This document shows positions 1 through 64,000 of a stretch of 64,000 nucleotides of DNA, in pieces. Position 1 is the stretch's first letter. The number at the start of each line of letters is the position of its first letter. The DNA is taken from the NCBI RefSeq assembly GCF_037996825.1, contig NZ_JBBNAC010000001.1:2232001-2296000 (forward strand), read 5' to 3'. The DNA is from Bdellovibrio sp. BCCA. GTDB taxonomy: Bacteria > Bdellovibrionota > Bdellovibrionia > Bdellovibrionales > Bdellovibrionaceae. The notes under the pieces are model-generated. The model was not told where the DNA came from. It searched no databases and worked only from the letters and a program-made list of their open reading frames with translations. The position numbers and the translations under genes were made by a program.

Positions 1-420
1 CGCGATTTACCTTTACAAGCATTAGAGGAATTGAACTATCAAGTTCTGCTCCGTCAATAGTTTGGCCGTCTTTAGGAAAAAGTAAAACATTGTTTTTACC
101 GGTGCCATATACACTTTCATCGTCCGCTTTCGTAGCAAAGCGAATTTTGTTAAGTTTGATAGAAAGATTTTTTCTCACAGTAAGATCTTTTCCTGTCTTA
201 ACGTCCACTTCTCGCAAACCCAGAATTTGAAGCTCGGATTTTTTGCATCCAGCTTGGCCTTCATTTTCATAAATACTGATCCTGAATCAGAAATCCAGCA
301 CAACTCTTTAGCTTCACTCATCACAGAGTTTCCACTAGAGCCGACTTGTGTCGTTCCCGCGAAAGCTGAATTTGCAATTGTTGAAGCAACCATCATTACT
401 ACCATCATCATTTTTTTCAT
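1..420 (-). pseudogene. exported hypothetical protein, frameshifted, cut by window edge
   Basis: Reading leftwards from an ATG at 420 (SD GGAGAA a few bases before it), the first 60 or so codons encode a signal peptide ending in AFA and a short mature part. This frame stops at 175. The reading frame one base back stays open from about 240 to the window edge and reads as ordinary protein (GLREVDVKTG, then RFATKADDESVYGTG). The two halves join exactly if the A6 run at about 238-245 held seven A. The heptamer A-AAA-AAT there could also support -1 ribosomal slippage. No family recognised. I infer one exported protein; whether the break is a real mutation, an assembly error or programmed slippage cannot be told from sequence. 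Confidence 0.6.
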
Positions 421-696
421 AAAATTCTCCTAATTTTTTTGCTTTTTATTTCACAATTAATATTTTTATCCGCGACCAAAGCATCTCGGTGAAACAATCG
501 ACATACTCGAAACAGACGGTATACTTGCTATGACTTCAAGAGCCGTGCCATAGACTTAAAATCACCAAACAGCTTTATAAACTAGCTAATGATTTTACAG
601 TTTAAACACGTACGCCAAATTGAAGGAGAAACAAAGAGGCGTACCCTTTGTTGGTTACTCTTGCACTATCAAAATAATCTGATAACGATAGGGAGC

Positions 697-1505
697 ATGA
701 AACCCATCGTTAGCGACTACATCAATGTTTTTCAATTTCTTCAAGATCACTATGCTTATCGAAAAAGGACCGAGACGCAATTTTCTTACTCGATATGGGC
801 CCAAGAACTAGGATTCAAAAATAAATCGTACATCCGATTTGTAACCTTAGGAAAAAGACCCATCAGTCCAAAACTTTTAGAAAATCTCAAAGTGAATTTG
901 AGCCTTGATAATCATGAGAAAAAATTTTCGAAATTCTTTGTTATTATAGCCAAAGCTGCACCGATGAGAGGAAAATAGTTCTTGGTAAAGAACTTATACG
1001 ACTTATTAAGCAGTCTCCCCACCAGTTCGAAATTGAACATCATCATGAAATGCTGATGAATCCCGTCGCTTTAATGATTAGGACTCTTTTAACGTTTAAG
1101 GATTATAAAAAGACAAAGGAACAGTTGGCAGATACTCTAGAAGTTGAAACAGAAAAAATAACTGAGGCACTCGATATTCTACGCACTTTAGGTCTTATTG
1201 AAGAATGCGATGGACAATTCACAAGCACTCACAAAAATATTAAAATACCAGACAACTTTTCTAGTATGGGACTTGAACAGTTCTACAGAAAAAGTTTTCA
1301 TCAAGCTTCTTTATCCATCAACTTTCCAAAACCTTCCCGAAAACACCGAAGCTGGTTTGTGGCCTTAAATGAAGAAGATTTCAATAAATACACGAAAGAT
1401 ACTGAAGCAAGAATTCGCGAGAAGACTTTAGAAATGGATTCGGACCTTTTTGAGAATAAGCGGTTATATCAAGTGCTTTTTGCTATTTTACCGGTTTCCA
1501 AATAG
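697..1505 (+). pseudogene. TIGR02147-family regulator-like protein, frameshifted
   Basis: The N-terminal half (start ATG at 697, MKPIVSDYINVFQFLQDHY) matches the typical opening of the TIGR02147 family, followed by the family signature region around FKNKSYIRFVTLGKRPISP. This frame stops at 978. The C-terminal half is open in the frame one base back, from about 920 to 1505 (SCTDERKIVLGKELIRLIK and then the winged-helix-like middle and C-terminus). The two join if the A6 run at about 917-924 is read as A7, giving about 269 residues, the usual family length. An in-frame ATG at 589 would add 36 residues with no family resemblance, so I prefer 697. TIGR02147 proteins are abundant in Bdellovibrio and Fibrobacter and are thought to be regulators. 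The break is the same type as in the gene at 1-420. Confidence 0.75.
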
Positions 1506-1582
1506 ACTTGAGATCAAAAAATTTTAGGCTGATTCCACCTATTTTATGAATACAAGGAATCTTAGTGGAACCGTTTGGACGT

Positions 1583-1614
1583 CTTAAAAATAAAAGCCCG
1601 CATTTCGCGGGCTT
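1583..1614 (-). terminator. rho-independent terminator
   Basis: An 8-bp perfect stem (AAGCCCGC at 1594-1601 with GCGGGCTT at 1607-1614, loop ATTTC). On the minus strand it is followed by TTTTATTTTT, so it ends the gene at 1625-2068. Confidence 0.85.
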
Positions 1615-1624
1615 CAAGTCATTT

Positions 1625-2068
1625 CTAGCGACACTTTAATTGCGCCACCTCATCTGAAGAGAGCAATTGCTGATAAGCTTTTTCGACTTTGTTTTTTAAT
1701 ACTAAATGTTTCGTAGCTTCTTCGCCAATATAGGCAACAGCGGCGAAAGGCCACTCAAGAGTCGCGCCAATAGCTCCTGCCGTCGTCGTTTCACGGAAAG
1801 GATTTCTTGGTTCAGTTGGTGAAAAATTTGCTCCTGCTTGCAAGCCCAAATCCACTTGCGAAACAACTCCTTGTTCATTTTGAACCAAGATGTTTGCCAC
1901 ACAAGCTGCTGATGCGTTGTCTTGCTCAAAACAGCTGGCTTTGCCAACCGAAGCAATACATGAACCTTCCGGCACTTGGATCACGGAACCAAACGGCGCA
2001 GACAAAGCCATACTCAAACTTCCGTAGATACTGATAATGCTAACTAAGATAACTTTCATTTTTTTCAT
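1625..2068 (-). CDS. secreted hypothetical protein, 147 aa
   Basis: Starts with a clear signal peptide (charged MKKMK, hydrophobic core, cleavage near residue 24 after ALSA). The mature protein holds four Cys (about 37, 46, 56 and 146), which suggests disulphides in the periplasm or outside the cell. AGGAG lies just before the ATG. A strong terminator follows. No family recognised; it resembles the small exported proteins common in Bdellovibrio. A GTTGC dyad lies about 115 bases upstream, shared with the divergent gene at 2263. Confidence 0.75.
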   Translation of the reverse strand: MKKMKVILVSIISIYGSLSMALSAPFGSVIQVPEGSCIASVGKASCFEQDNASAACVANILVQNEQGVVSQVDLGLQAGANFSPTEPRNPFRETTTAGAIGATLEWPFAAVAYIGEEATKHLVLKNKVEKAYQQLLSSDEVAQLKCR

Positions 2069-2183
2069 AGGAACTCCTTTGATTTAAAAATAAACAAGCG
2101 AAAGTCGTGCCGCGCTTACCAACACCAGAGTTCATTTCTTCTGTCAAAGGGATCTTCGTAAATTCACAAATTGTGCCGCTAAC

Positions 2184-2206
2184 GTTGCTAGAAAATTAAA
2201 AGCAAC
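2184..2206. promoter_or_regulatory. GTTGC dyad, copy 1 (candidate operator)
   Basis: GTTGCT at 2184-2189 and AGCAAC at 2201-2206 around an AT-rich 11-base spacer, in the divergent gap between 2068 and 2263. The same dyad recurs at 4430, 5715 and 15141. The binding factor is unknown. Confidence 0.4.
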
Positions 2207-2262
2207 ATTTTGTGGAGCAATGAATTCTCAAGCAGATTCACTCTCAATCCGATACATCACCT

Positions 2263-3885
2263 ATGAAAAGACTTTTAATTCTTTCTTTGATTTTGCTCTC
2301 TAACAAAGCTTCGGCTCAACGAACTGTTTGCACCGTTACGCTCAACTCTGAACACGAACGAAGCCTTTTCAAAAGAAAGTATGAAAAAGAAAATCTGAAA
2401 TTTGTTGAGCTTACTGATTTTAAAAACGGATTGAAAGATCCCAACGACTGGTTCGATAACGCCTGTAAAAGTGGCGTGAAATGTGATTCGCTCATCATCT
2501 CAGGACACTTTGGAGGAACCTTCTTTGGCGAAGACACAAGCCTCACGTTGTCTCTAAAGACTCTCGAAAAGAAAGCTTGTAGTCGCACGTGTGAGGGAAT
2601 TCTGTCTCAACCCAAAGAGGTCTATTTGTTTGGCTGCAATACTCTCGCTGACAAAAAAGCGGATCGTCGAACTCCCGCTGAATATCGCCGCATTCTTCAG
2701 GACGACGGTATCGCTGAAGGCTATATGAATCGAATTGTTGCTGCTCGCTATAGCCCCGTCGGAGAATCTTTTAAGACTACGATGCGGAAAGTTTTTGCTG
2801 GTGTACCGCAGATTTATGGATTTGACTCTGTAGGTCCTTCTGGAAAAACGGTCAGCTCCTTTCTGAATTCTTATTTAAATAAAATCCCGAACTATGCAGA
2901 ACGTCTTAATCAGCTGGAGGCTGCAAAGGTGGTTTCTCAAATAGAAAAGACAGGAAAGATCGGCACTCAATTTTCCGGACCTTGGAACTCATCCATGAAA
3001 GGAACGGCCTACGCTTCTTGTGTGGGAGCTACACCGGGTCCCAGGAAAGAATGCGGTCTTTCTGACGACAAGAAATCTGATTTTGAAAAGCTGTTAACGG
3101 TAGAATCACTATTGAATGATGGAAATCGCAAAAACCATTTTCTAGCTATCGAAGAGTTCTTTAAAGACAAAGATCTCTCCCGTCTTAGTTCCGACGAAAG
3201 GCAGGTTCTAGAGCGCATCCACAATAACAAACAAGCATCGCAAGAATTGCTGAGCCTTTTGCCACAACTTAACTCTGTACTTGAAACCAAGTTTCCTCTT
3301 GTGAATTTAGCCCAAACGCTGGGATGGATGGATGAAAAAAGTGCGAAGGATGAATATTTTAAAACAGTGTCTCTTTCGTTAAAAAAAGGTTTAAATGGTG
3401 ATACCATCGGATCACTTTGTTATATCAACAATCCCCCAATTTTTTCGGAGTCTCAAATCAAGCCTGAATGGTTTAATAATACAAAATTTTTGACGGTCTT
3501 AGGATGCTGGCAAAACAATAAGGCCCAGATGTTACCTCCTCACTACGTTACGAATATCACTAAACATCTTAACAGCAAAGACGCCGACACGACGACATCG
3601 GCACTTAAGATCTTGTCACCAAATTTAAAAGCGGATCCGGCCTTACAAAGAAATGTTGCGAAACTTCTTTATTCAGAAGATTTGAATATTGCAGCCGCCG
3701 CGATGAGTGCCCTAGCGTCAATCCGCAATCCAGATGCAGAAACGATTTCGCTAATTGCTAAAGGACTCTTGTCTCCCAACCCGGCTGAACAGAAACGGTC
3801 TGCCTATACGATCATGAATATGAAAATTCAGAATCCCGATCTAAAACGTCGAGCGTTGGAAATCGATCCCTCGATCAAGCCATAA
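2263..3885 (+). CDS. secreted protein with caspase/CHAT-like His-Cys motif and C-terminal helical repeats
   Basis: 540 residues with a signal peptide cleaved near 18 (KASAQ). Residues 76-130 hold IISGHFGG (His82) and, 43 residues later, YLFGCNT (Cys125). A His in a small-Gly turn followed by a Cys after a hydrophobic strand is the pattern of clan CD cysteine peptidases (caspase and CHAT families). The region to about 200 continues with mixed alpha/beta sequence. From about 430 to the end the protein is Ala/Leu-rich paired helices, like HEAT repeats (SALKILS, AAAAMSALASI, KRSAYTIMNM). The protease assignment is inference from two short motifs; the export signal and the helical tail are clear. 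It stands alone on the plus strand, 57 bases after a GTTGC dyad. If correct, it would be an exported peptidase with a protein-binding tail. Confidence 0.6.
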   Translation: MKRLLILSLILLSNKASAQRTVCTVTLNSEHERSLFKRKYEKENLKFVELTDFKNGLKDPNDWFDNACKSGVKCDSLIISGHFGGTFFGEDTSLTLSLKTLEKKACSRTCEGILSQPKEVYLFGCNTLADKKADRRTPAEYRRILQDDGIAEGYMNRIVAARYSPVGESFKTTMRKVFAGVPQIYGFDSVGPSGKTVSSFLNSYLNKIPNYAERLNQLEAAKVVSQIEKTGKIGTQFSGPWNSSMKGTAYASCVGATPGPRKECGLSDDKKSDFEKLLTVESLLNDGNRKNHFLAIEEFFKDKDLSRLSSDERQVLERIHNNKQASQELLSLLPQLNSVLETKFPLVNLAQTLGWMDEKSAKDEYFKTVSLSLKKGLNGDTIGSLCYINNPPIFSESQIKPEWFNNTKFLTVLGCWQNNKAQMLPPHYVTNITKHLNSKDADTTTSALKILSPNLKADPALQRNVAKLLYSEDLNIAAAAMSALASIRNPDAETISLIAKGLLSPNPAEQKRSAYTIMNMKIQNPDLKRRALEIDPSIKP

Positions 3886-3969
3886 AGAAGAGATAACATC
3901 TAGATAGATGCCGATAGATCTGACTGTAGAAAGATTGGACACTAAGTTTCTGGATTGCCGGGCCGTTTA

Positions 3970-4365
3970 CTACGGCTCTTTAAAATTCAAAAGGATCACC
4001 TTACCATACTTTTCACTTATGAAAAAAAGTACGGTCATTTCCAGAGATTCCTTTTTAGATTTCGAGCACAATACAGTTTCGGTTTTTTTAAGCATCTCGG
4101 CAGGAATAAATTCGGTTTCAGATTTTGGACAGACTTCAGGATTGCTCATTTTAGTTTGCTCATCAAACCAGGATAGAAGCATATCCAGATGCGCTTGATT
4201 AAAACCGCTAAAGAGCGGATCTTCAGCGCAAGAGCGACCGCAGCGAGCGATCTTCTGTAGCACTTTCACCTCTATCGAGAAATCATCAGCGACCATAGAC
4301 CTTGAATCGGCAATAGATGACCAAATACCAATGATAAGAACTATAGAATAAAGACGAAGTCTCAT
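3970..4365 (-). CDS. secreted hypothetical protein, 131 aa
   Basis: The N-terminus (MRLRLYSIVLIIGIWSSI) is a plausible signal peptide, with cleavage near ADS. The mature part has four Cys in two close groups (RCGRSC and, later, VCPKS and LCSKS). No family recognised. It is convergent with the gene ending at 3885, and a GTTGC dyad sits about 65 bases before its start. The overlapping plus-strand open frames here have no such features. Confidence 0.6.
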   Translation of the reverse strand: MRLRLYSIVLIIGIWSSIADSRSMVADDFSIEVKVLQKIARCGRSCAEDPLFSGFNQAHLDMLLSWFDEQTKMSNPEVCPKSETEFIPAEMLKKTETVLCSKSKKESLEMTVLFFISEKYGKVILLNFKEP

Positions 4366-4429
4366 ACCCGATCTTTTCGGATACGACTTCGCCCTCTTAA
4401 CAAAATTTAGATTATGATCGATTTAAAAT

Positions 4430-4453
4430 GTTGCCCCGATGAGATCGAGCAAC
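4430..4453. promoter_or_regulatory. GTTGC dyad, copy 2 (candidate operator)
   Basis: GTTGC at 4430-4434 and GCAAC at 4449-4453, spacer 14 bases, within ATGTTGCC...AGCAACGAT. It lies between two minus-strand genes, upstream of the one starting at 4365. The spacer here is not AT-rich, unlike the other copies. Confidence 0.35.
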
Positions 4454-4471
4454 GATTCGTAAGTTCGGAGC

Positions 4472-5011
4472 CTATTTCACTCGAATACGGAAGCCGCCGA
4501 ATCTTGTTGGTTCAGAATACTGATAGCCGTTTTCTACCTTTACCGTTTTCGTTGCTTGAACGAAGACCTCGAGTTCATGTGTATCCTCATTCGCTTTCGC
4601 CACAGACATTGAATAGTCTTGCTGGTCGACACCTGTGTTAAGTTGTTCCAAGCTTGTACGAAGAATAACTTCATATCGGCTGTTTACGAAGATCAATTCG
4701 TAGTTGCTATAAGTAACATTTACTTTCAAACCATTGGGAGCCACGTAACTTTCCGAATTTGGAAGGTGATCCGCCACCCACTTAGAATCTTCACATTTAA
4801 CAACGGACACCTTTAAAGTCGCTTCATTGTTTTCTTCGGTGGACTTCTCTGAAACCAACTCCACCTTGATCGCTTTATTTCCAGGAACTGGGGTTGCTTG
4901 AGCATTACAATAGACAGCCAAGCCATCAAGCAATTTCTCAGTTTGAACCTCCGCATGCGCAAAAAATCCAACCAACAACAACCCCAGCAATACCAAATAC
5001 GAACCCTTCAT
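4472..5011 (-). CDS. secreted hypothetical protein, 179 aa
   Basis: A signal peptide of about 20 residues ends in AHA. The mature protein has two Cys (VYCNAQ and VKCEDS) and a beta-rich C-terminal half (YELIFVNSRYEVIL, ELEVFVQATKTVKVE), so a small secreted beta-sandwich is likely. No family recognised. The next gene upstream on the same strand (5041-5559) ends 30 bases before this start, so the two may be co-transcribed. Confidence 0.7.
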   Translation of the reverse strand: MKGSYLVLLGLLLVGFFAHAEVQTEKLLDGLAVYCNAQATPVPGNKAIKVELVSEKSTEENNEATLKVSVVKCEDSKWVADHLPNSESYVAPNGLKVNVTYSNYELIFVNSRYEVILRTSLEQLNTGVDQQDYSMSVAKANEDTHELEVFVQATKTVKVENGYQYSEPTRFGGFRIRVK

Positions 5012-5040
5012 CTTTACCCCTTCAGCTCGTTGTGCAAAAA

Positions 5041-5559
5041 CTATCTAACTCTTTTCAATTGGCAGTAGCCATTTTTTTGACCATCAATAGACCAGCGAAT
5101 AAGCAAATCTCCTGCTTCACTCAAAGACAAAGCCACTCGGTCATTCCATTTTTTAATGCACGGATAACTTAGACCGATGTTTGACTCTACCGAGCAAGTT
5201 GAAAGTTCTTTACCTTTCGCTTGGAAATCAACAGAACCTTCTGAAATGGTATACTTTGCCTTCGCATAATATTTCTCTTCGTAACCTTCTCCTGACAGAG
5301 GCAAAGCCTTTTCAGTACCGCTATCGCGCATGAACAAAACATCTCGCTCACCTTCTTTCGAAAGAGTGATATCTAAATGATTTATCTCCGCATAGGAAAT
5401 CGAAAGAACGCCGATATTTTTATTATATTTATTGTCATAATTAGTCTGACATTGACTTGGTTCGATTCGATAAGATCCGACAAGTTTTTCAGGCAAACCA
5501 TGCGCATAAGAAATTTGAGTAAAAAGCGTTAAAGTCATAAAGGCTAAAATTGTTTTCAT
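5041..5559 (-). CDS. secreted hypothetical protein, 172 aa
   Basis: I place the start at the ATG at 5559, preceded by GGAG and followed by a signal peptide (MKTILAFMTLTLFTQISYA). The frame stays open 20 codons further, but that stretch has no signal peptide or ribosome site. Four Cys in the mature part (QCQTNY, STCSVES, YPCIKK, YCQLKR) suggest two disulphides. Alternating beta sequence and the small size resemble lipocalin-like exported proteins, but no family is recognised. It probably shares a transcript with the gene at 4472-5011. Confidence 0.7.
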   Translation of the reverse strand: MKTILAFMTLTLFTQISYAHGLPEKLVGSYRIEPSQCQTNYDNKYNKNIGVLSISYAEINHLDITLSKEGERDVLFMRDSGTEKALPLSGEGYEEKYYAKAKYTISEGSVDFQAKGKELSTCSVESNIGLSYPCIKKWNDRVALSLSEAGDLLIRWSIDGQKNGYCQLKRVR

Positions 5560-5913
5560 TTTTATTCTCCGTTTTTTGAATAATTGAATACATGCCTCTG
5601 TTTGCAACCTAAATGCCAAAAACTTTTTCCTCAGATAAAAAATAAGAGCGAGAGTTGCCCCTTGTTACATCAACATACCCAAAATTGCATAACATTAATT
5701 ATTTTATTTACATCGTTGCTTTGGATAAATTTAGCAACATCGATGGAAGATCAAAACTAATTTACTCTGTTTATTCGTTGAACTGTCGCTTTTATCGTGA
5801 TGACAGCGCTGTCACAGAATTTAATATAACCTTCCTAGCAACGAGAAATATTAAAGTATGTAGCAAGTGTTTCTAATTATATCCGATATATTAGCAAACA
5901 CTGTGAGGCTTCC
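5560..5913. promoter_or_regulatory. divergent intergenic region with dyad copy 3 and a 14-bp palindrome
   Basis: This 354-base gap separates divergent genes. It holds GTTGCT at 5715-5720 and AGCAAC at 5733-5738 (spacer 12, AT-rich), matching the dyads at 2184, 4430 and 15141, and a perfect palindrome TGACAGCGCTGTCA at 5801-5814, about 100 bases before the GTG at 5914. Both look like protein-binding sites. I see no convincing gene here. Confidence 0.4.
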
Positions 5914-6258
5914 GTGGACTCCAATTTCCTTTCCCGTCTTTTAAATAATATCTTAAAAAAGAACGATCAAGCTCAAACCGTCAGACTGGAAGCCGCCATC
6001 GAATTCGACCGAGGCATTCTTCTTGGACAGATTTACAAACTCTCCGCAAACGGGTTTCAGATGATTACCGAGGGAAATTGCAATGATATTTCAAACTCTC
6101 GAAATGTTTCTTTGGTGATCATTGAAGGAAAGTATTTTCCCGCGTTTCTAAAAATTACGGGTCTTCGACGTATTGATGGCAGATTTAGAGAGGCAATAGA
6201 TGACCAGGAACTTAGGGATTTACTCAAAAAGTCATTCGTGAGCCGAATTACTAAGTGA
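5914..6258 (+). CDS. PilZ-like domain protein, 114 aa
   Basis: A GTG start is preceded by GAGG about 9 bases earlier. No signal peptide or membrane segment, so cytoplasmic. The stretch from about residue 25 to 100 reads as a small beta barrel: VRLEAAIEF, GILLGQIYKLSANGFQM, VSLVIIEGKYFPAFLKI. KLSANG resembles the D/N-x-S-x-x-G motif of PilZ domains, but Lys replaces the D/N and only one Arg of the R-x-x-x-R motif is present. I infer a degenerate PilZ fold that may not bind c-di-GMP. The HD-GYP enzyme at 23181 shows that c-di-GMP turnover exists in this genome. Confidence 0.5.
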   Translation: MDSNFLSRLLNNILKKNDQAQTVRLEAAIEFDRGILLGQIYKLSANGFQMITEGNCNDISNSRNVSLVIIEGKYFPAFLKITGLRRIDGRFREAIDDQELRDLLKKSFVSRITK

Positions 6259-6324
6259 GCGGCAACGAGAAGCCATTTTCACATGACCGCCAACCTCTCG
6301 CTGCCATCTCGAGTTTCTTATTGA

Positions 6325-6690
6325 TTAATCTCGTCCGCCATGATCGCCGTGGCCACCGTGATCACCTTTATGACCGCCATGCCCGCCACGATCATTATTA
6401 TGACCGCCATCAGCTACTTTGTGACAAGCAAATCCACAGCGATAGAAGCCTGTTCCCCAGCCTCCCCAGCAGTATTTTGCAACTGGCTCGGTCCACGGCG
6501 GACATCCTTCGTTGTCAGGGTTGCAAGTCATTCCACCGTTCGTCGGCATCGGAACTTGATCACAATCTCCATGAAGCGGTACGAGTCTAATTCCTTCATT
6601 CGTATTTATCTGAGCTAAATCGGTGGATGCCAAACACAACGATCCAAATAAAGACAATGAGATCAACATTATTGATACAAACTTTTTCAT
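6325..6690 (-). CDS. secreted Cys-rich protein with Gly/His/Asp-rich tail
   Basis: 121 residues with a signal peptide ending near SLCLA. The mature part has about six Cys (GDCD, MTCNP, EGCPP, KYCWG, YRCGFAC), and the last 27 residues are almost only Gly, His, Asp, Arg and Asn with His every two to four residues (GGHGGHKGDHGGHGDHGG). Such tails bind transition metals (Ni, Zn, Cu) in other bacteria. The tail is encoded by imperfect short DNA repeats, which could expand or contract. Function unknown; metal sequestration or a flexible anchor are both possible. No partner genes are adjacent. Confidence 0.7.
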   Translation of the reverse strand: MKKFVSIMLISLSLFGSLCLASTDLAQINTNEGIRLVPLHGDCDQVPMPTNGGMTCNPDNEGCPPWTEPVAKYCWGGWGTGFYRCGFACHKVADGGHNNDRGGHGGHKGDHGGHGDHGGRD

Positions 6691-6835
6691 AGAATCCTCC
6701 CAGGATTAAATTGTTTTTTGAGCGACATGCTCTTGGCGAGGGATCCTAATTTTGGAGGATGCAAAAAGACCACTTAAGAAATTTGTAGTTGCAGGAATAC
6801 AAACGAAAAAGATATTTTCATTCGTGTTGCGATGA

Positions 6836-6882
6836 AATCAAAAAAGCAACAGCTTAGAGGAAACTGCCAGTTCCTCTAAGCT
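6836..6882 (-). terminator. rho-independent terminator of the fibre operon
   Basis: A long stem, AGCTTAGAGGAA at 6851-6862 pairing with TTCCTCTAAGCT at 6871-6882 with a short loop. On the minus strand it is followed by GTTGCTTTTTTGA. It ends transcription from the lipoprotein-fibre-small peptide operon at 7027-14987. Apart from this hairpin and a GTTGC/GCAAC pair at 6826-6850 (spacer 15), the gap 6691-7026 shows nothing else. Confidence 0.8.
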
Positions 6883-7026
6883 CGTATGGAGTCTGCTTTC
6901 ATTTTTAATTTACATCATCATTTCATAAAACCTCATTTGTAAAACTAGTGCCTTTAAGAAAAAGCAAAAAGGAAGCCGTGTTATATTTGATTTATTTGAT
7001 CTGCAGGACTGTCTCACAAGAAATAT

Positions 7027-7164
7027 TTATTCATGTTTACTTGCCCGTTCCGAGTTGAATTGCGGGAAGAGCATCGCCCATGTACCCGTCGGTAAGACTC
7101 CTCCCGCCAATGCGAAGTTTGCAATTCCGAAAAAAATAAAAAATGAAATAATAAATTTATTCAT
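7027..7164 (-). CDS. small exported peptide, 45 aa
   Basis: The ATG lies immediately after the fibre stop codon (TAG then TATG). The product starts with a good signal peptide (MNKFIISFFIFFGIANFALA) followed by only 25 residues (GGVLPTGTWAMLFPQFNS and so on). It begins MNKF, similar to the MNNF opening of the fibre, so it could be the leftover start of a duplicated fibre gene that lost its body, or a real small exported partner. It sits before the operon terminator. Confidence 0.5.
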   Translation of the reverse strand: MNKFIISFFIFFGIANFALAGGVLPTGTWAMLFPQFNSERASKHE

Positions 7165-7165
7165 A

Positions 7166-10100
7166 CTACATATCCGAGATATAGCTGACGTAAGCCGTTG
7201 TTCCCGCTTTCAGAATCGTTACCAAAACATGTCCTGACGTATTCGAAATCACGCCACCCGAGCAAGCTGGTGCACATCTCCAAGTAGTAACGCTTGAACC
7301 GGAGAGCGTGTAACTTCCCGTATTCTGAACAATCAACGTATAACTTGTTCCATCTTGCATGTTATTTAGTACCAATGTACCTGCAGCCGCTGTCGTTGCG
7401 ATAACGTTGGCTGTCGAGAAATCGACCGTCAGACTTGATATCGCAGAATAAGCCGTTGTAAGAGATCCACCGGAAACTTGAAGTTTCGAAACTGGAGTGG
7501 TTGTACCGATACCAACACTGCCGGTTGCGCTATCCATGGAAAGTGCGGTCGTAGGTGTAACACCATTATAAAATGTAAAGTTGAGATCGTTTTGCTGAGC
7601 CGCTGTCGTGTATGCGTTGCCTTTACCTTCAATAGCCCAACCTTTGGACGTAGCATCTGCCAGACCAGTGGTATTCCCGTTCAACGTTACGATTTCTAAA
7701 ACCGCTGAATTTGTCGCCCCAGCTCCTCCTGTACCAATAGTCGTACGAACCGTTCCAGAGTTCGCGACATGAAGACGCGAGTTTACATAGGGCGTTGTTC
7801 CGATACCGACGTTGCCGGAAGAATCGATACGCATTTTTTCGAGCCCGCCGTTGGTAAAACCTATTGTCGAGGCCGCTGGACGATAGATTCCTGTCTGGGT
7901 GTCCCCAATAAACGAATAAGGTGGAGTCGTCACTGCAACGCCTGAGGAATTGATCAGAGCGGAGCCTGTTCCTCCCACGCCCTGAATTCCGATGTTGGTA
8001 AACGCAAATCGTTGGGCACCACCAGCAGAAAAGCCAACACTGGATGCCGCGACCGAGTAAAATCCATCGGTGTTTTGACTGGAGAATGTGATGGATGGAA
8101 GAGTTGACGTCCCGGCAGCCGCTTTGAACTGTCCCGTCATCGCAACAGATCCATCTGATTTAAAATCACCGGTGCCCGTCGGAATCGCCGTATTACAAAT
8201 CAATGATCCTGTTCCATCCGATGTACACATTGAGTTGTTCGTAATTCCGCTCACACCAATCAAAGGTACGTTACCGGAAGCTGTTCCTGTATTTTGAATT
8301 GCCGCAGTACCAAGACCTAAATTGGATCTTGCTGCCACAGCCGTGGTGGCTCCTGTACCACCACCCGCGAGCCCCAACGTTCCGAAGGCAGGCGCTGCTG
8401 CTCCTGCAGAAATCAATGCTTGTCCTGAAGTTCCTGCGGCTGTTGTCATGGCTTTACTTCCATCCATATACAAGATTCCACCAGCAGTAACTCCAAGAGA
8501 TCCGTTGTTTGTTCCACCACGAGCGATTGGTAAAACGCCTGATGTTAATTTACTCGTATCATGACTAGGAATCATAGCTGTCGCAAGCAATCCACTCGCA
8601 TCTAGTTTCGCGATTTTATTTGCATCACCTGCGCCACCCGCAGTTCCTGAATTCAAAGTCAAAACTGGAGTTGTCGTAGGCGTTGCAACCGATATATCCG
8701 TGTTAAAACTAGAAACATTCGTCACAGTTCCGCCACCACCAGAGGCCGCAATCGTAATTCCTCCAGAAGAGTTCGTAACCGTAATTCCGGAACCCGCTGT
8801 GATATTGGCTAAAGAAAATCCTGTTCCGTTACCAATCAAAAGCTGTCCATTTGCGGCATTGGCGTCAGGATAACTTACGACTCTCTGTCTTGCTGGAGTG
8901 CTATTTGTCCAATAAAGATTTGTTCCATTGCTTTCAATATTTCCGCCAACGGGAGTTGTGACCAATGATCCAGCTGGAATCCTCATTGGTGAAAGAGCGG
9001 TGGAACCGACTGCTAAAGTCAGCATGCCCGTCATCGTGTCACCAGTTTTCTGAACTGCTCCCGTGATACGCGAGTCATTACCCGCAGCAAAAGTTGTTGC
9101 CGTCGTCCCTTGTAAACTTGAGATCGTAATATCTGTTGGAGCTGCCGCAGAACCCGTGTTGTTTCCTTTTAAAGTGTTCGCAGCCATATTGGCCATCTTC
9201 GCATTTGTCACAGCACCGGCAGAGATAGTCGCCGCTACGGAACCAGATCCACTAGCAGTCACATCTCCCGTCAGAGTTGTGATTCCTGCGCTTGGAATCG
9301 CAGTATTACAGATAATTGATCCCGTTCCATCTGACGTACACATCATGTTGTTCGTAATCCCACTCACACCGATCAAAGGAACGGTACCTGAAGATGATCC
9401 TGTGTTTTTAGTTGCCGCAGTACCAAGACCTAAATTTGTTTGTGCTGCTACAGCTGTCGTCGCACCAGTACCACCGTTTGCGATTGGCAATGCGCCAGAA
9501 ACATCAGTCGTTAAGCTCACAGAATTACCACCAGAGAGAACACCTGCTGCCGTATTCTTCACAAAACCAGCCGTACTCATTCCAGACAAAGTCATACCTG
9601 TGAACGTCGGACTTGCTGCTGTATGAATATTCTGAGGAGTGGAAAGTGTAATCGCATTTGCGGCATTCGTAACAGTGATCTGATTAGCTGTTCCGTTAAC
9701 CGTCTTATATTCATAAGCAGTTCCAGCAGCGTTCATTCCCAGCATCTGATTTGCAGTACCCAACGATGAAAGGCCTGCTAGAGAGATTGCCGGAGTTGTG
9801 CCACCAGTTGAACTTAATGGCAAAGTCGCAGTGACATTGGTCACTGTTCCGCCACCACCAGAAGCAGCAATCGTGATTCCTCCGGAAGAGTTCGTCACTG
9901 TAATTCCGGAACCTGCTGTGATGTTAGCTAAAGAGAAGCCAGTTCCGTTACCAATAAGAAGTTGGCCGTTCGCCGCATTGGCGTCGGGATAACTTACAAC
10001 TCTTTGCCTTGCTGGCGTGCTATTTGTCCAATACAGATTTGTTCCGTTGCTTTCGATATTACCACTAACTGGAGTTGTCACCAAAGCTCCCGCAGGGATT

Positions 10101-13100
10101 CTCATCGGAGAAAGCGTTGTTGTACCAGTTGCCAACGTCAGCATGCCCGTCATTGTGCCACCGGAAGTTTGCAATGCGCCTGGCGCCGTCTGAGCCTGGC
10201 ACGCAAAACCAGCTGCTGTCCATGTCGGAACGTGCCCTACTGTCGAGCAAGCAAATTCATAAAATTTGTTCGTACTATCCACCATGGCAAATCCAGTTGT
10301 CGCCGTATTCACACCTGTGAAATTCAAATCAGAACCGAGAATAGTTCCATCTAAAATTTTTCCTGTTGTTACTGCGTTCGCCGCAATTGTCGCTGCTGCA
10401 GAGCCTGGACCGGAAGCAGTGACATCACCGGTAAGGGCTGTCACGTAATTGCCACCAGCTTGTTTTGTATTAAAGGTATTCCAATCCGTTGAACTAAGAT
10501 AACCATCCGTTGAAGTAGTAGCCTGAGCAATTGTGATATTCGGAGTTGCACCACCGCTTGAGGAAAGCGGTGCTCCCGCAGTAACACTGGTTACACCACC
10601 AGCACTAGAGATCCATGAGAGATTTCCTGAGGCATCCGACTGAAGCATTTGATTTGCAGTTGGAGGATTTGTTGGCAATGTCAGTGTATAAGCAGCCGTT
10701 AATGTCCCAGGCGATTTAATATAGACACTTTCAGGACCCGTAGTATCTTTTAACTTGATACCTTTCGTTGCACTGAACGTTAAATCTCCTGTCATCGTGT
10801 CTCCGGCGATATTCACGGGAGTAAAACCTAAAGCCGTTGTTACATCGGAAGAACCAATATTGGCCCCCGTCGTGACACGACCTTTTGCATCCACTGTGAC
10901 TTTGGAATAAGTTCCTGCAGTTACACCCGAGTTTGCGAGTGTCAGGGCGCCCGTATTTGAAATCGTCGCATCACCTGACATTGTTTGTGCAACTGCTGCA
11001 TTCGTTCCATCACCAATCCAGATTTTTCCGTTAGCAAGTGAAGGTAGAAGTGGCGTTGGTGCCTGACACGCCCAACCTGTTGCTGTCCATGTGGCTACAT
11101 TACCAGTCGTTCCGCAAGCGAAATCAAAAAACTTTCCTGTGCTGTCTTTGATAACCAACCCAGATGTGGCAGTATTGACTCCGCTGTAATTTAGATCCGC
11201 ACCAACGATAGTACCATCTAAAATTTTTCCCGATGTCACAGCATTCGCAGCAATCGTCCCGGCAACGGATCCAGGACCCGTCGCAGTTACATCACCCGTC
11301 AATGCCGTGAGATAATTTCCTGCAGGTTGTTTCGTATTAAACGCGTCGTAATCTGTTTTACTTAAAAGACCGGCCGTCGTTCCTGCAGTCGACGCCATGG
11401 GAATATTCAAAGTATGAGTGTCAGATGCTGAAGACCATCCAGGAGAAGGTCCTGTTGTTCCAATTGCAAATCCTTGTGTTGAACCTGTTTGCCCACCAAG
11501 AGACGTCAAACCAGCACCAGAGATACCTAAAGCTTTTACGGCGGCTCCATCCCAGTATTTCACTTGGCCTGTTGTCGTATTAAACCAAGTTTTACCTTTA
11601 TCTCCAGCACCATATCCAGCAACAAGAGTCCCTTCGGTTGCATTCGTATAATTAGCTAGACCAATACTGCCAGTCATCACGTCACCCGATTTATTGAGTG
11701 GCGTGTAACCTAAAGCTGTCGTCACATCAGACGACCCAATATTCGTCCCCGTCGTGACACGACCTTTCGTATCCACTGTGACTTTGGAATAAGTTCCCGC
11801 TGTGACACCAGAGTTTGCTAACGTTGTCGTCAATGATCCCGCTGTTGACGTCACATCTCCTGTCAGAGCCGGCATACGCGCCGCTGCCAAAGTTCCTGTT
11901 GCGTCTGCAGTTCCAAGATCTACTGCATTTTTTGTCGCCAAAGAACCCAAACCTGTAATATCAGAATTTGCAAGTTGTGCAGCAACCCATGCTGATCCAC
12001 TCCAACGAAGCGTTTGTCCTGTTGTTGAACCATTTGAAATAGAAATAACAGGAGCTGCACCTCCAGAACTTGCAAGCGGCGCCGTTGCCGTAACGCCAGT
12101 CACAGTTCCTGTTCCAGCATTATCAGTTCCGCAAATCCAACCTGTGCCATTCCATTTTAAAATTTCGTTATTCGCACAAGCCATGTTGTTAGGTTTATAA
12201 GAAAGATATTGTCCTGCAGCTGAAGACACATGATCCACACGAACATTATTTACAGTTACAACACCCGCGTTATCAATCGCAGCATCTCCTGACATCGTTT
12301 GGGCAGTTGCTGCATTTGTACCATCACCGATCCAAATTTTTCCACTGGCTAATGAAGGCAAAAGTGGTACCGGGGCCTGACACGCAAAACCCGTCGCGGT
12401 CCATGTAGGAACATGCCCCGTAGTCGCACACGCAAAGTTAAAAAACTTTCCAGTGGAATCAACAACCGCAATTCCTGATGTCGCCGTATTCACACCGGTG
12501 AAATTCAAATCGGAACCCAGAATAGTTCCGTCCAAAATTTTTCCCGACGTGACAACACCAGTTCCGAGGGTCATGGCTCCTGTATTGGAAATTGTTGCAT
12601 CTCCACTAAGAGAAACCTCTTGCGCCTTGCCCGCTCCGTCACCAACCCAAATTTTAGTATCAGCTAAATTCGCGGAGTTAGAAACTGCGTCTAGCTTTGA
12701 ATTAAATGTCGACCAATCCGACGAAGTTAAAAGACCACGGTTTGTGCTAGATGCACTTGGCAAATTAAACGTATGTACTGTTCCTGAAGAAGAAATACCA
12801 AAATCAGTACCTGTAGAACCTGTTGCGAATGTCTGTGTTGATCCATTTAAACCATTCATACTTTGCAGACCAGAGCCAGCCGCTCCTAATGCAATCGCCG
12901 CAGTTCCATTCCAATATTTAATTTCATTGGTATCAGTGCGATACCACATTTTACCGTTGTCGCCTGCACCTAAACCTGTTGGGTCCGATGTTACGGCATT
13001 TAAACCCAAAGGACCTGCCATGACATCACCGGCTTTGTCTAATGGCGTATATCCAAGAGCTGTCATCACATCCGCTGATCCAATATTCGCACCGGCTGTC

Positions 13101-14722
13101 ACCCGCCCTTTGGCATCGACAGTCACTTTTGAATAAGTTCCCGCCGTGACACCGGAGTTTGAAAGCGTTAAAACGCCAGCATTGGAAAGTGTGGCGTCTC
13201 CAGTTAGATTTTGTTCTTGCGCTTTGTTTGTTCCATCACCAATCCAAATTTTTCCATCGCTCAAGGTCGTATTATTAGCGACGTCAGCTGTACCGCAAAC
13301 CCAATCAGTGCCGTTGTACTTAAGGATCTCCCCCACCGCGCACGTTTTTGCGATAAAGTTTTTCGCAGAACTTCCGTCCCAATATTTAACGGTGTTGGTC
13401 GTTGAATTGTACCAGATCTTTCCCGCATCTGCGGCAGTTAAGCCTGTCGGATCCGAAGCGTTATTGGAAAGATGCAAGGACTTTCCAGCATTCATCGTGA
13501 TGTAACCTGTATAAAGCAGATTATTTCCCGACATATTGATATCACCAGAAAGAGTTCCCCCCGAAAGTGGTAACTTTGTCGTGTCATTTACAGTAATGCC
13601 TGTCACAGCCACAACTCGGCCTTGAGCATCTACTTGCAATTGCGGAATCGTATTGGCCGAGCCATAAGTTCCCGCTGTAACCCCCGTCGCACTCAAAGCA
13701 GAACAAACAAATGAATCAGAAGCAGAACTCCATATTAAAAACTCATTGAGCCCGCAAGAAGATGCAGGCCAAGGACTTGTCGAATTGGCGTTCGTCATGT
13801 CTGTATAATTCATTTTTTGAGCGACCCAAGCACTGCCATCCCAGCGAAGTGTCTGTCCAGCTACAGCGCCTGCACTAAGAGAAATAACAGGCGTTCCTCC
13901 GCCACTGCTGTTTAGTGGCGATTGTGCGGTGACTGAAGTCACCGTCCCGACACCCGCGTTATCGGTAGCACAAGCCCAAGCAGAACCATTCCATTTTAAA
14001 ATTTCGTTGTTGGCACAATTAAGCCCCGCAATTCCCGAAATGGGTGAAGGCACGCTTGTCAGTGCACTCCAAGGAACATTTGTAAGACTTGCGCCATCTT
14101 TAGGATCATATGAAGTGAATCCACTTCCATTCCATACAATACCTTGGTTTGTGGATGTGATCACTTTATCGAAATAATCTTCAAGCAACGCCTGGCTGAT
14201 TTTCGGTGATGTTTGAATAAACTCACTCGCCGATTTCCCCTCGAGCCTTTCCGATTCAATAGCAAACGCCGTAGCGCGAATATTAAAGTCCACGTCGATT
14301 GTGTCGGAATAAGCATTAAAAATAAGGCGAAGGCGTCTGCCATCCTGCTCACCGGCTGTCGGAGTATACGTACAAGTTCCTACTCCTCCAGAAACGGAGT
14401 TTAAATTAGGTTTAGACGTTTTATTATTGAACACCGAGCCCATCGTAAAACCTGGATCTCCGGCACTGCGAGCTCCCCCGCCCACGACCAAGTTCAAATA
14501 CCCTTCCGTCACATTTATGCTGGCATGAGTCTCGTCATACAAAATACAATCATTGGGAGACAATACTTGGAGTCGAAGCGGGACTCCAGTGACACTCAAC
14601 GGATTGCCATTAGGTTGTTTAATATAAGCCTGAAACGTCATGCCCTTATGAGTCTGAGCGTAGACATACTGAGGAAATAGGGCGACAAGGACGACCAAAA
14701 AACTCCAAATGAAGTTATTCAT
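7166..14722 (-). CDS. giant secreted fibre protein, MAT-like (mosaic adhesive trimer)
   Basis: About 2,518 residues. I choose the ATG at 14722 because GGAGGGAG lies 7 bases before it and a signal peptide follows ([22 protein letters not shown]); the frame opens 9 codons earlier. After a unique N-terminal domain (to about 170) the body is built of tail-fibre-like repeats rich in Gly, Ser, Thr and Ala: four [10 protein letters not shown]-type units, several [12 protein letters not shown] units, TALGYTPL units, and SSGG-TP-ISL units. Two blocks of about 93 residues are nearly identical. Near the C-terminus come two VGIGTT-P-L-V motifs, typical of trimeric tail-fibre necks, and a last roughly 90 residues with WRCAPAC that look like a tip domain. 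No S74 auto-cleavage domain was recognised. Bdellovibrio MAT fibres have this architecture and bind prey. The gene overlaps the lipoprotein gene upstream by 8 bases. Confidence 0.85.
8713..8995 (-). repeat. fibre gene internal repeat block, copy B
   Basis: Encodes about 93 residues (SPMRIPAG through GGGGTVTNV, including [20 protein letters not shown]) that are almost identical to those encoded at 9834-10110. The DNA copies differ mainly at third codon positions, so the duplication is not recent or is under selection at protein level. Ends are approximate. Confidence 0.8.
9834..10110 (-). repeat. fibre gene internal repeat block, copy A
   Basis: Partner of the block at 8713-8995, about 1.1 kb apart. 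Such long near-identical segments allow homologous recombination that would shorten or lengthen the fibre without breaking the frame. Ends are approximate. Confidence 0.8.
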
Positions 14723-14987
14723 AAAAGACTCCCTCCACTTGATATCCATTCGCCAATTTCTTTTTTTGCGCTAATTCGTTCCAGGTTCCTTGAATCTTGT
14801 ACCCTGAAGCCGTCGTAATGAATTCGGTCTGAGTCATCTCCGCTTGACCACTTTTAGTTTGTTTGTGGTCACTTTCTTCTGCTGTTTTACTTAAATTCGA
14901 GATGGAAGCATCAAGGCCGCATCCAGATAAAAGGAGCCCTTGAGCTGATAGAAATAGAGTCATAATTTTTAAAGCTGTTCTTTTCAT
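14715..14987 (-). CDS. small lipoprotein, partner of the fibre
   Basis: 90 residues with a lipoprotein signal (charged MKRTALK, hydrophobic core, lipobox LLSGC with Cys23). The mature part is mostly polar (Lys, Glu, Gln, Thr) with no recognised domain. Its last codons overlap the fibre start, and the fibre ribosome site lies inside this gene, so the two are translationally coupled. I infer a role in anchoring, export or assembly of the fibre. A start ribosome site (GGTGG) precedes the ATG. Confidence 0.75.
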
Positions 14988-15000
14988 CTAAATCCACCTA

Positions 15001-15029
15001 CGTTCGGTAATGACACCTTAACCGTTCGG
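15001..15029. promoter_or_regulatory. direct repeat upstream of the fibre operon
   Basis: CGTTCGG occurs at 15001-15007 and 15023-15029, 22 bases apart (two helical turns), 14-42 bases before the lipoprotein start. The spacing suits an activator or repressor binding in tandem. No confident -10/-35 pair could be assigned. Confidence 0.35.
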
Positions 15030-15140
15030 ATTTATATGAGATGATCTTAAATATTCTGACGGGCTTGAAACCAAATTTTGTTGCGTTTAAAAACTGGAAG
15101 CAAAGGTCTCCCACGAACGGCCTAGAAAACAGCTCTCATG

Positions 15141-15168
15141 ATGTTGCTATAAATTTTTCCAGCAACAT
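15141..15168. promoter_or_regulatory. GTTGC dyad, copy 4 (candidate operator)
   Basis: ATGTTGCT at 15141-15148 and AGCAACAT at 15161-15168 form an 8-bp perfect inverted repeat around a 12-base AT-rich spacer, the best copy in the window. It lies between the fibre operon and the TIGR02147 gene, about 110 bases before the latter. A near copy (GTTGC, 15-base spacer, GCAAA) lies at about 15080-15104. Confidence 0.5.
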
Positions 15169-15276
15169 AATAGATTCGTATCTCTAAATAAAGAACTTGC
15201 AACAGTTCATTATTCCTAGATAGAAAAGCAGCCAGGTAATTTGACAAATTCTCATTTCCGTAATGAATAGGCTTAC

Positions 15277-16035
15277 ATGGATTTATCGGTACTTTTAAAA
15301 AGCGAATTCGAAAAAAGAAAAAGCAAGAATACAAGATACAGCCTAAGAGCATTCGCAAAAAGTTTGAATATCGAAGCTGGTGCTCTTCTTCGCATCATGA
15401 CCAATAAGCGTTTGGCGACCCATGCAACGGCGGTGACACTTTTAAAAAATTTAAACACCCCAGCAACCGTTCAAACCGATATTTTAAATGAGCTTGAAAA
15501 CCGTAGAAAAAATTCTTCCAGACCAAGCAAGAAAAATGGAATGCAGTCATTTTCTGTCCAAGAGTTCGAAACCTACTTTGATATTCTCCACATTCACACG
15601 ATGGAATCACTGAACTTGCTTCAATTTAGAAGCACTCGTCAAACACCGGCTCTTGCCGAATCACTGGGTGTTTCTCTCATTCAACTCAATGAAGTGATTA
15701 ATCAACTGATTGGAATAGGCGCCGTCCGCATTGTCGGAGATCAATTTGAAGTTTTGTATAAATCCTTTTCAACAGTACCCCTTGGGTTCACAAGTGAGAA
15801 AAGGAAAAACTTGCAAAAAGAATTTTTAAAAAAAGCCCATGACGCTATCGATTTAGTTCCTTTTGAACTGAGAGATCACAGCACCCTCACGATTCCGGTC
15901 TCGGAAAAGGATTTAAACGCCATAAAGGCCATCTTAAAGCGCGCGCGAGCACGCATTAATGGAATTTCTGAAAAGCGTACGAAGCGTGATCAACTTTATA
16001 ATGTTAGCTTAGCTCTCTATCCGGTGGTATTATGA
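15277..16035 (+). CDS. TIGR02147-family regulator-like protein, 252 aa
   Basis: Intact member of the TIGR02147 family. The N-terminal third (MDLSVLLKSEFEKRKSKNTRYSLRAF then LNIEAGALLRIMTNKRLAT) carries the helix-turn-helix-like family start. The middle (residues about 95-165) is a winged-helix-like domain (TPALAESLGVSLIQLNEVINQLIGIGAV). The end carries the conserved SEKDLNAIKAILKRARARI and a final strand. Length is normal for the family. The gene overlaps the next by 4 bases (ATGA), so the exported protein is its likely partner or target. A GTTGC dyad upstream could mean autoregulation. Function of the family is not settled; a cytoplasmic regulator is the usual assumption. Confidence 0.8.
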   Translation: MDLSVLLKSEFEKRKSKNTRYSLRAFAKSLNIEAGALLRIMTNKRLATHATAVTLLKNLNTPATVQTDILNELENRRKNSSRPSKKNGMQSFSVQEFETYFDILHIHTMESLNLLQFRSTRQTPALAESLGVSLIQLNEVINQLIGIGAVRIVGDQFEVLYKSFSTVPLGFTSEKRKNLQKEFLKKAHDAIDLVPFELRDHSTLTIPVSEKDLNAIKAILKRARARINGISEKRTKRDQLYNVSLALYPVVL

Positions 16036-16793
16036 AGAAAATAATCTTAACTTTACTATTTAGTTTTTTGCTTCCAACAACATCCTTCGCCTATATTCGT
16101 AATGGCACCGAAACAAACGGCGGCGACGGATTTGTCGCAGACTTCTATAGAGTCCTTGATAATACTATTAAAATACTGAATTCAAAATCATTAGAAGATA
16201 TTGAGCAGGTCCAACTGATTGAAATAAAGAAGCAAAGATCAAATTTAGACGTTATTTCCGCTCCTTCTGTATTTTTAAATGATAAAGAACTCAGTGCCAT
16301 CAACAATCCTTACTTCTCTCCTCCAAGAATTACTATTTCTCAAAAGTTCTGGCAGGGATTTTCGGAAGAGCAAAAAATCCAACTTGTATTGCATGAAATG
16401 CTTCCTGTAGTTGGTTTCTCTGACCACGATTATAAATTTTCCGGAGCACTCATGGCTAAGATCTTACCTTCAAGTCAAGATCTCGCGACGATCTACGATC
16501 TCATTGACACCTGTTCTTTGTCCCGTATTGATTCGTTCGATATGAATACTTTGAAATTCGCAAAGAAATTAAATTACCTGATTCATTCTGCAGCACTCAA
16601 AGGCTGCGGCACTTTCGTAAAGAAAGCAGTGCAAAGTGGATGGGATATAGATTATTGCTGGAAACAAAAAACATCATATCAAGATCTAGATGCAACAGCC
16701 TTCAACTCTCCAGATCAGCTTTTCGTAAAGTGGACAACTTTAGACGTTTTAAAATCGTTGGGCGCAAACCCTCTCAAAATTTGCACGGAGTAA
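16032..16793 (+). CDS. secreted hypothetical protein of the NGGD / HE-L type, 253 aa
   Basis: Signal peptide cleaved near residue 20 (PTTSFA). The mature protein starts with NGTETNGGDGFVADFYR and later has LVLHEMLPVVGFSDHDY around residue 120-140. Similar NGGD and LHE-L-G-D-x-x-Y motifs occur, as I recall, in other exported Bdellovibrio proteins of unknown function. The HE pair resembles a metallopeptidase helix, but the second His is not in the HExxH place, so I do not call it a peptidase. Four or five Cys in the C-terminal half. It is translationally coupled to the TIGR02147 gene. Confidence 0.7.
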   Translation: MKKIILTLLFSFLLPTTSFAYIRNGTETNGGDGFVADFYRVLDNTIKILNSKSLEDIEQVQLIEIKKQRSNLDVISAPSVFLNDKELSAINNPYFSPPRITISQKFWQGFSEEQKIQLVLHEMLPVVGFSDHDYKFSGALMAKILPSSQDLATIYDLIDTCSLSRIDSFDMNTLKFAKKLNYLIHSAALKGCGTFVKKAVQSGWDIDYCWKQKTSYQDLDATAFNSPDQLFVKWTTLDVLKSLGANPLKICTE

Positions 16794-16861
16794 ATAAGCT
16801 CTGCTGTTTCCAAAAATTTGGGAGCAACGGCAGGCCTATTTCTTTATTTTCGGAGCAACAC

Positions 16862-16991
16862 CTTAAAACGGTTTTAAGACTGTTAAGGTAATTAGCAAAT
16901 TTAATAAATCGACAACTAAAGTTTCGTATATTTGCGTCGATCCGTAAAAAGCAGCATGCACCGATTTTGCATTAGACAATTGCATGTTGCT
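16862..16991. promoter_or_regulatory. inverted repeats upstream of the F-Q-N-C lipoprotein gene
   Basis: CTTAAAAC-G-GTTTTAAG at 16862-16878 is a perfect palindrome. Further on, AGCAGCATGCA (16950-16960) and TGCATGTTGCT (16981-16991) form an inverted repeat with one mismatch around a 20-base spacer, ending just before the AAGGGGGA ribosome site of the gene at 17004. The second could be a 5-prime leader hairpin or an operator. The hairpin-like CTGCTGTTTCC / GGGAGCAACGGCAG at about 16802-16836 may be the terminator of the preceding gene. Confidence 0.35.
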
Positions 16992-17003
16992 CAAGGGGGA
17001 AAG

Positions 17004-17708
17004 ATGAAGATCAAATTAACTCAAATTGCCATCATTATTATAGTACCAGCACTTCTCTTCGGATTTCAGAACTGTTCAAAATTGGGAACAAACGGAATCG
17101 CAGTAAATGAAAAAGTACTGTCCCTTGATTCCGTACAAGTCGCCGAACCCGTAGCAGTCGATCCTGTCAATGATAGCGGGAATGATCCAGTCACAAGCGC
17201 TCCTAATAATGGAGGAGGTAAAGGTGACAATGGTGTCAAAGAAGATCCTTCCACAGAAGTAGAGGTCGGATCCCAACCTACTCCATCAACAACGGATCCG
17301 GCTCCCGCTGACATTCCAGATGACGAAGTTGCAGATGCCATTCGTGCTTGCCAATCAGAAACACCTCTTGAAGTCATCCCTGATTTGGACCTTAAGTTCA
17401 ACCACGAAAGCGTGAGTGTGGATGTTCAAAAAGTGACGGCACTCAAAGGTAATTACGGAAGCTCTGTTGTGGTTCGAGCACAAAACGAAGGAGCGCTGGC
17501 AGAGTCTATTCATATTAATAACTCCACTTTGATACTTTGCGATTTTGCTCATATCGAAAACATCAAAGGAACCCAAAACCACATCATCATTGTAAATGGT
17601 GAAATTGAAGATCTTCAGATGAATAACTCAACGGTCGCTCTGGTCAATGCTCAGGTTAAATCAGCCAAGGGACCTAACACAGTTATTAAAAACTACAGCC
17701 TTAAATAA
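17004..17708 (+). CDS. lipoprotein with F-Q-N-C lipobox, 234 aa
   Basis: The ATG at 17004 follows a strong AAGGGGGA site; the frame extends 24 codons further without a plausible start. The signal ends LLFGFQNC, a non-standard lipobox (Asn at -1) that I recall from other Bdellovibrio lipoproteins. Residues about 40-110 are a disordered linker rich in Pro, Asp, Thr and Gly. The rest (about 115-234) is a right-handed beta-helix-like run of short strands (SVVVRAQNEG, HIIIVNGEIEDLQ, STVALVNAQVKSA). Likely anchored on the periplasmic face or surface. It is probably co-transcribed with the gene 50 bases downstream, which has the same kind of ribosome site. Confidence 0.75.
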   Translation: MKIKLTQIAIIIIVPALLFGFQNCSKLGTNGIAVNEKVLSLDSVQVAEPVAVDPVNDSGNDPVTSAPNNGGGKGDNGVKEDPSTEVEVGSQPTPSTTDPAPADIPDDEVADAIRACQSETPLEVIPDLDLKFNHESVSVDVQKVTALKGNYGSSVVVRAQNEGALAESIHINNSTLILCDFAHIENIKGTQNHIIIVNGEIEDLQMNNSTVALVNAQVKSAKGPNTVIKNYSLK

Positions 17709-17758
17709 GAACCGTAAATCAGTCATTAAGTATCAGCGATAAATAAAAGGGGGAAATA

Positions 17759-18370
17759 ATGGGTCAGTCCATTGTGAAGGTCTTTATTTGCGTAATGATG
17801 AGTTCTGTGGGGCTAGCCGGAAACGGTGCACCTTCGGGAGCTCACTACAACTTGAACATCATCGGAGTTTCCAAGGGTAAGTCGGCGGACCTGTCTACTA
17901 ATGACGGCCATCGAATCTTCATGCCTCTTTACGGAACGGCCAAAATTCTTCTTCAAGAAGGTTCTGAATTTCAAGTCTTAGATGCCAATGGTACAGACGG
18001 CGCTGCTAAGTTTCAGTTGCCGAACCCAGATCCTGATAACGACGGCATCACAAACTATTCTGTCTTTGTGCGAGCTTTAGGAAAACCCGGCGGAGAAGCG
18101 CGCGTTTCTACCTGTGCGACGGATCCACTCACAGGTGAAGAAGTGTGCAGCACTTTAAGTACTGTGGCCGTGAGAAAATCAGGTAAGTCTTCATTTACAA
18201 ACGTGACTAAGCAGCTCTTGTACATATATGCGGATTTGGATGGCGACGGTGTTGAAGAACGCTATCCTCTTTTCGACGACCGACTCCAAGATTACTTTTG
18301 GAGCTACGACAATAAAGGTCTTAAGGTTTTACAAATGAGATTTTATGAAATCGCAACTAATGTGAACTAA
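17759..18370 (+). CDS. secreted protein with Asp-rich Ca-binding-like loops, 203 aa
   Basis: Starts after GGGGGA with a signal peptide ending VGLA. The mature part has two Asp-rich loops, NPDPDNDGITN (about residue 90) and ADLDGDGVEERYP (about 165), resembling the calcium loops of thrombospondin type 3 or EF-hand-like modules, and one Cys pair (STCATDP, EVCSTL). The middle looks like a bacterial Ig-like beta domain. No named family recognised. Confidence 0.7.
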   Translation: MGQSIVKVFICVMMSSVGLAGNGAPSGAHYNLNIIGVSKGKSADLSTNDGHRIFMPLYGTAKILLQEGSEFQVLDANGTDGAAKFQLPNPDPDNDGITNYSVFVRALGKPGGEARVSTCATDPLTGEEVCSTLSTVAVRKSGKSSFTNVTKQLLYIYADLDGDGVEERYPLFDDRLQDYFWSYDNKGLKVLQMRFYEIATNVN

Positions 18371-18377
18371 GAACTAC

Positions 18378-18412
18378 AATGGCATAGAGGAGGTTTCTTA
18401 CTCTATGCCATT
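18378..18412. terminator. convergent hairpin
   Basis: A 12-bp perfect stem (AATGGCATAGAG at 18378-18389, CTCTATGCCATT at 18401-18412) between two convergent genes. There is no strong T-run on either side, but its position fits a shared terminator. Confidence 0.6.
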
Positions 18413-18427
18413 TGCCGTAGAGAGTGA

Positions 18428-20932
18428 TTATTGAGAAGTATCTAAAACTCTAAAAACAGCTCGTGCGCCCAGATAGGCATCATTGTAAGTATAGTTGAGC
18501 AATAATTCCGTCGGACTTAAATTTATAAACTCTGTTGTCGCCAAATCCGTTTCATATTCTCCGATGATTTCTCCGGTTACTTCCCTTTGTTTAAGACTTT
18601 CCACGACAATCCAACTTCCGGGGACATTTCCTTCCGTGACTACGGCAATATTATGAATAACGTCTTTAACCATAAAGTATGTTCGACTGGCAGCCCAACC
18701 GATATCCAAGATACCGCTTGGGGCGTTGCTAAAGATGTTCCAAGTGGCGCCATCGTCTGTGGATTGAAACAAGTCGATTCCATCACGGAAGAATATTTCT
18801 CCTGATGGAGCCATCTTTAGGACAGTCTTCATGTCCCAGAAACTTGGCTGAACCGCACTTTTTTTGACTTCGGACCAAGAGCCCCCGCTATCCACGGACC
18901 GGTAAAGCACGACATCTCCGGTTGCTCCCATTCGCTCTAGAATAACCGCATATATATGACCTGCTTGATCCACCGCTAACGAATTCACCCGAATTTCATC
19001 AATACCCCCCGGAAGTGCAAAGGTTTGCACCAGATTCCATGTTACGCCATCTGTCGTTTTCAGAAATCGAACGTCCGTTCCATCAGGATAGGCTAGATAT
19101 GTTTCGTTTGTCTGATTGGTTATGAGGTATGCAGAATTATAGTTATTTTGAACAACAGAATATACTTCAGTCCACGAAACTCCATCCGTTGAACGGCGAA
19201 TAATCCTGTTCCCACTCTTTATGCCGACGGCATAGAGGGCACCATCATGCCCTTGAATCAAATCTTCTATATAGGGATCATTCCCCGCTGTCGTAAATCG
19301 ATCTGAATCCTGCCAGGTCACTCCATTGTCTGAACTCTTGATGATGACCCACGGCCAATTGCCATCTAAGTCACCCGCATTCAAAATAGCGTACAGAGTC
19401 GTCGGCGATACTCGAATTAATTTTCTAATTGTACTCCAGAACGCCCATTCAAAACGAACTTCACTGCGAAGAGTCCACGATCCTCCCGCATCCGGTGAAT
19501 ATGCCACTGTCGATTGATAGCCTTTGTCGTTATATGAAAATGCGAGAACTTTATTGCTCGATGGATCGGATACAATCGTCAATCCATAAGGATCTTTTGT
19601 TGGCGACAGTGCCGCATCTAAATCCACAGCCGTCCATGATGTTCCATCCGGAGAAGAAACGACTTTCCAATCATTGGGATTAGCGGCGCGGCTGCCGCCT
19701 GTGGCAATGAACACACCCGAAGAAGTTCGTGTCATTCCTTGCAAAAGACCTTGTCCCGAATAAGCTTGTGTCCAAGTAACGCCACCGTCGAGTGTTTTAT
19801 AAACCCTTCCTACGCCACCGACGGAGCAGGAGTAATAAGCTGTATTGTTATCGACAACCTTCAGAGTTCCACGCAATTCATAATCTCCGAGATTGGAGAC
19901 TGCGGGAATTGTGGTTGCAGGTGTCCAAGTCCATGTGCCGCCACTAAAAGTCCCCTTTAAGAAATACATATATGCCGGAGAGCCTGACTTACCCATAACA
20001 AAAAGATCACCCGAAGGAGATACATCAATCTGATAAGCGGATACATCCCAAGCAGAGATAGCGGCACTTTGGTAAATAGTTTGCCAGGTAGCTCCGTCAT
20101 TCTGACTTTCGCGAATAATCCAGCTCATTCCAGCTGCCGTCTGTGCATATCCAACAGCATAAATAAAACCCGTCGTCGGAGAAACGGCGATGTCGTAGCA
20201 AACATGATCGTACCCCGCCGTTTCCCACCAAGCATCCGCCGTGGCCCACGTTGTTCCTTCATCGGTGGATTTTCTTACGAACCATCCCGCATTAGGATCT
20301 GTCGGCGCTTGATCATAGAGGTAAGCATAACCGCAAACAAAAATCGTGCTGCCCTTCGCTGCCATCGCCAGTGGATGAGACTCTCCGTTATAGTGAAAAC
20401 CCATGAAGTGATCGACTCGATTCCATGTCATACCATCGTCAGAACTTCGATACGTGGCCCAGCGCTCTCCCATATTATCACTGCCGACCGCCGTCGCCAG
20501 AATTTTTCCCGAGGGCAACCAAATGGCGTCACTGATAAAATTCTGATCCTGTGCCGACTGAGGCATGTCGATTTTTCTGAACTCACGAAATCCTTTTCGA
20601 TGGACTGTCACTGCAAATGTTTTTCCGGTGCTGTCGGTAATTTCAAGAACTTCATCATTTAACTGAGCATTCGTTGGAATTGAATAAAGGCCTGTTGAAG
20701 TATCCAAAAATCCTGATGTCGCTGCTTTATAGGTATACGGAGGCGTTCCGCCAAGAGGTTCAATTGCTTTTGAAGACCCGACATCCATGGTGATAGAAAG
20801 AGGAATCACATCATCTAAACTTTTAGATGATTCTCTTCTTTCAAGAAATGCTTCCAACGTGCAACCTGTTGAAGTCAGCATGATAGAAAAAAGAGCCAGT
20901 CCCCAAAACGTACAAAAAGTCGACTTGATCAT
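18428..20932 (-). CDS. lipoprotein with 11 Asp-box (BNR) repeats, beta-propeller
   Basis: 834 residues. The signal ends LTSTGC (lipobox), so it is a lipoprotein. Residues about 60-110 form an Ig-like lead domain. From about 120 on the protein carries eleven Asp-box motifs (S-x-D-x-G-x-T-W type: SSDDGMTW, STDEGTTW, SQNDGATW, TLDGGVTW, SSPDGTSW, SPDAGGSW, SSDNGVTW, STDGVSW, TTDGVTW, SVDSGGSW, STDDGATW). Asp boxes mark blades of sialidase- and sortilin-like beta-propellers. No sialidase active-site Arg triad or FRIP motif was recognised, so a binding role is more likely than a hydrolytic one. It stands alone on the minus strand. Confidence 0.85.
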   Translation of the reverse strand: MIKSTFCTFWGLALFSIMLTSTGCTLEAFLERRESSKSLDDVIPLSITMDVGSSKAIEPLGGTPPYTYKAATSGFLDTSTGLYSIPTNAQLNDEVLEITDSTGKTFAVTVHRKGFREFRKIDMPQSAQDQNFISDAIWLPSGKILATAVGSDNMGERWATYRSSDDGMTWNRVDHFMGFHYNGESHPLAMAAKGSTIFVCGYAYLYDQAPTDPNAGWFVRKSTDEGTTWATADAWWETAGYDHVCYDIAVSPTTGFIYAVGYAQTAAGMSWIIRESQNDGATWQTIYQSAAISAWDVSAYQIDVSPSGDLFVMGKSGSPAYMYFLKGTFSGGTWTWTPATTIPAVSNLGDYELRGTLKVVDNNTAYYSCSVGGVGRVYKTLDGGVTWTQAYSGQGLLQGMTRTSSGVFIATGGSRAANPNDWKVVSSPDGTSWTAVDLDAALSPTKDPYGLTIVSDPSSNKVLAFSYNDKGYQSTVAYSPDAGGSWTLRSEVRFEWAFWSTIRKLIRVSPTTLYAILNAGDLDGNWPWVIIKSSDNGVTWQDSDRFTTAGNDPYIEDLIQGHDGALYAVGIKSGNRIIRRSTDGVSWTEVYSVVQNNYNSAYLITNQTNETYLAYPDGTDVRFLKTTDGVTWNLVQTFALPGGIDEIRVNSLAVDQAGHIYAVILERMGATGDVVLYRSVDSGGSWSEVKKSAVQPSFWDMKTVLKMAPSGEIFFRDGIDLFQSTDDGATWNIFSNAPSGILDIGWAASRTYFMVKDVIHNIAVVTEGNVPGSWIVVESLKQREVTGEIIGEYETDLATTEFINLSPTELLLNYTYNDAYLGARAVFRVLDTSQ

Positions 20933-21031
20933 GACTAATTTATCGGATCTTTTGGAACACTAATTTAGAGCCCAAAATAAGAAATCCTCGAAAAAAACGT
21001 CTCAAATCGAAATACTAAAGATAGCGGGCTT

Positions 21032-23119
21032 TTATGCAATTCCAGCGAGAGCCGCAGGACCGTGTTCGCGCAAAAGTTCCGCGCGCAACTCCGAATTTTC
21101 TTGGTAACTCAGTTTGGGATCTTTCTTTAAAACTTCAAAGGCCGCTTCGCGAGCATTTTGCAAGATCTGCATATCGCGCACAAGATTTGCCATCTTAAAT
21201 CCGGCAAGTCCTGATTGGCGCGTGCCCATAAATTCTCCGGGCCCACGCATTTCTAAATCGAACTCGGCAATTTTAAATCCGTCCGAAGTTTTTTCCATCA
21301 TCTCTGTTCTTTGACGGCCTTCTTCAGAAACGGCATAACCCACGATAAGAATACAGAAGCTTTTGTATTCCCCTCGTCCCACACGGCCACGCAACTGATG
21401 AAGCTGCGAAAGACCAAAGCGCTCAGCATGTTCGATGATCATGATATTCGCGTTGGGTACGTCCACTCCCACTTCGATCACGGTTGTTGACACCAAGACT
21501 TGAATTTCTTGATTGCGGAATTGAGTCATCACCTGATCTTTTTCATCAGGCTTCATTTTTCCATGCAAAAGACCGAACTTGACCTGCGGAAACTGCGTTT
21601 TCAATTTTTCGTATTCGGAAACCGCATCTTTTAAATCAATCTTTTCGCTCTCTTCAACAAGAGGATACACGATGTATGCTTGTCGACCTTTTTGCAATTG
21701 CTCTAGCATAAACTGCAAGGCTTGCGGACGTTTGCTTTCATAAGTCGCGCGGGTTTGAATCGGACTTCGTCCTGCTGGCATTTCATCAATAATCGAAACG
21801 TCAAGATCTCCGTACACCGTCATTGCCAGAGTTCTCGGAATCGGAGTTGCGGTCATCACTAAGAAATGCGGTGAATTTCCTTTGTTTTTAAGAACACCAC
21901 GCTGCTCGACACCGAAGCGATGTTGTTCGTCGATAATCACAAGCCCTAGATTTGCAAACTGCACGTCGTCTTCAATCAAAGCATGCGTTCCGATAATCAA
22001 ATCGATTTCTCCCGCCTGAAGACTTGCGAGTACTTGTTTTTTTTCAGACGCTTTGGTTTTCCCCACAAGCATCGCCAAGCGAATTCCTAAAGGTTCTAAA
22101 ACCTTTTTAGCATTTTTAAAATGCTGTTCAGCGAGAATCTCCGTCGGAGCCATCAAGCAAGATTGAAAACCGCTTTCTGCTGCATAGATCGCCGCCATGA
22201 AACTCACCAAAGTTTTACCACTTCCCACGTCTCCTTGAACCATACGATGCATGGGATGAGATTTTTCAAGATCCGCTTTGATCTCTGCAAAGACTCTTTT
22301 CTGAGCATTCGTCATTTCAAACGGCAGCGATTTTGCCAAGGCTTTGAGTTTTTCGCCTTTGTTTTGAATCTGCGGAGCGCCTTCTTTTTGAAAGCCTGTT
22401 TTTTTAGAAGCTAAATAAAGCTCCAGCCAGAAAAACTCATCAAAGATAATTCTTTTTTGGGCGGCACTTCGAAACTCAGCGTATTCAGCAGCTCTGCTAG
22501 GATCGGGAAAATGGATTTCTTTAAGTGCATCTTTGCGAGGTTTAAGCTGATATTTTTCAAGAATCCACTTCGGCAAAGCCTCCGGCGGCCACTCTTCCAT
22601 TTGCGCAAAAGCCTGACGAACCAGCTTCATGATTTTCGCCGTCGCAAGACCTTCGATTTCCGTATAGAGCGGAATCAACGCATCTTGAGTTTCTTCGTCA
22701 GGTTCAATATCTCGAATGTCCGGATGATGAAATTCGATGCGTCCTCGATACTCCGTCACTTTGCCGACGACGCGGACTTCAGTGAAGGGCTTAAAGCGCT
22801 CGAAGTATCCTCTGTAAGGAACGCGGAAGTACTTGCAATGAATCTGACCCGAAGAGTCGCGCACTACGACGTCATACATTTTTCGTGTCGAGCGTCCCAT
22901 ATTGATACTATGAACCGCCACAACCTGAGCTTTGATACTGACAATATCGTCCGGTTTGAGACTGGCGATGTTACGAGCCGCCCTTTGATCTTCGTACGCT
23001 CTAGGATAGAACTCTACAAGGTCGCCCAATGTCTTTAATCCCTTCCGTGAGAAGAGATCTCCGAGCTTGGGTCCGACTCCTTTAAGGTACTGAATTTGGG
23101 TGTCTAGACGAAGGGCCAT
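21032..23119 (-). CDS. recG: ATP-dependent DNA helicase RecG
   Basis: 695 residues, the normal RecG length. It remodels stalled replication forks and Holliday junctions in the cytoplasm. The N-terminal wedge/OB domain (about 1-200) opens with LKGVGPKLGDLF. Superfamily 2 helicase motifs follow in order: GDVGSGKT (Walker A), a DEQHRFGVEQR box, MTATPIPRTLA (motif III), STTVIEVGVDVPNA, and QLRGRVGRG (motif VI). The RecG-specific end with ELRAELL is present. The ATG follows GAAGG. It is divergent from the HD-GYP gene with a 61-base gap. Confidence 0.97.
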   Translation of the reverse strand: MALRLDTQIQYLKGVGPKLGDLFSRKGLKTLGDLVEFYPRAYEDQRAARNIASLKPDDIVSIKAQVVAVHSINMGRSTRKMYDVVVRDSSGQIHCKYFRVPYRGYFERFKPFTEVRVVGKVTEYRGRIEFHHPDIRDIEPDEETQDALIPLYTEIEGLATAKIMKLVRQAFAQMEEWPPEALPKWILEKYQLKPRKDALKEIHFPDPSRAAEYAEFRSAAQKRIIFDEFFWLELYLASKKTGFQKEGAPQIQNKGEKLKALAKSLPFEMTNAQKRVFAEIKADLEKSHPMHRMVQGDVGSGKTLVSFMAAIYAAESGFQSCLMAPTEILAEQHFKNAKKVLEPLGIRLAMLVGKTKASEKKQVLASLQAGEIDLIIGTHALIEDDVQFANLGLVIIDEQHRFGVEQRGVLKNKGNSPHFLVMTATPIPRTLAMTVYGDLDVSIIDEMPAGRSPIQTRATYESKRPQALQFMLEQLQKGRQAYIVYPLVEESEKIDLKDAVSEYEKLKTQFPQVKFGLLHGKMKPDEKDQVMTQFRNQEIQVLVSTTVIEVGVDVPNANIMIIEHAERFGLSQLHQLRGRVGRGEYKSFCILIVGYAVSEEGRQRTEMMEKTSDGFKIAEFDLEMRGPGEFMGTRQSGLAGFKMANLVRDMQILQNAREAAFEVLKKDPKLSYQENSELRAELLREHGPAALAGIA

Positions 23120-23180
23120 CGCCTTCGATTATTCAGGATTTTGTTTCTAAGTCAATGTATCCATGGCAGAATTTTGATAT

Positions 23181-24128
23181 ATGGAGTCTTCTTCTTTTTT
23201 TCGCATCCGCTTAAACACGATTCGCCCTGATAAAGTGACCACTTTCGATATTTATATCTACGTGGACCAAAAACATATCTTGTATTTACGTGCCGGAGAT
23301 CGTCTTTCTGACGGAAAAATCAAATCCATGCACCGTAAGGACACGGGAGATTCTTTCTTCGTAAAAACCGAGGACAAACAGCAATATCGCGACTGGGTTC
23401 GCGAAGAAATGAATTCAGACGCCATCGATCCTTTTGAAAAAGCCAAGATCTTGCGTGAATCCTCCGTCGCTTTGATGGAAGATCTTTTCGAAAATCCAGA
23501 TGTGAACAAAGCCCTTGATGACTCACGTCCCATCATCACGGACTTCATTGATCTTATGGAGAATGCTCCTGAGGCGATGGGATTTATGATCTCGCTTTCG
23601 GGCCACGATTTTTATACTTACAACCACTCTCTCGATGTCAGTATTTATTCCTTGGGTTTAGGGAAGGCTTTGGGTTACGACGCAAAAACCCTCGAGGAGT
23701 TGGGCGTTGGAGCTCTTTTCCACGACATCGGCAAACGCAATGTCAGTCTCGATATCCTTTGCAAAAAAGGCGGCCTGACAGATGCGGAGTGGGAGCAGAT
23801 GAAAATGCACCCGCAGTATGGCCTCGTGATTCTGAACAATCACCCCAACATCAGTGACGCTGTCAAAGCAGCTTGCTTTGAACACCATGAATCTTGGGCT
23901 GGCAACGGTTATCCGCAACAACTTGTCGCCGACGAAATTCATCCTTTCGCACGCATTGTCGCTATCACCGACACTTACGATGCGATGACAACCCAAAGAT
24001 CTTACAACGTTCCAATGACTCCGATTGATGCCGTGACAATGATGAAAGAAAAGCTTGCGGGACGCTATGACCCCGACATGCTGAAAGCTATGTATTCAGT
24101 TCTTTTCAAAATTAAGGTCGCTTCATGA
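23181..24128 (+). CDS. HD-GYP domain c-di-GMP phosphodiesterase
   Basis: 315 residues, cytoplasmic. The N-terminal domain (1-120) is a Bdellovibrio-type lead with beta strands, followed by a helical linker. The HD-GYP domain has HDIGK at 181-185, HPQYG, HHESWAGNGYP with Gly243-Tyr244-Pro245, and DTYDAMTTQRSY. All metal-binding His and Asp positions I can place are kept, and the GYP Tyr is present, so it should hydrolyse c-di-GMP, unlike the Tyr-less HD-GYP protein structurally studied in Bdellovibrio. Overlaps the next gene by 4 bases. Confidence 0.92.
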   Translation: MESSSFFRIRLNTIRPDKVTTFDIYIYVDQKHILYLRAGDRLSDGKIKSMHRKDTGDSFFVKTEDKQQYRDWVREEMNSDAIDPFEKAKILRESSVALMEDLFENPDVNKALDDSRPIITDFIDLMENAPEAMGFMISLSGHDFYTYNHSLDVSIYSLGLGKALGYDAKTLEELGVGALFHDIGKRNVSLDILCKKGGLTDAEWEQMKMHPQYGLVILNNHPNISDAVKAACFEHHESWAGNGYPQQLVADEIHPFARIVAITDTYDAMTTQRSYNVPMTPIDAVTMMKEKLAGRYDPDMLKAMYSVLFKIKVAS

Positions 24129-24514
24129 AGCATATTTGGTATTCGTTGATTTTAATTGCCAGCATTCCACTTTTAACTTTGGCGATTGAGCCCGCAAGTC
24201 CTTCTGGATACTGCGAACGCTTTATCGGAGAAAAAGACATTCAAAGCTGCAAAGAGCGCACGGAAAAAGAAGACGTCGATTGGTATGCAGGTGCGGTATG
24301 CAATCTTCAAAAAGACGATGCGGCTTTTTGGATTTGCTGGGACAGTGTTAAAGGCAAAAGCTTTAATCCTCAAGCTTTGGAAAAATGTGGCGAAGATAAA
24401 GACCTTTCTGATGAACAGCGCCAGTCTTGTGTGAACGATGCCAAAGGGGCTCGCAAACCCGCTTCTGACGACAATGACCTTTTTCAAAAATTGAAATTCA
24501 AAGGCCGTCACTAA
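24125..24514 (+). CDS. secreted Cys-rich hypothetical protein, 129 aa
   Basis: Signal peptide ending LLTLA. The mature part has six Cys (YCERF, SCKER, VCNLQ, ICWDS, KCGED, SCVND), spaced as in a small disulphide-bonded helical protein. ATGA overlap with the HD-GYP gene indicates translational coupling, so an envelope process linked to c-di-GMP signalling is conceivable. No family recognised. Confidence 0.75.
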   Translation: MKHIWYSLILIASIPLLTLAIEPASPSGYCERFIGEKDIQSCKERTEKEDVDWYAGAVCNLQKDDAAFWICWDSVKGKSFNPQALEKCGEDKDLSDEQRQSCVNDAKGARKPASDDNDLFQKLKFKGRH

Positions 24515-24608
24515 AATCTGTCGTCTTTCTAGACAGCTTCTTGTATTTAATTCCACACTCTTAAAACCGTCCCCCGGTTCTCACAAAATTTGGTAAAACC
24601 TGGGACTT

Positions 24609-25343
24609 ATGAAAAAGACACTTTTGATTTCTTTGGCGATAGCGGGATTCACTTTAACCGGATGCAGTTATGCTCTGGAAGAAGTGGGGCTTTTTAAAAC
24701 TTCCGATGGCCTTCCTAAAGTCGGAGCCTTCCAGTTTGCCGATCAAAAAGTGAGCTTTGAAGTCGTTGTCTCTGTTTCTATGCGCACATGCTTAGAGTGT
24801 CACGCCACCGGCAACCGCAGCATGAATACCGCCGAGAAAGTTTTGGCGCAAAAAGATTCCATTCTAGGCGCCGTCAATAAGGAATCCATGCCTCCTCGTT
24901 CTTCAGGCTATAAGCCTCTCACAGCGTGCGAAAAACAAATTCTTGAAACCTGGATTGACGATCAAACTCACAACCGTATTGAAGTGCAAAAAGTAAAAGA
25001 CCTTCCCGCTTGCGCAGGGCTTGAAGCTCCGAAAGCAAAACCAAAAACGGACTTTAAAAATCTTGAGTTGAGCTTTGAGAATTTGAAAACCGAAATTCTG
25101 GCTCCCAAATGCTTAAGCTGCCATACTACTGAGACTGCAAAAAAGACCGTTTTAGAAGACCTTGAGCATATTAATGCCAAAGAACTTATCAAAGAAACGG
25201 CCGAGAACAGCCTTCTCTACAAGATCGTAGTGCCGGGCATGTATAAACGCTTTATGCCTCCTACTCGCACGGGAATCGCCCCTCTAACGGCTGATGAGCT
25301 GGATTATCTGAAGCGCTGGATTGATTCTGGCGCTAAATACTAA
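24609..25343 (+). CDS. di-haem c-type cytochrome-like lipoprotein
   Basis: 244 residues. Signal with lipobox TLTGC. Two haem-binding motifs: CLECH (61-65) and CLSCH (168-172). Each is followed by an M-P-P-x-x-G-type loop (SMPPRSSGYKPLT and FMPPTRTGIAPLT) whose Met could be the sixth haem ligand, then a helix ending in ILETWID or YLKRWID. This is a tandem duplication of a planctomycete-type cytochrome c module. Anchored in the envelope; likely electron transfer, partner unknown. Confidence 0.9.
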   Translation: MKKTLLISLAIAGFTLTGCSYALEEVGLFKTSDGLPKVGAFQFADQKVSFEVVVSVSMRTCLECHATGNRSMNTAEKVLAQKDSILGAVNKESMPPRSSGYKPLTACEKQILETWIDDQTHNRIEVQKVKDLPACAGLEAPKAKPKTDFKNLELSFENLKTEILAPKCLSCHTTETAKKTVLEDLEHINAKELIKETAENSLLYKIVVPGMYKRFMPPTRTGIAPLTADELDYLKRWIDSGAKY

Positions 25344-25384
25344 AGTGTCGAAATCTTAGACAGTCTTGAAATAGTTTTCACACC

Positions 25385-25415
25385 CTGTCTTCCGCAAGGG
25401 AAGACAGCGGTCTTT
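25385..25415 (+). terminator. probable terminator
   Basis: A 9-bp stem, CTGTCTTCC (25385-25393) with GGAAGACAG (25399-25407), followed by CGGTCTTTC. The T-run is weak. Confidence 0.5.
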
Positions 25416-25433
25416 CTGGTATATTCGCGAGCA

Positions 25434-25916
25434 ATGAAACACGGTCTTTTTCTCTTCTCATTTTTGCTGATTTTTTCGTCTCAAGGCTTTGCCAAACTGC
25501 CGGCCTGCATGGATAAAAAAGACCGCCTTGATTTTAATGAAAATCAGGTGCTTGTTTGGCGCGATCATCTTGATAAAAAAGAAACCGCACGGGCCTTTAT
25601 TAAAGGCATCATTGTCCGTGTGATGGAAGACCGCCAAAAGCACGTGCATTTTGAAGTCGATTTTGACCGTGATTTAAACTCTAAAGATGATCGCATTGAA
25701 GTGATTTACAATACGAAGTTCGGTCCCCTTCCAGAAAATAGACCGGGCGATGAAATCGTCGCTTGTGGTGATTTTGTCGCAGATCCTTATTCCCCGTTTA
25801 AAGGCGTTGTCCACTGGCTTCACATGAGCCCTAAGAAAAGTGCTCATGACGATGGCTATCTCGCCATCAATGGCGTTGTGACGGGACTTATCAATCCTAA
25901 ACCGGAGAAGCCTTAA
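25434..25916 (+). CDS. secreted DUF3465-like protein, 160 aa
   Basis: Signal peptide ending GFAK. The C-terminal part (GVVHWLHMSPKK, then HDDGYLAINGVV) matches the DUF3465 family, whose role is unknown; the middle (VHFEVDFDRDLN, IEVIYNTKF) forms its small OB-like beta barrel. The stop overlaps the start of the protease gene (TAATG), so the two are co-translated. A role in binding nucleic acid or in the same process as the protease is possible. Confidence 0.75.
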   Translation: MKHGLFLFSFLLIFSSQGFAKLPACMDKKDRLDFNENQVLVWRDHLDKKETARAFIKGIIVRVMEDRQKHVHFEVDFDRDLNSKDDRIEVIYNTKFGPLPENRPGDEIVACGDFVADPYSPFKGVVHWLHMSPKKSAHDDGYLAINGVVTGLINPKPEKP

Positions 25917-26797
25917 TGAGATTTTTAACGCTTCTTCTTTTGCCGTTCTTTGTGCTGGCTTGCTCTGAAAAACAGTCCACTTCCGAAGTTGATTCTAGCG
26001 GAACAGGCGTTATTTACGGTAAAGACTCGCGCGAAGATGTGAGCAAAAACGAGACTTTTATTTCTGCGGCTTCAGCCACGGCAATGCTTGTCGAGGAACG
26101 TAAGATGAGTAAACAAGGAGATATCTGGAATTTAGACTCCGAAGCCCTGGATAAGCACTTACCTATTTGCCCCGATGAAAAATTCGCTAAACAACAAGCT
26201 CTGGGTTTCTGCACAGGTGTTCTTATCAGACCTAACAAAGTTCTTACTGCCGGTCACTGCATGGATAAAGCAGATCGTTGTGCAGATACGAAATTCCTGT
26301 TTGGCTGGAATTTGCAAAAGTCTCTGACAAAGACGGCTCCTGACTCTGAAGTCTATCATTGCAAAAATATCGTGGCGATGACCAATGAACGTGCTAAAGG
26401 TATTGACTACGCTATTGTCGAATTAGACCGCGACGTGCAAGATGTCACGCCTGTGAAAATTGCTCCGGAAACGGTTTTCGCCAGAGGGGAAACTTTATTG
26501 AGTCTTTCTTATCCGCTCGGTCTTCCTTTAAAAAAAGATCTGGGAAAAGTTCTTGAAGATTCCTCTGACAGAAATTACTTAAAACTTGAAGTAGATACTT
26601 TCGAAGGAAGTTCGGGCTCTCCGTTATTCAACACCAAAGGTGAAGTCGTCGGAATTCTGAGCACCGGCATGGAAGACATCTTGGAAGATGACATCTATCG
26701 TATTCAAACCGAAGGCGGTTGTTTGAACTTTAACCGTTGCAAGAATGGCACTTGCTTCGGTGAAAGATTTTTTAAAGCCTCCCGCATTGACCTTTAA
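25916..26797 (+). CDS. trypsin-like serine protease lipoprotein
   Basis: 293 residues. The signal ends FVLAC, a lipobox, so it is a lipid-anchored protease. A chymotrypsin-fold domain spans about 85-275 with the catalytic triad His114 (TAGHC), Asp164 (IDYAIVELD) and Ser233 (GSSGSP). Three Cys in the N-terminal half and three near the C-terminus (GCLN, RCKNGTCFG) suggest disulphides. All catalytic residues are kept, so it should be active. Exported trypsin-like proteases are numerous in predatory Bdellovibrio. Coupled to the DUF3465 gene before it. Confidence 0.93.
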   Translation: MRFLTLLLLPFFVLACSEKQSTSEVDSSGTGVIYGKDSREDVSKNETFISAASATAMLVEERKMSKQGDIWNLDSEALDKHLPICPDEKFAKQQALGFCTGVLIRPNKVLTAGHCMDKADRCADTKFLFGWNLQKSLTKTAPDSEVYHCKNIVAMTNERAKGIDYAIVELDRDVQDVTPVKIAPETVFARGETLLSLSYPLGLPLKKDLGKVLEDSSDRNYLKLEVDTFEGSSGSPLFNTKGEVVGILSTGMEDILEDDIYRIQTEGGCLNFNRCKNGTCFGERFFKASRIDL

Positions 26798-26850
26798 CAC
26801 ATTTTACAGTCGTACTTAGCTTCGAATCCCACTTCCATTAGAATAAAATC

Positions 26851-28986
26851 ATGGATACAAAGCGGTTGCCATGGTGGACGTGGATTCTTCCTTTTTTGAT
26901 TCTACTTGCCGGGACTTTCTCAAGTCTTTCTTACACCACAACTCAAGGCGTTTACTGGATTTATTTTCCCATCAATTTGGGAGTCATTATGACTTTGTGG
27001 TGGGGTCCACGAGTTCTTATTGCCGTATATCTTAATGGACTTATTGCAGCTGGCCTTTTACATCTTCCTCACGCTTACTTTTATCCTATTTATGCCATTC
27101 CTGAAACACTGGAAGTTTTTATGGCGTGGATGCTTGTGCGCGAGAGGTTCAAGTCGTTTTCAACCTGGAAACCCAGTCCAAAAAACATCAGTCTTTTCTT
27201 CGTCTATGGTCTATTGATTCCTTCGATTGTTTGTTCAACGGCGATTCAAGGTATTTTAGTTTTGACGGGTTTTATCGACAAGGCTCTTTTTTTCTGGGCG
27301 TCTTTGGTTACGACTATTGGAGATTTAACCGGGGCCGTCTTTTTGACTCTTCCATTGTTAATTCTCGTTTCTCCTTTTTTATATAAAAAAAATCTTTCGC
27401 TCTTCGTGTATGAATCTCTTCCGCCCTTACGTTTAGAAAAACTATCGCAAAAAGAACAAGCCCTTGCGATTTGCGTGCTGGCGGGAAGTTTGATTGTCGG
27501 AATATCTTTGCCTCTGTCGCAAACCTGGTACGTTTACGGAATTCTGATTCTAATTTCTGCCGCATGGTACGGTCTTTATGCGTCTTTGCTTATCAACACC
27601 TGGATTATGGCCATCACCATTGTCTTACCCAAAATTCTGCATCTGCCATGGGAGAACGAACCCGTTCTGGTGCAAACGCCCGCGACTCTTTTGACATTGT
27701 GTTTTTGTTCTTTAATCACGGGATCCGCCGTGACAACTTTGACGGAAAAACTGGCGAAATTAAAAGAAACGGAAGGCGAACTGAAAGGTGCAAAAGAGCA
27801 AGCCGAAGAAGCCTCTCAGGCAAAATCGGAATTTCTTGCACGGATGAGTCACGAAATTCGTACACCTTTAAATTCCGTGCTCGGCATGTTGGAGTTACTT
27901 AAGGAAACTCAACTCTCAAAGGACCAAGCCCGCTATTTAACACTCTTTAGTCATGCCGGGGAAAATCTCAAGGCATTGATCAATGATCTTTTGGACTTTT
28001 CAAAAATCGAAGCCAAAGCTTTGACCGTGGAAAATGTCAGTTACAATCTGCACGCCACCGTTCGCAGTGTTTTTGAAATTCTACAGATTAAGGCCGAAGA
28101 AAAAGGAATTCATTTTGAATTGAATATTCAAAACGACGTGCCAGAACATCAATGGGGAGATCCCACACGTTTGCGCCAAGTGCTTTTTAACCTAATCGGA
28201 AACGCCTTGAAATTTACCAATGAGGGGACGGTTTCTGTCGCCGTAAAGCTTGCTGGAAAAGAAAATCTTCTTATTGAAGTGCAAGACACAGGCATTGGTA
28301 TTCCTCGTGAAAAACAAGCCCGTCTTTTTTCTCCGTTCTTTCAGGCTGATCCCGGCATCACCCGCAAATACGGAGGTACGGGCCTGGGTCTTGTCATCTC
28401 CAAAAATCTTGTGGAGATCATGGGCGGTCGCATGGAAATGAAAAGCCTTTCAGGCAGAGGAACCACATTTCGCATTATTCTTCCTCACCGTCCGGATTTA
28501 AGCAGTCATTTAGAAGCAAAAGTTTCACCGTCTGTTTCGTGGAATACTCTTTTTCCCAACCGACGCTTTCGTATTCTTCTTGTCGACGACTCCGAGGACA
28601 ATCGTGTTTTGATGATCCATTACTTACGAAATCTTCCTTTTGATTGTGAGGAGGCCGTGAATGGTCAAGAAGCCGTGGATAAATTTAAAACCACAAAATA
28701 TGACCTGATCTTTATGGATATGCAGATGCCGATCATGACCGGTTACCGCGCAACCGAACTGATCCGTTATTGGGAAAAAGAAAGACATCTTGGACACACG
28801 CCTATCATCGCTTTAACAGCGACGGCGGTGGTTGAAGATCTAGAAAGAACCATTGCTTCAGGTTGCGACGCTTACGCCGTTAAGCCTGTAAAAAAAAGTG
28901 AAATCTTAGAAATTCTCGTTCACAACTTAACCACGAAGACACCCGTCAGCGATGCTTTTAAAGAACCACCCGCACCCAGTATTTGA
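26851..28986 (+). CDS. hybrid histidine kinase with MASE1-like sensor and receiver
   Basis: 711 residues. Residues about 10-305 hold eight or so membrane segments in MASE1 style ([18 protein letters not shown]). A coiled coil (about 300-330) leads to HisKA with phospho-accepting His334 ([11 protein letters not shown]), then HATPase_c ([10 protein letters not shown]-box, DTGIGIP G1, GGTGLGL G2). A receiver domain at 565-695 has LVDDSED, Asp623 (IFMDMQMP), LTATA and KPVKK. A histidine kinase with its own receiver usually passes phosphate to another protein; no output domain and no neighbouring HPt are present. Its last 67 bases overlap the convergent thioesterase gene. Confidence 0.93.
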
Positions 28987-29372
28987 CTGGTGATAGACCC
29001 GCGAACCCTTCCGGTGGAAGTGAGTTCACGGTAAAAATCTTCTTCATGGGATTGAGACGGAAAACGACAGACGATTTCAAAATCCGTATCGACGGGACGG
29101 AGATATTGGATTTCTCCCTTGGCGATCACAATATTTTCCGTAGGAATGGAGCGCTCTTTAAGACCTGCTAACACCAAAGCATAAGCGGCTAAAACAGCCG
29201 ATGCATAAAGACTTCCACCAAACGCCGTGCCTTTATGATTACGGTTTTTCTCTAGAGATACACGGAAACGAACCTCTTCAGAACGGATCTTTACCACCTC
29301 AATACCAAGGTGCTCGTACAAAGCGATCTTGTTTTTAAGGATGCCAATCAGTTCTTCCGAGTTTATTTCCAT
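28920..29372 (-). CDS. YiiD-like hotdog-fold thioesterase
   Basis: 150 residues, cytoplasmic. The central [23 protein letters not shown] matches the C-terminal thioesterase domain of YiiD-type proteins (hotdog fold; Gly-rich helix). The beta strands [14 protein letters not shown] and FEIVCRF complete the fold. Substrate probably an acyl-CoA or acyl-ACP, unproven. It is the last gene of the fbaB-lysS operon, overlaps the rhodanese gene by 10 bases, and its 3-prime end overlaps the kinase gene on the other strand. Confidence 0.85.
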
Positions 29373-30208
29373 TGTTCATAGCCTCCAGCAAAGTTGCTGG
29401 CCTTTTTATAACCTAAAAAGTTCAAGGCGTAAGTTACTGCTCCGGAACGGACACCGTGATTACTAATGACAAGAATTTTCGTATCTTTAGAAATATTCTT
29501 TTCGTAAAGAGCGCTCTCGATTTTTTTCTCAGGAAGACCCTTCTCACCAAAGAACTCTGTCCAATTCATATTGATCACAGAAGCTTTTACATCTTTGATT
29601 TGTGATAAATTGCGAAGGGCGTACTCTTGAGCAGAACGCACGTCGATAACAACCAAGCTGCTATCTGCTTTACTCACCATATTTTTGAAATCTTTAAAGT
29701 CAGTCGTAAGTGTCTCTGCAACGTCCGGCTTCCAATAAGGTTTGTTCTGCACCAAAGGAGCTTCTTTCGTCGGATTCATTTCACGATAAGATGTATGCAA
29801 AACCGTATAGACTTCTTTTACGCCTAAAACTTTGAGCGTCCAAGCGACACGGCCTTCTTCACCGGCTCCTTGTGGTCCCTTACCTAAAACCAAAACTTTG
29901 GTTTGCGGATCAACGCCGATCAAAGACAAACGACGAGCTAAAGAGAACAAATCAGGCTGTAAAAGCCCGCGAGATTTTGGATTTTGTTGAGAGAAATCTT
30001 CCCAGCGCACGTTGATTGCACCGGGCACATGAGCCAAGTTGAACTCAAACGAAGGACGAGCATCCAAAATGACTGGATTGTCCTTCATCAAACGCTCAGC
30101 CGTGATGTTTTCGCCGATCACAGGTTCTTGCGTGACAATCTTAGTGGGCTTTTGTTGGCAGCCCACCAAAACAGCTAGAAGAGAGGCAACTAAAAGCCCT
30201 AACTTCAT
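29363..30208 (-). CDS. tandem rhodanese-like lipoprotein, catalytic Cys missing
   Basis: 281 residues. Lipobox LVGC. Two rhodanese domains: the first (about 35-155) with PVILDARPSFEFNLAHVPGAINV, the second (about 165-281) with VVIDVRSAQEYALR. In the active-site loops the Cys is absent: LVLGKGPQGAGEEGR in the first, LVISNHGVRSG in the second, where Asn stands in the usual Cys place. Sulphur transfer is therefore unlikely; a binding or structural role in the envelope is more probable. The start overlaps the lysS stop by 4 bases. Confidence 0.9.
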   Translation of the reverse strand: MKLGLLVASLLAVLVGCQQKPTKIVTQEPVIGENITAERLMKDNPVILDARPSFEFNLAHVPGAINVRWEDFSQQNPKSRGLLQPDLFSLARRLSLIGVDPQTKVLVLGKGPQGAGEEGRVAWTLKVLGVKEVYTVLHTSYREMNPTKEAPLVQNKPYWKPDVAETLTTDFKDFKNMVSKADSSLVVIDVRSAQEYALRNLSQIKDVKASVINMNWTEFFGEKGLPEKKIESALYEKNISKDTKILVISNHGVRSGAVTYALNFLGYKKASNFAGGYEQWK

Positions 30209-31683
30209 TTCGTAATTCTCATCGTCGGGAAGAAGATAATATCACGGATGCTTGGACGATCTGTCATGATCATCACAATACGCTCAATACCGATACCCAC
30301 ACCACCTGTTGGCGGCATACCTGCATCAATCGCAAGCAAGAAGTCTTCGTCCATAGGATGAGCTTCTTCATCGTTCGCGCGATTGGCTTCTTGTTCTTTC
30401 AAACGAGCCAATTGATCTTCAGGGTCATTCAACTCTGAATAAGCGTTTCCGATTTCCATGCACGCTGCAAACGGCTCAAAGCGCTCAACCAGACGGCTGT
30501 CTCTGCGGTGGATTTTCGTCAATGGAGAAATCTCCACCGGATGATCCATCACAAATGTTGGTTGCCACAAGTGTTGTTCAGCTGTGAGTTCGAAAAGCTC
30601 CATCACCATTTCGCCTTTTTTACCCGGCTTATCGATATCGCCACCGTGTTTGCGGATGGCTTGGAACAATTCTTCTTCTGTCGCTTTATCCGGATCAATG
30701 CCCGCGTACTCGCGAACGCCGTCATGCACAGTCAAACGTCTCCAAGGAGGAGTGAAATCAATTTCTTTTCCTTGGTAAGTGACTTTCATGCTGCCTGTGA
30801 TTTTCAAAGCCAACTGAGAGATCAACTCTTCAAACTGTTTCATTTGATAGTTGTAGTCCGTGTAAGCTTCGTAGAACTCTAAAAGAGCGAACTCAGGGTT
30901 GTGAGTACGGTCGATTCCCTCATTACGGAAGTTTTTAGAGATCTCATAAACTTTTTCAAAACCGCCCACGATCAGGCGTTTCAAATAAAGCTCTGGAGAA
31001 ATACGCATGTAAAGTTTCATGTCCAAAGCTTTATGATGCGTTGTAAATGGCGTTGCCGCCGCTCCCCCGTAAACCGGTTGAAGCGTTGGTGTTTCCACCT
31101 CCATAAATCCGCGGTCATCCAAGAAACGACGAATTTCTTTGATGATCTTAGAGCGCGTTTCAAAAACCTTGCGAGAATCCGCATCCGAAATCAAATCCAA
31201 ATGTCTGTGACGATATTTGATTTCGATATCTTGAACACCGTGGAATTTTTCCGGCAATGGTTCAATGGATTTTGTCAAAATCTGGAAGCTCTTTGCGTAA
31301 ATCGAGAACTCCCCTTTTTGTGATTTGAAAACGAAACCCTCGATACCAACGATGTCACCCAAATCCACAAGGCTGAAGGCTTCACGATCTTGTTCCGAAA
31401 GTTCTTCCGTCTTCACGTATACTTGCACTGTGCCCGTTTGATCTTGAAGATTGAAGAAAGAAGCCTTTCCCATCATACGCAAAGTCATCAAACGACCTGC
31501 GATACGATACGCGAACTCAGGCTTCTTTTCGCCCGCTTGAAGAGTCGCCGCGTGTTCAGCAACAACTTCAGAGATCTTTGCCTTATTTTCGAAAACATAA
31601 GGATAGGGATTGATCCCCTTCTCACGAAGAGCATGAAGTTTTTTACGTTTTTCCGCTCTGAGCGGATTTTCATTGATAGACAT
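30205..31683 (-). CDS. lysS: lysyl-tRNA synthetase, class II
   Basis: 492 residues. Charges tRNA-Lys. The N-terminal OB anticodon-binding domain (about 60-165: GRLMTLRMMGKASFFNLQDQTGTVQVYV) is followed by class II motif 1 (GFMEVETPTLQP), motif 2 (FRNEGIDRTHNPEF) and motif 3 (GVGIGIERIVMIMTD). I use the ATG at 31683, which begins MSINENPLRAEKRKKL; the longer open frame lies inside the aldolase gene. Only one base separates it from the fbaB stop, so translation is coupled. Confidence 0.97.
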   Translation of the reverse strand: MSINENPLRAEKRKKLHALREKGINPYPYVFENKAKISEVVAEHAATLQAGEKKPEFAYRIAGRLMTLRMMGKASFFNLQDQTGTVQVYVKTEELSEQDREAFSLVDLGDIVGIEGFVFKSQKGEFSIYAKSFQILTKSIEPLPEKFHGVQDIEIKYRHRHLDLISDADSRKVFETRSKIIKEIRRFLDDRGFMEVETPTLQPVYGGAAATPFTTHHKALDMKLYMRISPELYLKRLIVGGFEKVYEISKNFRNEGIDRTHNPEFALLEFYEAYTDYNYQMKQFEELISQLALKITGSMKVTYQGKEIDFTPPWRRLTVHDGVREYAGIDPDKATEEELFQAIRKHGGDIDKPGKKGEMVMELFELTAEQHLWQPTFVMDHPVEISPLTKIHRRDSRLVERFEPFAACMEIGNAYSELNDPEDQLARLKEQEANRANDEEAHPMDEDFLLAIDAGMPPTGGVGIGIERIVMIMTDRPSIRDIIFFPTMRITK

Positions 31684-31684
31684 T

Positions 31685-32608
31685 TTATAATTTCTTTCCT
31701 GCGAAGGCTTCCATAACGTTGTGAAGAAGTTGGATCGCTTCTTTCTTTGGACGTTGGAAAGCGTTGCGGCCCATGATCGAACCGAAACCGCCACCTTGGG
31801 CCAATTCAGAAACTTCTTTCAAGATATCTTCGGTGCCTTTGGCTTCCCCGCCAGAGAAGATCACGATGCGTTTGCCTTTGAAGCAAGCATCAACAACGTG
31901 TTTCGTACGATCTGCCAACGTCGCTACTTTGATACCTTGTTCTTGGTAAACTTTTGCCGCCGCTGCTTGTTCAATGTGTGCTGTTGGTGGTTTTACTTTG
32001 ATGATGTGAGCGCCCAATTGAGCTGCCACATGGGCTGCGTAAGCAATCACGTCGATCGCCGTTTCGCCCTCTTTAGAGATTTGTTCACCACGTGCGTAAG
32101 ACCAGATCACCACAACAAGACCTGCTTGTTTGGCTAGGCGAGAAGCTTCCGCGATTTCTTCGTACATGTGTTTACGTTCGCCAGATCCTGGATAAATTGT
32201 GAAACCAATGCCTACGCAACCCAGTCTCAAAGCATCGTCGATGTAAGAAGTGACTGCAGAGATCGGACGCTTGTCTCCGTAAAGAGTGTCAGAGTTATTG
32301 ATTTTCAAGATCAATGGAATTTCACCCGCATAATCACGAGCGACAGCTTCAATCGCACCCAATGGAGCAGCGTAGGCGTTGCAACCTGATTCAATGGCAA
32401 GTTCAACGTGGTAAGCAGGATCATAACCATCTGGATTTTTCGCGAAAGAGCGAGCCGGACCGTGTTCAAAACCTTGGTCCACTGGCAAAATCACCAACTT
32501 ACCTGTGCCAGCAAGCTTTCCGTGATTCATCATGCGAGCTAAATTCGTAAGTACTCCTGGGTTGTCAGCTCCGTACCAGCTTAAAATCTCTCTAACTCTT
32601 GGCGTCAT
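31685..32608 (-). CDS. fbaB: fructose-bisphosphate aldolase, class I (FbaB/DhnA type)
   Basis: 307 residues. Cleaves fructose 1,6-bisphosphate in glycolysis and the reverse in gluconeogenesis. The family signature ILPVDQGFEHGP (about 40-52), the Schiff-base strand HIIKVKPPTA (about 201-210), and phosphate-binding IVIFSGGEAKG and GGFGSIMGRNAFQR are present. Archaeal-type class I aldolases of this family act in the cytoplasm. First gene of the fbaB-lysS-rhodanese-thioesterase operon. Start ATG at 32608 is preceded by AGGAG. Confidence 0.95.
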   Translation of the reverse strand: MTPRVREILSWYGADNPGVLTNLARMMNHGKLAGTGKLVILPVDQGFEHGPARSFAKNPDGYDPAYHVELAIESGCNAYAAPLGAIEAVARDYAGEIPLILKINNSDTLYGDKRPISAVTSYIDDALRLGCVGIGFTIYPGSGERKHMYEEIAEASRLAKQAGLVVVIWSYARGEQISKEGETAIDVIAYAAHVAAQLGAHIIKVKPPTAHIEQAAAAKVYQEQGIKVATLADRTKHVVDACFKGKRIVIFSGGEAKGTEDILKEVSELAQGGGFGSIMGRNAFQRPKKEAIQLLHNVMEAFAGKKL

Positions 32609-32713
32609 CTTATCTCCTGTTACTCGGGGAAACGTGTGTAAAACTCTATTTGAGCGCTGTAAACTTATTGAGTTTTTTCCATATAATCAAGCGCGTCTCA
32701 GAGATTAACACGC

Positions 32714-32740
32714 TTGGCAGAAAAGAGACTGTGGTATAAT
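32714..32740 (+). promoter_or_regulatory. sigma70-type promoter with extended -10
   Basis: -35 TTGGCA at 32714-32719 and a perfect -10 TATAAT at 32735-32740 preceded by TGG (extended -10). The spacer is 15 bases, shorter than usual, which the extended -10 can compensate for. Drives the nfu gene at 32811 through the GC-rich leader. Confidence 0.65.
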
Positions 32741-32743
32741 TTC

Positions 32744-32784
32744 CTCGGCGGACGCCGGCAGAGCGGAGGGCCCGGGGCCCGGAG
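32744..32784 (+). other. GC-rich structured 5-prime leader of the nfu gene
   Basis: About 41 bases that are nearly all G and C, with self-pairing stretches CGGCG-GA-CGCCG and GGGCC-CGG-GGCCC. It lies between the likely transcription start (about 32747) and the AUG at 32811. The neighbourhood is much richer in A and T. It could act as a translation-control hairpin or protein-binding leader. Confidence 0.45.
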
Positions 32785-32810
32785 CTGAAGCAGCACTAAA
32801 TGAGGATTTT

Positions 32811-33359
32811 ATGAGCACAAACGTTACATTTGAACCCACTCCCAATCCAGCGACGATGAAATTCATCTTACCTCGTCAGGTGACTGAGAACGGGTTTGAC
32901 TGCCCGACGGCTCAGGAGGCCGAGCGCTCTCCTTTGGCTTCAAAAATCTTTGGTTTTCCTTGGACAAGCTCTGTTTACGTAGGTCCAAACTTCATTACAG
33001 TCACGAAGCAAGACTGGGTGGACTGGGAGCTTTTAGCGCAACCTTTGAGCGGTCTTATTCAAGAGCACTTGGATCGCAATGAACCCGTGGTTGTTGAGTT
33101 TGTGGAAACGCCAATGGATGACGAAAATGATTCTCCGATGGTTCGCAATATTAAATCTGTTTTGAATCGCGAAATCCGCCCGGTGGTGGCACTTGATGGC
33201 GGCGACATCGTGTTTTACAAATACGAAAACAACATCCTTTATATTCACATGAAGGGCGCTTGCTCCGGCTGTCCAAGTTCTTCGATCACTCTTAAAGAGG
33301 GTATTGAAACGCGCATGAAAGAACTTTTCCCGGAGATTCAAGAAGTTGTCGCGGTCTAA
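32811..33359 (+). CDS. Nfu-type iron-sulphur cluster scaffold/carrier
   Basis: 182 residues, cytoplasmic. The N-terminal Nfu_N domain (TFEPTPNPATMKFILP, about 5-90) is joined to a NifU-like C-terminal domain (about 105-182) with the cluster-binding pair Cys151-x-x-Cys154 (GACSGCPSS) and LKEGIE. These proteins carry [4Fe-4S] clusters to apo-enzymes. It overlaps the MATE gene by 14 bases. Confidence 0.93.
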   Translation: MSTNVTFEPTPNPATMKFILPRQVTENGFDCPTAQEAERSPLASKIFGFPWTSSVYVGPNFITVTKQDWVDWELLAQPLSGLIQEHLDRNEPVVVEFVETPMDDENDSPMVRNIKSVLNREIRPVVALDGGDIVFYKYENNILYIHMKGACSGCPSSSITLKEGIETRMKELFPEIQEVVAV

Positions 33360-34689
33360 GTTTTTTCATGAAAGTAAATTCCTCGCCAAATTAGCGGGTC
33401 CTATCGTCATTAGCCAAGTCGGACAAAATCTGATCACTTTGGCTGACACGATCATGGTTGGCTCTTTAGGGCCTCTCGCTTTGGGAGCTTCGGCTTTTGC
33501 CGGAAGTGTCTTTATTGTCTTTTTGATTTTTGGTTTAGGAATGCTCGCCCCCCTCACTGCTCTTTTTGCGCGTATGCAGGGACAGGAAAATTATCCTTAC
33601 GGAGGCGTTCTTCTAAGGCACAGTATCGCGATCGCGTTGGTCGTCAGTGGCTTCGTCATCGGGCTTCTTTATATTCTTCTTCCGAATCTGCATTTGTTTG
33701 GACAAACACCTGAGGTTTTAAAACTCGGCAGTGATTTCTTTGAAATCATCGCCTGGTCCGTTTTGCCAAGCTTGATTTATCAAACATACAAACAGTTCAC
33801 CGACGGTATTGGAAAAACCAAAGTCTCTATGTACGTGATGATCTTTGGCGTGATTTTCAATATTGCTGGCAACTATGTTTTGATTCACGGTTACTACGGA
33901 TTTCCAAAATTGGGTTTAAATGGTTCGGCGTGGGCCACGTTAATGGCGCGCACATTGATGGCGTTGGCGATGATTTTCTACGTGCACTTGCATCCGCACT
34001 TTAAACGTTATCTGGCAGAGCGCTGGACTCATCGTTTTGATCGTCACCTTCTTAAAAACATCATTCGCTTGGGAATTCCCAACGGCTTAACTTATTTGTT
34101 TGAAGTCGGCGCGTTTTCTTCGGCAGCTGTGATGATGGGCTGGTTTGGCGCCACACCATTGGCGGCTCATCAAATCACTATCAGTCTTGCAAGTACGAGC
34201 TTTCTTATCACTCTTGGTGTCGGCATCGCCGCAAGCATTCGCGTAGGTTACGAGCTAGGCCGCGGAGATTATTCTTTAGCGCGCTTTGCAGGATTTACGG
34301 CTATTAAATTAGGTGCCGCCTATATGAGTCTTTGTGCTTTAGGGTTTTTCTTCTTTCGTCATTGGTTCCCGACATTCTACGTGTCCGATCAAGACGTGAT
34401 CGCATGGGCCGCGAAATTTTTTGTTGTTGTCGCAATCTTTGAAATCTTTGACGGCATTCAAGCCGTCGCCATCGGTGCTCTTCGTGGTATGAGCGATACG
34501 CAGTGGCCGAGCATTATTGCCTTCTTTGCTTATTGGATCATGGGACTTCCTTTAGGCTACGTTCTAGCTTTCCACTTGGGAGTCGGTCCTGTCGGAATTT
34601 GGATTGGTCTTTTAATTGGTCTTATCTTCGCGTCGATTTTACTGACGTGGAGATTTCATATTTTGAGTCGTCGTTATCTTAAAAACTAA
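33346..34689 (+). CDS. MATE-family multidrug/cation exporter
   Basis: 447 residues with twelve predicted membrane segments in two similar halves. Opening LAKLAGPIVISQVGQNLITLADTIMVGSLG and the mirror RLGIPNGLTYLFEVGAFSSAAVMMGWFGATPLAAHQI are typical of NorM-like MATE transporters, which expel cationic drugs using Na+ or H+ gradients. The first usable codon is TTG at 33346, with GGAG 10 bases before, inside the nfu gene. Convergent with the next gene: the stop codons share bases. Confidence 0.93.
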   Translation: MSRSKFFHESKFLAKLAGPIVISQVGQNLITLADTIMVGSLGPLALGASAFAGSVFIVFLIFGLGMLAPLTALFARMQGQENYPYGGVLLRHSIAIALVVSGFVIGLLYILLPNLHLFGQTPEVLKLGSDFFEIIAWSVLPSLIYQTYKQFTDGIGKTKVSMYVMIFGVIFNIAGNYVLIHGYYGFPKLGLNGSAWATLMARTLMALAMIFYVHLHPHFKRYLAERWTHRFDRHLLKNIIRLGIPNGLTYLFEVGAFSSAAVMMGWFGATPLAAHQITISLASTSFLITLGVGIAASIRVGYELGRGDYSLARFAGFTAIKLGAAYMSLCALGFFFFRHWFPTFYVSDQDVIAWAAKFFVVVAIFEIFDGIQAVAIGALRGMSDTQWPSIIAFFAYWIMGLPLGYVLAFHLGVGPVGIWIGLLIGLIFASILLTWRFHILSRRYLKN

Positions 34690-37493
34690 GGATGGAAGAC
34701 GCAGCGATAGCCGCCGTTCACAAGAGTTTGAGCGGCATCCAGCGTTCGTTTCGTAGCAAAGACCCCGACGCGATTTCCGCCGTCTGACGGAGCTGTTATC
34801 GTATTGTACGCAGCTCCCCCGCGCCAGATCACCGGTCCTACGGAAGTAAAATCTAAATAGCCGTAACCGCATCGTTCGGCAGCTGCAGAAGAGGCACAAG
34901 ACAACAAAGTTCCGTAACGCTGACGAATCAAGTCTGTTCCCGCTAAATCCACGACAAAACCATAGTTCGGAACATAACCGGTAGAATCAGCTTCTTTAGC
35001 GACCTCCCAGGCATTTCCTGCAAAGTCCCAGATTTCCTGAGCATATGGAAGATAACTGACCCTACGGGCCGCCGAGTTCGTACACTGAGTTGCATCCGCA
35101 GGATAACAAGGGTCTCCCGTCGTAGCGGCGACAGGATTTGATGACACCGCCATATTTCCGCGATGAAGAATTCCGCTTTCAACAACTCCGCCCGTCCAAT
35201 TTTCAGGTCGCTGACGAATAAGATCCGCGACAGTATTCCATTCTTGATTGGAGATAAGATCATAGCCGGTGCCTTTGCCCGTGCAACTTCCTATCGCCGC
35301 CATTTGACTGATTCCTACAATCGGCGCCCCAGAGGCAACAAACTGAGGAGAAGACGTTGTTCCCTTCGCTTCAAATCGACCGACACAGAAAGGATTCATG
35401 ATTGTTCCAGCAGGATTGAAGACATATGTAAAATCTGTTGGGCAACTAAAACTATTGAAGTTTGCGGACATCACTGAACTCTCGTTCCCCACAGGGTCTT
35501 TAAGCTTCACTTCGACACTGTAGGCGGTTCCTAAAGTCACGCTGCCTGACATATTGAAATAAGCCCCTGTGCCCGCCTGACTCCATGACACCATGTCAAC
35601 ACCATCATAAACTCTAACAATGCGAACCCAGGCTGTTAAAGGATCTGCATCCGTTGGAAAACCAAAAGATACTGTCGGGGAATCTAAAATTTTTGCGGGC
35701 ACTGGCCCTAAACTCAAAGATGTCACAGGGCTCGGGCTTTTCGCATCAATTTTGATATTTCTATATTTTAAAAAATTAGGATCGGAGCCGGTGTCACTAA
35801 AACTCAAAGTCGCAATCGCGGCGGAGTTATTGGCGTCATAAATTTGTCCTCCGCTCACAGCGAGACTACTCAGAGCCAAAGGACGCGCATCTTGTCCGGC
35901 TCCGACGACATAGCTAAAACGCAACGTCGTCGTACCGCTACCACCGTTTACAAGCGAAGGCGAACTCACCGTCGCACCCGAGTTTAAAGTGATAGTGGGT
36001 GCCCCTGAAAATGAAATCGGTCTTGAAAACTCAATATAAACTGGAACCGACTGGCCCGCCTTATAAGTCGTATTGCTCGCAACATCACTATAGATCTTTG
36101 TAATCGCGGGAACTGGGAATTGTGTCGTGAATGAAAAACCGTTGTTCTCTGTCACACGCACGTTACCTAACGAATCTTTTGCCTGAGCATAAACCTTATA
36201 AGTCGTATTATTTTGTAAAACACATGCAGAAAAAATGACATAGCTTGTGGTGTTCGATTGCACAGGACAGATCGTTGTAGCTCCGGCACTATCTTTGACG
36301 AAAACTTCATAGGTCACAGCATCCGTCGCCGAACCAAGGTCCACGCGAAGATTCATTGCCGTTAAAATATTATCGATTGTGGAGTCTTCAACACCTTGCG
36401 AGCGAACACCGGTGATTGAAAATATTCCAGGCGGAGTCGTATCTTTTTGTAAACTCAAGATAGCGCTTTCGCCGTTATTTCCCGACAAATCCGTTTGCTT
36501 TGCCTTGATTTGAAAAGCACCTTCTGGTGCAACGACGTCGGCAGCAAATGACATCGCCGCAGAGCAAGTCACTTCTACAGCTTTTGTATCGTTCAGAAGG
36601 ATTTGCACAGGCAACATCGTCTCGCTGCAAGTTCCCTCGACATGAATAGACTGATTGGCCGCGACATCCGCCGAAGAAAATACTTTTCCTTGAGTGGGAT
36701 TTGAAAAGTTTAAAGCAGGAGCTTGCATATCGATGTTCACTGATTTCTCAGCTTCAGCGTAAGTGCGAGCTTGCGATCCTTTTTGATGTTTTGCTTGAAC
36801 GGCTACAGAACCACTGGCTTGATTTGAATTTACAGCCACTTGCACTGAATAGTGGCCACTCATACAGTCCGCCTGCGTATCTGCAAAAGGTCCCGTCAGA
36901 TATACAATCCCGCCATCAGTAGAACAAGTTCCACTGACGATGTAACCCGAGTTCGCGGCTGCGATGTTGATATCTCCCGCCGTCACTGTCACTGTCGGAG
37001 ATTTAAAAAACGCAGACAATGTACGATAGTAAACCGAAGTTTCGCCTTCAAGATTTTTCACCATCCAACGAATTTGGAAATCTTGACGACGATCTCCTGG
37101 CGTTGTCGGAGCTACATAGGGAGCCACATACTCTAACGGAAGAGTCAAAGACACTTTTCCTGTCGCTGAACAATCAAAGACAGTTCCGGCAACGAAGTCC
37201 GTCACCTTCTTCCACTCTTTGCTAACCGGATTTTGAACTTCGACCATGCTCACGTTCTTACTACAACTGACGTCCATCGGAAGCGACGACTCAGTCGCAT
37301 CAGGAAGCATGTCACCTTCGCCGACGACATTATCAACATTGAACTCAGTTTTGCCTTGAATGGCTTTGCTTAAAAAACCGATTTCGAGATTTCTTTCAGA
37401 GCACGCCGTAGTGACCAGAAATAGGAGCACGAGAAAGATATTTCTCCAAAAAGATCGCAGAGATAAACGAGCCCCCAACGCGCCAACGTGCAT
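34686..37493 (-). CDS. lipoprotein with Ig-like repeats and a SUMF1/FGE-like C-terminal domain
   Basis: 935 residues. The signal ends LVTTAC31 (lipobox). Residues about 60-630 contain several Ig-like beta-sandwich units with PAL-NFSNPTQGKVF and PPGIFSITGVR boundaries and fibronectin-like LSLGPVPAK. The last 230 or so residues (VGRFEAKG..., DLISNQEWNTVADLI, DFAGNAWEVAKE, GGAAYN, GGYRCVFHP) match the formylglycine-generating-enzyme/SUMF1 fold, a C-type lectin-like domain used as a binding tip in variable-protein systems. The active-site Cys pair of true FGE was not recognised, so binding is likelier than catalysis. The MATE gene converges with it. Confidence 0.85.
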   Translation of the reverse strand: MHVGALGARLSLRSFWRNIFLVLLFLVTTACSERNLEIGFLSKAIQGKTEFNVDNVVGEGDMLPDATESSLPMDVSCSKNVSMVEVQNPVSKEWKKVTDFVAGTVFDCSATGKVSLTLPLEYVAPYVAPTTPGDRRQDFQIRWMVKNLEGETSVYYRTLSAFFKSPTVTVTAGDINIAAANSGYIVSGTCSTDGGIVYLTGPFADTQADCMSGHYSVQVAVNSNQASGSVAVQAKHQKGSQARTYAEAEKSVNIDMQAPALNFSNPTQGKVFSSADVAANQSIHVEGTCSETMLPVQILLNDTKAVEVTCSAAMSFAADVVAPEGAFQIKAKQTDLSGNNGESAILSLQKDTTPPGIFSITGVRSQGVEDSTIDNILTAMNLRVDLGSATDAVTYEVFVKDSAGATTICPVQSNTTSYVIFSACVLQNNTTYKVYAQAKDSLGNVRVTENNGFSFTTQFPVPAITKIYSDVASNTTYKAGQSVPVYIEFSRPISFSGAPTITLNSGATVSSPSLVNGGSGTTTLRFSYVVGAGQDARPLALSSLAVSGGQIYDANNSAAIATLSFSDTGSDPNFLKYRNIKIDAKSPSPVTSLSLGPVPAKILDSPTVSFGFPTDADPLTAWVRIVRVYDGVDMVSWSQAGTGAYFNMSGSVTLGTAYSVEVKLKDPVGNESSVMSANFNSFSCPTDFTYVFNPAGTIMNPFCVGRFEAKGTTSSPQFVASGAPIVGISQMAAIGSCTGKGTGYDLISNQEWNTVADLIRQRPENWTGGVVESGILHRGNMAVSSNPVAATTGDPCYPADATQCTNSAARRVSYLPYAQEIWDFAGNAWEVAKEADSTGYVPNYGFVVDLAGTDLIRQRYGTLLSCASSAAAERCGYGYLDFTSVGPVIWRGGAAYNTITAPSDGGNRVGVFATKRTLDAAQTLVNGGYRCVFHP

Positions 37494-37555
37494 AGTAAAC
37501 TTATCGGCGCCTAGGGGTTAAGATTAAGACTTAAAGTGAGACTTTATCCGTCTTT

Positions 37556-38992
37556 TCATAAACGCGCTTCACTCGGAGACGATGCAGAACGCGACGGAGG
37601 AACGCCGCCGCCCTTCTCAGAATGAGACGTAATTGGGTGCCAACGAACACTGCGATCTTCGCGAATAAAAATGCTACCAACAATGAACGTTAGAACTGCA
37701 ATGGAGATCGGATAAATAAGACCCGCAAAATGATTTCCGGTTGAAGCCACTAATGCCGTTCCAATAAAAGGAACGAGTCCGCCAAAGACTCCGTTCCCGA
37801 TGTGGTACGGCAAAGACATCGAGGTGTAACGAATCTGCGTTGGGAAAAGCTCAACCAGAAATGCCGCAATGGGACCGTACACCATCGTCACGAAAATAAC
37901 CTGCACGAAAACCAGCACCGTCAGCATCAAGACATTCGGATTCACGGCCGTGGCATTAGGCTCTAAAGGATTCCATCCCGAATACGCTTCCATCGCTTTG
38001 TAGATGGGAAGATACGTTAGAGCCGCGATCAAACATCCCGCCATCATAATCGGTTTTCGACCGATGCGATCAGAAAGCAAACCGAAAACAACGAAGAACG
38101 GTGTTGCGAACAACAAGGCCGTGGCAATGATTTGATTTGCTAAAACGAAATCCACTTTCAAGACTGTCTGCAAATAATAAAGAGCATAGAACTGCCCTGT
38201 GTACCAGACAACCCCTTGGCCTGCCGTTGCTCCGAATAGAGCTAAGATCACAAGACGACGATTTTGTGGATGCAGAAAACTATCACGCAATGGACTCTTT
38301 GAAGTCTTTCCTTCTGCTTTCATTTGTGTGAACAAAGGAGATTCTTCCATGCGACGGCGGATGACATAGGACACGATCACCAAAACTACTGACAGAAGAA
38401 AGGGAACACGCCAGCCCCAAGTTTTAAATGAGTCTTCTCCAATGGAAAGACGTGTGGCAAGAATCACTCCGAGCGAAACGAACAACCCCAGAGTCGCGGT
38501 TGTTTGAATGAAGCTCGTGTAAAATCCTCTTTTTCCGTCGGGACTGTGTTCGGCGACGTAGGTGGCAGCACCGCCGTACTCCCCTCCCAACGCAAGACCT
38601 TGTAATAACCGCAGAACAAGCAATAGGACTGGAGCTAATACGCCGATACTTTCGTAACTTGGTAAAAGACCGATGGCTGTTGTTGCAAGCCCCATAATAA
38701 GCAACGTCACCATGAAAGCGTATTTGCGCCCGACGACATCACCAACACGGCCGAACACCAGGGCTCCAAACGGACGGACAATAAATCCCGTGGCAAACGT
38801 CGCGAGTGTTCCTAAAAGTGCCGCCGTCTCATGTCCTTTCGGGAAAAATTGCGCGGAGATGATCGTCGCCAAACTTCCGAAAATATAAAAGTCATACCAC
38901 TCAATCAGAGTTCCAGCGCTAGAGGCCGCTATGACTTTCCAAATATTTCGTTTCTCTGTTGTCGAAATCGTTGCGTCGGCTGATGCAGCCAT
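37556..38992 (-). CDS. MFS transporter, metabolite:H+ symporter (MHS) type
   Basis: 478 residues with twelve membrane segments. SSAGTLIEWYDFYIFG, RPFGALVFGRVGDVVGRKYAF (MFS motif A) and LRLLQGLALGGEYGGAATYVAEH are hallmarks of the MHS subfamily, which takes up osmolytes or organic acids (ProP, ShiA, citrate/alpha-ketoglutarate type). The substrate cannot be read from the sequence. Also FGLLSDRIGRKPIM, the second motif A. The gene downstream on the same strand (34686) is separated by 62 bases. Confidence 0.93.
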   Translation of the reverse strand: MAASADATISTTEKRNIWKVIAASSAGTLIEWYDFYIFGSLATIISAQFFPKGHETAALLGTLATFATGFIVRPFGALVFGRVGDVVGRKYAFMVTLLIMGLATTAIGLLPSYESIGVLAPVLLLVLRLLQGLALGGEYGGAATYVAEHSPDGKRGFYTSFIQTTATLGLFVSLGVILATRLSIGEDSFKTWGWRVPFLLSVVLVIVSYVIRRRMEESPLFTQMKAEGKTSKSPLRDSFLHPQNRRLVILALFGATAGQGVVWYTGQFYALYYLQTVLKVDFVLANQIIATALLFATPFFVVFGLLSDRIGRKPIMMAGCLIAALTYLPIYKAMEAYSGWNPLEPNATAVNPNVLMLTVLVFVQVIFVTMVYGPIAAFLVELFPTQIRYTSMSLPYHIGNGVFGGLVPFIGTALVASTGNHFAGLIYPISIAVLTFIVGSIFIREDRSVRWHPITSHSEKGGGVPPSRSASSPSEARL

Positions 38993-39061
38993 AAACCCCT
39001 CCCTTTGGATAGCTCCATTTTTGAGAAGGGGTTGATTGAGAACAAATGATTTTGTATGGAT

Positions 39062-39081
39062 GGCTTAAATTTAATTAAGCC
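39062..39081 (-). terminator. possible terminator hairpin
   Basis: GGCTTAA at 39062-39068 and TTAAGCC at 39075-39081, just beyond the stop of the UbiB-like gene; no T-run follows, so weak. Confidence 0.35.
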
Positions 39082-39098
39082 CCTGTGAACTCACAAAA

Positions 39099-41183
39099 TT
39101 ATTGGAAAACCATTTCGCAGCGAATAGAACTAGACACTTCCGGCTTCTTCACCGCAGGAGCTGAAGTTTCACCTGTCATCATTACTTTGAGCTCTGACCA
39201 GCCAAGCTTGATCAAATCTCTGTGAGATATTTTTTCTTCCAGCACGAGACGCTTGTACATCAGTGTCGGATTGGATCGCGCAAAGGTCTTCATCAAAGAT
39301 GTCACGGACATATTGCTTCCTGCATCCGACAAAAGTTTATTCACGATCACAATACCGCGGTTCAGACTGATAAACTCGTAAGGAAGTTTTAAGCCCTGGT
39401 CCATCGCCCACGCTGTCCAGTGTTCCAGTGAGGCGTTCTTTTCCTGACCAGACACGATAAGTTTCAGACGTTCTTTCACCAAAGTTTTAAACTGTGTTTC
39501 ATTCACGGTGTTCTGAGAGCGATTGCTGATCTTCCAGAAGGCTCTGGAAATTAAATCCGCATTATTCAACTCTGTTCCTGCTCCTAGCACCATCACTTGG
39601 CGCTGCAAATCAGCAGAAAGGATTCCGCCCATGCCGTAATCCAAAATATTCACATAGATCTTAGGTTCGGTAACGCGAATCATGAAATTACCCTGGTGAA
39701 GATCGGAATGATAAAATCCACCGCCAAAAAGAACTTCATAGGCCCAGACTTTGCTCATCTCTTCAACCACACTGCGCTTCAAAGTCGGAATCGTTTCAGA
39801 GTATGTCGCGGCTTCTTTATCAAGTTTTTTCCCGATCACCATTTCTTGAACCATGAACTTTGACGGTCCTTTCGAATCGTAAATTTCTGGTACATGAAAT
39901 TGGATATAATTTTTGTATTCAGGAGACTTCAAAAATCCTGTTTTTTCATAGCGAGTTTTCGCAAGCTTCTGTCTTTGGATTGTGTCTTCCTGGCTGAGTT
40001 CTGCCGTCACAGTCGCCGTGATATCTTCGACGACAGGGCCTAGTTTTGGTGCCCCTGTTTTTCTGAATTCAGGATTGTTATCTAAAATTTCCGCCACCGC
40101 TGTCAGGATTTTACGATCCTCTTCCACGCGATCTGAAATACCTGGCTTAATAAAACGCACAACAACATCGTGCCTTTGACCGTCTACCAATATTTTCGCA
40201 CGATGAACTTGAGCCATTGTTCCAACGCCCAGAGGTTTTCTTTCAAAGTAAGTGAATTTATAATTATTCTTTTCATGTTTTAGGATTTCATCCACCTGCA
40301 CCCAAGGGACAGGTCTTACGGAGTTTTCCAGTCCACGGAAAACTTCCAGCATCTCAGGGCTCAAGTCTGCCTGGCGTGCCACAACTTGCAAAAGTTTTTG
40401 CAATTGAGGTCCGCTGTTTTGCACCATCAACTCAAACTTTTTAATATCACTAAGATTTAGATCTCCACCCAAATAAGAAGACACAATCAGTTTTTTAGAT
40501 GCAGGACTTAGACGGGAGAAATACTCACTAAACATCGTCTGCATAAAAATACGCATGGTCGCATCTTGCTGTTGGGCAAAACTCGACTGCGCCATTTTTT
40601 CACCGACGCGATCTAGTTCTTTCATGCGATCGCTCAGAATGGCGTCACTTTCATTTAAAGCCCATTTTTCTGCCATCTTCTGTGCATCTGGGTTTTGCAA
40701 AAGAGCCATCGCCTGCGCACCCAAGAGTTCCATTTGGCCTTTACCTGCGGCTTTGTCTTCTACAGAGGATTTAAGTTGATTGGTTTGCCATTCGATATAT
40801 TCCTCAATTTGACGTTGCACACGAGGACTGTCAGAAACAAAAGTTTTTAATGCTTGAGGGCCTGCTTTTTCAATAAGCTCCATATCCAAAGCAACGCTTT
40901 GAGTGTTGGGCCATTCTCCTCGGAACTGCGTTAAGAATTCATTGAAGTTTTTTACCTTGATCGTCTTGGCTTCCAGCTCATAGACACCTCTAAAATAATT
41001 CTTCGCGCGAGCAAGAATCTCTTCTTTTTGCGCCTCACCTTCACCTTGAGCCATCAGCGCATAAGTCAAAGCCAGTCTTTGCTCGAAAGACAGATAGAGT
41101 CCCGTCGTCGCGGGAGCGGCGGCCCAAGCAAACTTGAATACAAAAACGCAACCGATTAACAAGAATTTGAGCTGTCTCAACAT
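39099..41183 (-). CDS. exported UbiB/ABC1-like atypical kinase
   Basis: 694 residues with a signal peptide (MLRQLKFLLIGCVFVFKFAWAA, cleavage near 22-24). Residues 25-250 are helical and unlike other UbiB proteins. GPQLQKLLQVVARQADL (258-274) aligns with the KxGQ box but has Leu for Gly. The nucleotide loop is GVGTMAQVH (319-327). VVVRFIKPGI has Arg343 where UbiB kinases have the ATP-anchoring Lys. The catalytic SDLHQGN and the DYG metal triad follow around 490-520. UbiB kinases are normally cytoplasmic or membrane proteins linked to quinone biosynthesis; an exported form is odd, since ATP is absent outside. Either the signal is a membrane anchor, or this acts in the prey cytoplasm, or it is a pseudo-kinase. 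Confidence 0.85.
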   Translation of the reverse strand: MLRQLKFLLIGCVFVFKFAWAAAPATTGLYLSFEQRLALTYALMAQGEGEAQKEEILARAKNYFRGVYELEAKTIKVKNFNEFLTQFRGEWPNTQSVALDMELIEKAGPQALKTFVSDSPRVQRQIEEYIEWQTNQLKSSVEDKAAGKGQMELLGAQAMALLQNPDAQKMAEKWALNESDAILSDRMKELDRVGEKMAQSSFAQQQDATMRIFMQTMFSEYFSRLSPASKKLIVSSYLGGDLNLSDIKKFELMVQNSGPQLQKLLQVVARQADLSPEMLEVFRGLENSVRPVPWVQVDEILKHEKNNYKFTYFERKPLGVGTMAQVHRAKILVDGQRHDVVVRFIKPGISDRVEEDRKILTAVAEILDNNPEFRKTGAPKLGPVVEDITATVTAELSQEDTIQRQKLAKTRYEKTGFLKSPEYKNYIQFHVPEIYDSKGPSKFMVQEMVIGKKLDKEAATYSETIPTLKRSVVEEMSKVWAYEVLFGGGFYHSDLHQGNFMIRVTEPKIYVNILDYGMGGILSADLQRQVMVLGAGTELNNADLISRAFWKISNRSQNTVNETQFKTLVKERLKLIVSGQEKNASLEHWTAWAMDQGLKLPYEFISLNRGIVIVNKLLSDAGSNMSVTSLMKTFARSNPTLMYKRLVLEEKISHRDLIKLGWSELKVMMTGETSAPAVKKPEVSSSIRCEMVFQ

Positions 41184-41332
41184 GATACACCCTTTGGAAG
41201 TTAGACTTCTTAAGGGATTTCATGCATTCCCTAGGCCCACCAGAGGAAAAATTTAGGAGAGCTTAGGTGAATAAGAACTCAACACCCTGCTTAGAAGTGT
41301 CATTTGTGAGGAGGGCTTGGTTGTGGTGTTTC

Positions 41333-41529
41333 TTGGTAGAACAGCTACTCGTGGTTAATAAACAGCTCTACCATCCTTGAGTGGCCTTCCTGACGAGCAT
41401 CGTGCTCGTCAGGGGATATAAAAGGGGGAGGATTTTCTTGTTGGAAGAAAGAGATAAAGAAAGAAGAAAACAAAAAAACAAAACAGCTCTCCCATGTACC
41501 TTCCTTTCCCGCTCAGGAAGAGCGGGAAA
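41333..41529. repeat. tandem repeat-hairpin units, candidate structured RNA
   Basis: Two related units, about 120 bases apart: AACAGCTCTACCAT (41361) and AACAGCTCTCCCAT (41481) are each followed by CCTTCCT and a strong hairpin. Hairpin 1 is CCTGACGAGCA-TCG-TGCTCGTCAGG at 41389-41413 (11 bp, perfect). Hairpin 2 is TTTCCCGCTC-AGGAA-GAGCGGGAAA at 41505-41529 (10 bp, perfect). GGTAGA at 41334-41339 can pair with TCTACC at 41366-41372. The pattern suggests a non-coding RNA, a REP-like element, or an attachment structure. Confidence 0.5.
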
Positions 41530-41666
41530 CAGCCAGCTCACGGATGGCGGAAGAACGCAAAACTGTTTCTGCAGTATCCACCACCGCATCGGTTCTTCAC
41601 TGTGTCATCGCTTTTTTTAAAGGCTCATCCACCAACAATTTTCATTACGTTTATCTTTTTTGCCCC

Positions 41667-41854
41667 ATGAGCTTAGAACAATTTTTCAAATTTTATTTTG
41701 ATGCCTTAGAGGTAGGCAAACATTTCCCGTTATACGAAATGAATTATCGGAATAACAACAAGACAAAAAAATAATAAAAAACAAGAAAACATTTGACGAG
41801 TTTTCTGAAGCTCTAAAACGATCTCAGTTAAAAGATTTCAAGAATAGATTTTAA
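41667..41854 (+). pseudogene. possible small ORF broken at an A7 run
   Basis: From ATG 41667 the frame encodes MSLEQFFKFYFDALEVGKHF and so on to a stop at 41770. The frame one base back then stays open (NKKTFDEFSEALKRSQLKDF) to 41854. One extra A in the A7 run at about 41764-41770 would fuse them into a 62-residue Lys/Phe-rich protein. Same error type as at 1-420 and 697-1505. Unknown family; may be spurious. Confidence 0.3.
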
Positions 41855-41995
41855 ATTTTCATAATAGACTCCGATCGCCCTCTATAAGAGCGATAAATTC
41901 ATTTCCGAATGAATTAAAAACAATCACTTCGATGTATAAAATTAAGCTCGAAAAAACCATGCTATAAGTTTCTCATGAATTCTTCGGAGGAATTT

Positions 41996-42994
41996 ATGCA
42001 AGTACTGAAGAGACTTTCTAATCAAGAACTTGAAGCGAATCTTAAAGATCTCGTCCAAAAGGAGCGTAAGCTTCTTCATGTAATTCTTGAGCATATTAAA
42101 GAAATTGATTCGAGAAGGCTTTATTTGGGAAGAGCTTATTCCTCATTGTATGAATATTTGATCAAAGAATTTGGTTACTCTGGATCGGCCGCCATGAGAA
42201 GAATTGAAGCTGCGAGACTTTTAAATGAAGTACCTGCTATGGCTCAAAAAATTCAGGAAGGTTCTTTGAATCTTTCTCAAATCGGTGAACTTTCCCGTTC
42301 CATTAAAGAAAAAGAGAAAACGACGGGCCAAAAAGTATCCTCACTTCAAAAGCGTGAACTTGTCGCAAAGATTGAAAGTAAAACGACACTGGACACTCAA
42401 AAAGAATTAGCGTTAGCTTTGGATTTACCAGTCAAAGAATTTGAGAAGCAAAAGATGCAACAGAATGAATCTTTGCGCCTAGAAATCACTTTAAGCAAAG
42501 AACAATACCAAAAGCTTCTTCAGTGCAAAGACTTGGCGGCGCATTTGTTGGAACAAAACCATAAGGATTCCTCTTGGGCCTCTTTATTCGAGTTGCTGGC
42601 CGATCAATATTTGCGAAAGACTTTCAGAAAAAGCCATACAGAAAATTCAAAAGTAGAAACATCGAAAGAAGATACGGCAATAGACGTAAATGTACACGGT
42701 TCTGCGACGCAAACCAATTCTACAACGCTTAGCAGAACCGATGCGGTGGTGAATGATTATAATAAAACGTTAACTCCGAAAACTCGTAAGCTCATTCTAC
42801 AGCGAGATGCTTGCTGCCAGTATCGCGCCCCTCAAACTGGAAAGATTTGTCAGAGCACTTATGGTTTGCAGATCGATCATAAAACGTCGCGTTGGATTGG
42901 TGGTGGCAATGAAGCCCGGAATCTGCAAGTTCTTTGTGGAAAACATAATCGATATAAATACAACAAAGAAAATGGGCTTAGGAGTTTGCGCTAA
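41996..42994 (+). CDS. HNH endonuclease
   Basis: 332 residues from the ATG at 41996, which follows GGAGG by 5 bases (an ATG 7 codons earlier has no ribosome site). The N-terminal 180 residues are charged helices (SNQELEANLKDLVQKERKLLHVILEHI, GYSGSAAMRRIEAARLL), as in helical leads of DUF222-like HNH proteins. A polar linker (215-260) leads to the HNH nuclease: LILQRDACCQYRAPQTGKICQS, then QIDHKTSRWIGGGNEARNLQVLCGKHN, holding the H-N-H metal/catalytic residues and a zinc-type Cys set. Bdellovibrio genomes carry several such genes. It has no restriction partner nearby. Confidence 0.9.
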   Translation: MQVLKRLSNQELEANLKDLVQKERKLLHVILEHIKEIDSRRLYLGRAYSSLYEYLIKEFGYSGSAAMRRIEAARLLNEVPAMAQKIQEGSLNLSQIGELSRSIKEKEKTTGQKVSSLQKRELVAKIESKTTLDTQKELALALDLPVKEFEKQKMQQNESLRLEITLSKEQYQKLLQCKDLAAHLLEQNHKDSSWASLFELLADQYLRKTFRKSHTENSKVETSKEDTAIDVNVHGSATQTNSTTLSRTDAVVNDYNKTLTPKTRKLILQRDACCQYRAPQTGKICQSTYGLQIDHKTSRWIGGGNEARNLQVLCGKHNRYKYNKENGLRSLR

Positions 42995-42998
42995 AGCC

Positions 42999-43025
42999 CA
43001 ATCAATCAATCAATCAATCAATCAA
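42999..43025. repeat. CAAT tetranucleotide microsatellite
   Basis: CAAT repeated 6.75 times (27 bases) five bases after the HNH stop codon. Such tracts slip during replication. It is outside the recognised genes, so it does not switch a frame. Confidence 0.95.
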
Positions 43026-43062
43026 GAAAATGATCTGCGGCATTCGTTAATTTAAAAGATTT

Positions 43063-44595
43063 TTACGGAACCAACAAACTTGGTTCTATCACTCGATATC
43101 TGTTCTGAATTTTTTGCCAGATGTTTGAATGCGGGCCTGTGATTCCATCAATGCCTTCAGCCCCTGCGATTCCACGAAGACGTGGATCTAATCTACCGCC
43201 GGGAAGGAATTGACGAAGATCAGGACCCGTTGGATTTGCTGTCCCATTTTTTCCTGCAACACGCGCAGCGCCTGCGTATCCTCCGCCATCATCGTTGCCG
43301 TAAGAGCCGCCGTTACGAGCGGCTCCGCCACCATAAAATCCTCCACCACCGGCAGGAGCCGTTGGAGAATCCGTTGCACCACCGCCAGCACCCGCGCTCG
43401 ACGCCGACTTCATTCCGCCTCCGCCAGTGCTTCCGGCGGATTCGAAATTCACCCCACTGCCTTGCTTACCATCAACATCTTCACCAGCGCCACCTGAGGG
43501 ACGAGGTCCGTGTTGAATTCCTGGGAGTCCCGGAAGATCACCTGCGATATCCGCTCCCTCACCACCCGTTTTTATTCTGGATGAAGAGTCAATCTGACTG
43601 GCAACGGCCGTATCTCCACCAGCCTTTTGCTCTCCACGACAACTTGGGTCGTTCGGGTTTGAAATACAAACGCAAACCTTATTGGTTGCTGCAAACTGAG
43701 GGTTTGCACAATCTTGTGCGAGAGCCGCAGCTCCGGGACAGATTGGGTTTGTTGGATTTGTTTTACAGACTTCCATGATCGAAGGGTCCGCCGCATTGGT
43801 GTCTCCCTTCGTTTGGTTTTCACATTGAGCAGCGTTGGCTCCCGTCGCGCCGTAGTTTTTGATTGCCTGGTTTGCCTCATTGACTTTCGCAACGTAGTTA
43901 TTGCAACTACGAACTTTATCTTCCGCAACAGTTTTAGGAGTTGAGCCACCCAAGCAAGACTCATTGTTTTTCGCGTAATCAACTAACTCGTTGCAAGACT
44001 TACGGCAATCACTCAAAGCATTGCTACAGTTTAAACGATACGCCGCGAGAGCGGCATTGGCCGCTTGAGAAACGTCACCCATTCCCGAACAAGCAGATTG
44101 AACACTGGATGAAGTTTGTTGTCCCATCGCCAGGGCCAACTGAGACGCTGTTCCCGAGACACTGTTTAAGCCAGAGTCATTTTTTTCATCACAGGTCGAC
44201 GATGTATTTTCAATTTCCTGTTCACAGCGAGCTTTTAAACTGTCGTATTGCGATTGGCACTGCCCGCCCCCACCGGAGTTGTTATTTCCGCCATTACGAT
44301 TGTTCGCCTGCCCAGAATCCGATGGTCTGGGCCTTGGAATCGGAACATTGGAACTCGGCAACTCCAAATCTGTAGGGCGCGGAGGGGGAAGTGGAATTTC
44401 ACTGTCGGGAATGTAACAGGACTCAACGCATCTATCAAAAAAGCGATCATTGCCGCCTTGGTATTTTGTATTACACGCATCTACACATGCCTGATCTGTG
44501 TAGGCGTGACTGAAAAAGGGAATGAAGAGACAAAAGATCAAAAGCCGACATAACATCTTTGCGATGCTAATTCCGAAATTACCAGCAGCCATCAA
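43063..44595 (-). CDS. exported Cys-rich, Gly-rich hypothetical protein, 510 aa
   Basis: The signal peptide is preceded by a short lead (MMAAGNFGISIAKML, then CRLLIFCLFIPFFSHA). Residues 35-75 hold CVDACNTKYQ and DRCVESCYIP (CxxxC pairs), followed by a Pro-rich linker (PLPPPRPTD, PIPRPRPSD) and Gly/Asn linker. Residues 110-330 are helical with about a dozen Cys (CQSQYDSLKARCEQE, LNCSNALSDCRKSC, CPGAAALAQDC). The last 160 residues are Gly/Ser/Ala-rich and end in SNIWQKIQNRYRV. No family recognised. It stands alone; it may form a disulphide-linked surface or periplasmic structure. Confidence 0.7.
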   Translation of the reverse strand: MMAAGNFGISIAKMLCRLLIFCLFIPFFSHAYTDQACVDACNTKYQGGNDRFFDRCVESCYIPDSEIPLPPPRPTDLELPSSNVPIPRPRPSDSGQANNRNGGNNNSGGGGQCQSQYDSLKARCEQEIENTSSTCDEKNDSGLNSVSGTASQLALAMGQQTSSSVQSACSGMGDVSQAANAALAAYRLNCSNALSDCRKSCNELVDYAKNNESCLGGSTPKTVAEDKVRSCNNYVAKVNEANQAIKNYGATGANAAQCENQTKGDTNAADPSIMEVCKTNPTNPICPGAAALAQDCANPQFAATNKVCVCISNPNDPSCRGEQKAGGDTAVASQIDSSSRIKTGGEGADIAGDLPGLPGIQHGPRPSGGAGEDVDGKQGSGVNFESAGSTGGGGMKSASSAGAGGGATDSPTAPAGGGGFYGGGAARNGGSYGNDDGGGYAGAARVAGKNGTANPTGPDLRQFLPGGRLDPRLRGIAGAEGIDGITGPHSNIWQKIQNRYRVIEPSLLVP

Positions 44596-44704
44596 TCCCC
44601 CCAGAACAATATTTTCATATCTTTCCGAGAAGACCTCAAAGTTTAATGTCGAGAAATCCCGATTTGAGACGAGTTCTTTATAAAATTTCCGTCACCAAGC
44701 GAAC

Positions 44705-45496
44705 TTACTCAATAACTTCGATTTGATCGCCTTTTTTTATCATTCCGATATTCTCAGGAATCCACAGCGTTCCAAAAAAGATATCTTTACCTTCGCGACG
44801 ATATGTCGCCAAAGTTTTTAAAGGCTCAGGGCCGGAAGGCACACCTGTCATTTGATCAATTGTCGTGATTGCACAACGAGAGCATTTTTTCGGTTGAGAA
44901 AAAATCACCTCGCCCACTTTGATTCTTTTCCACTGCTCTTCTTCGTATGGAACATTTCCAGCGTAAACAATATTCGCGCGGAAGCGATCCGCACCTACCG
45001 GAGAAGGCAGACGAGAATTTAATTCTTCAAGACTCTTAAGATTCAGAATTTGCAAAGGACGTCCATCTGCAAATCGAACTTCCGGTTTCCATTCCATAGA
45101 CAACGAACGGACTCGGCGCTGCGAATACGGAGCATAACGAACAAGACGGCAATTCACTCCCAAATATTGCGACAATGCCTGAGAATACAGATCTGCTTCA
45201 AGTGCCGCCTCGAAAGTATCATTCCATACTTGAACTTTCACTTTTCTTTGAAAAGAACTGTTTTTAGAAATCTTAAAGAACATTTTCTGAAAACCGATCG
45301 TCAAAGAAGCCTCATCATGAAAGACCTCCACAGTTGCAAGCTTGGGCAATGTTCTTTGCGAAATGAATTTACCGTTTTCATCAATGAGCATCCACTGACG
45401 ATCGCCATCGGGACCTTCGATAGTGATCTTCATTTCTTTAAGACTTTGAGAGCGAGCGGACTTGATCGGGTAAATATAAAGTTCTTCAATCTTCAT
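44705..45496 (-). CDS. MOSC-domain protein (YcbX-like)
   Basis: 263 residues, cytoplasmic. The N-terminal beta barrel (EELYIYPIKSARSQSLKEM, DRQWMLIDENGKFISQR) is the MOSC_N domain, and the MOSC domain follows (FADGRPLQILNLKSLEELN, DRFRANIVYAG, SQPKKCSRCAITTIDQMTG) with the conserved Cys of CSRCAITT, the molybdenum-sulphur/persulphide ligand. YcbX-type proteins reduce N-hydroxylated compounds using molybdenum cofactor. No redox partner is fused. Confidence 0.9.
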   Translation of the reverse strand: MKIEELYIYPIKSARSQSLKEMKITIEGPDGDRQWMLIDENGKFISQRTLPKLATVEVFHDEASLTIGFQKMFFKISKNSSFQRKVKVQVWNDTFEAALEADLYSQALSQYLGVNCRLVRYAPYSQRRVRSLSMEWKPEVRFADGRPLQILNLKSLEELNSRLPSPVGADRFRANIVYAGNVPYEEEQWKRIKVGEVIFSQPKKCSRCAITTIDQMTGVPSGPEPLKTLATYRREGKDIFFGTLWIPENIGMIKKGDQIEVIE

Positions 45497-45704
45497 ATTC
45501 TAAATGCTTTCTTTTTGTCCGCATGAAGGCAAGACATAACTCATCTTGCTGAATAAATTCATACTTGCTATTTTTCCTCTACGGATTCTATACTCAATTT
45601 GCCAAACGGCTTTGAGGCTTAGTCTGTTGCCTAAATGGACATCGTGGAGCTGATTTTTTATTCGCACGCCATCAGCTTAATTCAAGACATATCGAAAATA
45701 TTTC

Positions 45705-45741
45705 TTCTCGCGCACGAGAATTTGCTTCTCGTTTTCGAGAA
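45705..45741. promoter_or_regulatory. tandem palindromic operator of the XRE regulator
   Basis: Two 16-bp palindromes in a row: TTCTCG-CGCA-CGAGAA at 45705-45720 and TTCTCG-TTTT-CGAGAA at 45726-45741, 5 bases apart, so centres are 21 bp apart (two turns). They lie 57 bases before the regulator start. Typical of cooperative binding by a dimeric HTH repressor; autoregulation is the simplest reading. Confidence 0.7.
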
Positions 45742-45797
45742 TTTTGTTCCTGAACCAAGAAAGTAAAACTAATCCTGGTTTGGTCGAAAGGTCTTTT

Positions 45798-46103
45798 ATG
45801 AGCCTCACGAAGAGCTTACGCCGCATCTTGGATGATCGAAAAATCACCGTGGCCCAAATTGCCCGACAATCGGGAGTACCAGCGAAAACGATCTATCATT
45901 GGCTGTCGGGACAACAACCTCGAAAGATGGAACATCTTTTTCGCCTCTGCGATACTTTAAATATTTCCGTCGAAGAGCTTTACGGAAGACAACGCAAAAA
46001 TCCGACGAAAAATATTCTACCCAAAGAGGTCCTACTTCAGGAACTCAATGCCGGAGTCTATGAAGTGATTTTGCGTCCACTTAAAATGACTGAAGGTCCA
46101 TGA
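45798..46103 (+). CDS. XRE-family transcriptional regulator
   Basis: 101 residues from ATG 45798 (AAAGG just upstream; the longer frame has no such site). Residues about 6-60 are the Cro/CI helix-turn-helix (ILDDRKITVAQIARQSGVPAKTIYHWLSGQQ, then LFRLCDTLNISVEELYG). A short C-terminal tail (KEVLLQELNAGVYEVILRP) is likely a dimerisation strand. It overlaps the membrane-protein gene by 4 bases and follows tandem palindromes. Confidence 0.9.
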   Translation: MSLTKSLRRILDDRKITVAQIARQSGVPAKTIYHWLSGQQPRKMEHLFRLCDTLNISVEELYGRQRKNPTKNILPKEVLLQELNAGVYEVILRPLKMTEGP

Positions 46104-46627
46104 TGACCCTCTTTAAACTTTCGCTGATGTCTTTCTTTTTAACTATTTTCCTACTGGTTTTTGCCGAACTTAATTCTGGCACTCAATTTTTAAGGACGGA
46201 ATTTATTGATCGACTTAAATTTAAAAAAGAACTTCAGCAGTTTCTCGCACAAACTCAAGAGCAGCTAGAAATACCGCAACTTTGCAGACAGCTTATGCAC
46301 TCACAAACAGGCTCTTCGATCTTATATGATGGCCGAAGCCACAGAAATAGTGATGACCCCCGCTTTGAACTTTCACCGACAGGAGTACCGCCCATTCCTA
46401 GTCATTTACGGATTCAAAATTTGTGGTTGGATAAGGAAACGATACGCAGCCAAGTGCAGAAAGCAAATGGCTCTATTTACATACTTCATCGGACTCATCT
46501 TGTTTTAGAGGTCACCACGACGCAGGAACCCCTTCTTACGGAAGTCGTCACAATCCCCTTAACGGTCACGACCGGACCCGGAGATTCGTTCGTCGTGCAG
46601 GACTGCTATTCGACGAACTCTTACTGA
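46100..46627 (+). CDS. membrane-anchored hypothetical protein, partner of the XRE regulator
   Basis: 175 residues. One N-terminal membrane segment or uncleaved signal (LMSFFLTIFLLVFAEL), then a helical stretch (TEFIDRLKFKKELQQFLAQTQEQLEI) and a beta-rich exported part (HTHLVLEVTTTQEPLL, VVTIPLTVTTGPGDSF) with two Cys. Hydrophobic helix followed by a helix and strands recalls pseudopilins, but there is no prepilin cleavage motif. Translationally coupled to the XRE gene (ATGA). Its stop lies next to the stop of the convergent gene at 46629. Confidence 0.65.
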   Translation: MMTLFKLSLMSFFLTIFLLVFAELNSGTQFLRTEFIDRLKFKKELQQFLAQTQEQLEIPQLCRQLMHSQTGSSILYDGRSHRNSDDPRFELSPTGVPPIPSHLRIQNLWLDKETIRSQVQKANGSIYILHRTHLVLEVTTTQEPLLTEVVTIPLTVTTGPGDSFVVQDCYSTNSY

Positions 46628-46628
46628 A

Positions 46629-47012
46629 TTATTTTTTATTATGCTCGCGGCGCTTTTCAATCTGTTCATCATCCAGAAGAGAAAGATCTTCTTTCAGCTG
46701 AAACTCAGCACCTACATAATCTGCTTTTTTATTTTGGAACGTCTCAATATCCGCATTGATGCCAGCCGCTTTATGAAGAGCCTCTGGAGTTGCGACATTC
46801 GGTCCCACTCCCGGTTCTTTTACAATCACGACTTCAAAAGTGTCAGAGTCTTTATCGTAATAAGAGACTTCGATTTGCGTGTCTTTACGAATGCTCAAAG
46901 CCGCCAGCTCTTCAGCCGTGGGTTCGCGCTTAGGTTCTGGTTTTGCTGATTTCTTTTCGGCAGCAAAACTATTTAAGGATAACATCATTGTTAGAATAAT
47001 TAGAAAACGCAT
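46629..47012 (-). CDS. secreted hypothetical protein, 127 aa
   Basis: Signal peptide ending SFAA. The mature part is charged, with Lys/Glu runs at both ends (KKSAKPEPKREPTAEE, DDEQIEKRREHNKK) and a beta-rich middle (TQIEVSYYDKDSDTFEVVIVKEPG). Unknown family. Just upstream on the same strand is the L,D-transpeptidase gene (gap 18 bases), so the two probably form an operon. Confidence 0.65.
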   Translation of the reverse strand: MRFLIILTMMLSLNSFAAEKKSAKPEPKREPTAEELAALSIRKDTQIEVSYYDKDSDTFEVVIVKEPGVGPNVATPEALHKAAGINADIETFQNKKADYVGAEFQLKEDLSLLDDEQIEKRREHNKK

Positions 47013-47030
47013 TTCATCGCTCCTTAAAAA

Positions 47031-47870
47031 TTATTTTGCACTACCGCGTTTTTTTGCTTTAGAGCCTGAGTATCCACCGCCCGAAGGTGCAGAATAAGTT
47101 ATTCTTTCTCCACGCGCTTCGGAAGCTGCTGCAATCGCTGCTGGTTCTGGTCTACAAGTAGGACTTGTTCCTGAACTGTCGCTGCAATTGCGACTTTGAG
47201 TATCACCGAAATAATTGTAGACCAAAGAGCCTACACCTAAAAGACGTTTGATCTGCATCAAATCTTCAAACGGAACGCCAGTGCAACCCCAAGTATTGGC
47301 CGCACCTGCTGGTCTTTTTCCATGAATAACAACGCCACGAGCACCTAGACTGTCTTGACCAGAAAGTCCTGCCAAGCCCAAAGAGTTCGAGTCGTTATAG
47401 CGGGCTCCATTGTGTCGAGCCGTGATATGAAATCCCGGAGGCGTTTTGTGAGAGTTATCAGTACTGCAAGCCTCAAGACGACGGCTCTTATCAGACCCCA
47501 TTCCCCAACTGATTGGAACGGATTTTACGCAACCACCTGTTTGGTCAAAGATGTACATCGTAGGTTTTCCATCGCCTGAATAGTCATTAACAGCGATGTA
47601 TTTTCCTGTCGCCAGTTTCGCCACAGGACAGCTGTTGGTGAAGCTTTTCGCTTGGGAAAAAGCGGACTTCACATGACCCGGAACACTTCCACAACTTCCT
47701 CCGCTGACGGAGTAAGAAGGTGCTGCCGAGTAAGCCGTCACACCCGAGCTTGTCGTGGTGTTGCCTCCCGAAGAGCTTCCATCAATCACTTTGTTAGGTC
47801 GCCCGAAAAGGGCTGCTGAATGCGCGTTACATACCGAAAGAACGATCAAGGTAAAGATGATTTTTCTCAT
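47031..47870 (-). CDS. murein L,D-transpeptidase-like enzyme (YkuD_2 type)
   Basis: 279 residues with a signal peptide (NAHSAA). A Ser/Thr-rich linker (30-60) precedes the catalytic domain (about 85-210): YIAVNDYSGDGKPTMYIFD, TPPGFHIT, GARGVVIHGKRPAG with His183, and NTWGCTGVP with Cys196, the H...GC pattern of L,D-transpeptidases. These cross-link peptidoglycan 3-3 or exchange its D-amino acids. Bdellovibrio uses many such enzymes on its own and on prey wall during invasion. A Ser/Gly-rich tail with KAKKRG ends the protein. Confidence 0.88.
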   Translation of the reverse strand: MRKIIFTLIVLSVCNAHSAALFGRPNKVIDGSSSGGNTTTSSGVTAYSAAPSYSVSGGSCGSVPGHVKSAFSQAKSFTNSCPVAKLATGKYIAVNDYSGDGKPTMYIFDQTGGCVKSVPISWGMGSDKSRRLEACSTDNSHKTPPGFHITARHNGARYNDSNSLGLAGLSGQDSLGARGVVIHGKRPAGAANTWGCTGVPFEDLMQIKRLLGVGSLVYNYFGDTQSRNCSDSSGTSPTCRPEPAAIAAASEARGERITYSAPSGGGYSGSKAKKRGSAK

Positions 47871-47910
47871 AGTCTCATTAGTGTATGAGACACCTCACAT
47901 TACCCAAAGC

Positions 47911-47945
47911 CAAAAATAAAAAAGGGTCTCAAAACGAGACCCTTT
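47911..47945 (-). terminator. rho-independent terminator
   Basis: AAAGGGTCTC (47921-47930) pairs with GAGACCCTTT (47936-47945), loop AAAAC. On the minus strand it is followed by TTTATTTTT. It ends the gene at 47997-48971. Confidence 0.9.
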
Positions 47946-47996
47946 ATTTCCGAAAAATACCGGAGCATCTATATAGTGTTCGCTAGCGGAACTCTA

Positions 47997-48971
47997 TTAC
48001 CAACCCAAAACGTAACCGAAGATCAAAGGCGCACAGATAGTCGCGTCTGATTCAACGATATAGCTAGGAGTTGTTGGAGCTAGTTTACCCCAAGTGATTT
48101 TCTCATTTGGAATAGCACCAGAGTAAGAACCGTATGAAGTTGTAGAATCAGAAATTTGCGCGAAGTAGCTCCAAAGAGGAACATCTTCATGACCCAAGTC
48201 CTGCTCAAGCATTGGAACCACGCAAATTGGGAAGTCACCAGCGATACCGCCACCGATTTGGAAGAAACCAACGGGAGCCGCTTTAGAAGCACCCATGTAC
48301 CACTCAGCCCAAGACTTCATGTACTCGATACCACCTTTTACAGTTGTGGATTTTTTGATGTCGCCTTTAATGCAGTGACCAGCAAAGATGTTACCCAAAG
48401 TCGAGTCTTCCCAGCCTGGAACAACCATTGGAAGGTTTTTCTCTGCAGCCGCCAACAACCAAGAATTTTTTGGATCGATTTGGTAGTACTGGTTCAATTT
48501 GCCAGAAAGAAGAATTTTGTACATGAACTCGTGCGGGAAGTAAGACTCCCCTTTTTTGTCAGCTTCTTGCCAGTATTCCAAAACCACGTTTTCAATACGA
48601 CGGATAGCTTCCTCTTCAGGGATGCAAGTGTCAGTCACGCGGTTCAAATGTTTTTCCAAAAGTTTTTGTTCATCTTGTGGAGTCAAATCACGGTAGTTTG
48701 GAATGCGCACGTAGTGATCGTGAGCAACCAAGTTGAATACGTCTTCTTCAAGGTTCGCACCTGTGCAAGAAATCGCGTGCACTTTGCCTTGACGGATCAT
48801 CTCAGCCAAAGAAAGACCCAATTCTGCTGTAGACATTGCACCTGCAAGAGTCACAAGCATTTGGCCTTTGTTTTCAATGTGCTTTTTGTAGCCTTTAGCC
48901 GCGTCCTTCAATGCTGCCGCGTTGAAATGACGATAGTGATGATCGATAAATTGAGTAATTGGTCCCATCAT
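47997..48971 (-). CDS. deoxyhypusine-synthase-family enzyme, probable homospermidine synthase type
   Basis: 324 residues. DHS-fold features: GAMSTAELGLSLAEMI near the start, ISCTGANLEEDVFN, FQIGGGIAGDFP, and SGAIPNEKITWGKL with Lys296 matching the catalytic Lys that forms the imine intermediate. In eukaryotes DHS modifies eIF5A. Bacteria lack hypusinated eIF5A, and DHS-like enzymes of bacteria have been linked to making homospermidine from putrescine and spermidine. Cytoplasmic. The HHYRHFN opening is typical of the bacterial branch. Substrate remains inferred. Confidence 0.88.
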   Translation of the reverse strand: MMGPITQFIDHHYRHFNAAALKDAAKGYKKHIENKGQMLVTLAGAMSTAELGLSLAEMIRQGKVHAISCTGANLEEDVFNLVAHDHYVRIPNYRDLTPQDEQKLLEKHLNRVTDTCIPEEEAIRRIENVVLEYWQEADKKGESYFPHEFMYKILLSGKLNQYYQIDPKNSWLLAAAEKNLPMVVPGWEDSTLGNIFAGHCIKGDIKKSTTVKGGIEYMKSWAEWYMGASKAAPVGFFQIGGGIAGDFPICVVPMLEQDLGHEDVPLWSYFAQISDSTTSYGSYSGAIPNEKITWGKLAPTTPSYIVESDATICAPLIFGYVLGW

Positions 48972-49077
48972 TGCTCCTTGTAGTTTTAATAATAGCTGAA
49001 AATCTTCAAGCAGCTTGGAGCTTAAAAATTTCTAGATATCATCAAAGGCCACGAAAGTAGCACTTTTATCCCAAAAC

Positions 49078-50133
49078 TCAAGAAGAGAATGGCTTTTGCC
49101 CGACCACAGCCTTTGCAAAAAAACCGAGATCCTTCTTAATTTTGTCGAATCCCTTGTAAGTCAGAAGACCTTCCATCGGATTCATGGTGTAGTTCTTATA
49201 AAAAGGCTCGTGGAAATCCACCGGGAATTGCTCTAAGGCCCACTCAAATTCTTTCACATCTTCTTTTTGCACAGAGTCAACAAGCCCCGCAAGGCCGCCT
49301 TCTTTCAAAACGCGGAAAGATTCACTCACAACTTGGCGACGGATCTCCAAAGGAAGTTCATGAAAAAGAAAGCAAGAATAGACGAGGTCAAACTTACCGT
49401 CTTGAAAAGGCAAATCCTCCGCCGCCCCTTGCACAAAATCCAGGCGATCAAACTCATGCAAATTGTCTTGGGCCTTTTTGAGGTACGGATAACTGAGATC
49501 CAAAACCGTGATCTTGGCCTTCGGAAATGCCAGCTTCATAAAACGTGTCAATCGTCCTGTGCCTGCCGCCATTTCAAGAAAATGCAAACCCTCCCCGTCG
49601 CCGGGATAAGTTTCTTTAATCAGAGGAATGATCAAACGTCTCATCGCATCGGCAGCGCCTGAGAATAAAATTTCCACCTGATGCTCATAAAGATCGGCTG
49701 ATTTTTTCGTGAGATAACCACCCGTTTGAAAATGAAAGTTGCGTTGGTAATACTCGGGAAGTCCTTTGAGAAATTCTTGCGCCTCGCCGTTAAAATCTTG
49801 CTGATTTTTTTCTTCACGGCGTTTGGAGATTTGATAGCCGTCCATAATAATGCGCGGATAGCGCCTTAAATGTTCCGTTACTTTTTCGGGTTTTAAAACT
49901 TCGATGGGATAAAGACCTTTAGCAATGTTCTCGCTGTCTTTTTTAAGAAGACGGAAAAGCTCTGTATAAGCAGCCTTGATTCTTTGCGGTTCTAAGGCCG
50001 AGAGTTTTTTATTTTTTCCAGTGCTTAAAAATTCAAAAATCGGCAAAGAAAACTGCTGGACTGCAAAGTGCGCCGAACGCGCCAAAGAATAGCCAAGAGT
50101 GATCTTATCCTGATAGGGAATTTTCAGTTTCAT
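49078..50133 (-). CDS. class I SAM-dependent methyltransferase
   Basis: 351 residues. A helical N-terminal third (1-140) is unrelated to known families. The methyltransferase domain spans about 170-300: FLEMAAGTGRLTR (motif I), ITVLDLSYPYL (motif II acidic loop), FVQGAAEDLPFQDGKFDLVYSCFLFHEL (motif IV), and VLKEGGLAGLVDS. UbiE-like core. Substrate unknown. No signal peptide. Confidence 0.85.
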   Translation of the reverse strand: MKLKIPYQDKITLGYSLARSAHFAVQQFSLPIFEFLSTGKNKKLSALEPQRIKAAYTELFRLLKKDSENIAKGLYPIEVLKPEKVTEHLRRYPRIIMDGYQISKRREEKNQQDFNGEAQEFLKGLPEYYQRNFHFQTGGYLTKKSADLYEHQVEILFSGAADAMRRLIIPLIKETYPGDGEGLHFLEMAAGTGRLTRFMKLAFPKAKITVLDLSYPYLKKAQDNLHEFDRLDFVQGAAEDLPFQDGKFDLVYSCFLFHELPLEIRRQVVSESFRVLKEGGLAGLVDSVQKEDVKEFEWALEQFPVDFHEPFYKNYTMNPMEGLLTYKGFDKIKKDLGFFAKAVVGQKPFSS

Positions 50134-50202
50134 AAAAAACCTCTTTCCCTATCAGACTACTCTTTGGCGCTTTCTTACACAAGACTCCGCGTTACATGAC
50201 TT

Positions 50203-51009
50203 TTATTGTGCCTTGGCAAGAGGAAGCATGCAGCGGGCATACGCTAAAAGAGACTTCGGCATTTGGTTTTGCGACAAAAGCGCTGAATCATTCATGCGAA
50301 CTTGCGCCAATTGATGAGTTCTTTCTAATCCCGATTCAAAGTACTCGATGCCGACAACTTTGGAAGTTTCCAGATCACGATAAATAACCGTGTGAGTGAT
50401 AAACTCTGGGAAACGTTTCGTTGCTTTATCCAAAGCCTCAATACCGTTTTTCTTGTATGTATCGATTTGTTGATTGATATATTTTTCCGGATAGCGATCG
50501 ACGGATTCAATCACCGCCTCGATCACTTCTGTCGCCATCGCTTGACGGCCATCCGCCAACTGCACAGTTCGATAAGCTCTTTCCAAGCGTGCCGAGTTGA
50601 AATAACCATTGATCATTTTAAATCCAGAATAAAAACGACGAGCTATTTCAGCAGCAGGAAAAGCGCCAGAACCATCCGGAGAGCTCGAATCAAATCCTGC
50701 GCAATGATCAAAATAACGAGTATCCTCTGTCGTCTTCACTTCTTTAGCCCAAGACAACACCGGAGGAACTACACGCACGTATTCAGTTCCATAAATATTG
50801 TTCGTCGGCATTTTAAAAAGCTCAATACCGCGAGCCGGAGTAAAACGATTGTTTTTATCAACAGAGTAGACCGTCTTTAAAAGATCATAAGACTCATCAA
50901 AGAAAGCTTTATCTTCAGAGGCCATGGAGATTTGCGGAGCCGCATGTGAGGAAAATGCAAAACCCATTGTAACGGCAACCAAGCCCAATAAAAATCTGCT
51001 CTTTTTCAT
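50203..51009 (-). CDS. secreted hypothetical protein, 268 aa
   Basis: Signal peptide ending FSSHA. The mature part is mixed alpha/beta (FDESYDLLKTVYSV, EIARRFYSGFKMINGYFN, ERAYRTVQLADGRQAMATEVIEA) with two Cys (DHCAGF and ARCML). No family recognised. An imperfect hairpin (AGAGCGCAA / TTGCGCTCT at 51112-51142) lies between it and the upstream operon. Confidence 0.7.
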   Translation of the reverse strand: MKKSRFLLGLVAVTMGFAFSSHAAPQISMASEDKAFFDESYDLLKTVYSVDKNNRFTPARGIELFKMPTNNIYGTEYVRVVPPVLSWAKEVKTTEDTRYFDHCAGFDSSSPDGSGAFPAAEIARRFYSGFKMINGYFNSARLERAYRTVQLADGRQAMATEVIEAVIESVDRYPEKYINQQIDTYKKNGIEALDKATKRFPEFITHTVIYRDLETSKVVGIEYFESGLERTHQLAQVRMNDSALLSQNQMPKSLLAYARCMLPLAKAQ

Positions 51010-51147
51010 AGAAACGCTCCTAATTGTAAATTCTTAGGAGCCATAACTATGCCAGCGTCAGAAAGCCGTAATATCGGTATTAGGAGTTTTTTATGATCAG
51101 TTTTTTTAAGAAGAGCGCAAAAGTGGCAACTTATTGCGCTCTGATAT

Positions 51148-51276
51148 TTACTTAGAAGTGGGCTTTCCAGCCGCTTTTTTGTTTTCACGATACCAGTGAA
51201 CGAAAGTCGCTCCGAGCATCGTGAAGCCTGCAAGAATAATCAATCCAACAAGAGTGAACCAAGCTAAAACGATCAT
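51148..51276 (-). CDS. small single-span membrane protein, 42 aa
   Basis: The ATG at 51276 overlaps the tcdA stop (ATGA), giving a 42-residue product with one hydrophobic helix (MIVLAWFTLVGLIILAGFTM) followed by a basic tail (HWYRENKKAAGK). Too short for standard ORF cut-offs. The coupling to tcdA argues that it is translated. Function unknown. Confidence 0.6.
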   Translation of the reverse strand: MIVLAWFTLVGLIILAGFTMLGATFVHWYRENKKAAGKPTSK

Positions 51277-52154
51277 ACTTCACCCGATGTTTCTTTAGGA
51301 GCCGTCGCCGCTTTTACTTCAGCGTGGATTTGATTTACGACGTAAGAAGCCATCGCAAGACCAAACGCACCTGTTACAAAGCTCGCCGTTCCGTGAATGA
51401 CATTGCGGTTGTCACAGCCGTGAAGACTGCTCTTCGTTGGGCACACGCATTTGAAACCTTGGCCATTATCATACTTCAACTCTTCAGGAAGTTTTGGAAT
51501 CTCGTCAGAGAATACACAAGGAATTCCGAATTTTTTTGATTCAGGGAAGTTGTGCTTTTGGCGCAAAATCTTACGCACAGACGCCGCCATCGGATCACCG
51601 TAAGTTTCACCCAGATCCGCCATCTTAATACGAAGCGGGTCCATCTTCGCAGCCGAGCCACCTGTCGTGATCACCTTGATGCCTTTTGCACGGCATGTCG
51701 CTAGCAAATGAGCTTTCGCTGTGAGGTTGTCAATCGCATCCACGATGTAATCAGGATTGTGTGACAACATCATCTCAGAATTTTCTTCGTTATAAAATTC
51801 AGGAATCACGTTCACTGTCGACTGAGGATTGATTTTGCGAAGACGTTCACCCATGATTTCTGCTTTTTTCTTACCGACAAGACCTTGCAGTGCATGGATC
51901 TGACGGTTGGCGTTTGTGATGCAGATTTCATCGAAATCAATCACGGTGATTTTACCAACGCCTGAACGCGCTAAAGATTCAGCCGCCCAAGAACCCACTC
52001 CACCAAGTCCGATCACCATCACGTGTGTGTTGAAAAGTTTTTTCATCGTTGGATCACCTACAAGGCGGCCCATACGATCAAAGCGACGGTGCAAAACGTA
52101 TTCAGTTTCAGGGGGTTGAGGTAAGTTATTTTCTGGGTTCATTTCCATGGGCAA
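51273..52154 (-). CDS. tcdA: tRNA threonylcarbamoyladenosine dehydratase (TcdA/CsdL)
   Basis: 293 residues, E1-like (ThiF) fold. GLGGVGSWAAESLARSG (about 49-65) is the nucleotide-binding loop, followed by DFDEICITNANRQ and DAIDNLTAKAHLL. The C-terminal KCVCPTKSSLHGCDNRN has the Cys set seen in the family. TcdA cyclises t6A to ct6A at position 37 of ANN-decoding tRNAs, using ATP. Overlaps the TatD gene by 29 bases and the small membrane-protein gene by 4. Confidence 0.92.
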   Translation of the reverse strand: MPMEMNPENNLPQPPETEYVLHRRFDRMGRLVGDPTMKKLFNTHVMVIGLGGVGSWAAESLARSGVGKITVIDFDEICITNANRQIHALQGLVGKKKAEIMGERLRKINPQSTVNVIPEFYNEENSEMMLSHNPDYIVDAIDNLTAKAHLLATCRAKGIKVITTGGSAAKMDPLRIKMADLGETYGDPMAASVRKILRQKHNFPESKKFGIPCVFSDEIPKLPEELKYDNGQGFKCVCPTKSSLHGCDNRNVIHGTASFVTGAFGLAMASYVVNQIHAEVKAATAPKETSGEV

Positions 52155-52938
52155 ACAATCTCCGAAAGTTTTCCGTAGTGATATCTAATATTTCCAGAGG
52201 ATCAAGTGATTTTAGCTCCCCTATAGTTCTTGCCACCTCCCAGATGCTTTCTGGAGGATTTAATTGGCCTTTAAACGCAGGAGGAGCCTGATCCGGGCTG
52301 TCACTTTCGATCAATAAAAACTCTAAAGGCATTTCTTTCACGGCCTGATGGAGTTTTTGATTGTCCGGGCGGCACACGGGGCCTCCGACGGAAAGGTAAA
52401 GACCCCTCTGGATAAAGTCTTTGGCCTTTGCCGAACTGCCATTGAAAGAATGCACCAGGCCTTTTTGTTTTGGAACGCCCCACAAGTCTAAAATTCGAAT
52501 CGCTTCGTCATGCGCCTGCACTATGTGAAGAACCATCGGTTTTTGTGAAATGTGAGCAAGCTCAATCTGCTGCTCAAACACAGTCATCTGCCGTTCGCGG
52601 GAGTCTTTCATGATGTGCGGGCGCAGATCCAAACCCATCTCGCCAATGGCTTCCGCTTCCACAAGCTGCGTCGCTAAAAGATCCAACGCTTCTTCACATT
52701 GATCTTCATCGTGATCCGCCACCCAGTAAGGGTGAAGCCCAAAACAAAGACCGATATGCTCAGGGTGTCTGGCTTTCAAAGCGCGCTGCATTTCCCAATC
52801 CTCCGGGCCCACTCCTCCCTGCATGAAAAAGTGAATCCCTTTTGCTCGGGCTTCTAGAATAATACGATCCTGCTGGCCCTCCCATCGAGGGTCGGCAAGG
52901 TGTCCGTGAGCGTCGATCCAAAAACCAAATCCAACCAT
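52126..52938 (-). CDS. TatD-family metal-dependent DNase
   Basis: 270 residues. Amidohydrolase fold: WIDAHGHLADPRW gives the first two metal His (about 11 and 13), EAIGEMGLD the bridging Glu, MVLHIVQAH a third His, GLVHSFNGS a fourth, and IESDSPDQAPP the metal Asp near 215. TatD enzymes are 3-prime to 5-prime exonucleases in DNA repair. Cytoplasmic. First gene of a TatD-tcdA-small protein operon. Confidence 0.92.
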   Translation of the reverse strand: MVGFGFWIDAHGHLADPRWEGQQDRIILEARAKGIHFFMQGGVGPEDWEMQRALKARHPEHIGLCFGLHPYWVADHDEDQCEEALDLLATQLVEAEAIGEMGLDLRPHIMKDSRERQMTVFEQQIELAHISQKPMVLHIVQAHDEAIRILDLWGVPKQKGLVHSFNGSSAKAKDFIQRGLYLSVGGPVCRPDNQKLHQAVKEMPLEFLLIESDSPDQAPPAFKGQLNPPESIWEVARTIGELKSLDPLEILDITTENFRRLFAHGNEPRK

Positions 52939-53017
52939 AGGTCTAGGTTATATCCTGAATTCCCGGACTCGAACAAGGTGCAAGTTCCGCCGATATGTTT
53001 CAAGTGAAGGAGTATGT

Positions 53018-54076
53018 ATGAAGCACAAGAGTTTGCGTTTAGGCTTTGATGTTAGCATAGAGAAAGGCTCAACTTGGAAGCCATTGAAGGTTCAATTCTG
53101 GAATGAAGAAAGCAGTTATTCAAAGTTTAAACCTTCTGCACCGTTCAAATATATGGCAGACGCTTTGGTCGGTTTGTCTTTGGTCAAACTGAATCATTAC
53201 ATTAAAAGCCCTGTTGCAACTCCTCACCTAGATTACTCTTTTGCTTTTGATGCTTGGAAAGCTTTGGATCCCCACATCGAGCTTTATGAAAGATCACAAC
53301 CTCGCGTGCGTGCATTGCAATCTCATTTAGCAGTTGTAAATCCAGAAACCTGCACAGAGTTTGAAAATCATTTTAACGAACATTTTGAAATGGCTTTGAA
53401 ACCTTGGGGTGTAGACCTCACAGCTCTTTGGCCTTTGCTTGATTCTTTCCAATGGTTTGAAAACAAAACGGGATCTCCGCTTCTTTACAATTTCGGTTTG
53501 AATTTTTCTAAACCGTTCATGGAAAAGCTTCATTCCCTTTACTCTTTCCTTTACCACTTGCGCAGTCTTGTGGCTGTTGACCACAATGCTCACACGGAAG
53601 ATCCTTCTCATGAAGGTGTCAAAGTGGATGCAATCACAGACTACTTGCCTCGCGCTGAGTATGTCGTGAATGATGCTCTTTTGTATTGGAACTTTAAAAA
53701 GTTCTCTCAACCGTTTGCGGGTCCAAAAACTCCTGACACACGTGTTGAAAAACTTTTGGTGAATCCAATGGAAAAAGCCTTCCAAAAATATTCACACAAT
53801 GCGTGCTGCCTTGTAGACAACCTTCCTAAAGACTTTATCAGTTCGATGAATCCAGTAGAGCTTGAAGAAGCATTTTATCTTGTGCAAATGGATTGGCTCC
53901 TAGGCTCACCTGCTGGTTTGCTTTTCAAAATCCGCGAAGAGATCTTTGCTTTACAAAGCGGCTACGAAAAAATCTTCTGGAAAGATGTTGAGCCAAAATT
54001 CCACGCAAAACCTGTCAGCCTTCACCTTTGCTGTGAGTTGACTGACGAAACTGTGTTTGGAAAAAAATCGGCTTAA
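53018..54076 (+). CDS. hypothetical cytoplasmic protein, 352 aa
   Basis: No signal peptide or membrane segment; GAAGGAG precedes the ATG. Rich in aromatic residues, especially in the middle (SFQWFENKTGSPLLYNFG, HSLYSFLYHLRSL). Two Cys (NACCLV) plus LHLCCEL near the end. Codon use looks like that of highly expressed genes (many AAA, CTT, GGT, CGT). No family recognised. It stands alone between a divergent operon and a strong terminator. Confidence 0.75.
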   Translation: MKHKSLRLGFDVSIEKGSTWKPLKVQFWNEESSYSKFKPSAPFKYMADALVGLSLVKLNHYIKSPVATPHLDYSFAFDAWKALDPHIELYERSQPRVRALQSHLAVVNPETCTEFENHFNEHFEMALKPWGVDLTALWPLLDSFQWFENKTGSPLLYNFGLNFSKPFMEKLHSLYSFLYHLRSLVAVDHNAHTEDPSHEGVKVDAITDYLPRAEYVVNDALLYWNFKKFSQPFAGPKTPDTRVEKLLVNPMEKAFQKYSHNACCLVDNLPKDFISSMNPVELEEAFYLVQMDWLLGSPAGLLFKIREEIFALQSGYEKIFWKDVEPKFHAKPVSLHLCCELTDETVFGKKSA

Positions 54077-54083
54077 CAAAGAA

Positions 54084-54109
54084 AGGAGTCAGTAATGACT
54101 CCTTTTTTT
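54084..54109 (+). terminator. rho-independent terminator
   Basis: AGGAGTCA (54084-54091) and TGACTCCT (54096-54103), loop GTAA, then seven T. Ends the gene at 53018-54076. Confidence 0.95.
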
Positions 54110-54232
54110 CATTTCCCACCCCGCCGCCCTTTCGGCAGCCGCTAATTCTCCGGCAACTCCCTCTGCCGGATTCCCGGCAAGAGCTTCTTCAAAGCGCATA
54201 TCTTCGTTTAGGACACGCACAACCGCTGGCAC
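54089..54232 (-). CDS. possible small Ala/Glu-rich protein, 47 aa
   Basis: A minus-strand frame from a GTG at 54232 (AAGGAG 12 bases before) to a stop inside the terminator stem. The product is Ala/Glu/Gly-rich (RFEEALAGNPAEGVAGELAA) and GC-richer than its neighbours, as coding DNA. No signal peptide. It may be a real small protein or the chance frame of a GC-rich leader of the gene at 54299. Confidence 0.3.
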   Translation of the reverse strand: MPAVVRVLNEDMRFEEALAGNPAEGVAGELAAAERAAGWEMKKRSHY

Positions 54233-54298
54233 ATCGGATGCAATTCTCCTTGAGCAAGAAACTTAAACAAACCCGCAAAACGCGGATAAGGAGAATTT

Positions 54299-54736
54299 AT
54301 GAAAATCGCAACTAAAGCCCTAGCTATGTTACTTCTTGGCGTTATGAGCTTCAGCACTTTGCAAGCGAAAGCCGACATCCTGCCAATCCCTACTTACAAT
54401 CTCATGAATAAATCTATATGGATTACGATCTACACTTTCGGTCAACAAACAGACTGGGGCTGTGTTCCCGCCTATAGCATGCGTGCCTGGTGGAGTGGCA
54501 ACTACGTTCCCGCAGTTCCCTACACTGTTCGCGGTGAAATCAAAGAAAACGCCGACTGCAGTGGCGCAACACTCAGAGAAACAGGAACTCTAGTTCAACT
54601 TCCCACTGTGGCATGGATAGATGCTCAGGGAAACTGGCACACAACACCACTTCCACCAACTCCTCCAGCAATGACGGATTCACAAATCACAGACTCTGTG
54701 ACTCAGGGAATTCAATATGGAGAAGAAGCGAACTAA
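54299..54736 (+). CDS. secreted hypothetical protein, 145 aa
   Basis: AAGGAG precedes the ATG; signal peptide ending LQAKA. The mature part is Trp/Pro-rich (SIWITIYTF, MRAWWSGNYVPAVPYTVRGEI) with two Cys (WGCVPAY, ADCSGAT), likely one disulphide, and a Pro-rich stretch (PLPPTPPAM). A strong terminator follows. No family recognised. Confidence 0.75.
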   Translation: MKIATKALAMLLLGVMSFSTLQAKADILPIPTYNLMNKSIWITIYTFGQQTDWGCVPAYSMRAWWSGNYVPAVPYTVRGEIKENADCSGATLRETGTLVQLPTVAWIDAQGNWHTTPLPPTPPAMTDSQITDSVTQGIQYGEEAN

Positions 54737-54762
54737 GTAAGCCCTTCGCCAAAAATAAAAAT

Positions 54763-54788
54763 GGAGTCTTCACGACTCCTTTTTTTTT
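54763..54788 (+). terminator. rho-independent terminator
   Basis: GGAGTC (54763-54768) and GACTCC (54774-54779), then nine T. Ends the gene at 54299-54736. The stem copies that of the terminator at 54084. Confidence 0.9.
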
Positions 54789-54792
54789 GGGG

Positions 54793-54817
54793 AAAAAGGT
54801 ACCTGGTACCTTTTTTT
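54793..54817. terminator. bidirectional terminator with KpnI-type palindrome
   Basis: AAAAAGGTACC at 54793-54803 and GGTACCTTTTT at 54805-54815 give an 11-bp perfect inverted repeat with runs of A and T on both sides, so it works in both directions. It abuts the stop of the DedA gene and is a second barrier after the terminator at 54763. Confidence 0.75.
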
Positions 54818-55487
54818 ATTGAGAAGCTTTCTGCAACTTCCAACGATCTCTTAATTTTTTGATCAGGAAGTACACCAACAAAAGTCCGATGATCGCAAAG
54901 ACCACTAACTTGAATTGACGAAGTTTCGTCAGGATCGGCTCTCCATAGTGGGCCAAAAGATAAATCTGTGTCGGCACACTGATCAAAGCCGCGATACCGT
55001 CGATCACTAAAAACTTCCACGCAGGATAGCGCAACATTCCGCAAGCTAAGTGACCCGGGAAACGAAGACCTGGAGTAAAACGGAAAATACCGCACGCATA
55101 AGCGCCGTATTTATGAGTCCACTCTTCCACTCGTTTCATCAAATGTTCTGGGAAAAGTTTGTGCACGCGCGGATGATAAAGAAGCTTTCGCCCAAATATC
55201 CGCCCTATCAGATAAATCACGAAGTCACTGACCACAACGGCGGCAAACGCGATGGCCGAAGCCGTATGCACGCTCACAACAGGTGCGCCTTCAAATGGAG
55301 GTGGAAAGTGTTGAGGGTGAGCTCCCATAAACGCCAGAATACCGACGCTGATCAAAGTCACCTCTTCAGGAAGGGGAAAACCCACAGCAGAAAGCATCAT
55401 CATACCGATCAAAGCTGCGTAAACCGTTCCCGGCTGATACGCAAACTGAGACATCCATTGAAAGATCGGTTCGTTAGCAAATTCCAA
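54816..55487 (-). CDS. DedA/VTT-family membrane protein
   Basis: 224 residues from a TTG at 55487, chosen because AGGGGA lies 7 bases before it; a GTG at 55541 would add 18 residues. Six or so membrane segments. FPLPEEVTLISVGILAFMG, VSDFVIYLIGRIFGRKLL and FRFTPGLRFPGHLACGMLRYPAWKF match the VTT domain of DedA proteins, which flip lipid carriers such as undecaprenyl phosphate. The F-x-R-x-x-P-x-x-R motif is kept. Tail is basic. The opposite-strand gene starts about 98 bases away. Confidence 0.88.
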   Translation of the reverse strand: MEFANEPIFQWMSQFAYQPGTVYAALIGMMMLSAVGFPLPEEVTLISVGILAFMGAHPQHFPPPFEGAPVVSVHTASAIAFAAVVVSDFVIYLIGRIFGRKLLYHPRVHKLFPEHLMKRVEEWTHKYGAYACGIFRFTPGLRFPGHLACGMLRYPAWKFLVIDGIAALISVPTQIYLLAHYGEPILTKLRQFKLVVFAIIGLLLVYFLIKKLRDRWKLQKASQ

Positions 55488-55584
55488 TATAGTTTCCCCT
55501 GAGCCACTTAATATGGAGTAAACGGTCCCACTTGAACACACTTGCTACACCGTGCTATGTGTAGTTTTCGCGTTAAGGAATAGT

Positions 55585-56436
55585 ATGCAGAGTGCCAGAG
55601 GATTTGAATACGGAGTCCGACACATAATCAGCCCTCAGTCGGGAGCTGTTTGTGATGTTTTATTAGGCATTTTGGATCTTGATCGTGATTACATCCACTT
55701 TTTGTTGGACCTAGGTTCCATTTATTTAAATCACAATCGATTAAAAGAAAATTCCTCGGTTTCCGTTGGCGATTACATTCGAGTCCATACCAAGCCTCGC
55801 AGGTTCTTAGCCAACGATGGAAAATGGTCCGAGCGTTTGGTTTTTCAAAACGAACATTTCGTTGTCGCAAAAAAAATCTCAGGCCTTCCCGTACACGCAA
55901 GCGTCGACAATCAAAAAGAACATCTGCAAAGTTATTTAGAGAACACTGTCGGCTGCACGCTCTATGGCACTCACCGCTTGGATGTTCCAACACGTGGGTT
56001 GATCGTCTATGCAAAGACGCAAGAGTTTCAAACGGCTTTCAACAAACTGCTCATCGCCCGCGAAATAAAAAAAATCTATCGCGCACTGGTGGAAGGACAA
56101 AACCTCTCTAAGGGTATGTTGATTCATTATATGGAGCCTTCTCCCCGCGCACCGAAAAAAGTGGCGCGTGAAAAACAAGATGGCTGGCAAGACTGCGTGC
56201 TTGAGATTTTAGATATTGAGTTGAAAGAAGAAAACCGCAGCGAAGTGCGCATTCACCTGCACACAGGGCGCACGCACCAAATCCGCGCGCAGTTAGGCTG
56301 CGAAAATCATCCGATTGTCGGCGATCATGCCTATGGTGCTAAGAGGTTATGGGAAGAAGAGAGAGTCGAACTAGAAGCCTGTGAGCTGAGCTTTATCAAC
56401 CCGCTCACAGGAGAATCGCATAGTTTTAAAACCTAG
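55585..56436 (+). CDS. RluA-family RNA pseudouridine synthase
   Basis: 283 residues from ATG 55585 (AAGGAA before it). An S4-like RNA-binding domain (about 30-75: YIHFLLDLGSIYLNHNRLKENSSVSVGDYIRVH) precedes the catalytic domain: VVAKKISGLPVHAS, GTHRLDVPTRGLIVYAKT with the catalytic Asp, IYRALVEG, and HTGRTHQIRAQLG. The usual D-x-x-T-S-G-L reads D-V-P-T-R-G-L. Target RNA unknown. Convergent with the next gene, stop codons sharing bases. Confidence 0.9.
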   Translation: MQSARGFEYGVRHIISPQSGAVCDVLLGILDLDRDYIHFLLDLGSIYLNHNRLKENSSVSVGDYIRVHTKPRRFLANDGKWSERLVFQNEHFVVAKKISGLPVHASVDNQKEHLQSYLENTVGCTLYGTHRLDVPTRGLIVYAKTQEFQTAFNKLLIAREIKKIYRALVEGQNLSKGMLIHYMEPSPRAPKKVAREKQDGWQDCVLEILDIELKEENRSEVRIHLHTGRTHQIRAQLGCENHPIVGDHAYGAKRLWEEERVELEACELSFINPLTGESHSFKT

Positions 56437-57353
56437 AATACATAGGCATTGGTCATCAAGGAGTACTGTGTGTTTTCTGGTTGCCAGTATGCAACGTCTT
56501 TACCCTTGTAGCTTCCCAATGTTGTTTGGTTTTGGAAACCCAAAGTGAAAGTCAAACCGCGCATAGGGCGCATCTCAAGACCCAGGCCAGCTCTTAAGCG
56601 AGTCACGTGGCTGCCTTCAAGATCTTCAACGTCAGAAGAGTAATACCAGTCTTCATCAAAACCCACTTTAGGTTTTACAGAGAAGTATTTATTGATGTCG
56701 ATAACCGCTTCTACGTAGTTCTCAAAGGAGTATTGCTTCGTTGTGCTGCGTGGATCTTTTTTGTATCCACCATCATCGTACTGTGGAGTTTCAGGATCGA
56801 AGTAAGCTGTTTGTCTTTGCCAGTAGATATCAGGCTTCACCGCATAAGTGATCGAAGAGAAACGACCGATGGCATACTCAAAGTAACCTTCGAAACGAAC
56901 CTTCGTCACCATTTTGGAATTTTGCGAGTAAGGACTTGTTGGCAAATAAAGTTTTACGTTGCCAGAGATATCGACGTCGCCGATGTAACCCAAATCATAT
57001 TTTGAGTAAGCGAAATGGATATCTTGAAGATCAGCAGTTGCTGCAACTTGGTCATCGTATTTGTTTCTTCCGGAAGTGTTGTAAGTGAAAGGAAGACGAA
57101 CAGAGAATTTTGTATCCGCATCGATCTTGTTGTTGAAACCAAAGTAGTTGTAAGACTCCAAAGAACGATCGCCCGAAGCTGTTTTGCCGTAGCTCATATT
57201 AGAGACGGAAGCGATAGAGAAGAACGTCACGTTCCAGTTACGGCGGAAGGAATCACCCGCGGACATAACCAAACTTTCCTCACGCTCTTGGGCATGTACG
57301 AACGGTCCAAAACAAGAAATTGCCAGTGTGAGGGCCAAGGCCTTTTTAAGCAT
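56433..57353 (-). CDS. outer-membrane beta-barrel protein
   Basis: 306 residues. Signal peptide ending FVHA. Long alternating strands (FSVRLPFTYNTSG, NVKLYLPTS, MVTKVRFEGYFEYAIGRF, KQYSFENYVEAVIDI, LRAGLGLEMRPMRGLTFTLGF) and a final Phe (TNAYVF), the BAM recognition sign for outer-membrane barrels. Ser/Tyr-rich short turns. No porin or transporter family recognised. Confidence 0.85.
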   Translation of the reverse strand: MLKKALALTLAISCFGPFVHAQEREESLVMSAGDSFRRNWNVTFFSIASVSNMSYGKTASGDRSLESYNYFGFNNKIDADTKFSVRLPFTYNTSGRNKYDDQVAATADLQDIHFAYSKYDLGYIGDVDISGNVKLYLPTSPYSQNSKMVTKVRFEGYFEYAIGRFSSITYAVKPDIYWQRQTAYFDPETPQYDDGGYKKDPRSTTKQYSFENYVEAVIDINKYFSVKPKVGFDEDWYYSSDVEDLEGSHVTRLRAGLGLEMRPMRGLTFTLGFQNQTTLGSYKGKDVAYWQPENTQYSLMTNAYVF

Positions 57354-57503
57354 GAGAACTCCTTAAAAGATCGGAAAATCCATGGATTTATGCCATATTG
57401 CAGCACGTTACACAATATCCAATTTTTAGACAGGCTGAGTCTCAACCGTTTCCTGAAAATCTTTGCGCTTGAGTCCAAAACCCAATCCCCTTACAACTGG
57501 GTC

Positions 57504-58697
57504 ATGAAAAAATTACTGTCATTTAGAAACCTGATCCTCGCTCTTGTTCTTTCTCTGGCAACTGGTTGTGCCATTAGCTTTAAAAAGAAGCATTGGGACC
57601 TGCCTCCAAAGGCGGATAATGAAGTGTCTGTGATGTCTTTTAACGTCGAAAACCTTTTCGACACGGTTCATGATGAAGACCGCAACGACTATGCGTACTT
57701 GCCTTATATGGTGAAAAAAACCAATCCCAAGTACCAACAAGCCTGCAAAGAAATCAACGCTGACAACTCTTACCGCTTGAACGAATGCTTGAGTACAGAT
57801 TGGAACGATGCTCAGCTCGATCAAAAGCTAAAGAATCTTTCTGAAGTCGTTTTGAATGTCGACACCAACGGTCCTGACGTATTGATGTTGATCGAAGTGG
57901 AAAACATCAACGTTCTAAACATCTGGAATAAAAACTACCTGCAAAAAGCCGGTTATCAAACTGTTGTGTTGATTGAAGGCCCAGACAAACGCGGTATCGA
58001 CGTGGGCTTTATGTCTCGTTTTCCTTTAGTTGGAAAACCAGTTCTTCACCCGATTCCTTGGAAACCAAAAAACGAGGAAGACAAAAAATGGATGGAGCAA
58101 TCTCGTAATGTTCTTGAAGTGACAGTCAAAGCACCGAACGGTGATCCTTTGACGTTCTTGGTAGCGCACTTTCCTTCACAAGCAAATCCAACTTACTGGC
58201 GCCAACAAGCCGCAGAGTTTGTGACTAAATTAATAAAAGAAAAAGGTCCGAATACGATGGTTATGGCCGGTGGTGACTTGAATATCTCTGCGGAAGAAGA
58301 AGACAAAGAACACATCTTCCGCGATATTCTTGCAAAAGGCGGAGCTGTTTCTCACTTCGTCGGTTGCAAAGAGTGCCCAGGCACACACAACTATCGCAAG
58401 TCTTGGTCATTCCTTGATGCGCACATCTATGGCCCTGCTTTATTGGCGGAAGGTGCTGGCAGCTATCAAATGGAGCCAAACACAATCGACGTCATTCGTT
58501 ACAACGACGTTCATCTTAAAAAAGGAAAATATCCGAAGCGTTGGGATTATGACAAACTGGAAGGTGTGTCAGATCACTTCCCGCTCTATGTTCGTTTGAA
58601 GCAACGTGGTCCTGCGAAAACTCCGGTGCAAGAACCCGCACCTAAAACCGAAGTCAAAAAAGAGACACCGAAGAAAAAAGCAAAATCAAAGAAGTAA
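57504..58697 (+). CDS. endonuclease/exonuclease/phosphatase-family lipoprotein
   Basis: 397 residues from the ATG at 57504; the frame is open for 163 codons before, but that stretch overlaps the opposite gene and has no start signal. Lipobox LATGC. The EEP fold has VMSFNVENLF, VLMLIEVEN with its metal Glu, VGFMSRFPL, VAHFPSQAN, AGGDLNIS, and SDHFPLYV at the end, so the catalytic His-Asp-Asn-Asp-His set is complete. An exported DNase or phosphatase. A Lys/Pro-rich tail (VQEPAPKTEVKKETPKKK) could bind nucleic acid. Such enzymes could digest prey DNA. Confidence 0.92.
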   Translation: MKKLLSFRNLILALVLSLATGCAISFKKKHWDLPPKADNEVSVMSFNVENLFDTVHDEDRNDYAYLPYMVKKTNPKYQQACKEINADNSYRLNECLSTDWNDAQLDQKLKNLSEVVLNVDTNGPDVLMLIEVENINVLNIWNKNYLQKAGYQTVVLIEGPDKRGIDVGFMSRFPLVGKPVLHPIPWKPKNEEDKKWMEQSRNVLEVTVKAPNGDPLTFLVAHFPSQANPTYWRQQAAEFVTKLIKEKGPNTMVMAGGDLNISAEEEDKEHIFRDILAKGGAVSHFVGCKECPGTHNYRKSWSFLDAHIYGPALLAEGAGSYQMEPNTIDVIRYNDVHLKKGKYPKRWDYDKLEGVSDHFPLYVRLKQRGPAKTPVQEPAPKTEVKKETPKKKAKSKK

Positions 58698-58701
58698 TAA
58701 T

Positions 58702-58730
58702 AAAAAAGCCGCGAACAACGCGGCTTTTTT
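58702..58730. terminator. bidirectional terminator
   Basis: AAAAAAGCCGCG (58702-58713) and CGCGGCTTTTTT (58719-58730), loop AACAA. A 12-bp stem with A and T runs on both sides. Shared by the genes ending at 58697 and 58747. Confidence 0.95.
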
Positions 58731-58746
58731 ATTTTCATAGTTTCTA

Positions 58747-59727
58747 CTATTCAGGGCCGATCAGTCTCAACCAAGGCTGCGCATCGTAGTGACCTTTCAG
58801 TCCATTCATCGCATTGATCTGATAGTTGCGATAGGCAGAGTCTTTAGAAAGTCCATTGTAACAAGCGCTGTAACCCGATGAATATCTATTATATGCGCCT
58901 AAAATTTTATGCATGGGATCTCCGGTTTGATTGCAACTTGCCGAGCGCGCTTCCATGTAGTTGTTGTAGTATTCAGTGAAGCCGTAATACAGAGTGCTAC
59001 CGATGCCGCAGTACTTGCCACTATTAAAAAACTCCGCATTGAGTAATTCATCTGCACTAAATCCTGAGCGAGCGACTTGTGAAATTCCCCAATCATCTAA
59101 AACATTATAAGAACCGCCACTTAAGAAAATAAAAAACCAATCTTTATAACGGACATAATGCTGCCAGTTGCTTTCTTGCCACGAAAGAGCTTTGAGTGCT
59201 CGTAAAAACATGGTCCGTTCAGAGCCCTTTAAGACATTGCCATGGTCTGCTAAAAGTTTGGCCCCTGTTTGTTCGATGAGTTCATTCACCTCACGATAGT
59301 AGTCGCCTCGCTTTGTGCTGTCTTGCCACTGTTGTGCGGTCAAAGCATAGGGCAAATCAATTTTTCCGTGACAGCTGACTGTGACGTCAGCCCACTTCGA
59401 TCCTCTTCCGCCTGAAACTGAACTCTTCAAAGACCAACGATCAAAGAGATTGTAAACGCGTTCGCGTGATCCAATGTTTTCACGAGAAAGATCACTGGAA
59501 GGTATTGCAGGGATTTCTGTCGCCGGTGGCGGTTGTGGCGATGGTGCGGGACTAGGACTTGGCGCAGGCGACGGAGCTGGAGTCGGTGTTGGTGCCGGAG
59601 TCTCATTGTCAACCGTGTGATTGGTGTCTTCAGAAGGAGGAGAACTTGATGAAGATTTTGAGCAAGACACAAATGTTAAGGCGATAAACGAAATAAGAAT
59701 CGCTCGCAGTGGGGTTTTTAGAACCAT
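58747..59727 (-). CDS. lipoprotein with lysozyme/transglycosylase-like domain
   Basis: 326 residues. Lipobox FVSC. Residues about 25-80 are a Ser/Pro-rich linker with PAPSPAPSPSP-type repeats. The rest resembles a lysozyme-like SLT fold: ALKALSWQESNWQHY with a Glu in the catalytic place, then LDDWGISQVAR (like the G-L-M-Q motif), and GAYNRYSSGYS (like the A-Y-N-x-G motif). Four Cys suggest disulphides. I infer a peptidoglycan-cleaving enzyme tethered to the envelope, perhaps used on prey wall. Family not confirmed. Confidence 0.7.
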   Translation of the reverse strand: MVLKTPLRAILISFIALTFVSCSKSSSSSPPSEDTNHTVDNETPAPTPTPAPSPAPSPSPAPSPQPPPATEIPAIPSSDLSRENIGSRERVYNLFDRWSLKSSVSGGRGSKWADVTVSCHGKIDLPYALTAQQWQDSTKRGDYYREVNELIEQTGAKLLADHGNVLKGSERTMFLRALKALSWQESNWQHYVRYKDWFFIFLSGGSYNVLDDWGISQVARSGFSADELLNAEFFNSGKYCGIGSTLYYGFTEYYNNYMEARSASCNQTGDPMHKILGAYNRYSSGYSACYNGLSKDSAYRNYQINAMNGLKGHYDAQPWLRLIGPE

Positions 59728-59860
59728 GGCACCTCCCGTTTAAGTGTGCTTATTTAATAAGCATCACTAAGTAGTCGGCACTATAAAAATCAGTCTGCGC
59801 CCTAGTTCCCGCCTTAGGTCTCAAACGTTTCGGAGTATTCTCAAGTTCACGCGCAGAAAA

Positions 59861-59887
59861 TAAAAAAGGCCCTCACACGAGAGCCTT
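59861..59887 (-). terminator. rho-independent terminator
   Basis: AAGGCCCTC (59866-59874) and GAGAGCCTT (59879-59887) with one mismatch; on the minus strand TTTTTTA follows. Ends the gene at 59916-60878. Confidence 0.8.
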
Positions 59888-59915
59888 CTTCATTCTTAAA
59901 TCAGATTTTTCAGGA

Positions 59916-60878
59916 TTAGAAGTTTAACAAACGGCTTAAATCCAAAGTGGGACGTTTACCGCAAGTCACAAGTTTTCTGATTTCATTTTTAATTTGAATT
60001 TGCTCATTACCAGCCACAACGTCGTAAGTTTTCTTAGGACCTGCAGATCCTTTAACTTTACCGATGAGCTCAGAGCAAAGACCTTCGATCTTCATTGTCA
60101 CGTTCGCGCCAGAAACGCCTGAGTTGAAAACGCGATCGTTAGATCCTGGATACTTCATTGAAGAATTCATCGAAAGAATTTTGACTTCGGAAGTTTGCAA
60201 GGACGCTTTATCAATTGTCATCGCAAGATCCATGGAGATTTTGTTGTTTACGTTGCCAGCGCCTTTAGCACCGCCAAGAGAACCTTCAATTTTAACAACC
60301 AACTCATAAGCGTCTTTGTTGTTTTTAGATGGAACCAAAGCCAACTCATAAACGTTATCAACAAGGTTCACGTAAAATCTTTTTTTATCAGTGGCATCAA
60401 CTGAATATTTAAGGCCCGCGGCTTTGATTTCAACACCCAAGTCACCGTTCAACTCGCCATGCGTGCCATCCAAAGACTTCATCGCTTTAGTTTTCCAAGC
60501 GCCCTCTTCATTCGCATACTCAAGGTTTTCTTTAGCGCCTGTGATCTTCACTTGCTTTAAACCTTTATCGCTATCAGCAAGCTTTTCAAGTGCATACTGA
60601 GTCTTTGTTGCATCCAAGGAACCTGTGGCTAATTTCACAAGCTCAACCGCCTCTATGGATCTTTCGATCAAGAACGCTGACAACCCGTAGTCCGTCAAAG
60701 AAAATTGATTCGGATTTCTTTGAGTAGCACCGCCACCTTTACCCGCTTTTCTTGCGTTTTGTTGTTGGATTGTGGCGCGCAGATTTTTATCCACCACAGC
60801 CTTATCTTGAGGCGTGCAAGCAGAAGTTAACAAGGCAGACGAAATAAGAAGAGCTGAGAAAATATAGGCTGTTTTCAT
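59916..60878 (-). CDS. lipoprotein of unknown function, 320 aa
   Basis: Lipobox LTSAC. The mature part opens with a Lys/Gln-rich stretch (DKNLRATIQQQNARKAGKGGG), then amphipathic beta sequence throughout (KQVKITGAKENLEYAN, VEIKAAGLKYSVD, MKIEGLCSELIGKVKG). Two Cys near the C-terminus (GLCSEL, VTCGKR). The strand pattern suggests a beta-rich lipid-binding or barrel-like domain. No family recognised. Codon use is strongly biased, as in well-expressed genes. Confidence 0.75.
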   Translation of the reverse strand: MKTAYIFSALLISSALLTSACTPQDKAVVDKNLRATIQQQNARKAGKGGGATQRNPNQFSLTDYGLSAFLIERSIEAVELVKLATGSLDATKTQYALEKLADSDKGLKQVKITGAKENLEYANEEGAWKTKAMKSLDGTHGELNGDLGVEIKAAGLKYSVDATDKKRFYVNLVDNVYELALVPSKNNKDAYELVVKIEGSLGGAKGAGNVNNKISMDLAMTIDKASLQTSEVKILSMNSSMKYPGSNDRVFNSGVSGANVTMKIEGLCSELIGKVKGSAGPKKTYDVVAGNEQIQIKNEIRKLVTCGKRPTLDLSRLLNF

Positions 60879-60961
60879 GGCTCAGGAATCTAGCTTGAAA
60901 ACCGCGAAGTTTCTAGAGGAAGTACAAGGACTTCGCCTAATTCTAACCATTTCCTAAAAAT

Positions 60962-62155
60962 TTACAGGCGTGTCAAAACCGTGAACAGGCAGCGAAGTCC
61001 GCCATTATTGATTTTATGCTCTTTAAGGATGCGGTAGCCTTTCGGCACTGGCTGAACCCGCTCCTTTTCTGGGTATAAAATACCTAGCTTTTCTGGCTTA
61101 TAGCGGCGGCAAAGGACCTCGGCCAGGCTTTTAAGGCCTCCTTTAACGGCTGCCGGAAGACGTTCCCCATACGGAGGGTTTACAATCATCCATACATGGC
61201 TACTTGCGGAATTAGACTGATCTTCGCCTTCTAAGGCATCCCTTAGAAGAAATTCCACTTCCGCTTTTTTAAAGTTCTTTTTACGAGCCGTCGCGATCTG
61301 TTTTTCCACTTCTGCAAAATTTCTTTCCGCAACGGGAATCATCTCTTCATTGATGTCAAAACCCACGAACTTTTTAAAAATCACTTCTTGAGGAAGCTCA
61401 TAATTAAAAACAAAGCTCGGTGACAAAAACAACTTCGGCGTTTTTTTCCATTTTTGAAAAGCATAGGGACGAACAAACTGGCCGTTCCACAAAGCACGAG
61501 CCTCTGTTAAAAAAGTTCCAGAGCCCATCATAGGATCCAACAAAGTGACTTGGCCGATCTCAGCCGGAGTCGCATCTCCGATCAGATTTTTTAAAAGATG
61601 AGCCGCGATCGTTTCACGCAAAGGAGCTTCGCCTTTTAAAACAGACCAGCCCCTTTTATGAAGGTGCTCACCCGTTGAATCAAGACTGATGGTGCAAAGA
61701 TCATCATCCATGCGAATGTAAATACTTGCGCAAGGCTCAGCACCCTGTTTGTCACCAAAGATTTCTTTTAAAGCCTTCTCGGCACTTTCTTGCAGACGCT
61801 TTTCATTATTCAAGCGACTTTTCTGAGCCGCCACTTCCCACTCCACAGTGCCGTGAGCAAGAAATTCGTTCCACGGAAGGGATTTGAATTTTTGGTAAAA
61901 CTTCGGAAGATCGCGCGCCTTAAAAGAAGCCATACGCAACAAAATACGGTTGGCCGTCTTTAAAAAGAAATTAAGCTGCAGCCCCGCAAAGAGTTCTGTT
62001 TCAAACTCAAGGCCCCCTTCAAGAACTTGCACTTCAGGAAAAGGCAATGAATGAGTTTTTGCATCCTTCCCCAAAAGATACGGCCACACTTCTTTCATTT
62101 CAAGCAGTGTGCTTTCTTCATAATCCAACGGGGTCGCGACGAAAAAACGATTCAT
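60962..62155 (-). CDS. THUMP-domain 23S rRNA methyltransferase, RlmL-like
   Basis: 397 residues. N-terminal THUMP domain (about 1-165) and a Rossmann methyltransferase domain with LLDPMMGSGTFLTEA (SAM-binding) and WMIVNPPYGERL, the N-P-P-Y motif for exocyclic amino groups. In the family this gives m2G2445-type modification of 23S rRNA. The fused RlmK half of the gammaproteobacterial enzyme is absent, as in many other groups. Cytoplasmic. Three bases from the gene before it in the operon. Confidence 0.9.
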   Translation of the reverse strand: MNRFFVATPLDYEESTLLEMKEVWPYLLGKDAKTHSLPFPEVQVLEGGLEFETELFAGLQLNFFLKTANRILLRMASFKARDLPKFYQKFKSLPWNEFLAHGTVEWEVAAQKSRLNNEKRLQESAEKALKEIFGDKQGAEPCASIYIRMDDDLCTISLDSTGEHLHKRGWSVLKGEAPLRETIAAHLLKNLIGDATPAEIGQVTLLDPMMGSGTFLTEARALWNGQFVRPYAFQKWKKTPKLFLSPSFVFNYELPQEVIFKKFVGFDINEEMIPVAERNFAEVEKQIATARKKNFKKAEVEFLLRDALEGEDQSNSASSHVWMIVNPPYGERLPAAVKGGLKSLAEVLCRRYKPEKLGILYPEKERVQPVPKGYRILKEHKINNGGLRCLFTVLTRL

Positions 62156-62158
62156 GAA

Positions 62159-63226
62159 TTAAAATCTCCAGTAGGCGTCAAACAAAAGATAGTAACCGTC
62201 GACTGGAGAAAATTTTAACGACGCAACGTCTGTCGCATTCAAAGAAAAACTCAAATGAAACTTATCCCAGATTTTTAAATACGTCAGATATCCCCCGACA
62301 GCTTTCTTTTCAAAGTTATAACTCGGGCCCAGAAGAACGCGGTCCCAGTTGTCGAGGATAAATTCATAACCTGTTTGAAAAGAGCTCGTTCCCAAAGATT
62401 TGATCGCCGTAGCATCTTGGGCTTCATCAAAGGTAAAAAGGGCGACCGTTAAAAGGGTGTGAGACACAACACTCTCAGAAGAAATCGAATCCCAATGCAC
62501 GTTCAGATTGAGGGTTGAGCCTGTTTGATTGGGAATTTTAGCGTAAGTTAAACCCGCGGCAAAAACATTCGAATACGACTCGTACACTTGCATTTTTGCA
62601 GAGGCATTCATGGCTCCCAAAAAATCAGCTGGAACAACGGTTCCCACTGTCAGCCACTTTTTTAGTCCATAGTTTACTTGGCCGAACCAAGTGATCATGT
62701 ATTCGCCTTGCCACAATGTTTGCGCCGTTTCACCGACCGCAACACCTTGGGTGAAAAGAGGCTTGTACTTTGAAGAAATATTTTTTCCCGACTGAGTGAC
62801 AATCAGATCTGTCGTGCCCTTGTATTTTTCATTCTCCGAACTTAAATCCAAGTGCATCAACTGATCACCGACTTGGATAAAGTTTAAACGCGATTGACGA
62901 AGCAGCTCTGCCGTCAGTTCATAAGTGCCGTCTTGCTTATTCTCAATACCCGTAACTTCCACAAACCCGATAATGCCAGCCGCCGGAGTTTGCGATTCAA
63001 GCGCAATGATCTCTCCGATGTACCAGTCACTGAAAGTGCTGATCGCCTTCAGTGTTTTATTGTCGATGATAGATTGAACGCGGGCACGGGATTCCGGATG
63101 AATAGCGCGGGCGTCTTCTGCTGCGGGCTCACGCACAATGATAGGAACTTCGTCGTCCATAGAGGACGCCCAAGTAAAGCCAGAGCCTAGAGTCAGCAAT
63201 GCAGATAAAAAGAGCCTTAAAGTCAT
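62159..63226 (-). CDS. exported outer-membrane-barrel-like protein, 355 aa
   Basis: Signal peptide ending TWAS. An N-terminal soluble part (about 25-145: IDNKTLKAISTFSDWYIGEIIAL, GTYELTAELLRQ) is followed by a barrel with repeated strands (YMITWFGQVNYGLKKWLTVGTVV, NVFAAGLTYAKI, FHLSFSLNATDV) and a C-terminal Phe (LLFDAYWRF), the usual barrel end. No family recognised. Between the EF-hand gene and the RlmL-like gene in one minus-strand run. Confidence 0.8.
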   Translation of the reverse strand: MTLRLFLSALLTLGSGFTWASSMDDEVPIIVREPAAEDARAIHPESRARVQSIIDNKTLKAISTFSDWYIGEIIALESQTPAAGIIGFVEVTGIENKQDGTYELTAELLRQSRLNFIQVGDQLMHLDLSSENEKYKGTTDLIVTQSGKNISSKYKPLFTQGVAVGETAQTLWQGEYMITWFGQVNYGLKKWLTVGTVVPADFLGAMNASAKMQVYESYSNVFAAGLTYAKIPNQTGSTLNLNVHWDSISSESVVSHTLLTVALFTFDEAQDATAIKSLGTSSFQTGYEFILDNWDRVLLGPSYNFEKKAVGGYLTYLKIWDKFHLSFSLNATDVASLKFSPVDGYYLLFDAYWRF

Positions 63227-63242
63227 TAAGGCTCACGGTATC

Positions 63243-64000
63243 TTAGTTTTTGGCCTTATTCAATTGATCCTTCAGCGTTCCAAACAAGCGCACAATTTCC
63301 ATGCGTGTGGCTTCGCCGACACCCCACATTTTGCTGAACTGGAATCCAGCGAGGTCTGCCGCCCCTGGGATGCCACCTTTGAACACTAAATAGGCAAATC
63401 CTTCTTTTAACAAAGTCTCGGATTTCGTATCAGTGACAGTTCTAAAGAATGGAATAAAGCGCGGCGACGCTCCATAAACTTCGTCCAAGGACAGACGCTG
63501 GTTTTTATCCTGGTCATACATCACCACAACACCCTCGATATAGTGCAGGATTGTCACCATCGTGCGGATGTTCGCTGTTTCCACATAGCCGACTTTTTGA
63601 TTCACGGCGACGGATGCGACCGACAAATAATTGTAAAACTGATCCCACTCCGCGGCACTCAAAGATTTCACATACTGCACAAGACCGGGGAGGTTATTAA
63701 AATACACGCCGATGTGTTTTCGAAGCTGGTCTTTAAAACAGCTTTCTTTGAAAAACGGCTTATCAAAGACGTCTTTTTCGGAAATCGCACATTGAGCGGC
63801 GATCATGTGATCACTCACCGCCTCAGATGTCGAAAGACCCGCGGCGAACAACGTGCTCACAAATTCATAAGTTTCTTTCTGATCCATCAGATCATTGCCA
63901 TTTCCGCTGAACGTAAAGAAATTGGCTTCAAGGAAACTGCGTCCTCCGGAATTGGCAGAGCGAGGATCAAAGGCTTTTAAATCCAGACCCAGCTCTTGGA
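63243..64000 (-). CDS. EF-hand protein, partial (5-prime end beyond window)
   Basis: The frame runs leftwards from the window edge to a stop at 63243; an internal Met at 63887 is not the likely start because the coding frame (QELGLDLKAFDPRSANSGG) continues upstream to the edge. A canonical Ca loop, DQDKNQRLSLDE (D, D, N, R, S, E at positions 1, 3, 5, 7, 9, 12), lies in the second half. Five Cys at most; otherwise helical. No enzyme motif. Likely exported, but the N-terminus is not in view. Confidence 0.75.
   Translation of the reverse strand, partial: QELGLDLKAFDPRSANSGGRSFLEANFFTFSGNGNDLMDQKETYEFVSTLFAAGLSTSEAVSDHMIAAQCAISEKDVFDKPFFKESCFKDQLRKHIGVYFNNLPGLVQYVKSLSAAEWDQFYNYLSVASVAVNQKVGYVETANIRTMVTILHYIEGVVVMYDQDKNQRLSLDEVYGASPRFIPFFRTVTDTKSETLLKEGFAYLVFKGGIPGAADLAGFQFSKMWGVGEATRMEIVRLFGTLKDQLNKAKN

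Follow-up and report, generated by a model that had tools for sequence, protein, structure and literature searches.

The window, the whole stretch of 64,000 nucleotides of Bdellovibrio sp. BCCA DNA analysed here, contains on its forward strand an open reading frame that starts with ATG and encodes a protein of 540 residues (Table 1). Its sequence contains the segments LIISGHFGG, which holds His82, and EVYLFGCNTLA, which holds Cys125, 43 residues further on. The preliminary description had picked out this reading frame, the two motifs and the gap between them, and the translated sequence bears all of these out. Among the 162 open reading frames of at least 150 residues found in the window and in ten homologue loci, a loose His...Cys motif matched 11. 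These all belong to one protein family, so that the dyad motif is more than a chance occurrence. The domain that contains it in the window protein gave no usable match in searches of Pfam and NCBIfam or in phmmer and profile searches of the PDB.

Table 1. Features of the gene and its product, with positions in the window
Feature	Position	Strand	Basis
Whole gene, exported CHAT-like/helical-repeat protein, 540 aa	2263..3885 (stop included)	+	Open reading frame; homologues of the same architecture
Signal peptide, residues 1–18, cleavage probably after ASA	2263..2316	+	Sequence; crude signal-peptide rule in the family
Caspase/CHAT-like alpha/beta domain, residues ~19–208	2317..2886	+	AlphaFold2; SAVED-CHAT match; hhalign against CHAT
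Cys23, predicted disulfide partner of Cys74 (2482–2484)	2329..2331	+	Co-occurrence
Cys68, predicted disulfide partner of Cys110 (2590–2592)	2464..2466	+	Co-occurrence
His82, dyad histidine	2506..2508	+	Conservation; pairs with the CHAT His in the profile alignment
Cys125, dyad cysteine (putative nucleophile)	2635..2637	+	Conservation; pairs with the CHAT Cys in the profile alignment
HEAT/armadillo-type helical solenoid, residues ~273–535	3079..3867	+	DSSP of the model; armadillo matches; HEAT_2 in homologue L004

The N-terminus of the protein, MKRLLILSLILLSNKASA/Q (the slash marks the cleavage position), looks like a signal peptide. A crude rule for such peptides is passed by 59 of 64 family proteins, a count that includes near-duplicates and in which the starts chosen for L081, L088 and L096 appear to be wrong. 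Both observations support the earlier suggestion that the protein is exported. Two pairs of cysteines in the domain that follows tend to occur together. Cys23 and Cys74 are both present in 96 and both absent from three of 99 domains, with no mixed case, and Cys68 and Cys110 are both present in 84, both absent from 13 and mixed in three of 100 domains (the counts ignore the relatedness of the sequences). Pairs that are kept or lost jointly are the pattern expected of two disulfides and fit an oxidising compartment. We infer a location outside the cytoplasm, most likely in the periplasm.

The conservation of the dyad was assessed on 102 unique homologous domains, 101 of which span both sites. 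His82 is kept in 100 of these 101, Cys125 in 100 and both together in 99. Loci L061–L097 (37 in number) had been recruited by a pattern containing SGH, which guarantees the His in them; domains known only from these loci were therefore left out of the dyad counts, although they are still included in the counts based on 61 and 127 rows. Two of the 127 unique matches are fragments that lack the dyad region, and A1 and A3 (26 rows) were made from selected loci, as against all 85 genomes with matches. Of 203 positions, just five (N28, E32, S80, H82 and C125) are conserved in 97% or more of the domains. The commonest spacings between the His and the Cys are 42 residues (44 of 101) and 43 residues (36 of 101). 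Natural losses of a single dyad residue are seen in L214 (His to Glu) and L238 (Cys to Ser), which from their sequences may be pseudoenzymes. In clan CD enzymes a Gly comes directly after the catalytic His. PMC4357240 names a Gly next to the His as a feature common to every family of the clan. The residue after the dyad His in the present family is Phe in 81, His in 17 and Tyr in three of the 101 domains and is never Gly; the Gly directly before it (G81) is kept in 120 of 125.

AlphaFold2 modelled the full-length protein with a pLDDT of 89.8 and a pTM of 0.83 (23 sequences). When the whole model was compared with known structures the helical repeats swamped the results, and the N-terminal domain was consequently folded alone, giving a pLDDT of 93.5 and a pTM of 0.89 (61 sequences). 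The order of strands and helices in the model is b-a-b-a-b(H82)-a-b(C125)-a-b, the five main strands being at residues 20–26, 45–49, 76–80 (followed by H82), 119–123 (followed by C125) and 183–187. Helices follow the strands at 20–26 and 45–49 and a short hairpin at 86–88, three more lie between C125 and the strand at 183–187, and one comes after it. Besides the hairpin, the model has a further strand at 250–253, possibly the sixth. According to section 15 of PMC4357240, the dyad of all clan CD members lies at the C-terminal ends of β3 and β4. H82 and C125 come directly after β3 and β4 in the model and thus occupy the clan CD position.

Comparison of the N-terminal domain with known structures (VIA) gave SAVED-CHAT (8tl0) as the best match, with Z 9.8 and an rmsd of 3.5 Å over 147 of 212 residues. 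It was the sole chain among 1000 with Z of at least 8 and stood 2.3 Z units above all others. Legumain (C13), an extracytoplasmic clan CD peptidase, reached Z values of up to 7.5, the flavodoxin-like SsuE 7.3 and receiver domains up to 7.2. Since the legumains are tied with flavodoxin-like and receiver folds, their matches are at background level and carry no weight, and the profile alignment with legumain showed no similarity in the correct register. TPR-CHAT and separase structures are not among the VIA matches listed, which does not exclude them. Foldseek gave no match to the domain in the PDB at E < 0.001; caspase-3 appeared at ranks 2 and 4 with E ~0.008–0.009, amid flavodoxin-like and receiver folds. 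A viral fold library likewise gave no match at E < 0.001.

Alignment of the family profile with that of CHAT by hhalign, a test that does not draw on structure, scored 30.1 over 104 columns, and the printed alignment places H82 and C125 opposite the His and the Cys of the CHAT dyad, respectively. None of 150 column-shuffled controls reached this score (mean 12.6, SD 2.2, maximum 18.8) and the reversed profile scored 11.1. A larger family profile of 121 rows scored 28.1, with an hhalign probability of 12.5%. The corresponding scores were 19.0 for C13, 13.6 for C14, 14.1 for C11 and 12.4 for C25, against 18.1 for a receiver-domain control. When the same test was applied to known clan CD pairs, CHAT–C14 scored 26.8, and CHAT–C11 and C14–C11 were at noise, indicating that the test is specific but has low power between families of the clan. 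As the CHAT profile is made from six sequences and the hhalign probability is 17%, the similarity to CHAT is support, not proof. The window domain does not reach the gathering cut-off of PF12770 (0 families). The best Pfam CHAT match in the family, E 0.056, came from one of 61 members and was not recovered among 10 of the 61 that were re-examined. PADLOC and NCBIfam scans of the 61 members gave scattered single weak matches, with best E-values of 0.0047 and 0.002 (the latter to a peptide-precursor model). The preliminary description had taken His82 and Cys125 for a clan CD dyad and had proposed a comparison of the predicted structure with caspase and CHAT folds. The strand and helix order is indeed of caspase type, the dyad follows β3 and β4, and the top structural match is a CHAT protease. 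The one departure from the clan is the residue after the His. On balance the N-terminal domain is likely to belong to clan CD and may work like a CHAT protease.

The C-terminal part of the model is a helical solenoid, its helices running from residue 273 to 534. The structural search matched it to designed armadillo proteins with Z up to 13.0, although helical repeats score high Z values easily. Pfam HEAT_2 falls short of its cut-off in the window protein (E 0.018) but exceeds it in the homologue L004 (E 5e-18). HEAT-like repeats had been noticed earlier at the very end of the protein, and the repeat region proves to be larger than was then thought. With the window tail as query, the first round of a search retrieved 15 of 60 family tails, counting the query, and iteration raised this to 56; E-values of the later rounds are inflated because the matches enter the model. 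Burkholderiales tails are among the 56, and the combination of N-terminal domain and tail thus looks like the ancestral form. The tail of L007 reads as a histidine kinase near a contig end, is probably an assembly artefact and supports no claim.

A protein search found matches in 24 of 59 near genomes, own genome included; across the phylum, a profile search found them in 85 of 290. Within the genus, 16 of the 23 other genomes have a match and seven have none. Scanning a wider collection with a His-containing pattern gave 37 loci, including some in Ramlibacter, Piscinibacter, Rhizobacter and Rubrivivax. Ten Burkholderiales sequences cluster in a quick tree with an SH-aLRT of 100. Tblastn searches of plasmids and of phages gave no family match at E 0.01. 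Whole orthologues of the window type are present among the 59 genomes in G021 (same genus) and G035 (another genus), 56% and 49% identical, respectively, and G010 has an orthologue-type piece cut by the contig end. The two whole-orthologue loci (L241 and L242) have no conserved neighbours in common with the window gene. The Bdellovibrio sp. BCCA genome has no match to the CHAT, C14, C11, C13 or C25 models, and the family is the sole clan CD-like one in it by the models tried. It does carry a paralogue (L029, at C1:3072880) of 604 residues, 42% identical over residues 11–205, with the same dyad and a signal peptide; its C-terminal part is unlike that of the window protein and its end is Cys-rich.

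Two other subfamilies are found at fixed places in the Bdellovibrio genomes examined (L243/L244 and L245–L247). The former type, that of the paralogue in the same genome (L243 6959–8770, L244 6896–8812), lies on the opposite strand inside an apparent dcw cluster in both genomes examined, flanked by what we take to be the cell-division genes of that cluster, with FtsZ, FtsA and FtsQ on one side and MurC, MurG, FtsW, MurD and MraY on the other. The neighbour of the latter is presumably a rluB-like gene, judging from the start of its sequence. Three consecutive family members, apparently tandem copies, occur in L225 (G221:C43:15207, 17769 and 20739). In L024 (463–1962 on the reverse strand and 2078–3367 on the forward strand) a distant family member adjoins a clostripain-like (C11) gene.

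CHAT proteases are known from antiphage defence and CRISPR immunity, where they act as switches inside the cell. Separase (C50), which carries a helical scaffold, is also a caspase-like protease, eukaryotic and intracellular. CHAT (PF12770; SAVED-CHAT 8tl0, and TPR-CHAT/Csx29 of Craspase) remains the best structural and profile match. The family resembles TPR-CHAT in its His–Cys spacing of 42–43 residues and in a protease domain joined to helical repeats. PMC9729208 gives the TPR-CHAT dyad as H585–C627, 42 residues apart. It also describes a switch of the dyad distance from ~7 Å to ~3 Å by target RNA and a resemblance to separase, the protease to which bacterial CHAT is said there to be most closely related. 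Unlike CHAT, the present family is exported, apparently disulfide-braced, under the Pfam CHAT cut-off and without Gly after the His. Unlike TPR-CHAT, the window protein has its protease domain at the N-terminus and the solenoid at the C-terminus, and it contains neither a CRISPR nor a nucleotide sensor. Pfam CHAT itself matched none of the 114 phylum genomes searched. Clostripain (C11) and gingipain (C25) are likewise secreted bacterial clan CD peptidases but scored at the control level in the low-power profile alignment with the family; their Pfam models match 38 and 37 of the 114 genomes, respectively, and neither matches the genome studied here. The family is not described in the titles and abstract openings of the papers found on CHAT, clan CD and Bdellovibrio caspases or cysteine proteases. 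In our reading it is a new family of exported proteins within the clan, lying towards CHAT.

The best explanation of these data, to which we give a probability of about 0.7, is that the window gene encodes an exported, disulfide-braced, solenoid-gated clan CD cysteine endopeptidase, nearest to CHAT, with His82 and Cys125 as its dyad. The signal peptide would be removed and the mature protein would work in the compartment proposed above, its N-terminal alpha/beta domain braced by disulfides C23–C74 and C68–C110 and the dyad held at the ends of strands β3 and β4. Cys125 would act as the nucleophile and His82 as the base in the attack on a peptide bond. The HEAT/armadillo solenoid may bind a substrate or a regulator and so gate the active site, a proposal modelled on partner binding through the TPR part of TPR-CHAT in Craspase. 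According to PMC4357240, S1 specificity in clan CD is set by helix 1 together with loops 1, 4 and 5, and MALT1 has an Asp on helix 1. Glu32, kept in 99 of 101 domains, sits at the start of helix 1 in the model, in a region of S1 specificity, and on this basis we would guess at a preference for a basic residue at P1. An exported, disulfide-braced, reverse-order CHAT-like family with a helical scaffold would extend the CHAT lineage to the cell envelope. A broader proposal, which we put forward tentatively and would not expect to hold in full, is that the proteins constitute a clan CD peptidase family not described before, an envelope-located, disulfide-braced and HEAT-gated branch of CHAT/separase with one subfamily fixed beside cell-division genes. 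If true, Bdellovibrionota and a few Burkholderiales would have in their envelope a gated protease that resembles separase.

The same fold could serve a purpose other than proteolysis, as a structural or binding module or as another Cys enzyme, such as an acyl or thioester transferase, on a scaffold. That the His is never followed by Gly would be accommodated, as would the want of a significant family match for the window domain, the loss of one dyad residue in L214 and L238 and the numerous alpha/beta folds found at Z 6–7. A mere scaffold would, however, have no need of such strict conservation of the His and the Cys, which both rank in the top five of 203 positions, and both residues pair with the dyad of CHAT; we consider such a role unlikely. 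That the domain is just a flavodoxin-like or receiver-like alpha/beta sandwich, with the dyad motif a coincidence, is very improbable. SsuE and the receivers do tie with legumain in Z, but SAVED-CHAT stands clear of them all, the receiver profile scores far below that of CHAT, and the dyad is conserved. Membership of the legumain (C13), caspase/metacaspase (C14), clostripain (C11) or gingipain (C25) families rather than a CHAT-like one also appears very unlikely: the Z values of the legumains and the caspase-3 rows among the top Foldseek results are in its favour, but the legumain values are tied with those of the flavodoxin-like and receiver folds and the hhalign scores of all four families are at the level of the receiver control, albeit in a test of low power.

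A different question is that of the role of the clan CD endopeptidase proposed here. The preliminary description had suggested that the enzyme could act on prey proteins or on the cell's own surface. The secreted proteases of the host group matter for predation, and an exported protease released into the prey could digest or mature proteins of the prey or of the bdelloplast. The export signal and the Bdellovibrionota host are consistent with this, as is the presence of other cysteine proteases among the secreted predatory proteins of B. bacteriovorus reported in PMC11003981. The patchy spread of the family, which reaches Ramlibacter, Piscinibacter and Rubrivivax and misses seven of 23 genomes of the same genus, argues against a role in predation only. 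Within the genus the orthologue type is seen whole in G021 and as the contig-cut piece in G010, and its two whole loci share no neighbours with the window gene. A function in predation is thus possible but, as the wider spread does not favour it, doubtful.

Two further regions of the window were noted. Upstream of the gene, the neighbouring open reading frames at 589–975 and 1050–1502, both on the forward strand, match a single 277-residue open reading frame of L248 (13480–14310), and the second of them encodes a DUF4423 protein (E 9e-18). A frameshift, either genuine or introduced during assembly, seems to have split the gene. Downstream, on the reverse strand at 7166–14749, is a gene for an exported, Thr/Ala/Gly-rich repeat protein of 2527 residues that reads like a surface protein of tail-fibre type; a 1618-residue open reading frame near the family member of L248 is 27% identical to it.

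What the first reader, a model, noticed from the sequence alone, without database searches (positions are those of the whole stretch)
7027..14987. Three-gene fibre operon: lipoprotein, giant MAT-like fibre, 45-residue exported peptide
A 90-residue lipoprotein, a fibre of about 2,518 residues and a tiny exported peptide are packed with overlaps and closed by one strong terminator. The fibre carries tail-fibre repeats and a WRCAPAC tip region. MAT-type fibres of Bdellovibrio recognise prey. The lipoprotein partner and the peptide with a second MNKF-type signal are the less described parts and may be needed for fibre export or anchoring.
Basis: partly seen in the sequence, partly recalled or inferred. 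Interest (0 to 1): 0.75.

Follow-up and report, generated by a model that had tools for sequence, protein, structure and literature searches.

The report
Predator fibre with paired lipoprotein partner
A giant surface fibre of a predatory Bdellovibrio is made together with a small fatty-anchored protein, and the same pairing recurs in many related species, so this undescribed protein is a good candidate for the missing part that holds prey-recognition fibres on the cell.

Summary
Confirmed: a 90-aa lipoprotein and a 2,518-aa fibre overlap by 8 nt on the minus strand. The fibre is a genuine MAT fibre (NCBIfam Bdello_MAT_N, 108.5 bits, cut-off 60) of the non-S74 kind. The third 'gene' is not one: the 45-aa ORF is a frameshifted, internally deleted relic of an RCC1-repeat gene.

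The lipoprotein is the new part. A profile of it gives 43 hits in 23 of 66 Bdellovibrionaceae genomes; 32 lie directly upstream of a MAT N-domain. 23 of the 26 closest pairs share exactly the same 8-nt stop/start overlap. Lipoprotein divergence tracks the MAT N-domain (r about 0.8-0.9), not the fibre tip (r about 0). A distant relative sits in canonical MAT arrays: it is in 20 of the 21 Bdellovibrio genomes with canonical MATs and none of the 3 without.

The family has no informative Pfam, NCBIfam or PDB match, and I found no paper on it. Best reading: a dedicated outer-membrane lipoprotein that docks the conserved MAT N-domain, the 'surface element' that the MAT paper left unidentified. Genetic pairing is shown; physical docking, and anchoring as opposed to export help, are inferred.

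The parts
14715..14987 (-). 90-aa lipoprotein gene (MAT-associated lipoprotein): signal peptide, lipobox LSGC with Cys23, about 30-residue linker, two beta-prone repeats [10 protein letters not shown] (62-71) and [10 protein letters not shown] (81-90)
14715..14722 (-). 8-nt stop/start overlap ATGAATAA between lipoprotein and fibre; ATG at the same -8 position in 23 of 26 class-1 modules
7166..14722 (-). MAT fibre gene, 2,518 aa, signal peptide, non-S74 type
14207..14689 (-). MAT N-terminal base domain, residues 12-172 (NCBIfam NF053851, 108.5 bits); beta-sandwich model
7490..14206 (-). fibre stalk built of tail-fibre-like modules, some shared at up to 98% identity with neighbouring paralogues
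7169..7489 (-). C-terminal tip (residues 2412-2518) with WRCAPAC; member of a non-S74 tip family shared with five other lipoprotein-paired MAT fibres
7027..7164 (-). 45-codon ORF: 5' relic of an RCC1-repeat secreted-protein gene (not a functional third gene)
7037..7087 (-). 3' end of the same RCC1 relic in another frame: GYMGDALPAIQLGTGK*
6851..6882 (-). intrinsic-terminator-like hairpin (12-bp stem, T run)
   Evidence: consensus match only

Best explanation
A two-gene module. The first gene makes a small lipoprotein that is exported, lipidated at Cys23 and placed in the outer membrane. The second makes a trimeric MAT adhesion fibre. Translation is coupled by the 8-nt overlap, so both are made together. 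The lipoprotein's beta-prone C-terminal repeats bind the conserved MAT N-terminal base domain and hold the fibre on the outer membrane, with the tip pointing at prey. Each divergent N-domain type carries its own cognate lipoprotein; canonical MATs share one array-linked lipoprotein in trans. Shown: pairing, overlap, co-divergence with the N-domain and not with the tip, lipobox, MAT membership. Inferred: outer-membrane location, direct binding, anchoring as the role, sharing in trans.
For: 43 profile hits in 66 family genomes, 32 directly 5' of a MAT N-domain, where a chance gene would have a MAT next to it well under 1% of the time (about 25 MATs per genome). ATG at -8 in 23 of 26 class-1 modules. 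Lipoprotein versus N-domain distances r = 0.81-0.89 (0 of 2000 permutations), within-genome r = 0.94 (29 of 5000), versus tip r = -0.01. Lipoprotein label clustered on the N-domain tree, 4 changes against 19.1 shuffled. Array-linked relative in 20 of 21 genomes with canonical MATs and 0 of 3 without, directly behind an S74-type fibre in 15 of 20. Lipobox followed by Gly/Ser at +2, which in enterobacteria sends lipoproteins to the outer membrane (general knowledge, untested in Bdellovibrio). The MAT paper predicts an unidentified surface element that binds the N-domain (PMC10769870).
Against: No physical interaction was tested; the lipoprotein model is poor (pLDDT 64). Profile comparison shows no similarity or other link between lipoprotein and N-domain. 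Part of the co-divergence could come from linkage, since the N-domain is the part of the fibre next to the lipoprotein. Several class-1 MATs lack a lipoprotein upstream (L139, L141, L145, L149, L152), 24 of 28 MATs in this genome have none directly upstream, G018 has canonical MATs without a detected array lipoprotein, and a few lipoproteins (G004, G024, G067:C156) have no MAT nearby.
Confidence: 0.58

Rival explanations
1. The lipoprotein is an export or trimerisation helper, not a lasting anchor. It meets the fibre in the periplasm and helps it fold, trimerise or cross the outer membrane, as SadB does for the trimeric autotransporter SadA.
For: Same operon logic (small lipoprotein co-encoded with a giant trimeric adhesin) and a published precedent, PMC3953254. 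How MAT fibres cross the outer membrane is unknown. All the pairing evidence fits equally well.
Against: SadB-like helpers have a folded trimeric domain; here the mature part is only 64-78 aa and is mostly predicted as linker plus a hairpin. Co-divergence is with the base domain that should stay at the cell surface.
Confidence: 0.27
2. The lipoprotein has no contact with the fibre. It is a neighbour kept for another reason, such as a translational leader that sets fibre expression through the overlap, or an independent envelope protein co-expressed during predation.
For: The 8-nt overlap is itself strongly conserved and could serve coupling alone. Some family members stand away from any MAT.
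Against: The lipoprotein sequence co-varies with the N-domain among modules of one genome, and conserved residues lie outside the overlap (Cys23, Glu55, Glu71, Gly86). Order can be reversed or separated while staying in MAT clusters (L196, L188, arrays), which a leader role does not predict.
Confidence: 0.12
3. The three genes form one functional operon and the 45-aa exported peptide is a third component of fibre display.
For: Good signal peptide; 1 nt after the fibre stop; before the terminator-like site.
Against: Relic of an RCC1-repeat gene with both ends recognisable in different frames. No counterpart was found behind other lipoprotein-MAT modules.
Confidence: 0.03

Closest known systems
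MAT (mosaic adhesive trimer) fibres of Bdellovibrio bacteriovorus HD100 (PMC10769870; NCBIfam NF053851)
   Same: Signal peptide, conserved N-terminal domain above the curated cut-off, tail-fibre-like stalk, variable C-terminal tip; non-S74 subgroup.
   Different: 2,518 aa against about 1,000 aa as typical; divergent N-domain class; co-encoded with a cognate lipoprotein, which that paper's main text does not mention.
SadB-SadA of Salmonella (PMC3953254)
   Same: Lipoprotein encoded in one operon with a giant trimeric adhesin. Works-like candidate only.
   Different: SadA is a type V trimeric autotransporter with its own membrane barrel; SadB has a MATH-like domain. Neither was seen here; no membership is claimed.
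FAD-I and RadD operon of Fusobacterium (PMC7023056)
   Same: Small lipoprotein encoded with a large adhesin (abstract).
   Different: RadD is a different kind of adhesin; no sequence relation was tested.
Phage tail fibre family phrog_7389
   Same: Stalk residues 937-1001 match, whole-protein E 1.3e-14.
   Different: Chromosomal, Sec-exported, with a MAT base domain; no phage genes were seen among the neighbouring genes examined.

Membership tests
MAT fibre superfamily | Conserved beta-rich N-terminal domain of about 130 aa after the signal peptide | tested here: met
   NF053851 at residues 12-172, 108.5 bits against cut-off 60; beta-sandwich model
MAT fibre superfamily | C-terminal S74 chaperone/protease domain (S74 subgroup) or another tip (NS74 subgroup) | tested here: met
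   No S74 match in Pfam; tip aligns with five other MAT tips, so NS74
MAT fibre superfamily | Forms trimeric fibres displayed on the predator surface | not testable with these tools
   No complex prediction or experiment available
MAT-associated lipoprotein family (proposed here) | Lipobox Cys plus the C-terminal repeat profile A1 | tested here: met
   Cys23; window protein and relatives align with invariant C23, E55, G86, Y89
MAT-associated lipoprotein family (proposed here) | Genomic pairing with a MAT N-domain | tested here: met
   32 of 43 hits directly upstream of a MAT
MAT-associated lipoprotein family (proposed here) | Physical binding to the MAT N-domain | not testable with these tools
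   No complex prediction or binding assay available
Known lipoprotein families (Pfam, NCBIfam, PDB) | Match to a curated family or solved structure | tested here: not met
   No NCBIfam match for any of 16 members at E<=0.01; one of 16 hits DUF3953 at 0.0046 in Pfam; PDB best E 0.69
SadB-type trimeric-autotransporter lipoproteins | Partner is a type V autotransporter; lipoprotein has a MATH-like trimer domain | not tested
   Used as an analogy for function only

The most novel reading that the evidence does not exclude
These lipoproteins are the missing outer-membrane docking system of the MAT repertoire. Each N-domain class pairs with its own cognate lipoprotein, giving separate docking channels (perhaps poles or stages), while one array-linked lipoprotein serves all canonical MATs in trans. 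New fibres become usable by moving lipoprotein plus base domain as a unit and swapping tips.
Probability: 0.35. Interest if true: 0.82.

Novelty: new variant of a known kind. Interest (0 to 1): 0.68.

Why it matters
The 2024 MAT paper showed that Bdellovibrio carries many prey-recognition fibres but left open what holds their conserved base on the predator surface. A small, uncharacterised lipoprotein family is genetically tied to the MAT base domain across the genus, and its array-linked form is present in nearly every Bdellovibrio genome with canonical MATs and in none of the three without. That makes the question directly testable with a single gene deletion or a pull-down.

Tried and rejected
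Strand mimicry between the lipoprotein repeats and the first strand of the MAT domain: suggested by eye, no profile-profile support. Peptide as a third operon member: rejected as a relic. Phage origin of the locus: no phage genes seen among the neighbouring genes examined. Rfam scan of the window: nothing. PDB sequence relatives of fibre, tip and lipoprotein: none significant. N-domain fold: Foldseek no match at E<=0.001; VIA-align best Z 6.7 to macroglobulin/Ig-like sandwiches, not discriminating. First genome-contig query failed as too variable and was repeated with a tighter alignment. Papers: none found that describes the lipoprotein; most subscription papers and all supplements were not searchable. 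A first attempt to hand in this report was malformed.

Full report
What is there. On the minus strand a 90-codon lipoprotein gene (14715-14987) is followed by a 2,518-codon fibre gene (7166-14722); the fibre ATG lies inside the last codons of the lipoprotein (ATGAATAA), an 8-nt overlap. The 45-codon ORF (7027-7164) starts 1 nt after the fibre stop. A terminator-like hairpin lies at 6882-6851, but such sites are no commoner here than in shuffled sequence.

The fibre is a MAT fibre. NCBIfam NF053851 (Bdello_MAT_N) matches residues 12-172 at 108.5 bits against a cut-off of 60. The stalk matches a phage tail-fibre PHROG. There is no S74 domain. The tip with WRCAPAC aligns at 24-44% with the tips of five other MAT fibres that are paired with a lipoprotein, so it is an ordinary non-S74 tip. 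The genome has about 28 MAT N-domains, and NF053851 is found in 103 of 141 genomes of the order.

The third gene is a relic. Its first 31 residues match the start of an RCC1-repeat secreted protein elsewhere in the genome (58%, E 3e-7). Downstream, in another frame, the same DNA reads GYMGDALPAIQLGTGK followed by a stop, which corresponds to the end of that protein (GEMGDALPAVSLGTSK). The simplest account is an internal deletion that joined the two ends out of frame. A search with the RCC1 protein finds only the 31-residue start at this locus.

The lipoprotein is a recurrent MAT partner. A single-sequence search that ignored neighbours already found relatives lying beside MAT genes. A profile (A1) over 66 Bdellovibrionaceae genomes gave 43 hits at E<=1e-6 in 23 genomes. 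32 lie directly 5' of a MAT N-domain on the same strand, with 44-87 nt between the lipoprotein stop and the domain; one is cut by a contig end; four have a MAT within about 5 kb on the same strand; two follow MAT arrays; four have none in the fetched DNA. Starting instead from MATs, roughly 10 of 17 class-1 MATs with enough upstream DNA have it; second members of tandem pairs and some single genes lack it. The most distant case, L151 from Bdellovibrionales RIFCSPHIGHO2, still has a 96-aa lipoprotein with two NGWT repeats overlapping the fibre.

Overlap and co-divergence. In 23 of 26 class-1 modules the MAT ATG sits exactly at -8. This explains part of the conserved terminal YE but not the rest of the conservation, so the last three residues were dropped before distances were compared. 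Lipoprotein and N-domain distances correlate at 0.89 (all 33 modules), 0.87 (27 thinned) and 0.81 (21 class 1), with 0 of 2000 permutations as high. Among modules of one genome, where species history cannot contribute, r is 0.94 (15 pairs, 29 of 5000). Lipoprotein against the last 160 residues of the fibre gives -0.01 in 17 modules. The lipoprotein therefore travels with the base domain while tips are exchanged. Linkage alone could give part of this, since the base domain is the nearest part of the fibre. On an N-domain tree the label 'has lipoprotein' needs 4 changes against 19.1 in shuffles.

Canonical MATs. In the window's genome only 4 of 28 MATs have a lipoprotein directly upstream, all with divergent N-domains; the other 24 have none. 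A distant relative (99 aa, CSMEASLEQL, tandem repeats) sits behind a MAT array. It is present in 20 of 24 Bdellovibrio genomes, directly 3' of an S74-type fibre (judged by its GFIAQE-like motif) in 15 of these 20, and in three of them a further MAT follows directly. It is found in 20 of the 21 genomes with canonical MATs (best NF053851 E below 1e-55) and in none of the three without (G004, G008, G017; hypergeometric p about 0.002 by hand, ignoring relatedness). G021 has kept the lipoprotein but has no array at that place. Serving canonical MATs in trans is an inference from this.

Structure. The N-domain is predicted as a beta-sandwich (mean pLDDT 76, 85 or more for residues 31-110), with only non-specific macroglobulin/Ig-like resemblance to solved structures, in line with the MAT paper. 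The lipoprotein is predicted poorly (pLDDT 64): a signal helix and a short hairpin, compatible with a tail that folds on a partner, but not evidence for it.

Mechanism. Most likely an outer-membrane lipoprotein that docks the MAT base domain. [quoted passage not shown] The main rival is assembly or export help, as for SadB with SadA (PMC3953254). The data here show a genetic partnership; they do not tell anchor from helper.

Novelty. The fibre is a new member of a known family. The lipoprotein family has no informative match in Pfam, NCBIfam or PDB, and I found no paper on it in the library searched. A MAT fibre with a cognate lipoprotein is a new variant of a known kind.

Noticed in passing
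window 15277-16035 and 16032-16793 (+); also L115 5442-6227/6142-7113 and L205 5980-6771/6752-7444: Recurrent pair: a TIGR02147-family regulator overlapping a secreted protein with an NGGD-like motif near its start. It stands divergent to the lipoprotein-fibre operon here and beside the RCC1 gene and a lipoprotein-MAT module elsewhere.
   Followed up: partly
G000:C1:2184000-2247000 (window fibre and the loci before the window): Cluster of giant MAT fibres that share stalk segments at up to 98% identity, suggesting recent exchange of stalk modules.
   Followed up: no
G000:C1:3142987-3145857 (-), L115: Secreted RCC1-repeat protein of about 890 aa with many near-identical repeats; its collapsed relative is the stub behind the window fibre.
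   Followed up: partly
G020:C1, L130: A lipoprotein-paired MAT fibre of about 3,490 aa from its base domain, longer than the window's.
   Followed up: no
G000:C1:617285-617554 (-), L121/L248; G007 L247: A second array-type lipoprotein (SMEASLEQL) with no MAT nearby, conserved beside the same PilZ-like or regulatory neighbour in two genomes. Its role is unknown.
   Followed up: partly
G000 L088 and L089 (MATs at 2205077 and 3029480, -): Two very divergent MATs are preceded by larger lipoproteins (181 and 188 aa); the second ends in a similar two-strand repeat (GTGLILHGRVRS...GGFTLKGRITQ).
   Followed up: partly
L134, L188, L196 (G009): In one genome the order is reversed: MAT first, lipoprotein directly behind it or one gene later.
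   Followed up: partly
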